35,790 nt of DNA from assembly GCA_028532855.1 (NCBI GenBank), contig JAQQAL010000018.1, positions 1 to 35,790 on the forward strand, read 5' to 3'. This DNA comes from Candidatus Thalassospirochaeta sargassi (GTDB taxonomy: Bacteria; Spirochaetota; Spirochaetia; UBA9216). Positions 1 through 35,790 of this stretch are shown here, piece by piece; within the stretch, counting starts at the first letter, position 1, and each line of letters opens with the position of its first letter. A program made the translations under genes and the position numbers. The notes under the pieces were generated by a model, which had not been told where the DNA came from, made no database searches, and saw only the letters and a program-made list of their open reading frames with translations.

Positions 1-43
1 ATGTCGATGTATTTCTGAATTGAATTAATAGCTCTATTTAATG

Positions 44-83
44 AAAAGGCCGTTCGATTTGTACTCTAAATCGACGGCCTTTT
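44..83 (-). terminator. Terminator-like hairpin downstream of the sugar ABC ATPase gene
   Basis: The arms at 44-60 and 68-83 are complementary over 16 bp with one bulged T and a 7-nt loop. The arm ends are A4 and T4, so the structure could stop transcription from either side. It lies 28 bp beyond the stop codon of the minus-strand ATPase gene. Bases 1-43 to its left show no gene I can support; they could hold the tail of a plus-strand unit. Confidence 0.7.
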
Positions 84-111
84 ATTATTGCCTGTTAAGG
101 TTGAAAGAATG

Positions 112-1206
112 TTATTTGATTACCTGTTCAGTTTCTTTATCGAAGAAGTATAATTTTCCTTCGTCCGGGGTGAAGTAAACCTCCTGCTCTACACTGAAGC
201 TCATAGTAGGCGCAACCTTCGCAATGATACTGCTCATGTCGGTCGCAAGGTGGAGTTGGATTTCATCACCTAACTGTTCAATTACCTGAACTGATGCAGT
301 GATAGAGTCTTTTTTTGACCCTTTGGGGTTAACCTGAAGATTTTCGGGTCTTACACCCATCATCACAGACTTGCCTTCATATGCGTCAAGCTTTTTATTT
401 TCATAGTCCGTCACCTCAATTTTAAATTCGCCCTCATCTGCAAAAAGCTTTGAGCCTTCTTTTTTGATGGTTACGGGCATGAAGTTCATTGGAGGAGAAC
501 CGATGAAACCTGCAACAAAGAGGTTGTCGGGTTCATTATAAAGGGTGAGCGGCGACCCTATCTGCTGTATCAGGCCGTCTTTCATTACGACAATCTTGTC
601 GGCCATTGTCATAGCTTCAATCTGGTCATGTGTTACGTATACCATTGTAGCTTTTAGTTTGTTGTGAAGGCTTGATATTTCAGCACGCATTTGTACTCTC
701 AGTTTGGCGTCAAGGTTTGAAAGCGGTTCATCAAACAGGAATACCTTGGGCTTTCGAACGATGGCGCGACCAACTGCAACCCGCTGTCTCTGTCCGCCTG
801 AAAGAGCCTTTGGTTTTCTGTCGAGCAGGTTCTCAATGCCGAGAATTCCCGCAGCTTCTTTAACTAGTTTGTCGATTTCGTCTTTAGGAAATTTTCTTAT
901 CTTAAGACCGAAAGCCATGTTGTCGTAAACGCTCATATGCGGATATAGCGCATAGTTCTGGAATACCATTGCTATGTCGCGGTCTTTCGGCGGGACGTCG
1001 TTTACAACCTTTCCGTCAATAGTAAGCGAACCGCCTGAAATCTCTTCAAGTCCCGCAATCATTCTGAGTGTTGTTGATTTACCGCAGCCTGAGGGGCCTA
1101 CGAGAACAACAAATTCCTGATCATTGATATCGATATTTGCATTATCAACGGCCTTTACGTCGCCGGGATAAATCTTGGTAATGTTTTCCAATTTTACTCT
1201 AGCCAT
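112..1206 (-). CDS. ugpC: Sugar ABC transporter ATP-binding protein, UgpC/MsmX family
   Basis: Cytoplasmic ATPase that powers CUT1-type carbohydrate (or glycerol-3-phosphate) importers; homologues often serve several permeases. The 364-aa product fits the family length. It has Walker [10 protein letters not shown], signature LSGGQRQR, Walker B ending FLFDEP, a D-loop and switch histidine (THDQ), then a C-terminal TOBE-type regulatory region of about 120 residues. The ATG at 1206 is chosen because AGGAGG lies 4-9 nt upstream and homologues begin at the residues MARVKLENI; the open frame continues upstream but that part reads like noise. No permease or binding protein is adjacent, so it behaves like an orphan, shared ATPase. 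It is divergent from a GntR/LacI-type regulator, which probably controls it. The family call is secure; the sugar is unknown. Confidence 0.93.
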
Positions 1207-1225
1207 ATTGCCTCCTGGATTATTA

Positions 1226-1254
1226 ATATTAGCACTGGTATTGTTGCTTGTCAA
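1226..1254 (-). promoter_or_regulatory. Sigma-70-type promoter of the sugar ABC ATPase gene
   Basis: On the minus strand, TTGACA (1254-1249), a 17-bp spacer and TAATAT (1231-1226) form a near-consensus promoter. The predicted start near 1219 gives a leader of only about 13 nt, just enough to hold the AGGAGG ribosome site. An inverted repeat (1241-1269) covers the -35 box, which suggests repression. Confidence 0.75.
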
Positions 1255-1314
1255 ACAAAAACGCAACAAAGCTAAAACAAAAATCAATAAAAATGAAACA
1301 ATACTGAAACAATA
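1239..1314. promoter_or_regulatory. Repeated TATTGTT-type motif: candidate operator cluster
   Basis: TTGTTGC (1241-1247) and GCAACAA (1263-1269) form an inverted repeat over the -35 region of the ATPase promoter. Further right, TGAAACAATA occurs twice (1294-1303 and 1305-1314), one helical turn apart; its complement TATTGTTTCA resembles the TATTGTTGC at 1239-1247. The cluster lies between the ATPase gene and the divergent regulator gene, where the binding sites of a GntR/LacI-type repressor would be expected. Binding is an inference. Confidence 0.5.
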
Positions 1315-1328
1315 AACTCTGAATTGGC

Positions 1329-1357
1329 TTGCCTTGTAGTAAATACTGGAGTATGAT
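1329..1357 (+). promoter_or_regulatory. Possible promoter of the GntR/LacI-type regulator gene
   Basis: TTGCCT (1329-1334), a 17-bp spacer and TATGAT (1352-1357) would start transcription near 1364 and leave a leader of about six bases (GAAGAT) before the ATG at 1370. This would explain why no good Shine-Dalgarno sequence is seen. Both boxes deviate from consensus, so support is moderate. Confidence 0.4.
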
Positions 1358-1369
1358 TGCTTTGAAGAT

Positions 1370-2437
1370 ATGAAAAAGCTGAAATATATGGAAATAGCCG
1401 ATGGTATATCGGCGGATATAAAATCCAAGCGGCTTGCAGAAGGGGAAAGGCTTCCCGGTGTGCGTGAACTTGCCGCTGAATGGGAAACCAGTGCCAACAC
1501 TGTTTTGAAAGCACTGGATGCGCTTGTTTCGGAAGGCCTGATTAGGAAAACCCAGGGCAGCGGTATTTTTGTCACACCCCGAAACAATCTATACGGAAAC
1601 GGGGCTAACACAGAGACTCCGTCGCTGGAGCTGATTATGTGGGATATTGATGTTCCTTTCAATCACAGTCTTCTAAGTGCGATAGAAAAGGCGGCGACTG
1701 ATGAGGGATTCCAACTGTCTGTCAGAACGTCAGAGCAGGATACTCAGGTGAATCCTGAGTCAGCCTGTATTATAGTGCCGCTTGATGCTCCCGGGCAATC
1801 GACTAATCAGATCAGCAAACGAAACACTATCTACCTTGGCGAATTCAATCCGGCACCATCTTTCGAAGGCAGCTACATCTCGGTTGATGTGTACAGTGGT
1901 TTTTACAGGGCTGCTGAATACTTACTTGCAGCCGGTAGGGAAAGAGTCGCATATGTGGGATCGGTATCCGCTAATGTCAGGGATCCCGGTCGTCAGGCTG
2001 TTCGTGATTCGATGCAGGGAACCTCATACGGTTTTAATAAACAATACTCGGTTGCTGCTGAGGGCTGGGATGCAGATACAGGTCGGGAAGCTATGGAAAG
2101 GCTGCTGTACGGCGATGATTTTCCGGATGCTGTAATCTGTCTTAACGATGCGCTTGCTGCCGGTGTTTATAAAGCCTGTAGAGCTGCAGGTTTGTCAATA
2201 CCAGATGATGTTGCAGTTATTGGTGCCGGTGACCAGGATGTTGCCGGCTTTCTTGACCCGCCGCTCACAAGTCTTAAATACCCGTCAGCGATCATGGGAA
2301 GGATGGCTGTGAGTTATCTAAAATCACTCGAACGCGGACATATTAATGCTTCAGAGCGCCTCAGGGCCAGGCTTGATATGGAGCTCATTGTACGGGAGTC
2401 TGTTCAGCTGTTTTCAGATGACGCTGAGTGGCTTTAA
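1370..2437 (+). CDS. GntR-family transcriptional regulator with LacI-type ligand-binding domain (AraR-like architecture)
   Basis: Cytoplasmic DNA-binding regulator of 355 aa. Residues 1-70 are a GntR winged helix (recognition-helix region [16 protein letters not shown] near 41-56, wing ending GSGIFVT near 63-69). Residues of about 80-345 resemble a LacI/periplasmic-binding-protein-like sensor, including a segment reading [14 protein letters not shown] and another reading [13 protein letters not shown]. The same GntR-plus-LacI combination is known from AraR of Bacillus, which binds a sugar and releases DNA. Divergence from a sugar ABC ATPase and the operator-like repeats between them suggest that it represses that gene in response to a carbohydrate. 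ATG 1370 has only a weak GAAG upstream. It converges on the DUF1847 gene with 16 bp between the stops. The ligand cannot be read from the sequence. Confidence 0.88.
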
Positions 2438-2453
2438 GCCGGGCTGATGGATT

Positions 2454-2993
2454 TTAAGACAGGGCCTTCAGTGGGTTGTGGCCGTGAACGCGATCCTTGA
2501 CGGCTAGGACAGTGAACGGTTTTTCAAGGTGCTGGTGAAAAAGGATATCATGTCCGAGGCAGAGCCCCATCTCGATAACCAGATCAGCCCGGCTGGCATT
2601 AACAGCCCTTGCCTGACCTATCGGATTGCAGTTTACGCCACCGGTAAGTTTATCACTGATTTCGGTTTCTTTTACACCGTTTACGGTGCACCTGAATGAA
2701 AGAACCTTTAACCCGGTTTCATCAAGCAGTTCTTTCAGCCTGACCGCTTCTTTTTCCATTGAAAAACAGTAGGCAATCCCGACGGTGGAATACCCCTGAA
2801 GTTCAGCGAACTCTATTATTTCATCCACACGGGACAGGCTGCCGGCCCGTCCGCCTGCAACAAGCTTATCGGCGTTTTCGTACAGCGGGACCGCACCGCT
2901 CTCCTTGTAGGCGGCAACCACCTCATCGTGGCTGCCGTTACAGTCTTTAGCGTTTAGTTTGCAGTTCTTGTTTGTACAGTTTAAACAGTTCAT
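2454..2993 (-). CDS. DUF1847 family cysteine-rich, probably metal-binding protein
   Basis: A 179-aa soluble protein with an N-terminal cysteine cluster (CLNC, then C at about 11 and C at 18) and conserved-looking later blocks: VGIAYCFSMEKEA, a lone Cys in FRCTVNG, GVNCNPIGQA, GLCLGHD and VKDRVHGHNP. This pattern matches what I know as DUF1847, a family presumed to bind metal and without an established reaction. The start overlaps the pepF stop codon (ATGA), so it is probably translated by coupling as the last gene of rdgB-pepF-DUF1847. The ribosome site is weak, in keeping with coupling. No signal peptide is seen. The family assignment is fairly sure; the function is unknown, and the neighbours give no clear hint. 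Confidence 0.8.
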   Translation of the reverse strand: MNCLNCTNKNCKLNAKDCNGSHDEVVAAYKESGAVPLYENADKLVAGGRAGSLSRVDEIIEFAELQGYSTVGIAYCFSMEKEAVRLKELLDETGLKVLSFRCTVNGVKETEISDKLTGGVNCNPIGQARAVNASRADLVIEMGLCLGHDILFHQHLEKPFTVLAVKDRVHGHNPLKALS

Positions 2994-4789
2994 GCTTTTA
3001 CCAGAAGTTTTTCCAGTTCGGAAGTCAGTTCAGCAAATCGGCGCATTGCAGCTTCAACCGGCTCGGGTGTGCTCATGTCAACTCCTGCAGCAGCAAGGGA
3101 TTCAAGCGGATACTTTGAGCCTCCGGATTTTAGGAAGCCTAGATAGTCCAATCTGTCCTGTTCGTCACCGTTAAGCACCTTCGTAGAAAGGGCTATTGCA
3201 GCTGCAAGGCCCGTAGAATATTTGTAGACATAGAAGGCTCGGTAGAAATGCGGGATTCGTAATCCTTCAAGATCACTTTCCGCAAAGAGTTCAACCTCTG
3301 AGCCGAAATACTTTTCAAGGAGGCTGCGATAGAGTTTTCTTACTGACTCAACAGACAGCGGTTGTCCCTCCTCAACCATCCGGTGGGCAAGGTGTTCAAA
3401 TTCCGCGAACATTGTCTGTCTGAAGATAGTTGCAATTATATCGTCAACCTGTTTTCCGATGAGGTAGGCTCTCATTGAATCGTCTTCAGCGTGCTCAAGA
3501 AGATATTTTGCAAGCAACTGCTCATTGAAAGTAGAAGCTACTTCAGCCTCGAAGATTGTATAATTATAATGCTGAAAGGGATTGTTTTTCACCGAATACC
3601 AGGAGTGCATTGAGTGTCCGCCCTCGTGTGCAAGAGTGAACACATCGCGCAAAACATCTTCCTTGTAGTTAATGAGGATGTACGGATCTCCTACATAGGA
3701 GCCGGCTGAGAATGCGCCTGAGCGTTTACCTTTATTTTCATAGCGGTCAACCCAGCCTCCTGTTAAGCCGCCTTTGAGTGTAGTGCAGTATTCTTCTCCA
3801 AGGGGAGCCAGGGCTTTGATTATGACATCTACTGCTTCATTATAGCTATGCTTGACCTGAACGTCGCTTACAAGTGGAGCGTAAACATCGTAGTGAGCGA
3901 GTTTGTCTAATCCAAGTGCCGCTCTGCGCAGTTTATAATATTTATGCAGGGCCGGCAGGTTTTTACCAATTGTATCGACGAGGTTATCATAAACCTTCTC
4001 CTCAACCTTATCAGGAAAGAGGGCTGCAGCTCTGGACGATTCATAGTTTCTTACGCGCGAACGATAGATGTCGAGGTGGACGCTTCCGGCGTAAAGAGAT
4101 GCAATTGTGTTTTTATGTGTTTCGAATCCCTTGTAGAATTGAAAATAAGCTTTCTCTCTGAGTTTACGATCAGGGTTGATCAGGAATGCTGCAAAGGTGG
4201 ACTGCGTCAGAGGAACTTCGCCGTCTTTTGTTTTAATTGTTCCGAAGTCCATATCAACATTAGTCAGGGCAGAGAATGTTTTATTTGCAGTCTGATTTGC
4301 TTCAGCCTGCATTGCAAGAAGCTTTTCTTCATTCTCTGAGAGTACATGGGGTTTAAACCGCAGAATCTTATTTAATGTAATTCTATATTCGGCAAGTGAT
4401 TCATCAGCTAGGAACTCTTCCATTTTTTTTGAATCAATAGCCTGAATTTCCGGGGTTTGCCAACTTGTAGCCGCAGCAAGATTTGTAGCTATCGACATGT
4501 AGCGTGCGAATCTTTCCTGATTCTCACCACTTCCTTCATCTTCATTAAGCCTCAGGTGAGCATAGTAGCCTAATCTCTCATCAAGGAGTTCGATTTCGTT
4601 CATGTATTCAAGGCAGGCTTTTAATGAAGCTGATGAAGAACCCAGGGTTCCCCTGAATTTTTCGATCCCGGGAATGTATTCATTCAGCTGAACAAGTCCT
4701 TCCTCCCATTCTTTGTCTCCGGGATACAGTTTTGAGAGATCCCATTTATCTTCTTTTTTAACGTCTTTTCGCTCCGGTATGCTATTCAA
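2990..4789 (-). CDS. pepF: Oligoendopeptidase F (M3B metallopeptidase)
   Basis: Cytoplasmic zinc endopeptidase that cuts peptides of roughly 7-17 residues; 599 aa, normal for PepF. The zinc site HEGGH is at residues 388-392 in FTLAHEGGHSMHSWYS, and the third ligand is expected in the following helix (IFEAEVASTFNE, about 25 residues later). The N-terminal helical domain contains the usual DKWDLSKLYPG and later AEANQTANKTFSALTN segments. Translation starts at a TTG (4789) six nt after AAGGAG; that ribosome site lies inside the end of rdgB, and the two genes overlap by 8 bp, so they are coupled. The stop overlaps the DUF1847 start. The role is peptide turnover; nothing in the sequence points to a specialised substrate. 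Confidence 0.95.
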   Translation of the reverse strand: MNSIPERKDVKKEDKWDLSKLYPGDKEWEEGLVQLNEYIPGIEKFRGTLGSSSASLKACLEYMNEIELLDERLGYYAHLRLNEDEGSGENQERFARYMSIATNLAAATSWQTPEIQAIDSKKMEEFLADESLAEYRITLNKILRFKPHVLSENEEKLLAMQAEANQTANKTFSALTNVDMDFGTIKTKDGEVPLTQSTFAAFLINPDRKLREKAYFQFYKGFETHKNTIASLYAGSVHLDIYRSRVRNYESSRAAALFPDKVEEKVYDNLVDTIGKNLPALHKYYKLRRAALGLDKLAHYDVYAPLVSDVQVKHSYNEAVDVIIKALAPLGEEYCTTLKGGLTGGWVDRYENKGKRSGAFSAGSYVGDPYILINYKEDVLRDVFTLAHEGGHSMHSWYSVKNNPFQHYNYTIFEAEVASTFNEQLLAKYLLEHAEDDSMRAYLIGKQVDDIIATIFRQTMFAEFEHLAHRMVEEGQPLSVESVRKLYRSLLEKYFGSEVELFAESDLEGLRIPHFYRAFYVYKYSTGLAAAIALSTKVLNGDEQDRLDYLGFLKSGGSKYPLESLAAAGVDMSTPEPVEAAMRRFAELTSELEKLLVKA

Positions 4790-5396
4790 TTTCGGCTCCT
4801 TTAAGCAGATTGTTCAATCGCATTGCCGCTCTGCCTCGGTGTGATATTAGATTTTTTTCAGCGTCGCTGAGTTCCGCTACTGTTTTTCCCTCGCCGGGGA
4901 GGAAGAATACCGGATCATAGCCGAATCCTCCCTTGCCGTATGGTTCGTCTGCGATATAACCCTTCATGGTTTCCTGCACAGTGTATATTCGGTACTGATC
5001 AAGAATTGCCGACATGCAGCATACGAAAGTTGCCGTTCTTTCCTCGGGACCCCTCACGCCTGACATGCTCTTCAGCAGGAAGGTGTTGCGTTCCGGGCTC
5101 TCCAGGTCGGGACCGTGCTCTGGGCTGCCGAAACGAGCTGAAAAAATACCCGGTGCGCCTTCGAGTCCTTCTACGCAGAGTCCTGAGTCATCTGCGATTA
5201 CCGGTTTTCCTGCGAGGCTGAATAGGGTCTGAGCCTTTAATACTGAGTTCTCAAGAAAGGTTTTTCCAGTCTCGTCGCAATCGAACTCGATACCCAGCTC
5301 ATCAGGAGTGACAAGATTTATGCCGCTCATAATCTGCTGTAATTCATGTTTCTTGTGCTGGTTGTTTGTGGCCAGCAGAAAGGTTGGTTTACTCAT
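4782..5396 (-). CDS. rdgB: dITP/XTP pyrophosphatase (RdgB/HAM1 family)
   Basis: Removes non-canonical purine triphosphates (dITP, XTP) by hydrolysis to the monophosphate and pyrophosphate, protecting DNA and RNA. The product opens with the family signature LLATNNQHKKHEL, followed by FLENSVLKA, IADDSGLCVEGL, APGIFSAR, GYDPVFFLP and the C-terminal SHRGRA block. The ATG at 5396 gives 204 aa, matching the usual length of about 200. It has no Shine-Dalgarno sequence, but a promoter (TTGAAT-17-AATAAT) ends 7 nt before it, so the mRNA may be leaderless. A TTG at 5435 with GAGG 8 nt upstream would add 13 residues and remains possible. First gene of rdgB-pepF-DUF1847 and divergent from the HIT gene. 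Confidence 0.93.
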   Translation of the reverse strand: MSKPTFLLATNNQHKKHELQQIMSGINLVTPDELGIEFDCDETGKTFLENSVLKAQTLFSLAGKPVIADDSGLCVEGLEGAPGIFSARFGSPEHGPDLESPERNTFLLKSMSGVRGPEERTATFVCCMSAILDQYRIYTVQETMKGYIADEPYGKGGFGYDPVFFLPGEGKTVAELSDAEKNLISHRGRAAMRLNNLLKGAEIE

Positions 5397-5403
5397 GGGG
5401 TCT

Positions 5404-5432
5404 ATTATTTCAGTAAATGCAGTCATATTCAA
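5404..5432 (-). promoter_or_regulatory. Candidate promoter of rdgB giving a near-leaderless mRNA
   Basis: On the minus strand TTGAAT (5432-5427), 17 bp, then AATAAT (5409-5404). The predicted start is one base before the ATG at 5396. It fits the absence of a ribosome-binding site at that ATG. It competes with the alternative reading in which translation begins at the TTG at 5435, in which case these bases are coding. Confidence 0.4.
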
Positions 5433-5512
5433 CAACCGTTCTGCCTCATCCCGATAAAAAACTGCACCGCTTTACTCTGAAAGTTTTCATGTCAGCATAT
5501 AGCCCTGTAGTA

Positions 5513-5540
5513 TTGACTGTTGCTGGTCAGGGCTGATAAG
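5513..5540 (+). promoter_or_regulatory. Possible promoter of the HIT gene
   Basis: TTGACT (5513-5518), a 16-bp spacer and GATAAG (5535-5540) would start transcription about 2 nt before the ATG at 5549. The -10 box is poor (4 of 6). No Shine-Dalgarno sequence precedes this ATG, so a near-leaderless message is a reasonable but unproven reading. Confidence 0.3.
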
Positions 5541-5548
5541 CTTAAATC

Positions 5549-5998
5549 ATGTTAGATAACGATTGTATTTTCTGTAAAATGATAAGGAAAGAAATTCCTG
5601 CAACTGTAATTTATGAGGATGATCTGGTGCTTGCTTTCATGGATGCAATGCCGATTAACCCCGGCCATTCGCTGATTATTCCAAAGCAGCATCAGCAGTT
5701 TATTTCGGATATTGATTCTGAGTATGCGGCAAGGATGTTTGAGGTTGCGCGCAGGATTGATTCAGCAATCCGCGAGAGTGCTGCTCTAGGCGGATTGAAG
5801 TGCGAGGCTCTGAACCTTATGATTTCAGACGGCCCCGCGGCCTCTCAGGAGGTATATCATACCCACCTTCATGTTATTCCGCGCTGGATTGGCGACGGAG
5901 TGCACTTCCAGTTTCCGAACAAGCCGAAGGGGCTGCTAGGCGGTGATGAGCTGGCTTTTTCCGCAGAAGAGATTAAAAAGAATTTAAAAGGACTTTAG
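5549..5998 (+). CDS. HIT-family nucleotide-binding hydrolase
   Basis: A 149-aa HIT (histidine triad) protein. The nucleotide-binding motif HTHLHVIPRW holds the triad histidines at 104, 106 and 108; the N-terminus has the CIFC zinc pair (C6, C9) and the block INPGHSLIIPKQH typical of HIT hydrolases. Members hydrolyse AMP-NH2-type or dinucleoside polyphosphate substrates in the cytoplasm; the actual substrate cannot be told. The C-terminus GLLGGDELAFSAEEI is short and ordinary. Upstream DNA is shared with the divergent rdgB gene. The stop codon overlaps the stop of the convergent nrnA gene by a few bases, so the two transcripts must overlap. No ribosome site is evident at ATG 5549. Confidence 0.93.
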   Translation: MLDNDCIFCKMIRKEIPATVIYEDDLVLAFMDAMPINPGHSLIIPKQHQQFISDIDSEYAARMFEVARRIDSAIRESAALGGLKCEALNLMISDGPAASQEVYHTHLHVIPRWIGDGVHFQFPNKPKGLLGGDELAFSAEEIKKNLKGL

Positions 5999-6972
5999 GC
6001 GAAGATCTCTGAGAAAACATCTTTAAGCCTCTCTTCAATCTCATAGCGGCTGCCGTTGTATACAAAACCGGCTGCCCGCATGTGCCCCCCGCCGCCGAAT
6101 GATTTTGCAATAGCTCCAACATCAATTTTGTCACGGCTCCGGAGGCTGACGGAGCATTCATTTTCTGATTCTTCGCGAATAAATATGACGGCCTCGCAGC
6201 CTTTAACCGAAAGCAGCTGGCTGTAGATGGTATCGGAATCGCGGTTTTCTGCACCGAAGCGCTTCTTTTCATCGAGCCCTTCATAGATGCTGATACAGCG
6301 CCCGTCAAAGAGCGGTACGGCTCGGGAAAGCACCCTGCCGGTAAGGATCTTACTATCCAGCTTTCTGCCTCCGTACATGCGAAAGTAAAGCTCTTTAAGT
6401 GAAATTCCATAGCTCAGCAGTTCGGATGCAAGCTGCATGCTTGCGCTGTTTGAGTGATCAAGATGACGGAAATACCCAGTATCGGTCAGGAACCCGAACA
6501 TCATATCCTCTGCTTCTTCAGGGGTCGGCTCAATTTTTAGTTCCTTGAACAGCTGGTAGATCATTACTGTTGTAGATGGTGAGCCGCCGTTGACGAAAGA
6601 TACATCGCCGAAAGGCTGCCCTGACGCGTGGTGATCAATTACTGCTGTCGGAAGCCCCTTTATTTCTGAAGCGAAGATCTCTCCGATGCGTTCGGGGGTG
6701 GAGCAGTCTGTGATAATTACGGCAGCCCCGTCGGTTGAAATATCTGTATCGGCAAATGATTTTATAAACAGTTCTTCAATACCGGCTGTTTCAGGTCTGA
6801 TGAATGGTCCTGCCGAGCACAGAACTGCGTTTTTGCCGCTGCGGTTAAGCATGGATGCAAGCGCTTTCTGGGAACCCAGGCAGTCTCCGTCGGGTTCTTC
6901 GTGTCCGATAATAAAAAAGGTCTTGTGTTTACCGATGAATTCAATGAGCTCCTGGGGTACGGATCTAAGCAT
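5995..6972 (-). CDS. nrnA: DHH/DHHA1 phosphoesterase, NrnA-like (nanoRNase / pAp phosphatase)
   Basis: A 325-aa cytoplasmic phosphoesterase of the DHH superfamily. Motif I is GHEEPDGDCLGS (H24, D28, D30), motif II the Asp of IITDCS, motif III the name-giving VIDHHASG, and motif IV the Asp of FLTDTGYFRH. The DHHA1 domain at the end carries the glycine-rich GGGGHMRAAGF. NrnA degrades two- to four-nucleotide RNAs and dephosphorylates pAp. The ATG at 6972 follows AAGGAG at good spacing. It is the last gene of an operon (secreted protein, M24 peptidase, nrnA) with a 16-nt gap to the preceding stop, and it runs into the convergent HIT gene. The family is certain; the split between nanoRNase and other DHH roles is inferred. 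Confidence 0.92.
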   Translation of the reverse strand: MLRSVPQELIEFIGKHKTFFIIGHEEPDGDCLGSQKALASMLNRSGKNAVLCSAGPFIRPETAGIEELFIKSFADTDISTDGAAVIITDCSTPERIGEIFASEIKGLPTAVIDHHASGQPFGDVSFVNGGSPSTTVMIYQLFKELKIEPTPEEAEDMMFGFLTDTGYFRHLDHSNSASMQLASELLSYGISLKELYFRMYGGRKLDSKILTGRVLSRAVPLFDGRCISIYEGLDEKKRFGAENRDSDTIYSQLLSVKGCEAVIFIREESENECSVSLRSRDKIDVGAIAKSFGGGGHMRAAGFVYNGSRYEIEERLKDVFSEIFA

Positions 6973-6988
6973 GTCTGCTCCTTAGTAA

Positions 6989-8170
6989 TTAGTTCTGTAT
7001 TGTGAGTATTTCAGTCTGCGGGCCGGGGCCGGAGATTATAAGCCTGCCATCCCTGATGTAGGCATCAATCTCGGTTCTCATTCCGAAAGCAGGCGAATAC
7101 AGCCCGGGTTCAATTGAAAAGCATGAGCCCTCAAGCAGCAGGCGTCTGTCGGGGAATTCAACAGAATCCAGGCCTGCGCCGCTTCCGTGTACATTTACAT
7201 CGATGCCGTGGCCAGTACGATGTTTTATCAGTTCTTCATAACCATTCTCAATCAGCACCTTGCGGGTTTCCCGATCGGCATCGAAGCCGCTGACCTCATC
7301 GCCGGAGGCAAGTTTTTCATCTATAAAGGCCGCACATCGATCCCTTGCGGCGGTAACAGCGCTGAACATTGTTTCTATCTTGTCCGGGACTGCAGACCCT
7401 GTCCAGCCGAGCCAGGATATGTCTGCGAAGATACTGCCTGGGCGATCGAACTTAGCCCAGATGTCCAGCTGAAGCACTGAATCGGCTGTTATCGGGTTAT
7501 TGTGTTCTTCCGGGGCGTAATGCGGATTGCCGGAATTGACACCACAGGCAACTATCGGGAGGTGTTCGGTTATCATGTTTCGTACTTCAAACTCATCAAG
7601 TATCAGCTGCTGAATATCCCTTTCAAGAAGAGGCTTACTGCTTTCTTTAACCGAGGTGAAATGCTCAATAATACGCGACCATACTATACTGACAATATCA
7701 TAGAGTTCCGCTGAAGCATCCTCATGAGATTTTATGCCGTCTGCATCCAGCAGGCCGCTCAACCGCTGAATAAGTCCGGCTGATGAATAGAGTTTCATGC
7801 CGGCGTCTTCAAGGAGCAGGGCTGTTCCGTAGTCAAGGGTCGATACTGTCGTAAGTTCTCTGGAGTACTGTGCTCCCCATTTTACACCGAATTTTTCCGT
7901 GTATCCGGACAGCAAGTCTGATAGCGATTCCCGGTTGTTGTAGATGTGCAGGGTACCGGGCAGTGCTTCAAGACTGCCGGGTTCAACTGCATGACATATC
8001 CGAACAGGTTTGCCTTCCGCCGGCACCAGGTAATACCAGGGCCTGGAGTTGATTCTATATTGATCAAGGTTAAGTATTCTGTCGGAGACAGGATCGCGAT
8101 GAAGAAAGTTAAAAAAAAGCCATCCGTCGAGCTTTTCGCCCGCGATGGCTTTCTGAATGTCTGTAATCAT
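6989..8170 (-). CDS. M24 family metallopeptidase (Xaa-Pro aminopeptidase / creatinase fold)
   Basis: A roughly 393-aa protein with an N-terminal creatinase-like domain (about residues 1-140) and a pita-bread M24 domain. The two-metal ligands are recognisable in order: Asp in LQLDIWAKFD, Asp in FADISWLGW, His in RTGHGIDVNVHG, Glu in SIEPGLY and Glu in MRTEIDAYI. Members cleave N-terminal Xaa-Pro bonds; several homologues with this architecture are only annotated as M24 peptidases, so the substrate is open. The start is uncertain. ATG 8170 lies 16 nt after the upstream gene's stop and fits translational coupling, while a TTG at 8197 in the same frame overlaps that gene by 11 bp; neither has a clear ribosome site. 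nrnA follows 16 nt downstream. Confidence 0.85.
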   Translation of the reverse strand: MITDIQKAIAGEKLDGWLFFNFLHRDPVSDRILNLDQYRINSRPWYYLVPAEGKPVRICHAVEPGSLEALPGTLHIYNNRESLSDLLSGYTEKFGVKWGAQYSRELTTVSTLDYGTALLLEDAGMKLYSSAGLIQRLSGLLDADGIKSHEDASAELYDIVSIVWSRIIEHFTSVKESSKPLLERDIQQLILDEFEVRNMITEHLPIVACGVNSGNPHYAPEEHNNPITADSVLQLDIWAKFDRPGSIFADISWLGWTGSAVPDKIETMFSAVTAARDRCAAFIDEKLASGDEVSGFDADRETRKVLIENGYEELIKHRTGHGIDVNVHGSGAGLDSVEFPDRRLLLEGSCFSIEPGLYSPAFGMRTEIDAYIRDGRLIISGPGPQTEILTIQN

Positions 8171-8186
8171 TGGCTGGCTACTGCCG

Positions 8187-8588
8187 TTACAGTTCAAGCT
8201 CTATTGACTCGACACCCTCAAACTTTGCTGATATGTCGTTTGTCGGATCAAGATCGCCCCATGTAAGGTGGGTTCTATCCTTATGAAGGTATAATCGAAT
8301 ATGATCGAATGTACCGTCTTTCCAGAAAATTGAGAAATAAGGATATGCAGCAGAGTCGCCGTAAATAAGTTCGGCTTTTGCTGATGCTCCGCCTATCCAT
8401 TCCATCGGGACGTAAAAGGTTGCATATTCCATTTTTGCATTTCTGTACAGGATTTTATATCCGGCTTTATGCGGATAAACCTTCATTATATCCATGGTTC
8501 TTACGAAATATGGTGATTCTGTCGATTCGGCGAAAATTGCGCCGGCTACACACAGAAGAATAAGGACTGCTAATATTGTCTTTTTCAA
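8187..8588 (-). CDS. Small exported protein of unknown function
   Basis: 133 aa. Residues 1-20 are a classical signal peptide (basic KK, hydrophobic core, AIFA before a likely cleavage near residue 20). No lipobox cysteine is present, so the mature protein of about 113 residues is probably periplasmic or secreted. The mature part alternates aromatic and polar residues (EYATFYVPMEWIG, YFSIFWKDGTFDHIRLYL) and looks like a small beta-rich domain. I do not recognise a family. Translation starts at a TTG (8588) seven nt after a perfect AGGAGG, and a strong promoter lies just upstream (8616-8645). It is first in an operon with the M24 peptidase and nrnA, but these cytoplasmic enzymes do not suggest a role for it. 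Confidence 0.8.
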   Translation of the reverse strand: MKKTILAVLILLCVAGAIFAESTESPYFVRTMDIMKVYPHKAGYKILYRNAKMEYATFYVPMEWIGGASAKAELIYGDSAAYPYFSIFWKDGTFDHIRLYLHKDRTHLTWGDLDPTNDISAKFEGVESIELEL

Positions 8589-8615
8589 AGCGGTGCCTCC
8601 TGAGTTATTACCTCA

Positions 8616-8645
8616 ATTATATAGTCTTTGAATGTCCTAAATCAA
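8616..8645 (-). promoter_or_regulatory. Promoter of the secreted protein-M24 peptidase-nrnA operon
   Basis: TTGATT (8645-8640), an 18-bp spacer and a perfect TATAAT (8621-8616) on the minus strand. The start is predicted near 8609, about 20 nt before the TTG start codon, which leaves room for the AGGAGG at 8601-8596. Confidence 0.75.
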
Positions 8646-8677
8646 GTACAAAATTAAATTCACTGGTTTTTGGTTTA

Positions 8678-9190
8678 TCATGGTTCGTCTAAATTAAGGA
8701 GGATCCCGTAATCACCTGTCTTTAATTCATTTTCTTCAAGCAGTTCTTGTTTCAGACGCTCTATTCTCATTTTTTCCTGTAGATCCTCATCTTCCTCGAT
8801 CATAACCGGGCTTTCGAAATCAGCATCTATTTTAACCGCCATTACGTCTTTATCATCTTCAAGGAAACCTATTCCATAGTCGCGGGCAAGGTTTCCAATC
8901 CTGAACTGATTGTAATCTTCCCTGTAGGCTATCATACTGTCCGCGTAGCTGTTTTTCTGTGGAACAAGCTGGTAATTTGAGTAAATAAGCTGAACTATCG
9001 CCTGATAGTAGTTTCTGCCGTTCCGGCTGTGCACATTTACCCGCTCAAGTTCTTCTCTGTCGAGAAGCAGGCTTATCTTATGATTGTCCATAAGCAGCAG
9101 GTCGCGAGCTTCATCGAATGAAATGCTGCTGCCGGGAAAATCGAGTTTTAATTGCTGAAAGATGTTTTTGCGTGGTAGTTTATTACTCAT
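8678..9190 (-). CDS. Hypothetical protein, acidic C-terminus
   Basis: 170 aa, no signal peptide or membrane segment. The N-terminal 60 residues (KLPRKNIFQQLKLDFPG, FDEARDLLLMDNHKISLLLD) have the look of a small helical domain, perhaps winged-helix-like, though I recognise no family. A middle region is rich in Tyr and Asn. Residues of about 130-170 are acidic with Glu/Lys-rich helix (MIEEDEDLQEKMRIERLKQ), possibly a short coiled coil. No Shine-Dalgarno sequence precedes the ATG at 9190. A TATATT box 7 nt before the start would fit a leaderless message but has no good -35. It stands alone, with an independent promoter unit downstream and a decayed two-component system upstream. Codon-like composition and length argue that it is real. 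Confidence 0.6.
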   Translation of the reverse strand: MSNKLPRKNIFQQLKLDFPGSSISFDEARDLLLMDNHKISLLLDREELERVNVHSRNGRNYYQAIVQLIYSNYQLVPQKNSYADSMIAYREDYNQFRIGNLARDYGIGFLEDDKDVMAVKIDADFESPVMIEEDEDLQEKMRIERLKQELLEENELKTGDYGILLNLDEP

Positions 9191-9262
9191 TATGAATAAT
9201 ATAACGCAAAACGGTGTAAAAATATGACAGATGAGCTAAAATAAGAAGTTGGCATGAAAAAT

Positions 9263-9418
9263 TTAAATAACCCCCAGCTCTTCCGCAAGCTGGTGGCGTT
9301 CTGCAGCTGACCCGGGTTCCAGTTTGGAAACAATCTTTGAGCGCTGATTTTCAACGGTTTTCCTGCTGATGAACAGCTGCTTTGCAATAACCGATGTCGG
9401 AATATCTTCTGCCGTCAT
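9263..9418 (-). pseudogene. Remnant of a LuxR-type response regulator (C-terminal HTH only)
   Basis: In the frame ending at 9263 the minus strand encodes about 50 residues that match the end of a LuxR/GerE helix-turn-helix: AKQLFISRKTVENQRSKIV with the expected scaffold and recognition helices, then a short tail. The receiver domain and the first helix of the HTH are absent; immediately upstream the DNA becomes the end of a histidine kinase gene in a different frame. The simplest reading is that a deletion joined the kinase 3' end to the regulator 3' end and removed several hundred bases. No ribosome site or start supports independent expression. Confidence 0.65.
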
Positions 9419-10400
9419 TCTGAAAATGATATTTGATCGAGATTTCGGTGCCTGCACCAGGGGCCGATTCTCCGATCAGCACTGCACCGATGTTTCTGGC
9501 CTGTTCATGCATAAGTCTCATTCCCAGGTGTTCGCTCCGGCGTGATTCATTTCGCAGCTCTGTATTATCGAAGCCTTTGCCGTTGTCTCTAATTCTTAGA
9601 ATCAGGTATGGATGACTTGCAACCAGCTTGACGGACACTGCCGTTGCTTCGGAATGCTTTCTGATATTGTTCAGCGCTTCCTGGGTAATACGGTAGTATA
9701 CTAGTCGGACCTCATCTGAAATAAGCTCTTCGTTTAATGCATTTACTGTAAGTGTAGTTGATATTCCGTTTTCTGTTTCGAAGTCAGCTGCCAGCTCGGT
9801 TATCCCTTCAACAAGCCCTGCCTTGTTTAGGTGGAGAGGGGCTATGCTGTAGGTCAGATTCCGAAGGTTGTCCGAAATATGCCTGAGTTCCGCTGATAAT
9901 TTTTCATTCTCCCGCATTTCTTCAGTAAGCAGAATGCTGCCTATTTCCTGCAGAATTGTGTCGTGTAAATACGAGCTGATATTCAGACGCTCTTTTTCCC
10001 GTTCGCTATTAAGCAGCTGTACAATCTCTTCGCTGTTTTTCAGTCTGCTCTGCGTAAGCACATACTTGTGGATTGATGCAATCATGAATATGAACTGAAT
10101 TATTATCCCCGCTGCGAGGAAGTAGAAAATCGTATTGAAAAAATCTATTCTGTTTTCGATAATATTTTGATATTCCGATATCAGCCTTAGTAGATTATCT
10201 GACTGCCGCTCAGGGCTTCCGCTGCTTTAAAGCGATTCAAGAAGCGCTGTGACTTCTTCTCCGCCGGCACCGAAATAAGCGCCCTCAAACTGAGTTATTA
10301 GCTCCGGATAGCCGCTTCCTTCCGGCTGCCGTCCTTCAATTATTTCGGTATATAATTCAACAGCCTTGACGAGGTTTAAACTTGCTTTACAATTTTTTTG
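9351..10400 (-). pseudogene. Decayed NarX/DegS-type sensor histidine kinase
   Basis: From 10085 downward the frame encodes a HisKA_3-type dimerisation region (SSYLHDTILQEIGSI with the phosphoacceptor His) and a HATPase_c domain (N-box ITQEALNNIRKHSEA, G-box IRDNGKGFD, then HLGMRLMHEQARNIG and GAGTEISI). The same frame continues upstream without shift through a membrane segment (TIFYFLAAGIIIQFIFMIA) and a presumed periplasmic segment, but is broken by TAA at 10227-10229 and ends at TAG 10401-10403 with no start codon or first membrane helix. At the 3' end the frame runs past the kinase domain into out-of-frame regulator sequence and stops at 9351. So it is 5'-truncated, has one nonsense codon and has a fused 3' end. 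A cytoplasmic fragment starting at ATG 10085 might still be made but would lack its sensor. Confidence 0.8.
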
Positions 10401-10963
10401 CTAAGTTTGATGTCATGGGACGGCGGGGGATGCTGATTATTATTCCCGTTTTCACGATTCTCAATCTTGCATTCAGTGCATTAAATTCCTACGCCCTGCG
10501 CTCGCCGCTTTTTCTTGATTCTTTTTTTACCGTTGCCGGCGCAGTCTGCTATGGGCCTCTTGCGGGGGTAATTATTGCAGCTGCTACTAATCTAGCGATG
10601 GAGGTAGTATACGGTTTTACCAGCTGGTACTGGCCCTTTATGATTTGCGGTATTGCAACGGCATTGATTACGGGTGGTATGGCGAAACGCGGATATTTCA
10701 GCAAGCAGATTCATCTGACAATAGCAATCTTTGCGGTAACGGTTTCAAATGCCTTTCTCGGCGCCTTCATTGCATATCTGCTTTTCAGCGGCGACTCAGG
10801 CGTCGGCATAGACGTACTTGTGTCCGCTTTTACAGAAACCGGTATGTCGGTGCTGACAGCTTTATTTGTAGCCCGTCTGCCCGCCAACCTGATAGACAAA
10901 ATGATTGCGGTTTATGTTGGATACGGGGTGTACAGGCTGTATCAGCGGGGGCGGGAGGTTTGA
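10382..10963 (+). CDS. ECF-transporter S-component-like integral membrane protein
   Basis: 193 aa with about five to six hydrophobic segments: IIIPVFTILNLAFSAL, FTVAGAVCYGPLAGVIIAA, FMICGIATALITGG, IAIFAVTVSNAFLGAFIA and LTALFVARLPANLIDK. The pattern, including the glycine-rich GPLAGVIIAAATN after the second segment and a C-terminal LPANLIDKMIAVYVGYG, resembles substrate-binding (S) components of energy-coupling-factor vitamin transporters; no ATPase or T component is nearby. A TTG at 10382 has GAGG 7 nt upstream; an ATG at 10415 is the alternative and would start closer to the conserved part. It overlaps the broken 5' end of the opposite-strand sensor kinase. The substrate is unknown. It could also be the membrane part of a larger sensor family, so the functional call is tentative. 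Confidence 0.65.
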   Translation: MLYNFFAKFDVMGRRGMLIIIPVFTILNLAFSALNSYALRSPLFLDSFFTVAGAVCYGPLAGVIIAAATNLAMEVVYGFTSWYWPFMICGIATALITGGMAKRGYFSKQIHLTIAIFAVTVSNAFLGAFIAYLLFSGDSGVGIDVLVSAFTETGMSVLTALFVARLPANLIDKMIAVYVGYGVYRLYQRGREV

Positions 10964-11629
10964 TACCTACTCTACTTTAATTGCCACCTCAAAATCGAAG
11001 AAGGTGTCCGATACACGGTATGTTATCTATTAAAATCCAAACTTTTCGTAAACAGCAGAGTTTTTATCCCATTCAGAGAAAACTGATACTGATGAAATAT
11101 CCCCGCTTAAATCTACTCAGCCGATGGGGAAGGAGAGGGCGCATTCCATGTCGATATTACAGCTGTAATATTCTGTTGAAATGAATTCTGCCAGTTATTC
11201 GCTTAGTCCGGATGTAATAAGTTTTTCTTCGGTATCCAAGAAATCATCTGCAGGTACTCATGAAAGTGAATCAGGTATTGTGCTGCTGAACAGATGATAG
11301 AATTCCTGTTAAGGCAGCCTGATTCGCTGGCTACTCTGTTCCTTGGTGAGAAACTGCTGAGAACCCCTATACCTCTTGTACGGTCTCCGGTAGAAATTTA
11401 TATGTTTCAGACTCATCCGCAGATTGATACTTACTGAAACCTTGTCCGGATTTTCAGCTCGGTTGGGTTACAGGTATGATGATAATTCCGTTTAGCCTCC
11501 GGCAAGTTCGGTTATCATGGCGGCTGCTGTTTGTGACCTCGCGGACTCGACACTTGAACGGACATTGATAGAAATATCTTGTAGTTTTGAAACGCAGCAA
11601 CTATTATAATAATATTAAGGAGTCGGGAT
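10964..11629. other. About 650 bp without an intact gene; possibly decayed coding sequence
   Basis: No open frame here is convincing. On the minus strand, one frame from about 11311 to 10969 reads protein-like in pieces (for example VSVFSEWDKNSAVYEKFGF and VSDTFFDFEVAIKVE) but is interrupted by stops at 11311, 11260, 11197, 11119, 11032/11029 and 10969 (first bases). A short plus-strand frame from ATG 11181 and another from 11293 give about 38-48 residues without recognisable motifs. The right end holds the -10-rich region and AAGGAG site of the flavodoxin-like gene. Given the broken two-component genes next door, decay is a plausible but unproven explanation. Confidence 0.4.
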
Positions 11630-12049
11630 ATGAGAGCTGCAATTGTGTACTATAAGGACAAACATGAAAAACTGCTGAGAAATCTCTCTGAAGCTCTTGC
11701 AAAAGGTCTTGAGGAGCAGGGGCTTACGGTTGATATACTGGATGCGAAAACAATGATGTCGAAACTTGCTGTTTACAAGTTTATCGCATTTGGAACTGAG
11801 TCCACCGGAACATTCGGAGGAAAGCTACCTGAGGGGTTTACGGAGTTTCTGAAGAGTTCCGGAGCCATGATAAGCACAAGGACATTCGCCTTTGTTCTCA
11901 AAAAGGGTTTTAATCCCGATAAGAGCCTGCTTTCTTTAATGTCGGTGATGGAAAACGAGGGTTTGTTTGTGGTCTCGTCAGAGGTTTTCAGCAAAGCTGA
12001 TGAGGCTATAAAGGCAGGGAAAGCGATAAACGTTAAATCAGGACTCTGA
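11630..12049 (+). CDS. Small flavodoxin-fold protein
   Basis: 139 aa, soluble. The N-terminus MRAAIVYYKDKHEKLLRNL resembles the first strand, phosphate loop and helix of flavodoxins, although the loop lacks the usual Thr/Ser-x-T-G-x-T signature. A second strand, TVDILDAK, is followed by the AVYKFIAFGTESTGTFGGKLPEGF segment that matches the aromatic-flanked FMN region of the fold. I read it as a diverged flavodoxin-like protein whose FMN binding is uncertain. The ATG at 11630 has AAGGAG at good spacing. A weak promoter, TTGTAG-17-TATTAT (11579-11607), lies upstream. It stands alone between the decayed region and a convergent diguanylate cyclase gene. Confidence 0.75.
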   Translation: MRAAIVYYKDKHEKLLRNLSEALAKGLEEQGLTVDILDAKTMMSKLAVYKFIAFGTESTGTFGGKLPEGFTEFLKSSGAMISTRTFAFVLKKGFNPDKSLLSLMSVMENEGLFVVSSEVFSKADEAIKAGKAINVKSGL

Positions 12050-12186
12050 ACCGGAATCTGTTAGTTTGACAAACGATGAAGTTTACAGAAAGCAAAACAA
12101 GATTCAGTACAACTGCAATCCTTCTTTTTATGTAAAACGTCTATACAGGTTCAAGCACAGACAATATTAAAAAAGCAAAAAAATCA

Positions 12187-13785
12187 CTAAATATCCGAAA
12201 AAATTGTGTATCTATCCCGCCCATTTTCTTTACTTTTATAAAGAGCAGTATCAGCTTCTTTTATTAGTGATTCTATACTGTCAGCCTTACCGGGAACACA
12301 GCTTGCAACACCAAGGCTAATCGTTACTATTTTAAAAGGTGACAACGGATGTAGAATCGCCAGTTCTTTAACGGATTGTCTTATATATTCAGCCGTCCTT
12401 GCGGCCATCGATTCATCACCCTCTACCAGGACAATGAACTCTTCACCGCCATAACGTGCAATTACATCTGTAGGTCTTGCAAGTTTTATCCTCATGGTTT
12501 CAGAAACTTTTACAAGACAGAGGTCTCCTTTCTGATGACCGAAATGGTCATTATATTTTTTAAAATGGTCTATATCTATCATTATGATAGAAAGAGGTTC
12601 GCTTCTTCTTCTAAACTCTTTCCATTTTAAATCCATAATGGAATTCATATGCCGGATATTATTCAATTTTGTTAGACCGTCCACCTGCGAAAGAATCTCG
12701 AGTTCCTTTGTTCTATTACGAACTGTTTCTACAAGCTTGTTGAACCCTATTAATAGAACTCCGACTTCATCATTACGTTTAATATGAAGCATTTCAAGTT
12801 CAATCTCAGATGATGCCATTTTTTGAACCTTCTCACTCGCGGCTCTCAAGGGTTCAAAATAAAATCTAAGGAAAAAAACTATTATTGCGGTTGCGAGAGC
12901 GATCATGAATAATGCGTTGAATGCGAATATTTTCGCATGTCTATTAATTACCGCAAAAGCCTCCTCTGCCGATATTCTGGAAACTATAAACCAATCAAGA
13001 AGGTTAATGTTGCTGAATGCTGCAATATTTTTTTCACCGAAAGCGTCAATGGTTACTCCGGTTCCTTCAAACCCCTCCATAGCCTTATCATGTAGTTCGT
13101 TTATTCCTTTTTCCGGAACTGGATCTAAGATATCCCTTTCAAAAGGGGGAACGATAAAGACTCCATCTGCTCTTGAGACAATTAATATACTGTCGCCAGT
13201 CATGTTTTCCCTGGTGAAAAAGTTCTGTAATACTTTTTCAGCACTTAGAAGCACTGGAGAGGATAAAACAGCCTTTACCTCACCCTCTTCATCTCTAATA
13301 GCCTTTGCCAGTATGATTATTGGGCTTCCCGAAACCCTGCCGAATCTTGGAGAACTGATTACAACATCCTCTGTCTCTAGGGCTTTGAGAAACCATTCCG
13401 ACTCAATAAAAGAAAGAGTACTTCGATTTTCAACAACAGGAGCTTCGGCGATAGTCGCAGTACCGTTTTTGGAGATAAGCAAATATCCAAGCTCGATGTC
13501 CGAATTGATAAAGTACTGTTTCTGGAGGAACTCAGTTACAGCGTCTTTGTTTTCAAGATCCATATTCATAAGAAGTGTTGCCAGTCTATCTGTATGGTCA
13601 ATACGTGCACTGATGCGACTCTCTACTTCTCTGGCAAACAAGTTGGCCATCCGGAGCTGGTCATCTTTTGCCCCTTCCAGCACGTTGTCCAGATCTACTT
13701 TATACAGGATAAGAGTGCTGAGTAACACGATACCTGACATGATGAAGAAGATGAAAATTGAAAGACGAGTTTGGATCTTGTTCAC
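12187..13785 (-). CDS. Membrane-bound diguanylate cyclase (dCache-HAMP-GGDEF)
   Basis: 532 aa. One membrane helix near residues 7-28, a large extracytoplasmic region (about 35-280) with a Cache-like sensor layout (YLLISKNGTATIAEAP, SPRFGRVSGSPIIILAKAI, VLSSPVLL), a second helix near 285-310, a HAMP linker, then a GGDEF domain starting at SQVDGLTKLNN. The active-site motif is GGEEF at 446-450, an active variant, and the inhibitory I-site RPTD sits five residues upstream, so product feedback by c-di-GMP is expected. It synthesises c-di-GMP in response to an external ligand. The start is GTG 13785 with only a weak ribosome site; no later start would keep the first helix. The region is more AT-rich than its neighbours. 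It converges on the flavodoxin-like gene. Confidence 0.93.
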   Translation of the reverse strand: MNKIQTRLSIFIFFIMSGIVLLSTLILYKVDLDNVLEGAKDDQLRMANLFAREVESRISARIDHTDRLATLLMNMDLENKDAVTEFLQKQYFINSDIELGYLLISKNGTATIAEAPVVENRSTLSFIESEWFLKALETEDVVISSPRFGRVSGSPIIILAKAIRDEEGEVKAVLSSPVLLSAEKVLQNFFTRENMTGDSILIVSRADGVFIVPPFERDILDPVPEKGINELHDKAMEGFEGTGVTIDAFGEKNIAAFSNINLLDWFIVSRISAEEAFAVINRHAKIFAFNALFMIALATAIIVFFLRFYFEPLRAASEKVQKMASSEIELEMLHIKRNDEVGVLLIGFNKLVETVRNRTKELEILSQVDGLTKLNNIRHMNSIMDLKWKEFRRRSEPLSIIMIDIDHFKKYNDHFGHQKGDLCLVKVSETMRIKLARPTDVIARYGGEEFIVLVEGDESMAARTAEYIRQSVKELAILHPLSPFKIVTISLGVASCVPGKADSIESLIKEADTALYKSKENGRDRYTIFSDI

Positions 13786-13972
13786 AATTAGACCACATTT
13801 AAATTAGTTTATAACATATAAAAACATGTTAGTTCTGATTTTATCAGATGAAAAGATTTTTTTAAATACTTTTATTGATTTAATTTAATTAGAATAGTAT
13901 GTGCTTTTATCCCTTGATGATTTTATATCAGTTGCAATACTTCCGGGCTTGTAAAAGAGATTCGGCTTACCC

Positions 13973-14383
13973 TTATTTCAGACTTATACTCAGCTCTGTT
14001 CCTCCGAAACCGTGAACGTTGCAGGCTGCTTTTACAATGACGGTTTCAACTGTTGCAGGAATCTTTATACCGGTTTGACTTCGTGTGAATGGTTGCTCAT
14101 TTACATGGGGGTGTGTTAGTACCCGTCTTCCGTATTCTTCGCCTGTTTGGCTGTCTACAACAACCCAGAGGTCAGCATAATGGTTCCAGCCGGTATCGTT
14201 GTGAAGAAGGGTGACATCAAAACGCCAATCCTCCAGGTTCTTTATCGCATTTACTTTGATTACATGTGCAAAATTAAGATCCAGCTTATTGATCGGTATA
14301 TCTGAAGATAGTATGATATTTTCTGCCCATAACGGGAACGAAAAACCAATAATGATTACTAATAAAAAAATTACACGTTTCAT
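13973..14383 (-). CDS. Exported hypothetical protein
   Basis: 136 aa with a clear signal peptide (MKR, hydrophobic core, PLWA before a likely cleavage near residue 20). The mature part of about 115 residues looks like an all-beta domain: NLEDWRFDVTLLHNDTGWNHYAD, LWVVVDSQTGEEYGRRVLTHPHVNEQPFTR pieces separated by short turns, ending in TELSISLK. The aromatic DTGW-HYAD and HPH-NEQPF blocks look like conserved motifs, but I cannot name the family. No Shine-Dalgarno sequence precedes ATG 14383. A TATCTT box ends 6 nt before the ATG, which would fit a leaderless message, but the -35 is poor. It lies in an AT-rich stretch between the diguanylate cyclase and lon, with no shared operon evident. Confidence 0.65.
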   Translation of the reverse strand: MKRVIFLLVIIIGFSFPLWAENIILSSDIPINKLDLNFAHVIKVNAIKNLEDWRFDVTLLHNDTGWNHYADLWVVVDSQTGEEYGRRVLTHPHVNEQPFTRSQTGIKIPATVETVIVKAACNVHGFGGTELSISLK

Positions 14384-14480
14384 AATTAGAAGATACTATT
14401 GGATTATTCGAAAAGCCAGAGAATTCAATTGTGTAAATTGTTATGATAAAAAATGATAAATCGAATTCATCTTACCTTAT

Positions 14481-14512
14481 AAAAAAATCCTGTCCGCTAA
14501 TCGAACAGGATT
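14481..14512 (-). terminator. Rho-independent terminator of the tig-clpP-clpX-lon operon
   Basis: On the minus strand, AATCCTGT (14512-14505), an 11-nt loop and ACAGGATT (14493-14486) form an 8-bp stem followed by a run of seven T. It lies about 30 bp after the lon stop codon. Confidence 0.85.
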
Positions 14513-14541
14513 GAATATGATTGCCAAGCTGTTGAATAATT

Positions 14542-16884
14542 TTATTCAAACAGTATCGCGTAAGCCTCTTCGGCTGTTTTTACAAAATGAAACTCAAGCG
14601 TACCACGGACTTCGGAGGGTAGTTCATCGTAGTCTTTCCGGTTGCCTTCCGGGATAAGTACATCGGTCATTTTATTGCGGTAGGCGGCAAGGGTTTTCTC
14701 CTTCAGGCCGCCTATCGGCAGGATGCGGCCCGTAAGGGTGACCTCACCGGTCATCGCGAATTTCTTCTTTATGGGTTTGTTCTTGAATATAGAGAGCAGG
14801 GCCGTAACTATTGTAATACCGGCGGACGGGCCGTCCTTGGGGATGGCGCCCTCGGGTACGTGAATATGAATGCTCTTCTCTTCGTAGAAGTCTTTTTCAA
14901 GGTCGAATTTTTCATAGTTGGAGCGGATGTACGACAATGCTGTGCGCGCGGATTCTTTCATCACGTCACCGAGCTGGCCCGTGAGAATGAGCTCCCCCTT
15001 GCCTTCAATCAGCGCCGCTTCAACCGGCAGCAAGGTCCCTCCAAGTTCGGTCCATGCCATGCCGTGTATAAGACCCGGGCGGTCTTCTGCGTAGACAAGG
15101 TCGTCTGAAAAGAGTTCCTTGCCGAGCAGTTTTTTTATGCTGCGCGCTGTTATTGTTTTGCTGTATTCCGCATTAAGGCTTTCGCCCTTTGTGAGGGCTT
15201 CCCGTGCTGTTTTCCGCAGTATGGCCCCTATCTGTCGTTCAAGATTTCGCACGCCTGATTCCATTGTATAGTTATGTATAATCTTCAGCAGGGCTGATTT
15301 CTGGATATCTATATTTGTTTCAAGCAGGCCGTTTTCTTCCTTCTGCTTCGGAATGATGAACTCGGCAGCTATCTTGAGCTTTTCGAGGTCGGTGTAGCCG
15401 GGAATCTCGATTATCTCCATGCGGTCGCGCAGCGGGTAGGGGATGTTGTGTATCGAGTTTGCTGTAGTAATAAACATTATGCCCGATAAATCATAAGGGA
15501 CCTCAAGGTAGTGATCAACGAAGGTCGAGTTCTGCTCGGGGTCAAGAACCTCAAGCAGAGCTGATGCAGGGTCACCCTTGAAGTCACTGCTCATTTTATC
15601 AATTTCATCAAGAAGGAATACGGGGTTAGAGCTGCCGGCTTTCTTTACTGACTGAATAATTTTACCCGGAAGCGCTCCAACATAGGTTTTGCGGTGTCCC
15701 CTTATTTCGGCCTCGTCTCGTACTCCGCCAAGCGAGATTCTGACGAATCTGCGGTCTAGGGCACGGGCCACAGACTTTCCAAGTGAGGTTTTACCGGTTC
15801 CCGGAGGGCCGACAAAGCAGAGTATTGGCCCCTTCATCTTTTCTCTTAGCTGTCTTACTGCGATATAGTCAAGGATTCTGTCCTTGGGTTTTCGCATGTT
15901 GTAGTGATCTTCATCGAGAATATCTGCTGCCCGCTTCAGATCTTTATTATCTTCGGTTTTGTCCGCCCACGGCATGTCGGCAAGCCATTCGAGGTAGGTT
16001 CGAAGCACCCCGGATTCGGGGCTCATTGGCTGAAGCTTTGAGAGTCTTGCGCCTTCCTTCTTTGCTTTTTCAATAACCTCTTGAGGAGCCTGACGAGCTT
16101 CAATTGTCTTTACATAATCATCAATTTCAGTGGCCTCGTCTTTCTCTTTTCCGAGCTCTTTGTTTATTTCTTTGATCTGCTCGTTGAGGAAGTATTCCTT
16201 CTGGTTTTTCTCCATTTTCTTGCGGACACGGCTGCTGATGCTCGTCTGCAGGTTCAGCATCTCTATCTCTGCCTCGATGAGGACGGCAATTGCGTCAAGT
16301 CTTTCTGCTGTATCTATAATCGACATAACTTCGAGCTTAAGCTCTTTTTTAACCTGAAGATTTGCGAGTACAACATCAGCGAGTTTATCGGCAAACTCTG
16401 CTTTTTCTGCATTTTTGAGTGCGTCTTTTGCTATGGATTTTCTTAAACTGCAGTATTTTGTGAAAGACTTGAGCACCGCGGCCATAATAGGAATCAGGGC
16501 GTCGTCGGTTTCTGTGTTGATGCTGATTGGTGTGAGCTGAATATAAGAGTAATTTCTTTCCCTCTTAATTCTGCGGACTACTCCGCGCTGTCTGCCCTCG
16601 ACAAGAATACGTGCTGTACCGTCAGGCAGTTTCAATACCTGCAGGATGTGGGCAATCGTTCCTGTGTCATGAATATCATTAATGCTCGGGTCTTCGTTTT
16701 CGTTGTGCTGGCATACTACAAAAATCATTCTGTCGGCGGCCATGGCAGCATCGACAGCATTGATGGTGCTCTCTCTTCCGGTAAAGAAGGGGGTGACCAT
16801 ATATGGAAGTAAAACTAAATCTTTTAATGCGACAAGCGGTAGTTCCCGCTTGTCGCTTTTAAGTCCGGAAGGTACTAATTTCAT
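14542..16884 (-). CDS. lon: ATP-dependent protease La (Lon)
   Basis: 780-aa cytoplasmic AAA+ serine protease that degrades misfolded and short-lived regulatory proteins. Order of parts: N-terminal LON substrate domain ([20 protein letters not shown]), coiled linker, Walker [10 protein letters not shown], Walker B VFLLDEID, then the protease domain with catalytic Ser687 in [10 protein letters not shown] and Lys730 in [10 protein letters not shown]; their spacing of 43 equals that of the Escherichia coli enzyme. Length is normal. The start codon overlaps the clpX stop (ATGA), so translation is coupled. It is the last gene of a four-gene proteostasis operon and is followed by a strong terminator. 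All key residues are intact, so it should be active. Confidence 0.98.
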
Positions 16885-18122
16885 GCGGATTTTTTTGAAA
16901 AGGTTATTTCAGGTTTTTCCTTGTTATTAACGACATCGGATGTCACTCTAATCTGCTTGTCACCCTCGATTGAAGGGAGATCAAACATGATGTCCATCAT
17001 AATTGTTTCAACGATTGCGCGAAGTCCACGGGCTCCTGTTTTTCGTTTGACAGCAAGTTCGGCAATTGCTTCAATTGCGCTGTCCTCGAATTCAAGCTCG
17101 ACATCATCAAGTTCAAGTAATGCCTTGTACTGTCTGATGATTGAGTTACGGGGCTCGGTGATAATACGCTTGAGACTATCGACCTCAAGGTTTGAAAGTG
17201 TCACGTTAATGGGCAGTCGTCCGATAAACTCAGGAATAAGTCCGAACTTAACAAGATCGTCCGGCAGGAGATCTTTATACAGGCTGACAAGATCTTTTTC
17301 ATCACTCGGTTTTACATCAGCCCCGAAACCCATCGGATGCTGACTTACCCGTGCCTCAATCACCTTGTCGAGTCCTACGAATGCACCGCCGCAGATAAAC
17401 AGAATATTCTTCGTGTCAATCTTGAGCATTTCCTGATTAGGGTGCTTTCGTCCGCCCTGCGGGGGGACTGAGGCTGTAGAGCCTTCGATGATCTTCAGCA
17501 GGGCCTGCTGAACGCCTTCGCCGGAAACATCGCGGGTGATTGATACATTCTCGCCCTTACGGGAGATTTTATCAATTTCATCAATGTAAATAATGCCTTT
17601 TTCGGCTGCGGCAATATTATTGCCGGCGTTCTGGATAAGCTTCAGGAGGATGTTCTCAACGTCTTCACCGACGTATCCGGCCTCGGTAAGGGTTGTAGCA
17701 TCAGCTATGGCAAATGGAACCTTCAGCTTCTTGGCAAGTGTTTTCGCAAGAAGCGTTTTACCGGTTCCGGTCGGACCAATCAGCAGAACATTTGATTTCT
17801 CGAGTTCTACGTCCTTATCCAGCTTAGTGTTCTGGGTAATTCTTTTATAGTGGTTGTATACAGCGACAGACAGAACCTTTTTTGCGTCTTCCTGGCCAAT
17901 AATATACTGATCCAGATAGTCTTTGATTTCCTGCGGCTTGGGAACCTCTTCGAGGTATTCGCCTGTGAGGATGTCTTCTTCCTCTTCGAGAATCTTTTTG
18001 CATACATAAACACAGTCGTCGCAGATGTAAACACCCGGGCCTGCAATCAGCTTTCTGGCCGCATCTGCGCTCTTGCCGCAGAACGAGCAGACTTTGTTGT
18101 TTTCGGATTTATTTCGAGCCAT
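16881..18122 (-). CDS. clpX: ClpX, ATP-binding specificity subunit of ClpXP protease
   Basis: 413-aa AAA+ unfoldase that feeds tagged substrates into ClpP. The N-terminal zinc-binding domain has C12, C15, C34 and C37 (CSFC ... CDDC). The ATPase core shows Walker A GPTGTGKT, Walker [10 protein letters not shown], the sensor and pore region ([11 protein letters not shown]) and the C-terminal [12 protein letters not shown] block. A helix-loop reading [10 protein letters not shown] is typical of ClpX; the IGF-type ClpP-docking loop appears as HPMGFGADV. The start at 18122 has an AGAGGGG site and overlaps the end of clpP by 14 bp. The stop overlaps lon. Standard length and motifs, nothing unusual. 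Confidence 0.98.
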
Positions 18123-18720
18123 TTTCCCCTCTTGCGAGCACTTTGTCTACAATGCCGTATTTAACTGCATCTTCAGCAGACATGAAGAAGTCGCGCTCGA
18201 GATCCGAGGCTATTTCTTCTATGCTCTTTCCTGTATGATGGGCAAAATAATCGATGGTCATTTTTTTAAGTCTGACAATTTCTTTTGCCTGAATCCCAAT
18301 ATCAGTGGCCTGACCCTGAACACCGCCCCAGGGCTGGTGAATCATGACCCGTGCTGAAGGCAGGATCAATCTTTTTCCGGGTGAGCCGCATGTAAGCAGA
18401 AGTGCTCCCATTGAAGCGGCCTGACCAAGGCATATTGTCTGCACATTTGATTTAATGTGCTGGATGGTATCATAGATAGCCAGTCCGGCGGTAACGGAAC
18501 CGCCGGGTGAGTTTATATAGATACTGATGTCGCGCTCAGGATCCTGAGATTCCAGGAAAAGCAACTGAGCAACTACCAAATCAGCAGTAAGATCATTGAT
18601 TTCGCCGTCAATGAAAATAATTCTGTCTTTCAGCAGTCGTGAGTAAATGTCGTAAGAGCGTTCTCCAACGCCGGTTTGTTCAATAACAACGGGCACAAGG
18701 CTGTTCATTTTCTCGTTCAT
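18109..18720 (-). CDS. clpP: ClpP, proteolytic subunit of Clp protease
   Basis: 203-aa serine peptidase forming the two-ring barrel that partners with ClpX. The catalytic triad is visible: Ser103 in [10 protein letters not shown], His128 in VMIHQPWGG and the Asp of IASDLERD about 49 residues later, with the same spacing as in Escherichia coli. The N-terminus ([21 protein letters not shown]) is complete. AAGGAG, made of the last sense codons of tig, lies 12 nt before ATG 18720; a second Met four codons on is the alternative start. It follows tig by 9 nt and overlaps clpX by 14 bp, so the operon is tightly packed. Confidence 0.98.
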
Positions 18721-18729
18721 GCTGTTAAT

Positions 18730-20094
18730 TTACTCCTTATTCTGTATCAAGTCCAGATAATCTTTTTTAGCTCCCTCTTTGATCTCGGCAGACTTAATCA
18801 GTAAATCAAAAAGTTTTCTGTTGCTGATATCATTCTTCAGGTAGAAAGACATGCCGTTCTGTTCGAAGTAGTTTTTAGTATCCTCATAGCTCATGCCGGC
18901 TGACTCAGCCTGCTTTTTAATCTCTTCATCAACCTCTTCGTCACTTACTTCAATTTTTTCTTCTTCAATAAGCTTCTCAGTAATGAGGTATGTTTTAACA
19001 TTCTTTTCTGCTGCCGGACGCCATTCTTCCATCATCTCATCTTTAGTTTTGCCCTGGGCTTCTATAATCTGCAGAACCTGATCTTCGGGCATTCTTGACT
19101 GTGAGATAAACTGGTTCCAGGACTGATCCATCTCAGCCTTAATCATTGATTCAGGAACCTCGATTTCGGAACCTTCAATAATAAGGTCCATTACGGCCTG
19201 CTTGTTTTTCTCATTAATAATATTTTTAGCGTTTTCGGTGAGTCTCTTCTTTATTGAAGCCTTAAGGTCCTTCAGTGTTTCAAACTCATCACTGACGTCC
19301 TGTGCAAGATCATCGTCGAGCTCGGGAAGTTCTTTCACCTTAACACTGTTGAGTTTTACCTTCAGGGTTACCTTTCGACCCGCGAGGTTTGAATCGGTAT
19401 CGTCTTCGGTATACTCTTTCTCAATAGTTTTCTCTTCGCCCGCAGCCATTCCGGTAATATCGTCGTCCAGCTTGTATACATTATAGCCAGAACCGATTGT
19501 GAAAACAAAATCTTCACGCTTGCCGTCTTCAATCTCATTGCCGTCGGCATCGAGCTCGCAGTAATCAATATTTACAATATCATCCTTCTCTGCTTTACCT
19601 TCCGCTTTTTCGACAACGGTTGAGTTCTGCTCTCTGATTGTTTCGAGCTCTCTGTCAACTTCTTTTTTGCCGATTTTACATACCGGGGCTTCAATCTCAA
19701 GTCCCTTGTAGTCACCGATCTTTACATCAGGCATTGTGTCGTATGTAACAGCAAAGGTGAAATCGTTATCCAGTTCGATAAGCACTTCTTCGTCTTCGCT
19801 TTCCTGCAATACGGGGGTTGCATAGGGAAGCGGCTTTTTGTCTATGTCTTCATAGGCTTCTTTCAGGCTGTTTTCCATGAGGTTCATTGTTGCCTCTCCC
19901 CTGATTGATTCTCCGAACTTCTGTTCGAGAACCTTTGCGGGTGCCTTGCCCTTTCTAAAACCCTTTATGTGGGCGTCCTTCGCGTATTTGTTAAGCAGTT
20001 CGTTGTATTCTTTATTTACCGCGTCTTTACCAACTGTTACTGTCAGTTTTACAGATGATTTTTCCAGATTTTCTAGATTCTTGCTTACGATCAT
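18730..20094 (-). CDS. tig: Trigger factor (ribosome-associated chaperone and prolyl isomerase)
   Basis: 454 aa. N-terminal ribosome-binding domain with the signature GFRKGKAPAKV (G-F-R-x-G-x-x-P), a central FKBP-type PPIase domain (DIVNIDYCELDADG, then FTIGSGYN) and a long helical C-terminal chaperone domain rich in Glu and Lys. It binds nascent chains at the ribosome exit tunnel. The ATG at 20094 is chosen because GAGG lies 8 nt upstream and the product then begins as homologues do (MIVSKNLENLEKSSVKL); the longer open frame runs backward through the antisense of a tRNA gene and is not real. It leads the operon tig-clpP-clpX-lon, a common bacterial order, and is separated from the upstream tRNA array by a strong terminator. 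Confidence 0.97.
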   Translation of the reverse strand: MIVSKNLENLEKSSVKLTVTVGKDAVNKEYNELLNKYAKDAHIKGFRKGKAPAKVLEQKFGESIRGEATMNLMENSLKEAYEDIDKKPLPYATPVLQESEDEEVLIELDNDFTFAVTYDTMPDVKIGDYKGLEIEAPVCKIGKKEVDRELETIREQNSTVVEKAEGKAEKDDIVNIDYCELDADGNEIEDGKREDFVFTIGSGYNVYKLDDDITGMAAGEEKTIEKEYTEDDTDSNLAGRKVTLKVKLNSVKVKELPELDDDLAQDVSDEFETLKDLKASIKKRLTENAKNIINEKNKQAVMDLIIEGSEIEVPESMIKAEMDQSWNQFISQSRMPEDQVLQIIEAQGKTKDEMMEEWRPAAEKNVKTYLITEKLIEEEKIEVSDEEVDEEIKKQAESAGMSYEDTKNYFEQNGMSFYLKNDISNRKLFDLLIKSAEIKEGAKKDYLDLIQNKE

Positions 20095-20167
20095 TATTAA
20101 TCCTCGTTTAGTGTTCCGTATTACGGTGGAATGTAAGTTTATAGCCGTTGCAGGCTTTGTAAACATG

Positions 20168-20206
20168 AAAAAAAAGGCGATTAAGGGAAAACCCAAAATC
20201 GCCTTT
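20168..20206 (-). terminator. Rho-independent terminator of the tRNA array
   Basis: On the minus strand AAAGGCGATT (20206-20197) and AATCGCCTTT (20182-20173) form a 10-bp stem around a 14-nt loop, with a T-run extending to 20168. It lies just after tRNA-Gly and before tig, and separates the two transcription units. Confidence 0.9.
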
Positions 20207-20213
20207 GTGGTAG

Positions 20214-20285
20214 AGCGGGAGACGGGAATTGAACCCGCGACATCCACCTTGGCAAGGTGGAGCTCTACCGCTGAGCTACTCCCGC
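20214..20285 (-). tRNA. tRNA-Gly (anticodon GCC)
   Basis: Full cloverleaf on the minus strand: acceptor GCGGGAG pairing with CTCCCGC, D-arm TAGCTCAGCGGTAGAGC, anticodon loop TTGCCAA and T-arm with GGTTCAATTCC. Discriminator T. The 3' CCA is not encoded. Last gene of the array. Confidence 0.97.
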
Positions 20286-20308
20286 TTGATGTTGTTGTCA
20301 CAGCAACC

Positions 20309-20340
20309 GTCGTCAATGACGACCGTCGTACTTTGACGAC
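20309..20340. repeat. Short nested inverted repeats between tRNA-Gly and tRNA-Leu
   Basis: GTCGTCA (20309-20315) and TGACGAC (20317-20323) form a perfect inverted repeat around one base; TGACGAC recurs at 20334-20340 opposite CGTCGT at 20324-20329. In the tRNA precursor these can fold into alternative small hairpins, perhaps marking processing sites. Confidence 0.5.
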
Positions 20341-20383
20341 CATTTAAATCAGCACCTAAGAGGCACAACATATCAAAAAGATA

Positions 20384-20465
20384 TGCGAGAGAAGGGACTT
20401 GAACCCTTACGCCATAAGGCACCAGATCCTAAGTCTGGCGTGTCTGCCAATTTCACCACTCTCGC
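20384..20465 (-). tRNA. tRNA-Leu (anticodon TAG)
   Basis: Class II tRNA with a long variable arm on the minus strand: acceptor GCGAGAG / CTCTCGC, anticodon loop CTTAGGA inside the CAGA/TCTG stem, variable arm around TGCCTTATGGCG, and T-loop GGTTCAAGTCC. Discriminator A. CCA is not encoded. Confidence 0.97.
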
Positions 20466-20555
20466 AGTGTAACTACGGAGAGTGACTCTCCATCGGAGAG
20501 TTTCCGCATTATATACGCTTTTCAAAAACCTCGTCAATGGGTATCTGAAAAGTTT

Positions 20556-20628
20556 TGAGCCGTGTAGGGATCGAACCTACGACCCGCAGATTAAGAGTCT
20601 GCTGCTCTCCCAGCTGAGCTAACGGCCC
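20556..20628 (-). tRNA. tRNA-Lys (anticodon CTT)
   Basis: Cloverleaf on the minus strand: acceptor GGGCCGT with ACGGCTC (one G-U pair), D-arm TAGCTCAGCTGGGAGAGC, anticodon loop CTCTTAA, T-loop GGTTCGATCC. Discriminator A. CCA is not encoded. Confidence 0.97.
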
Positions 20629-20673
20629 GTTTTATTCCAAAAAACAAAAAATTACCAAACGGTTTTAAATACG

Positions 20674-20713
20674 TGAAAACGAAGTTTTCAAATATTAAAG
20701 CCCAAGGCTTTAA

Positions 20714-20714
<1 letters not shown>
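20674..20714. repeat. Two hairpins between tRNA-Arg and tRNA-Lys
   Basis: ATTAAAGCC (20694-20702) and GGCTTTAAT (20706-20714) form a perfect 9-bp stem with a 3-nt loop; the last base is also the discriminator of tRNA-Arg. TGAAAAC (20674-20680) and GTTTTCA (20684-20690) form a second 7-bp stem. Neither is followed by a clean T-run, so processing or pausing is more likely than termination. Confidence 0.55.
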
Positions 20715-20787
<73 letters not shown>

Positions 20788-20817
20788 ACGCTCCTTGACG
20801 CAATGTCAGGCGCTTAG

Positions 20818-20891
20818 GGTGGATAACGGGACTTGAACCCGCAACACCCAGAACCACAATCTGGTGCTCTACCGATTGAACTATATCCACC
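20818..20891 (-). tRNA. tRNA-His (anticodon GTG)
   Basis: Cloverleaf on the minus strand: acceptor GTGGATA with TATCCAC, anticodon loop TTGTGGT, T-loop GGTTCAAGTCC. The extra G at position -1 (20891) is encoded opposite discriminator C, as expected for histidine tRNA. CCA is not encoded. First gene of the array. Confidence 0.97.
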
Positions 20892-20905
20892 ATGATGTGG
20901 ATAGG

Positions 20906-20934
20906 AATATGCTATATTTTAAGTTTTTTGTCAA
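20906..20934 (-). promoter_or_regulatory. Promoter of the tRNA array
   Basis: On the minus strand TTGACA (20934-20929), 17 bp, CATATT (20911-20906); start expected near 20899, a few bases before tRNA-His. The consensus -35 and correct spacing fit a stable-RNA promoter. No convincing GC-rich discriminator is seen. Confidence 0.7.
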
Positions 20935-21262
20935 GCATGATTATTAAAGGAAATACAGATATTGAATAGAATTATTTAAGTTTTGTAATTGTGATTATAT
21001 CGATAATATAAAGCCTGAAACTACACATACATTTCTAAGCGGAGAGCGTAGGCTCGCGTCGAAGAAGCTGATGATGAAGGATTAAGAGACACCAATAAAA
21101 CAGATTTCCGGTATTTTGACTGTTCATAAAGGTGAATGTTACCGCACTGCTGCAAGGGGAATAACCGGAGCAATGGCTGGGTAGGAATAAGGTCGGGTTA
21201 GCAATTTGAAGGAGAACACCAACAGTTTTATTTTTTAATCGAAATGTTCACTCCAACTGAAT
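20935..21262. other. Intergenic region without a convincing gene
   Basis: About 330 bp between the tRNA promoter and the end of the rarA fusion gene. No open frame is supported. On the minus strand, the stretch 21232-21115 contains, in order, TTGGTGTTCTCC, GCTAACC, CCGG, GCAGCA and GCGGTAACA, which recalls the motif order of small bacterial signal-recognition-particle RNA. However, the diagnostic GGAA-capped core is missing and the ends pair only over AATAAAAC/GTTTTATT. I leave it as unassigned, possibly a decayed or very divergent RNA gene. Confidence 0.35.
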
Positions 21263-23578
21263 CTATTTAATTTTCTTTACAGCCCTGAGAAGTATGAAGT
21301 TCAGGTTCCAGCTGACAATTTTCCCGTTCAGGGCTTCGGCTGTAATAGTCCGAAGCTTCTCAAACTCCGCCTGCGGAAGTTTTCCAGATAGGATGCCTCC
21401 GTATCCATTTGCATCTGAATCAAACCACTTTAGAATCTGCTGACTGCTTATAGGTCGTTTTTCTTCAATCAGATAAGTACTTTGTTCAATCCTCTCATCA
21501 GTAGAAAAACCCGCTTTCGCGATGTCAGAAATTAAATTACCGGCATTCCAGTTAACAAGCGGGTTTGATTTGCTGTTGTAAAGGTCTTCTTCAGCCGACC
21601 GAAGAGCTGAGAGAAGTCCCTGGTTTGATTCAAGTATCGCTAATTCGGGCAAGTCGGAAATTCTCTGCGCCATAGTCGGAATAAACTGGTTTATGACCAG
21701 GCAGCCGCCGGGTTTAAGGAGTTCCCCTGCAATCTTCAATTTTTCGATCCGGTCGACGGAAGATGTTAATCTGTCCCTGCAGAGTATCGTTTCAAACAGC
21801 AACCCTTCCGGCAGGAATTCTTTTATGTCGGCTTCACAGCTGCCCGGGGGCAGCTCGATGGGTCTGCTTTCAAGCGGCAGAGATTCCGCGTAATGTCTGC
21901 ATATTTCAGCCACTCTTTCTCCGGCAGGCAGGTAGTATACCGACCCCTCGGGGGTTCTTCTAACAGCCTCCCATAGGAATACGGGGACAGCAGGTTCAAG
22001 AACAAGCAGGCAGTCATGGCGATTGATTCCTGCCGGCTGTTCTTCGGCTACCCGTTGGTGCTGTTCCCCTGCCTGCCCGGAGCCAGTTACATGGGCATCA
22101 GCCGCAGGTCTTTCGCTGTCGATTTTATCAAAAACTCTATCGCGGATTGTTGTAAGTGTCCGTCCCGACTCGCGGTTCAGCCTGTAGAGCCACCGTTCGG
22201 CGCCCTTGTCCGGGGGCGAGAAGGTCAGAACCTCGCTGGTCTGGTCTTCGGTCACGACGGCCAGCTGAATCTCGCGCTGTCGCAGAAGCCTCTCGCGCAC
22301 AGCGGCCTCATATCCCTGCCCGCTGGGCTCATAGAACATCCGGCCCTGGAGGCCTGTAGGCAGATACTGCTGTGCGACCCAGTGGTCCTTGTATGCGTGC
22401 GGGTAGAGGTATCCGTCGCCGTGGCCGAAGCCCTCCCTGTCGCGGCCTGCGTCCTTCAGGTGGTTGGGAACCTCTTTTGCAAACTCCTGCTCGACGGCGC
22501 CGAGGGCGTCGAAGAATGAGAGGGTTGTGTTTGATTTAGGAGCGGTCGCAAGATAAAGTGCTGCCTGGGTAAGGTGGAAGCGGCCTTCGGGCAGGCCCAC
22601 CCTGTCGAAGGCGGCCGCCGCGGCTTCTACAACCCCAAGGGCCTGCGGATCGGCAAGGCCTACGTCTTCGCTTGCGCTTATCAGCATGCGGCGGAAGATG
22701 TAGCGCGGTTCTTCGCCTGCACGAACCATTGTCGCAAGCCAGTAGAGGGCTGCATCCGGGTCCGAACCCCTGATTGATTTGATAAATGCGCTGATTGTGT
22801 CGTAATGATAGTCTCCTTCCTTGTCGTATAGAAGGGCTTTTTTCTGAATGCTTTCTTCAGCTGTCTCCATGTTGACTGTGATGGGTGAATCAGGAGCTGG
22901 TGGAAAAATATCAGCGCTTGTTTCAACCGCAAGCTCAACCGCATTAAGCAGGCTGCGGGCATCGCCGTTGGATGTTTCAATCAGATGTTCTAATGCCCCA
23001 TCGACAAATTTCACATCAACGCGACCGTATCCCCGGGCGACATCGTTTACCGCCTGCATTGCAATGTCATGCAGGTTTTTCGGTGTCAGCGGTTTCAGCT
23101 GAAATATCCGGCTGCGGCTTACCAGCGCCTTGTTTACTTCAAAATAGGGGTTTTCGGTTGTCGCACCGATTAGAATAACAGTGCCGTTCTCAACCCAGGG
23201 CAGCAGCGCATCCTGCTGTGATTTGTTCCATCGGTGCACTTCGTCGACAAAAAGAATAGTTTTGCGGTCATATAGGTCGCGATGGTTCTGGGCTTCGGCT
23301 ATAGCATCGCGAAGGTTTTTTACCCCGTCGAGCACTGCGTTCATCGTTATGAAACTGGAGCTGGTTGTGTTTGCTATAACCCTCGCAAGGGTTGTTTTGC
23401 CGGTGCCCGGCGGTCCGTAAAAAATGATGGAAGACATCCTGTCCGCCTGAATGATTCGGCGCAGCAGGCGTCCCGGGCCTGCAATATGATCCTGGCCTAT
23501 AAACTCATCCATATTTCGGGGTCGCATTCGAAATGCAAGCGGGGCTTCTTTACTATCGGTTTGAGAGAACAGCTCCAT
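21263..23578 (-). CDS. rarA: AAA+ ATPase RarA/MgsA fused to a methyltransferase-like C-terminal domain
   Basis: 771 aa, about 330 longer than ordinary RarA (roughly 430-450 aa). Residues 1-430 are a complete RarA/MgsA replication-recombination factor: MRPRNMDEFIGQDH, Walker [10 protein letters not shown] (55-63), Walker B ILFVDEVHRW, sensor 1 IGATTENP, the lid and tetramerisation region, and PNHLKDAGRDREGFGHG-type C-terminal block ending YEPSGQGYEAAVRERL. The remaining part contains segments typical of Rossmann methyltransferases (GLLFETILCRDRLTS, LKPGGCLVINQFIP, LLRAVKK). A clear SAM-binding glycine loop is not obvious; the VYYLPAGERVAE segment may replace it. The ATG at 23578 has no ribosome site but sits exactly at the predicted start of a promoter. 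It follows the ThiS-like gene by 64 bp. Confidence 0.9.
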   Translation of the reverse strand: MELFSQTDSKEAPLAFRMRPRNMDEFIGQDHIAGPGRLLRRIIQADRMSSIIFYGPPGTGKTTLARVIANTTSSSFITMNAVLDGVKNLRDAIAEAQNHRDLYDRKTILFVDEVHRWNKSQQDALLPWVENGTVILIGATTENPYFEVNKALVSRSRIFQLKPLTPKNLHDIAMQAVNDVARGYGRVDVKFVDGALEHLIETSNGDARSLLNAVELAVETSADIFPPAPDSPITVNMETAEESIQKKALLYDKEGDYHYDTISAFIKSIRGSDPDAALYWLATMVRAGEEPRYIFRRMLISASEDVGLADPQALGVVEAAAAAFDRVGLPEGRFHLTQAALYLATAPKSNTTLSFFDALGAVEQEFAKEVPNHLKDAGRDREGFGHGDGYLYPHAYKDHWVAQQYLPTGLQGRMFYEPSGQGYEAAVRERLLRQREIQLAVVTEDQTSEVLTFSPPDKGAERWLYRLNRESGRTLTTIRDRVFDKIDSERPAADAHVTGSGQAGEQHQRVAEEQPAGINRHDCLLVLEPAVPVFLWEAVRRTPEGSVYYLPAGERVAEICRHYAESLPLESRPIELPPGSCEADIKEFLPEGLLFETILCRDRLTSSVDRIEKLKIAGELLKPGGCLVINQFIPTMAQRISDLPELAILESNQGLLSALRSAEEDLYNSKSNPLVNWNAGNLISDIAKAGFSTDERIEQSTYLIEEKRPISSQQILKWFDSDANGYGGILSGKLPQAEFEKLRTITAEALNGKIVSWNLNFILLRAVKKIK

Positions 23579-23584
23579 AGCGGA

Positions 23585-23613
23585 AGTATAGATTATGGTG
23601 TGAGGCTGTGCAA
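23585..23613 (-). promoter_or_regulatory. Promoter of the rarA fusion gene, positioned for a leaderless mRNA
   Basis: On the minus strand TTGCAC (23613-23608), 17 bp, TATACT (23590-23585), then six bases and the ATG at 23578. Counting from the -10 box puts +1 on the A of the start codon. There is no Shine-Dalgarno sequence, which fits leaderless translation. Confidence 0.6.
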
Positions 23614-23642
23614 GCAGGATTGACTCTGTAATGTCAGTTAAT

Positions 23643-23855
23643 TCAACCGCCACCGAACTGCGGTATGATATTGATTTTATCTCCGTCATGCAGTTTTGTC
23701 CGGTTGTAATCTTTAGCCGCAATATCGATATCGTCAATTCTGATGTGCATCCTGACATGTTTCCAGTTTTTCATCTGTATCAAATCATATAAGCTGCTTT
23801 CATCCGGAACCATGACTGTATTGCCGTTCAGTTCTATCTTTATGCTTTTTCCCAA
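23643..23855 (-). CDS. ThiS/MoaD-like beta-grasp protein
   Basis: 70 aa. The chain begins with a beta-grasp-like hairpin (IKIELNGNTVMVPDESSLYDLI) in pieces typical of ThiS, passes through a charged strand (VRMHIRIDDIDI), and ends HDGDKINIIPQFGGG, matching the ThiS/MoaD pattern of a hydrophobic strand and a terminal Gly-Gly that becomes thiocarboxylated or adenylated. Sulfur-carrier function is inferred; no thiF/moeB, thiG or moaE is in the window. It starts at a TTG (23855) inside the 3' end of nadE, overlapping it by 16 bp, so the two are translated together. That pairing suggests a partnership with the NadE-like PP-loop ATPase, or simply coupled expression. Confidence 0.75.
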   Translation of the reverse strand: MGKSIKIELNGNTVMVPDESSLYDLIQMKNWKHVRMHIRIDDIDIAAKDYNRTKLHDGDKINIIPQFGGG

Positions 23856-24706
23856 AGCAGGTTCAGGTTCCTGATATTCCGAAATTCAGCAGCCTCAAGA
23901 ATCTTTTTTACCCTGTTGATATCTGAATCCGTTTCTCCGGTAACCCGTATACCTGATTCATCTTCCGCTTTGAGCTTTTTCAGAATGCGGTCGAGTTTTT
24001 TATAATCCATTCCAAGGGCAAACTCGTCAGTAATGCCAGGGGCGATATCGGGACTCGGTTTTTTCTCAATTATCTTTTTTGGAATACCAAGTTCACGGCC
24101 GAGGGTGAAAACATCGGTTTTGTAGAGGTGGATAATCGGTTCGATATCGGTTGAGTCGTCTCCCCATTTGATGTAGAAGCCGGTAAGAAATTCGGTAAGG
24201 TTTGTCGTGCCGATAACTGCATATCCCCTTTTCTCAGCCTCAAAGTACATCCGAACCATCCGCAAACGGTGTTTTGTCCGGTAGTAGGCCAGGTTTCGAC
24301 GGTTTTTATCGCCTCCTGCTGTTTTTAGATCGTTTATGTAGGGAGTATCGGTACTTTTCCAGATGTTTTCAGCATATCGTTCCTGCCATTTCCTCGGAAA
24401 CAGGCCTGCAGGCGGTTTCATTCGGTATACGCCTAGTTTTCGTACAAGCGGGGTGATGGGTTTCAGTGAATGGTTGATTCCAAGAAATTTGCAGACAAGC
24501 CGTGAATCAGCAATCGTTTCAGTAGATGAGTCTCTTTCTGGAAGAAGCAGGCCGTAGACCCTGTCTTTTCCCAGGGCTTCTGTAAGCAGTTTTCCCACAA
24601 CGGCAGAATCAATACCTCCGCTGATACCTATTACAGCTCCAGAAAAACCATACCGGGCAATTTTCTCACTTATAAATTCTAAAATACGTTCTTTTTCAGA
24701 GGACAT
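23840..24706 (-). CDS. nadE: NAD+ synthetase (NadE family, PP-loop amidotransferase/ammonia-type)
   Basis: 288 aa. The PP-loop SGGIDSA lies near residues 30-36; later conserved blocks are KHRLRMVRMYFEAEKRGYAV region, GTTNLTEFLTGFYIKWGDD, DIEPIIHLYKTDVFTLGRELGIP and PSPDIAPGITDEFALGM, as in NadE. No N-terminal glutaminase (nitrilase) domain is present, so it would use ammonia, converting deamido-NAD+ with ATP to NAD+. Because PP-loop enzymes also activate substrates for sulfur transfer, and a ThiS-like protein overlaps its 3' end, a non-classical role is possible. The ATG at 24706 follows AAGGAGG closely; a GTG two codons earlier overlaps that site. It is divergent from the Nudix gene. Confidence 0.9.
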   Translation of the reverse strand: MSSEKERILEFISEKIARYGFSGAVIGISGGIDSAVVGKLLTEALGKDRVYGLLLPERDSSTETIADSRLVCKFLGINHSLKPITPLVRKLGVYRMKPPAGLFPRKWQERYAENIWKSTDTPYINDLKTAGGDKNRRNLAYYRTKHRLRMVRMYFEAEKRGYAVIGTTNLTEFLTGFYIKWGDDSTDIEPIIHLYKTDVFTLGRELGIPKKIIEKKPSPDIAPGITDEFALGMDYKKLDRILKKLKAEDESGIRVTGETDSDINRVKKILEAAEFRNIRNLNLLWEKA

Positions 24707-24723
24707 ATTCACCTCCTTCTGTA

Positions 24724-24752
24724 AAGATAATCACATTCTATTTATCGTGCAA
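24724..24752 (-). promoter_or_regulatory. Promoter of nadE
   Basis: On the minus strand TTGCAC (24752-24747), 17 bp, TATCTT (24729-24724). The start falls near 24717, giving a leader of about 11 nt that contains the AAGGAGG site. Confidence 0.5.
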
Positions 24753-24817
24753 GTTGATAATCTTCTTCCATCGGTCTTTATTAAAAGCCTGAAATCCGGT
24801 AAATTTAAAATCAAATT

Positions 24818-25498
24818 ATGACAGATATGTATACAAAGTTAAGCGAACTGATCGGGGCGAAATTTTCCGGATGCGGAGAACGGATGATTGGAAGTGAAGA
24901 ATCTTTCCGTTCTGCAGTTCTAGTTCCGTTTCTGAATATCAATGGTGAAGAATCTATTCTCTTTGAAAAAAGATCAGCTGATATACGTCAGGGCGGCGAG
25001 ATATGTTTTCCCGGCGGTATGGTTGATGAAGATGATGAAACTACTATTGAAACAGTAATCAGGGAGACGATTGAGGAGACGGGGATAGACCGGAATCTGA
25101 TCGAGGTGAATGGAAAATCCGGTCATCTGGCAACAGGGATTGGTACCCTTATTGATGTTTATCTGGGGCGGATGGATATCAAATCGCTTGAAGAGCTGTC
25201 ACCCAATCCCCGTGAGGTTGACAGGCTGTTCAGTGTTCCAGTTTCTTTTTTTATGGAGACATCTCCCGAATACTACAACTACAGGACGACGGTTGAACCC
25301 TGGTATTATGATGAAGAGGGGCGGCGGGTTGATCTTTTTCCGGCACATGAGCTTGGTCTGCCCGAGCGTTACCACAGGCCCTGGTCGCATACGAAAAACA
25401 GATTTGTTGTGTATAAATACGACGGTGAAGTTATCTGGGGAATAACAGCTCGAATTATGAATACTGTATCTAAACTGATGAAAAAGGCCGCGGATTAA
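24818..25498 (+). CDS. Nudix hydrolase, CoA pyrophosphatase type
   Basis: 226 aa. The CoA-specific signature (LFEKRSADIRQGGEICFPGG, residues 48-67) runs directly into the Nudix box (E74, R82, E83, E86, E87, G89). The spacing matches that of NudL-type CoA pyrophosphatases, including the one-residue shift from the textbook Nudix pattern. Such enzymes split CoA and acyl-CoA into 3',5'-ADP and phosphopantetheine products, limiting oxidised CoA. C-terminal residues 150-226 have the usual FFMETSPEYYNYRT and WGITARIM blocks. No ribosome site precedes ATG 24818; a TAAAAT box ends exactly 6 nt before it, again suggesting a leaderless message, though the -35 is weak. It is divergent from nadE. Confidence 0.9.
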   Translation: MTDMYTKLSELIGAKFSGCGERMIGSEESFRSAVLVPFLNINGEESILFEKRSADIRQGGEICFPGGMVDEDDETTIETVIRETIEETGIDRNLIEVNGKSGHLATGIGTLIDVYLGRMDIKSLEELSPNPREVDRLFSVPVSFFMETSPEYYNYRTTVEPWYYDEEGRRVDLFPAHELGLPERYHRPWSHTKNRFVVYKYDGEVIWGITARIMNTVSKLMKKAAD

Positions 25499-25517
25499 TA
25501 CTGAACTCTATCAGTAT

Positions 25518-25547
25518 AAAAAGACAGCGGCCTGATTGGGACCGCTG
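25518..25547 (-). terminator. Terminator downstream of the ornithine/lysine decarboxylase operon
   Basis: On the minus strand CAGCGG (25547-25542), an 11-nt loop, CCGCTG (25530-25525) and a T5 tract. It stands about 120 bp after the decarboxylase stop. It also faces the end of the Nudix gene, which stops at 25498. Confidence 0.7.
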
Positions 25548-25575
25548 AAAAAGGAGTTAAGTAAGTTATGAAATA

Positions 25576-25607
25576 TCCGGAAACTATATAAGCCGATAAT
25601 TTCCGGA
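25576..25607. repeat. Inverted repeat in the decarboxylase 3' region
   Basis: TCCGGAAA (25576-25583) and TTTCCGGA (25600-25607) are perfect 8-bp complements. The transcript could form a stem ahead of the terminator, protecting its 3' end; there is no T-tract, so it is not a terminator itself. Confidence 0.5.
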
Positions 25608-25664
25608 AATCATACTAAATAATATGCCTCAAAATACTTCAGGTCAAGAAGTTTGTAGGTATTC

Positions 25665-26804
25665 TTATTTATTGATATGAACAATGCTAGCCGGGGGAAA
25701 TCCGTTAAACCATGTAGATGATGACCTGCTATATGCACCGATGTTCTCACTGTACAGCATTTCACCGATTTCCAGTTCGGGGAGTTCTTCGGCAAGTGAT
25801 ATTGTATCAAGGGCATCACAGGTCGGCCCGAAAACCGAACAGATCTGTTTCGGTCCGGTTTTAAAGGCCTGCAGATGATAAGAGCAGTGATCAAAAATAA
25901 TCCCTGAAAAAGTATGATACACGCCGTCATTGATATAATAGCAGCGTTTACCTTCACGGTCTGCTTTGCCGATTACCGAGGAGACCGATGTGCATGCAGT
26001 TGCAACCATATAGCGCCCCGGTTCGGCGATTATTTCAATTTTGTCGTCAAATAGCCGGTCAAGCTCAGAGTTGAGTCTGCGGGCCAGGTTATTGAACGGC
26101 TCGACATTGACATCATATGGGGCAGGAAAGCCGCCGCCGATGTCGACTATCTTAAGTTTCTTATAGCCCTTTATTTTAGCTTCATCAATTATACCTGCGA
26201 CAACCGATAATGCCTGTATATAGTTTTCAAAATTCGTTGTCTGACTGCCGACATGGAAGCTCAGGCCTTCTACAACAAGCCCCTGTTTATGTGCTTCTTC
26301 TATCATCTCAACGGCTGAGCCGGGCTCTGCCCCGAATTTTGATGAAAGTTCTACCATTGCTCCCGTATTCGGTACTTTTATCCTCAGAACCAGACCAGCG
26401 TTCGGGGAGTGTTGCTTGATTTTTGCTATTTCTTCTATGTTGTCGAAGGTAACGAGTGGTTTGTACGAATCAAGTTCCTTCAGGGTTTTTATATCCTTAA
26501 TCGGATTCGCATAGATTATTTTTTCCCATATAAATTTTTGACGTTCTTTCTCAGAAAGAGATTCGATGTTTTTGTGAACAAGCAGAAACTCGTTCATAGA
26601 GGCCACGTCAAAGCTGGAACCCATGTCATAAAGGGTTTTTATTATGTCCGGATCGGAATTTGCCTTGACGGCATAAAAAATCTGCACTCTCGGGAGATGC
26701 TCTTTAAAAGCAAGATAGTTTTTTCTGATAATATCATGATCGACAATAAAAAGTGGTGTGCCGTGCTCGTCGGCCAGGTGCTCGAGAGTGCTGAGTTTTG
26801 CCAA
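25665..26804 (-). CDS. Ornithine/lysine decarboxylase (alanine-racemase-fold PLP enzyme, group IV)
   Basis: 379 aa PLP enzyme of the eukaryotic ODC type. The PLP lysine is K47 in FYAVKANSDP; other conserved parts are SFHVGSQ, the phosphate-binding DIGGGFP, the EPGRYMVA segment and the active-site Cys of FGPTCDALD, which comes from the partner subunit of the dimer. It decarboxylates ornithine and/or lysine to putrescine/cadaverine at the head of polyamine synthesis; the sequence alone does not separate the substrates. It starts at a TTG (26804) with GGAGG 8 nt upstream, two bases after the stop of the preceding uncharacterised gene, so both are on one mRNA. Hairpins follow at 25576-25607 and 25518-25547. 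Confidence 0.92.
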   Translation of the reverse strand: MAKLSTLEHLADEHGTPLFIVDHDIIRKNYLAFKEHLPRVQIFYAVKANSDPDIIKTLYDMGSSFDVASMNEFLLVHKNIESLSEKERQKFIWEKIIYANPIKDIKTLKELDSYKPLVTFDNIEEIAKIKQHSPNAGLVLRIKVPNTGAMVELSSKFGAEPGSAVEMIEEAHKQGLVVEGLSFHVGSQTTNFENYIQALSVVAGIIDEAKIKGYKKLKIVDIGGGFPAPYDVNVEPFNNLARRLNSELDRLFDDKIEIIAEPGRYMVATACTSVSSVIGKADREGKRCYYINDGVYHTFSGIIFDHCSYHLQAFKTGPKQICSVFGPTCDALDTISLAEELPELEIGEMLYSENIGAYSRSSSTWFNGFPPASIVHINK

Positions 26805-26806
26805 GT

Positions 26807-27406
26807 TTAATCCTCCAGTGCCAGAAATTCCTTCAGCTGTCCTTTCGCCTGAGTCAGGGCTTCTGTATAATTCTTGCTGATATTTTCCATATTCTGAGAA
26901 AAGGCTTTCTGGAAATCAGGATCATCCATCGGATCAATCTTGATTTTTGAGCCTGTCTGAGCATAGAGGGCTTCTTCCTTCTGCTGGAGTATGGGCTGGA
27001 ATTGTAGAGTGAGCTGATTTAAAAGCTGATCCCGATTCTCCAGGTACTGATCAAAAAACTGGGAGAGCTGTTCAAACATCTGAATAATATCTTTCGGGTG
27101 ATCTGAAAGTGCTGCAAGCCCTTCAGCCGCTCTTTTGAATGAACTTTTATATTCAGAATCCAGCGGAAGCTTGATGAGGGACATCAGAGAACCTGCTGCT
27201 CCGGCTGTAAATGATTTCCTGGCCTTTCCCTTTTCTTTTTTGATCGCTTTTTTAAGCTCGTCCGCTTCTGTTTTTCCATCAAGGAAGGAGAGTGCTGCTC
27301 TTCGACCGCTGATCTTGAATTCTTTCTCCATCATCTTGTCTTTATCGACTTCCATGCCCTCTGTCCGGGCTAATGCTATTTCAAGTGCTGATTTAATTTC
27401 TGCCAT
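26807..27406 (-). CDS. Uncharacterised helical protein encoded upstream of the decarboxylase
   Basis: 199 aa, no signal peptide or membrane segment, predicted almost wholly helical. The N-terminal half is Lys/Glu-rich (MEKEFKISGRR, DELKKAIKKEKGKARKSF), then a glycine/alanine stretch TAGAAGSLMSLIKLPLD and a long C-terminal helix region (FEQLSQFFDQYLENRDQLLNQ in pieces; QNMENISKNYTEALTQ) that could form coiled coils. I do not recognise a family. The ORF has no ribosome site, but a well-formed promoter ends 6 nt before the ATG, which supports both the start and a leaderless message. Its stop lies 2 nt before the decarboxylase start, so the two proteins may be functionally linked, for example as a regulator or scaffold of polyamine synthesis; that is inference only. 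Confidence 0.75.
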   Translation of the reverse strand: MAEIKSALEIALARTEGMEVDKDKMMEKEFKISGRRAALSFLDGKTEADELKKAIKKEKGKARKSFTAGAAGSLMSLIKLPLDSEYKSSFKRAAEGLAALSDHPKDIIQMFEQLSQFFDQYLENRDQLLNQLTLQFQPILQQKEEALYAQTGSKIKIDPMDDPDFQKAFSQNMENISKNYTEALTQAKGQLKEFLALED

Positions 27407-27412
27407 GATTTG

Positions 27413-27441
27413 AATATAGATCCCTTTTCGTCAGGAATCAA
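27413..27441 (-). promoter_or_regulatory. Promoter of the uncharacterised-decarboxylase operon, positioned for a leaderless mRNA
   Basis: On the minus strand TTGATT (27441-27436), 17 bp, TATATT (27418-27413), then six bases to the ATG at 27406. The predicted +1 is the A of the ATG. The geometry is the same as at the rarA promoter. Confidence 0.6.
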
Positions 27442-27471
27442 GTAGAAACCCGGGCAATCTTACACTTGGGG

Positions 27472-28164
27472 TCAGGAAGACTTGTATTCAGATTTAAAGC
27501 GTGTTTCGATTGAATCTGCGTTATTGACTGTTTTTCGCAGCCATTCAAGCTGGATCTCAGCCTTCTCTTCCTCTGAAAGCTGCCAACCTATGTCGCTGCT
27601 TCGGAGTTTCCAGCTGAGGTGGTGCAAAATCAGCGCGCAGGCAACGGAGATGTTGAAGCTTTCGACAAAGCCGTGCATGGGAATCTTCAGAAACTCATCA
27701 GCTGATTCTTCAACCTCCCTGCTGATTCCTTCAAGCTCGGTTCCAAGCACTATTGCGGTTTTTCCTGTGTTTAAATCGAAATCTTCAAGGTCGGTATCGT
27801 TAGTATGAGGAGTAGTGGCTACAATGCGGTAGCCGTCCTTCTTTAATCTTTCCAGGCACTCAGAAGTGCAGCTGCCGCTATTTGCAGGACTGTTCCGGTT
27901 GATTGAAAGCCATTGGGATGTGCCCATATCAACATCCTTGTTAGGGCTGAAACGGTTTTTGTTTTCAATAATATGAACATCCTGAATGCCGAATCCGTCA
28001 CAGGAGCGGAGAACGGCACTGGCATTATGCGGTTGAAAGATGTCTTCCAGCACGACTGTGATGTATCTTGTGCGTTGTTCAAGAACCTTCATCATTCTGG
28101 ATTTTCTGTTCTCAGTTGTGAATGACTGAAGATGTTCCATCAGTTCTGAATCATAGTTTTTCAT
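27472..28164 (-). CDS. trmH: SpoU/TrmH family RNA 2'-O-methyltransferase (probable tRNA Gm18 methyltransferase)
   Basis: 230 aa, the usual TrmH length. The three SPOUT motifs are present: motif 1 with Asn and Arg (FQPHNASAVLRSCDGFG), motif 2 (AIVLGTELEGIS) and motif 3 (GFVESFNISVACALILHH), which form the trefoil-knot SAM site. The short N-terminal and C-terminal helices (VLEQRTRYITVVLED; EEEKAEIQLEWLRKT) resemble TrmH, which methylates G18 in the tRNA D-loop; related enzymes act on rRNA, so the exact target is a family inference. The ATG overlaps the stop of the hydrogenase-like gene (ATGA), so it belongs to the redox signalling operon. Confidence 0.88.
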   Translation of the reverse strand: MKNYDSELMEHLQSFTTENRKSRMMKVLEQRTRYITVVLEDIFQPHNASAVLRSCDGFGIQDVHIIENKNRFSPNKDVDMGTSQWLSINRNSPANSGSCTSECLERLKKDGYRIVATTPHTNDTDLEDFDLNTGKTAIVLGTELEGISREVEESADEFLKIPMHGFVESFNISVACALILHHLSWKLRSSDIGWQLSEEEKAEIQLEWLRKTVNNADSIETRFKSEYKSS

Positions 28165-29465
28165 TCTTTTTCTTCTCTTTCGGAGAAAAGGGGCGGCATC
28201 CAGGATCCTAACTCGGCAAGGTTTTCGGTGAGGTGGTTTATTTCATCACGAAGTACGAAAATACAGTCATTCTTTTTTGCAGTTCCTACAACTATGTCTT
28301 CAGCAAGAGCCCGGCATGTAGGCGCGCCGCAGGAACCGCAGTCGAGTCCCGGCAGTTCATTCGCAATTTCTTCTATTTTTGCCATCTTTTCAAGGGCTTT
28401 TTTGAAGTCGACATCAAGCTTGAGTCCCTGTTTAGGCTGTATATCAGTATCCATTCCAAGAACGGCATGAGAATCCGGCTTCAGTCTGCCTCCGCGATCT
28501 TCTTCGATTAGTTTTCCGGCTTTCCGGATTATTCTTGCCTTGCTTATATAAGGGTTTTCAACTGTCAGGGCGCCTCCGACGCAGCCGCCGGGGCAGGCCA
28601 TTGCTTCTATGAAATCGACGTGTTTGATTTTGCCGTTTTCAAGTTCTTCAAAAAACTTAAGTACATTTTCAATACCGTCAACTGCCACCGTTTCCGGCCA
28701 TTCTGTAGAATGACTTTCGCCCTCGCTGCGCGCCCAGCTGACTCCCCAGTATGATGCGCGACCGAGTTCCTCGACTTTTTCCAGATTTCCGGCAGCAGCA
28801 TGAAGGGGGAGGAATATTTCATTTATTGCAATCACACCGTCAACCGAAGAAGCTTTTGAACCGATTGGTTTTTTTACAGCAGTTATTTTGGCGGGGCATG
28901 GACTGATGAAAAAAACACCGATATTTTTCTTCTCGGGATATATATCGTTTTTGATAATTCTGGCCGCAATTTCCATAGGCGATTCTATCCGGACTATCTG
29001 ATCCAGCAGAGCGGGAAATCTTATCTGAATAAGCCTGACCACAGCAGGGCAGGATGAGGATATCCATGGAACTTTTTCTTTCTTGTTTTTCAGTTTCTTT
29101 TTGAGTTCGGAGGTTACTATATCTGCAGCCTCAGCCGCTTCGAATACATCGTCAAAACCCAGCTCTTTAAGTGCTGTGAGAATCTGATCAATAGAGAAAT
29201 GATCCTTGAATTGTCCGTAAAGGGTAGGCGCAGGGACGGCTACGGTAAAGTCGAAGTTTTTAAGCATGTCCAGTGTATCAGACTGTGCCCTTTTAGCATG
29301 ATGTGGACATACTCTGATGCATTCCCCGCAGTCGATGCAGCGTTCATCAATGATTGAAGCCTTGCCGTGTCTTACACGAATTGCCTCAGTCGGGCAGTGG
29401 CTGATACAGTTTGTGCAGCCCATGCATTTATCTTTATCCAGTATTACCGAATGAATGTTGCTCAA
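28161..29465 (-). CDS. [FeFe]-hydrogenase-like iron-sulfur protein, probable redox/H2 sensor
   Basis: 434 aa. Residues 1-60 hold two 4Fe-4S motifs (CMGCTNCISHCP and CIDCGECIRVCP). The centre is an Fe-hydrogenase large-subunit domain with the three H-cluster loops: L1 SSSCP (ligand C139), L2 SPCPAK (C190, K193) and L3 ACPGGC (C291, C295). All four expected cluster cysteines are therefore present, but the residue before C139 is Ser, where catalytic enzymes have the proton-transfer Cys of TSCCP. The C-terminus has an RnfB-type cluster motif (CGSCGAPTC, then a Cys about 18 residues later). There is no small subunit, NuoE or NuoF partner nearby. Together this suggests a sensory, not bulk-catalytic, hydrogenase homologue, matching neighbours that encode signalling ATPase and receiver proteins. 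Both ends overlap neighbouring genes. Confidence 0.85.
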   Translation of the reverse strand: MSNIHSVILDKDKCMGCTNCISHCPTEAIRVRHGKASIIDERCIDCGECIRVCPHHAKRAQSDTLDMLKNFDFTVAVPAPTLYGQFKDHFSIDQILTALKELGFDDVFEAAEAADIVTSELKKKLKNKKEKVPWISSSCPAVVRLIQIRFPALLDQIVRIESPMEIAARIIKNDIYPEKKNIGVFFISPCPAKITAVKKPIGSKASSVDGVIAINEIFLPLHAAAGNLEKVEELGRASYWGVSWARSEGESHSTEWPETVAVDGIENVLKFFEELENGKIKHVDFIEAMACPGGCVGGALTVENPYISKARIIRKAGKLIEEDRGGRLKPDSHAVLGMDTDIQPKQGLKLDVDFKKALEKMAKIEEIANELPGLDCGSCGAPTCRALAEDIVVGTAKKNDCIFVLRDEINHLTENLAELGSWMPPLFSEREEKE

Positions 29466-29881
29466 AGATCTATCCTTATTGTTACCTTTGTTCCTTTTCC
29501 CGGTTCAGATTCTATATCGAGTCCGTTGGAGTTCTTTTTTATGTTGGGAAGTCCCAATCCTGCTCCGAAGCCCATTTCTCTTATCTCCGAAGATGCTGTT
29601 GAATAACCTTCCTGCATAGCCAGTTCAATATCCGGGATACCGGGGCCCTGGTCCTCGAAGATAATCAGAATATGATCATCTTCTATAACAACACTTCCCG
29701 AACCCCCTCCGCCGTGAATAATTGTATTTATTTCCGCTTCATACATAGCTATAGCGGTACGCTTTATTATGGGTGAGGGAATTCCCAGCTGTTTCAGCGT
29801 TTTCTTAAAATTACTTGAAGCCTGTCCATATGCCATGGGGTCATTGGAATCTATATCAAATTTTTTGCTGAAAAGTGCCAT
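29462..29881 (-). CDS. RsbW/RsbT-like ATP-binding protein (HATPase_c, anti-sigma kinase type)
   Basis: 139 aa, a single GHKL ATPase domain without a dimerisation or sensor domain. N-box around residues 47-57 (YEAEINTIIHG), G1 EDQGPGIPD (76-84) and G2 GFGAGLGL (104-111). These are the marks of RsbW/RsbT-type serine kinases, which phosphorylate antagonist proteins rather than histidines. Its stop overlaps the start of the hydrogenase-like gene by 4 bp, and the stand-alone receiver gene lies 29 bp upstream. The likely role is the output or input switch of the redox sensor. Only a weak GAG precedes ATG 29881. No STAS-domain antagonist is in the window, so the partner is unknown. Confidence 0.85.
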   Translation of the reverse strand: MALFSKKFDIDSNDPMAYGQASSNFKKTLKQLGIPSPIIKRTAIAMYEAEINTIIHGGGGSGSVVIEDDHILIIFEDQGPGIPDIELAMQEGYSTASSEIREMGFGAGLGLPNIKKNSNGLDIESEPGKGTKVTIRIDL

Positions 29882-29910
29882 TACGACTCAATATAACAGA
29901 GAAGAGGGGA

Positions 29911-30297
29911 TCAGTCTACGTATTTGGAAATTACTTCGATGAGGGTTTCTTCATTCAAGGGTTTAACTACGACGTCGTCCATTCCTGCATCAAGGAATTT
30001 TTTCCTGTCTGAGGGAAAGGCGTGTGCTGTTAATGCGATTATCGGTAAATGCTGTCCGCCGGTTTCTTCTTCCCTTATCTGGATTGTAGCGTCTATTCCG
30101 TTGAGCCGGGGCATGCTAATGTCCATAAGAACTGCATCATAATCATTTTTTTTGATGGAATCTATGGCCTCCTGGCCGTCGGAAGCCTCATGTATATCCC
30201 AGCCGTTGCGCTCAAGAATAGTTGTAATATACATTCGATTGATAGCTTCGTCTTCGGTCACGAGTAATTTAAGTTTCTTTTTTCTGATGTCAGACAT
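29911..30297 (-). CDS. Stand-alone receiver-domain protein (CheY/Spo0F-like)
   Basis: 128 aa, one receiver domain and nothing else. Acidic pocket E15/D16, phosphoacceptor D59 in LMDISMPRLNG, the conserved Thr in IIALTAHA (about residue 90) and the Lys of VVVKPL near the end are all in place, so it should be phosphorylatable. The text resembles the receiver segments that accompany hybrid kinases (TEDEAINRMY). ATG 30297 has GGAG 8 nt upstream and a promoter at 30331-30360. It is the first gene of receiver - RsbW-like ATPase - hydrogenase-like protein - trmH. No kinase lies nearby, so its phosphodonor is unknown. Confidence 0.9.
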   Translation of the reverse strand: MSDIRKKKLKLLVTEDEAINRMYITTILERNGWDIHEASDGQEAIDSIKKNDYDAVLMDISMPRLNGIDATIQIREEETGGQHLPIIALTAHAFPSDRKKFLDAGMDDVVVKPLNEETLIEVISKYVD

Positions 30298-30330
30298 ATG
30301 TATCTCCGCTTATCATTTCACTAGATCTAT

Positions 30331-30360
30331 ATTCTAAGAGATTAGTACATGATATCGCAA
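30331..30360 (-). promoter_or_regulatory. Promoter of the redox signalling operon
   Basis: On the minus strand TTGCGA (30360-30355), 18 bp, TAGAAT (30336-30331). Start expected near 30325, about 27 nt before the receiver start codon. Confidence 0.5.
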
Positions 30361-30380
30361 GTAAAAAGATTGTTTTGCAA

Positions 30381-32390
30381 CTATTTTTTACCCGGGGTCT
30401 TCATGTTAATCATATCCGCAAGGGTGAATGTGTCGGAACTGTCGTCTGAGTACTGTTTTATCAGTTTCCGGGTGACCGCACGTTCTTTCGGGGATGGTTT
30501 TCGATATCCCCCGCGGTTTTCCGGTTCCTCCTCATATCCGCAGGATAGTGAACGGCAGACATACAATTCACGTCCCCTGCGATCCTTTGTCGGCATCATC
30601 ATCCTTCCGCATAGCGGACATGGCTTTTTACTGAATTCGACAGGTTTGTAATCTTTGCCGCCGGATTTTACAGCTGCAACAAGCTCTCCGGTATTTTTTC
30701 GTATATCAGAACTGAACACTCCGGCTTTTTCTTTTCCTTCAGCGATTCTGCTAAGCCTCTTTTCCCATTCAGCGGTAAGTTCAGCGGATTTCAGCTGCTC
30801 GGGAACCAGCAGAAGGACCTCTTCACCGGCCGGGGTAAGCTTCAGTGCTGAGCCGGAACGCTCCATATATCTGTTTGAGAGCAGTTTTTCGATGATGTCA
30901 GCCCTGGTTGCCGGTGTTCCAAGATTGTTTTTTTCCATTAATGCAAGAAGGCTTGCCTCTGTATGGTGTCCCGGTGGGGTTGTCTGTTTCTGCTGCAGGC
31001 GGGTTGATTCAATTTTATACTTCTGTCCCTTCTTCAGATTATCTATCTTACCTGAGCCCGATCTTTCGTTTTCTCCGTTTTCTACAGCTATAAACTCAAT
31101 ATTCCGCCATCCTTCATCTGTGACTCTGCTGCTTGAGACAAAGAATGATTCACCCTCTGCTCTCAATTCCGCGCTGCGTTTTACATAGCAGTGAGGGGGG
31201 GAGAGGACAGCGAGGAAGCGTTTTACTATCATGTTCCATAAGGCTTTTTCTTCAGCGGACAATCGTTCGGGTTTTACCGTCTCCTCGGTTGGGATTATCG
31301 CATGATGATCGCTGACCCGACTGTCATCGAATAGCCGCTTTCCCGGTTTTAGGCTGCTTTTCTGTATTTCTTCCGCGCGTACACGCCAGTCGGTTGCGTA
31401 TAGAGCTTTGAGGCGGTCCTTGATAGTTGGTTCTATATCGGCAGTAAGATGTCTTGAGTCTGTTCTTGGGTAGGTTACTATTTTATGTCTTTCATATAAG
31501 CCCTGAAGAATTTTAAGTGTCTGCTTTGCGGAATATCCCAGAGCCCGGTTGGCATCCTGCTGAAGTGCTGTAAGGTCATAGGCCAGCGGAGGCGGTACAC
31601 TCTGCTTTTTTTCGGAGATATTAACTACCTCGGCTTCAGTGTTCTCGAGCTTTGAGGTCAACTCCGCACTTGCTTTCCCGGAGAATATTCTTCCGCCTGA
31701 TTTTCCCCGCCATGAGGCTGAGAATCCGCCGAAGTCGGCTTCAAGCAGCTGATAGGGTTTTGGTTTGAAATTGCGGATCTGTTCATCTCTGTCCTGAATC
31801 ATTGCCAGGCTTGGGGTCTGAACGCGACCGGCAGACAGGCGGGTGTCGTAGGTACAGGATAGGGCGCGGGTTACATTCAGGCCTATCAGCCAGTCTGCTT
31901 CAGCCCGGCATTCAGCAGCCCTCATCAGATTGTCATAATCTCGGCCGTTTTTTAATGCAGCAAAGCCCTCCCGTATGGCTTTATCGGTCTGAGAGCTGAT
32001 CCAGAGTCGCTGGAAGGGCCCCTTGTATCCGCCAAGTCTCATAACCCATCTGGCTACCAGCTCGCCTTCACGCCCTGCATCGGTTGCAATGATCAGGTTA
32101 TTTACTTCTTTCCGGTGCATAAGTGATTTAATCATGCTGAACTGTCTTGATGTGCGGCCTATAACCCTGTGCTTCATCCGCTCAGGTATAATCGGAAGAT
32201 CCTCTGCGTTCCACTGCTTGAATTTGGGATCATGGGCACCGGGATCCGCAAGTTCTACAAGATGTCCCATTGCCCATGTGACAATATATTTGTCGCCTTC
32301 AATATGACTTTTGGATGATTTTTTACAGCCAAGGACACGGGCAAGCTCCCGTCCTACACTTGGTTTTTCAGCAATGATCAGTGTTTTCAT
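30381..32390 (-). CDS. topB: DNA topoisomerase III (type IA)
   Basis: 669 aa. The N-terminal Toprim domain opens IIAEKPSVGRELARVLG, and the acidic pair is in ATDAGREGELVARW. The active-site tyrosine is Y307 in VTYPRTDSRHL, inside the type IA core with SAGRVQTPSLAMI upstream. The C-terminus has a single zinc ribbon (CPLC ... CRSLSC), then a Lys-rich tail ending in KTPGKK. It breaks and rejoins single strands to unlink recombination and replication intermediates, often with RecQ. The ATG at 32390 gives the normal start; it has no clear ribosome site, and a TAAAAT box ends 7 nt before it (weak -35). It is divergent from the MCP gene. The frame extends further upstream, but that part is not family-like. 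Confidence 0.95.
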   Translation of the reverse strand: MKTLIIAEKPSVGRELARVLGCKKSSKSHIEGDKYIVTWAMGHLVELADPGAHDPKFKQWNAEDLPIIPERMKHRVIGRTSRQFSMIKSLMHRKEVNNLIIATDAGREGELVARWVMRLGGYKGPFQRLWISSQTDKAIREGFAALKNGRDYDNLMRAAECRAEADWLIGLNVTRALSCTYDTRLSAGRVQTPSLAMIQDRDEQIRNFKPKPYQLLEADFGGFSASWRGKSGGRIFSGKASAELTSKLENTEAEVVNISEKKQSVPPPLAYDLTALQQDANRALGYSAKQTLKILQGLYERHKIVTYPRTDSRHLTADIEPTIKDRLKALYATDWRVRAEEIQKSSLKPGKRLFDDSRVSDHHAIIPTEETVKPERLSAEEKALWNMIVKRFLAVLSPPHCYVKRSAELRAEGESFFVSSSRVTDEGWRNIEFIAVENGENERSGSGKIDNLKKGQKYKIESTRLQQKQTTPPGHHTEASLLALMEKNNLGTPATRADIIEKLLSNRYMERSGSALKLTPAGEEVLLLVPEQLKSAELTAEWEKRLSRIAEGKEKAGVFSSDIRKNTGELVAAVKSGGKDYKPVEFSKKPCPLCGRMMMPTKDRRGRELYVCRSLSCGYEEEPENRGGYRKPSPKERAVTRKLIKQYSDDSSDTFTLADMINMKTPGKK

Positions 32391-32460
32391 GCCGCCGATT
32401 TTAATATGAAACGGATAAAGAATAAAGAGCGGGAGCATAAGTATAAATGTGCTTTATTTT

Positions 32461-32489
32461 TTGATTCTATTTGATTAGAATAATATAAA
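32461..32489 (+). promoter_or_regulatory. Promoter of the methyl-accepting chemotaxis gene
   Basis: TTGATT (32461-32466), 17 bp, TATAAA (32484-32489). Start near 32496, about 19 nt before the ATG at 32515. The boxes match the general sigma-70 pattern rather than a flagellar sigma-28 promoter. Confidence 0.65.
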
Positions 32490-32514
32490 AAAAATTACTT
32501 CACCGGGGTATTCA

Positions 32515-34485
32515 ATGACAATCAAGAGAAAAATGTTCACTGTAGTTCTTGGCGAACTTATTATGTTCCTGGCAATAATAGCTGCTGCCTTGCTAATGCT
32601 GCTGCCGGCACTCAGATTGAATACGGAATTTGCACAGTTGTCTGAGCTTTCTGAACAGGTCCAAACAACCAGGTTGAGTATAATCGGAATTGTAACATCT
32701 CCGATGGAGATACAGTACGAGGATGCACTTGTCGAAAAAGCGAAACTCACTGAGAAGTTTGCTGCTGTTGCAGATAGTTCGGAACTCGGCGGGATTAACG
32801 AGAATGTCTCTTCAGCCCTGGGCTCTATTCTGAAGCTTGAGGAAATGTTCAATGAGCGCTGGGTTGTACTGGAAGATAACCTTCTTGAGGTTATGGAATA
32901 CTCTGAGCAGATTATGTTTACAAAATCAGCACCATTGCTAAATTTTTACAAGGCGAAGTTAACCCAACGAGTGGATGATTTCAATTATGTGATGGAACGG
33001 GTTGATAGTCTCGAAAGGAATATCAGCATTACTGACGGAGCTTTAAACTCCGCCTATGATGTAATCATAACCCAGGATGGAATAATATCGGCGGAACTCT
33101 CACACAAGATTCGCAGCATCATTATTCGTACTATTATTATTTTTATCATGCTTATAACAGTAATTATCATAACTGCATCAATAGTTGTAGGGCGCATGGT
33201 TCGGAGTATAAGCGCTCTCAGCGAAGGTGTTTCAGACCTTAGGAGGGGGAAACTTGATACCAGGTTCAGCACCCTGTCTAATGACGACATTGCGCTTCTC
33301 GGGGAGAATCTTAATGATTTCACAGGCGAGCTTTCAATTTCTATCCGCAGTATAAAAGAGTCAAGCCACAGTAATGTTAAAATGAAAAATGAACTATCAG
33401 AGGCTGCAGTTAATGTGAATTCATCTTCAGAGGGAATAACCAGAGCTGTCGGAGCCATCCGTGAAGGGATGGTTGATCTGGACAGTAAGGTCGCAGAATC
33501 CGGGGCAGCTGTTACTACAGTAAATTCAACCACTGATCAGCTTAAAGGTATGCTTGAAGAACAAACCGCCATGATAGAGGAGTCAACCTCTGCGGTGACC
33601 GAGATGATTGCATCGGTAGACAGCGTAAGCGATATAACAGCTCGAAAAACCGCTTCAACCGAACAGCTCGTTAAAACAGCGGAAACCGGCGGCAACCGCC
33701 TGGACCAGACTATTTCCATAATTCAGGATATTACATCAAATTTAGACGAAATACGCGGGACAGTTTCTATTATCCAAACAGTATCAGCGCAGACTAATCT
33801 TCTTGCGATGAACGCAGCAATTGAGGCTGCACATGCCGGAGATGCAGGTGCAGGGTTTTCTGTAGTTGCAGAAGAAATCAGAAAGTTGGCGGAAGCCTCG
33901 GGGGCCAGCTCAAAGCAGATAGGCACTGTTTTAAAGGATGTAGTCGGCAGCATAGAGAAGGCTGCTGCTTCAGGTGATGATACTAAACAGGCTTTTACCG
34001 ATATTAATAGGGAAGTAACAGGAGTTGCTCAGGCCTTGAATGAAATTAAGTCCAGTATGGATGAGTTGTCGGCAGGTGGAAGTCAGATTCTTGATGCTAT
34101 GACCAGTCTTCAGGGGTTTACAGCTGGTGTAAAGGATGGAGGCGATTCAATGGCGGATGCTGCGGGCAATCTTGAGGATGCTTTTAGAATAGTCGAGAGG
34201 GTTTCGAGCGGGGTTCTCTCACAGATCGGCGGAATAAGCAGCCAGCTTGAAGAGATTACCAATGCAGCCGGAGTTGTTTCCGGTATCAGCAGGCGTCTGA
34301 ATAGCGAAGCTGAAAAACTTGAGGCTGAGGTTGAACGATTCAGCCTCAATGTTGAGGTTGACAGCGTCTCTGTGAGCCCGGCTGAAACCGACGAGGTGGC
34401 GGACCTGCAGTTTGTTGAGGATGCTGAGAAAGCCGCCGGCACTGAGCTATTCGCCGCTCTGGTTGTAGATGAAGCCGCCGATTAA
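32515..34485 (+). CDS. Methyl-accepting chemotaxis protein
   Basis: 656 aa inner-membrane receptor. First membrane helix near residues 10-33, a mostly helical extracytoplasmic domain (about 35-195, four-helix-bundle-like), second helix around 200-225 (IIIFIMLITVIIITASIVV), HAMP linker (RSISALSEGVSDLRRGKL), then a long coiled coil. The signalling tip is intact: TVSAQTNLLAMNAAIEAAHAG continuing AGFSVVAEEIRKLAE, which binds CheA and CheW. It does not end in a CheR-tethering pentapeptide; the tail is acidic (VVDEAAD). A promoter lies at 32461-32489; only GGGG six nt upstream serves as a ribosome site. Its 3' end overlaps the convergent YibE/F gene by 39 bp. The ligand is unknown. Confidence 0.95.
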   Translation: MTIKRKMFTVVLGELIMFLAIIAAALLMLLPALRLNTEFAQLSELSEQVQTTRLSIIGIVTSPMEIQYEDALVEKAKLTEKFAAVADSSELGGINENVSSALGSILKLEEMFNERWVVLEDNLLEVMEYSEQIMFTKSAPLLNFYKAKLTQRVDDFNYVMERVDSLERNISITDGALNSAYDVIITQDGIISAELSHKIRSIIIRTIIIFIMLITVIIITASIVVGRMVRSISALSEGVSDLRRGKLDTRFSTLSNDDIALLGENLNDFTGELSISIRSIKESSHSNVKMKNELSEAAVNVNSSSEGITRAVGAIREGMVDLDSKVAESGAAVTTVNSTTDQLKGMLEEQTAMIEESTSAVTEMIASVDSVSDITARKTASTEQLVKTAETGGNRLDQTISIIQDITSNLDEIRGTVSIIQTVSAQTNLLAMNAAIEAAHAGDAGAGFSVVAEEIRKLAEASGASSKQIGTVLKDVVGSIEKAAASGDDTKQAFTDINREVTGVAQALNEIKSSMDELSAGGSQILDAMTSLQGFTAGVKDGGDSMADAAGNLEDAFRIVERVSSGVLSQIGGISSQLEEITNAAGVVSGISRRLNSEAEKLEAEVERFSLNVEVDSVSVSPAETDEVADLQFVEDAEKAAGTELFAALVVDEAAD

Positions 34486-35580
34486 GGCTGTGAACGGCGC
34501 AGTGAGGACCAGACCGAAGCTGCCGACGAGAGTATGCAGGATTTCAGCGCTGACGTAGGTCAGGTTCAGGATGTTTGCTGCGGGTGTTCCCTGGGCCATC
34601 ATTACCATTAATACCGCTGTGTAGCTGCCTGAATAGGCAAGAAGCAGGGTTGTTGTCATCGTTCCTACCACCGCTCGTCCAACCTTTATTCCCGAGATAA
34701 TCAATTCCCTGGCGTGAATGTCCGGACGTTTGTGCTTAATCTCATGCATGGACGCTGCGATGTCCATGCTAATGTCCATAACAGCACCTGATGATGCAAG
34801 GAATATGCCTGCTGTAAAAATCGCGCTTAAATCAAGGTGGGCATAACCGGAGTAAAGCAATGATTCTGAGAATGGTTTTACAGCTCCATGAACCTTGAAC
34901 AGATTACCGAAAAGAATTGAAAGAATTGCTGTAAACCCTATTCCGGCCAGGGTCCCGAGGAATGAAATAATCCCCTTTTTCGACATGCCGCCAACAAGAA
35001 AAATAATTACAGCCGACATCATCATAACAATACCCAGCGAGAGCAGTATCGGATTATAACCATTTAGGAAACCCGGCAGCAGCAGCTTCCAGATTGCAAC
35101 TCCCGTGAACATGAATGACAGCAGGGCTTTTGCCCCGGTCCAGCCCGCATATAGTAAAAGCAGTCCTGCGAATAAAATCAGCAGAAACAATTCAGTTCTT
35201 ATACGAAAGTGATCAACGGGGTTTGCATATACAAATTCCCCATTTTCATCCATATCTATAGTTACAAGTGCAACATCGCCAACAGCAAACATTTTGTCCA
35301 GCTCGAGTTTACCGATTAGCATATTGTTTGAATCGGTCACAAGACCTTTGAATTTTCCATTGAGAATTTCCATTGTGACACCCTGGTTTCCTGTTTTAAC
35401 AATGCCGTACTGCTCGAGATCAGTGTTGTCAACAGCGGTTATCCTGCCGCGCGCCCTTGTTATATTTGTTTTCTGTCTGTCCTCAAAACCGGTTGGAACA
35501 AAAAGTACACCGATTGTCAGTACGCAGACGATCAGGGTAAAGAATATGTCGTTGTGCGTATTTTTTTCTGCAATAAGCAT
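34447..35580 (-). CDS. YibE/F family multi-pass membrane protein
   Basis: 377 aa. One N-terminal membrane helix (about 13-30), an extracytoplasmic soluble region (about 35-125, with the small beta domain GRITAVDNTDLEQYG), then about seven membrane helices, including LFLLILFAGLLLLYAGW, IVMMMSAVIIFLVGG and the end LTAPFTALIGGFIY. The block ASSGAVMDISMDIAASMHEI is the conserved centre of YibE/F proteins, whose function is not established (a transport role is guessed). GAGG lies 7 nt before ATG 35580. The stop is inside the MCP gene on the other strand. The leader contains a very stable GC hairpin (35608-35639). No partner transporter gene is visible in the window. Confidence 0.9.
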   Translation of the reverse strand: MLIAEKNTHNDIFFTLIVCVLTIGVLFVPTGFEDRQKTNITRARGRITAVDNTDLEQYGIVKTGNQGVTMEILNGKFKGLVTDSNNMLIGKLELDKMFAVGDVALVTIDMDENGEFVYANPVDHFRIRTELFLLILFAGLLLLYAGWTGAKALLSFMFTGVAIWKLLLPGFLNGYNPILLSLGIVMMMSAVIIFLVGGMSKKGIISFLGTLAGIGFTAILSILFGNLFKVHGAVKPFSESLLYSGYAHLDLSAIFTAGIFLASSGAVMDISMDIAASMHEIKHKRPDIHARELIISGIKVGRAVVGTMTTTLLLAYSGSYTAVLMVMMAQGTPAANILNLTYVSAEILHTLVGSFGLVLTAPFTALIGGFIYNQSGE

Positions 35581-35607
35581 GATTTGCCTCTTTAAAGTTA
35601 AATGAAG

Positions 35608-35639
35608 CGGGGAGGGCGCCCCAGCGGCAGCCCTCCCCG
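35608..35639. terminator. GC-rich hairpin upstream of the YibE/F gene
   Basis: CGGGGAGGGC (35608-35617) and GCCCTCCCCG (35630-35639) form a perfect 10-bp stem with a 12-nt loop. On the plus strand a T5 run follows within 3 nt, as in a terminator. On the minus strand it would sit upstream of, or in, the yibE leader, where no T-run follows. No plus-strand gene ends here, so what it terminates is unclear. Confidence 0.55.
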
Positions 35640-35661
35640 GAATTTTTACATTAGGGCACCT

Positions 35662-35790
35662 CTAAAAACTACCCGAAAAACCTTCTGCTATGCTAATTGA
35701 AACATAAGCAGCTCTTTTGTCATTGCATCGGTATTCCGATACATCCATCATCCTATAATTTTCCATTATGTAGGGCATATTTGAATATAC
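35662..35790 (-). CDS. 3' end of an unidentified minus-strand reading frame, cut by the window edge
   Basis: From the window edge the minus strand is open for 42 codons to TAG at 35664-35662; the visible part includes YRMMDVSEYRCND and SISIAEGFSGSF. The stop falls inside TTTTTAGAGGTGCCC, a sequence reminiscent of insertion-sequence terminal repeats. I do not recognise the protein, and 42 codons could be open by chance. If real, it might be the end of a transposase or of another small protein. Confidence 0.3.
   Translation of the reverse strand, partial: VYSNMPYIMENYRMMDVSEYRCNDKRAAYVSISIAEGFSGSF

Follow-up and report, generated by a model that had tools for sequence, protein, structure and literature searches.

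In the DNA of Candidatus Thalassospirochaeta sargassi analyzed here (35,790 nucleotides of contig JAQQAL010000018.1, referred to as the window), a group D [FeFe]-hydrogenase-like protein, HydS, is encoded directly downstream of a small ATPase of the SpoIIAB/RsbW fold, and the same order of ATPase and HydS recurs across phyla, far beyond chance. Judged by gene order, this pair is the conserved core of the unit, for which the DRTGG, PHP, and hydABC genes of other bacteria form a wider setting, and to which the receiver is a genus-level addition. While the type of sensor is already known, the arrangement and the identity of its partner ATPase are new.

The locus and its group D hydrogenase-like protein

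The four genes are transcribed from the minus strand in the order receiver, ATPase, HydS, and TrmH (Table 1); the start of hydS overlaps the stop of the ATPase gene by 4 bases (TTGA), and trmH and hydS likewise share a 4-base overlap. Open frames, Pfam matches, and residues agree that all four are real genes correctly described in the initial annotation, including the receiver and the RsbW-like ATPase domain, the latter matching HATPase_c/HATPase_c_2 (PF02518/PF13581). The operon at this locus holds neither NuoE nor NuoF, and a promoter and terminator scan of the unit gave no clear signal above shuffles. The topB-like gene, which recurs as a neighbor in two congeners (L039 and L041), is not part of the signaling unit. 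TrmH was considered as a component of the system and rejected, as it adjoins HydS in this genus only and probably does not belong to the signaling unit.

Table 1. Genes of the HydS locus and its upstream neighbor (positions in the window)
Feature	Position	Strand	Remarks
Receiver, stand-alone, 128 aa	29911-30297	-	PF00072 Response_reg; E15 D16, D59, T90, K112
ATPase, SpoIIAB/RsbW-fold (anti-sigma/serine-kinase type), 139 aa	29462-29881	-	N-box E48/N52, G1 D77-G79-P80-G81, G2 G104-G110
HydS, group D (M2e) [FeFe]-hydrogenase-like, 434 aa	28161-29465	-	TTG start
trmH, TrmH-like SpoU-family RNA methyltransferase	27472-28164	-	open frame
topB-like DNA topoisomerase	30381-32438	-	83 bases upstream of receiver, same strand

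HydS comprises two [4Fe-4S] motifs (residues 8-57), an H-domain (74-299), and a C-terminal FeS domain (371-403), recognized by Pfam as two Fer4 motifs, Fe_hyd_lg_C, and the FeS motif PF04060, while the same search found no PAS domain. All of its 16 cysteines are cluster ligands: eight lie in the two N-terminal motifs, four in the H-cluster (C139, C190, C291, and C295, with Ser138 in front, exactly as annotated), and four in a C-terminal Cx2Cx4Cx16C, each of the three accessory clusters thereby retaining all its ligands (12 in total). This order is the one given by Land et al. for group D, or M2e, namely two N-terminal [4Fe-4S] clusters, the H-domain, and a C-terminal Cx2Cx4Cx16C without PAS, accompanied by loss of Cys299 and by a change of Met353 to Ser or Thr (PMC8163306). 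In HydS the Cys299 position is likewise replaced, and S188 represents the Met353 change.

Phylogeny of the H-domain leads to the same assignment. In a tree of 69 rows covering groups A-D, HydS fell within a clade of 49 group D rows, separated from groups A, B, and C with a support of 100/98, and the group C clade stood separate from it (99/95). The tree was anchored by two near relatives of TamHydS (L164 and L168), which were recognized by published residues and by primer-encoded TamHydS peptides; the Thermoanaerobacter-like L168 departs from the published TamHydS residue positions only at 126, where it has R for K. HydS is 51% identical to this protein over 437 columns, end to end, as against 24-28% to group C and 22-25% to group A proteins. 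Besides lying outside the group C clade, it is without the C-terminal PAS of that group, and group A is contradicted by its place in the tree, by the replacement of Cys299 and Met353, and by the absence of the small-subunit domain. Thus, the comparison with groups A-D proposed in the initial annotation puts HydS into group D and not among the catalytic group A enzymes, and its sequence gives no reason to set it apart from the “putative sensory” [FeFe] hydrogenases already known as group D (M2e). The PAS-less architecture formerly taken as a novelty is therefore one already described, and the RnfB-type motif believed to stand in place of PAS is common to groups C and D (PMC8163306). A sensor with an unprecedented mix of domains was rejected, since the domain architecture equals that of group D.

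The serine in front of C139 had also been read as the loss of the proton-shuttling residue. However, Cabotaje et al. described a proton path formed by E252, E289, S249, and D265 that is conserved in group D, with only E289 found also elsewhere (PMC10407848), and S247, E250, D263, and E287 of HydS occupy the columns of TamHydS S249, E252, D265, and E289. As this four-residue path is intact by alignment, a serine in place of the former cysteine is no sign of a missing proton path. Ser138 is fixed in the clade to which HydS belongs (11/11), and among group D rows outside the spirochaetes the Cys299 column holds alanine in 22 of 28 and serine in five. In several spirochaete families (L051-L054 and L056-L058), HydS mostly carries Tyr or Phe at this position, and next to its gene, in opposite orientation, lies one for a PreP/M16C-type peptidase.

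The ATPase and its linkage to HydS

An alignment profile of the ATPase ranked SpoIIAB (4e-11) and RsbW from the PDB before histidine kinases. Consistent with this, its predicted model (pLDDT 93.8) matched SpoIIAB with a Z of 19.5 and an rmsd of 1.9 over 132 of 139 residues, followed by RsbW (Z ~14.5), the Bergerat domain of LvrC (13.5), and histidine kinases and PDKs (~10). Residues E48, N52, D77, G79, G81, G104, G106, G108, and G110 are invariant in a 60-row alignment. A histidine-kinase type was rejected, as SpoIIAB fits far better from end to end. The protein nevertheless stays below the family cut-offs, reaching 49.8 against 135 bits for the SpoIIAB equivalog TIGR01925 and 27.1 against 27.4 for PF13581, and hence we propose a SpoIIAB-like mode of working and do not claim orthology. 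The operon contains no STAS or sigma factor gene; three small STAS proteins are encoded elsewhere in the genome, with no evident link to the unit.

A histidine kinase-like ATPase beside TamHydS was already remarked upon in PMC8163306, to which our study adds the fold of the ATPase, the breadth of the linkage, and a stripped-down spirochaete version. The linkage of the two genes, for which co-occurrence in other genomes had been suggested as a check, is near-universal: in every one of the 21 spirochaete loci, the ATPase gene directly precedes hydS on the same strand (gap of -26 to 39 bases), and in 106 of the 108 non-spirochaete loci it is found no more than 1.5 kb away, with a gap of at most 60 bases in 81 of them. 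The loci without it are L065 and L127. From other genomes, 79 loci were compared, drawn chiefly from Bacillota, to a lesser extent from Atribacterota, and in single cases from further phyla. They show the order DRTGG-ATPase-HydS-(DRTGG)-PHP, often with NuoE-HATPase-ferredoxin-NuoF-HydA (hydABC) close by; DRTGG is found in 78 and PHP in 69 of the 79, and NuoF, counted for loci no shorter than 13 kb, in 35 of 48. All these counts depend on contig ends. A literature search on DRTGG and hydrogenase returned a single paper, in which each is mentioned once. In this genus, the HydS-ATPase pair is split off from the hydABC operon that accompanies it in other bacteria. Absence of electron-transfer partners, held initially to mark a sensor, applies to the present operon but does not extend to Clostridia, where hydABC stands in the same cluster; HydS keeps its group D architecture there as well, and hence appears as a sensor accompanying hydABC rather than as a catalytic subunit. 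A divergent HydS (33% identity) in genome G028 lies with ATPase, HATPase, and PHP genes (L055:3-9090) and adjoins an NADH-linked molybdopterin (formate-dehydrogenase-like) operon, not hydABC.

The conserved linkage initially expected for the receiver did not extend beyond one genus. It was present at the HydS locus in all five sampled genomes of the genus, but at none of the 16 other spirochaete loci and none of the 79 others, and across ten relatives the best match away from the HydS locus was 43% identical. The receiver as a general partner of HydS was therefore rejected.

Other hydrogenases and their maturation

Five PF02906 proteins are encoded in the source genome. Two are group A HydA, one on contig C14 together with NuoE, HATPase, ferredoxin, and NuoF genes, the other on C52, while contig C35 carries a B-type enzyme and, accompanied by a SpoIIE phosphatase, a HydS of group C; the group D HydS encoded in the window is the fifth. 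HydS is absent from the surroundings of hydABC on C14, where genes for a PAS histidine kinase, PHP, DRTGG, a CBS-CBS-SpoIIAB-like ATPase fusion, and another DRTGG are found; the regulatory set from PHP to the second DRTGG occupies L156:12234-14546 on the minus strand. Genomes G002 and G003 have a similar set next to hydABC, of which G051 shows a part. The PAS kinase next to hydA was considered as the kinase of the receiver, but as it occurs in the source genome and G003 and not at the hydABC locus of G002, the case was judged too weak. Group A HydA of hydABC-type loci (for instance L008:5409-7172) show TSCSPGW instead of TSCCP(A/G)W as L1 motif in 43 of 57 cases, which puts Ser at an aligned H-cluster ligand position and may be a matter of alignment or a known variation.

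In the source genome, which is 100% complete in 53 contigs, no acceptable match was found for a HydE-like radical SAM protein, HydF, or HydG, the best HydF match reaching 86 bits against a cut-off of 325. Likewise, HydG and HydE-like proteins had no match in G001, G004, G005, and G006, nor HydF in G001 and G003-G006; G003 gave one weak radical-SAM match. These assemblies are drafts, with a completeness of 96-97% for G001, G003, and G006. The congener G002 does contain HydF-AspA-HydE, with two sets of NifH-like and nitrogenase-component-like genes downstream in the same orientation (L222:772-9646, minus strand), while HydG was found neither at this locus nor elsewhere in its genome. Across 60 genomes of other spirochaetes, HydG was detected in 21 and HydF in 25 at an E value of 1e-60. 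Sister genomes with a common flank differ in this region, G031 having HydG-HydE-AspA-HydF (L226:5923-12607) and G051 only HydE-HydF (L225:5044-9330). The maturase genes may have been missed by the drafts; otherwise, the hydrogenases of this lineage are matured by another route or stay immature. As a consequence, assembly of the H-cluster in HydS is uncertain and may not take place, so that redox, in place of H2, has to be considered as the signal.

A proposed signaling route and its alternatives

We lean, by a modest degree, towards a model in which the group D sensor HydS acts through the SpoIIAB-like anti-sigma factor or serine kinase, with the receiver as a second input. The H-cluster and the three accessory [4Fe-4S] clusters would change state in response to H2 or to the redox poise of the ferredoxin pool, and the C-terminal cluster domain would pass this state on to the ATPase dimer, whose nucleotide state or partner might then change and alter its serine-kinase or anti-sigma activity. 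The target may be encoded elsewhere, as a STAS protein, a sigma factor, or a DRTGG protein, the latter being an adjoining gene in other bacteria. In this genus, the receiver, fed by a histidine kinase, would bind the same ATPase, like in LvrC of Leptospira. Likely, the output comprises fermentation and hydrogenase genes, because the pair adjoins hydABC in other bacteria. The model draws on gene order, domains, group D membership, the predicted fold, intact ATP-binding motifs, the proton path, and the pairing itself, and from these we infer physical contact, direction of signaling, kinase activity, target, and H2 as the signal; in the literature we found no report of contact or activity of any group D HydS with an ATPase. 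The idea of a sensor acting through an RsbW-type partner, as first put forward for this locus, is thus sustained by group D membership, the SpoIIAB fold, and the ATPase linkage, but not by the receiver, whose linkage is confined to the genus.

Without maturation, HydS would have its four [4Fe-4S] clusters while lacking the [2Fe] subcluster, and would report ferredoxin redox state and not H2 via the same ATPase. This fits the failure to find HydE-like, HydF, and HydG proteins in the source genome, and HydF or HydG in G001, G003, and G006, as well as the complete set of accessory-cluster ligands. However, hydABC of the source genome has canonical H-cluster motifs and would be useless without maturation, the conserved proton-path residues near the [2Fe] site would be left unexplained, G002 possesses HydE and HydF, and draft assemblies could miss maturase genes; we hold a redox-only sensor to be improbable. 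Its stronger form, by which the lineage has lost HydE, HydF, and HydG and HydS now controls an anti-sigma factor as an FeS-only redox sensor with the receiver as second input, seems distinctly unlikely, although, if true, a hydrogenase fold would here be used purely for signaling, in a split LvrC-type switch.

It is also rather unlikely that HydS is a slow catalytic enzyme balancing ferredoxin electrons, with the ATPase as its assembly or chaperone factor and not as a signaling partner. Such a role would agree with TamHydS being catalytically active, if about thousandfold slower than group A (PMC11803613), with the intact proton path, and with an ATPase gene that almost always accompanies HydS. 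On the other hand, two group A HydA and a B-type enzyme are already available in this genome, L065 and L127 encode HydS without the ATPase, and the cluster partners elsewhere (DRTGG, CBS, PHP) look regulatory. Furthermore, we know of no FeS or hydrogenase chaperone with a SpoIIAB/RsbW fold. Very unlikely, finally, is a two-component output in which the ATPase would supply the catalytic half of a histidine kinase acting on the receiver beside it, with HydS as the sensor: the receiver adjoins the ATPase in five of five genomes of the genus and its phosphorylation site is intact, but the ATPase is without the helix pair bearing a phosphorylatable His, it matches SpoIIAB end to end and far better than a histidine-kinase CA domain, and such a receiver is missing from 16 of 21 spirochaete and all 79 other loci.

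How group D HydS pass their signal on was asked directly in PMC8163306, and the role of the C-terminal clusters is still called poorly understood (PMC13104023). For our preferred reading, a sensor acting through the SpoIIAB-like ATPase, the near-universal pairing names one concrete and testable partner. The smallest version of the unit, ATPase plus HydS, is represented by spirochaete loci without hydABC and in many families also without DRTGG and PHP. Through the receiver, a phosphorelay could converge with the sensing of H2 or redox state.

Compared with TamHydS of Thermoanaerobacter mathranii (PMC8163306, PMC10407848, PMC13104023), the spirochaete protein shares the domain order without PAS, the Met353-to-Ser change, the proton-path residues, the C-terminal Cx2Cx4Cx16C with flanking Asp residues, and the ATPase gene alongside, but carries Ser where TamHydS has Ala in place of Cys299 and keeps Met at 497; furthermore, its unit stands apart from hydABC, with a receiver where TamHydS has DRTGG and AraC neighbors. 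According to a paper cited in PMC13104023, the secondary structure of TamHydS changes on reaction with H2. Group C HydS encoded with a SpoIIE phosphatase (TmHydS, hfs-type operons) resemble our protein in the sensory H-domain and the C-terminal FeS motif, whereas they have PAS and a PP2C phosphatase in place of the SpoIIAB-like ATPase. The HydS of R. albus, for which PMC11837493 cites a requirement at high H2, belongs to the PAS type and serves as an analogy only. With the SpoIIAB/RsbW serine kinases, the ATPase has in common the fold over its whole length, the ATP-binding motifs, and the N-box Glu, but it remains below the equivalog cut-off, has no STAS or sigma gene nearby, and is paired with HydS instead. 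The combination of receiver and ATPase has a close precedent in Leptospira LvrC, in which a receiver is fused to an RsbW-type domain and which was proposed as a receiver-regulated anti-sigma factor (PMC13269768). By genes and predicted fold, including the Bergerat-domain match, both bring together a receiver and an RsbW-type ATPase in a spirochaete, yet here the two are separate proteins, to which a group D HydS has been added.
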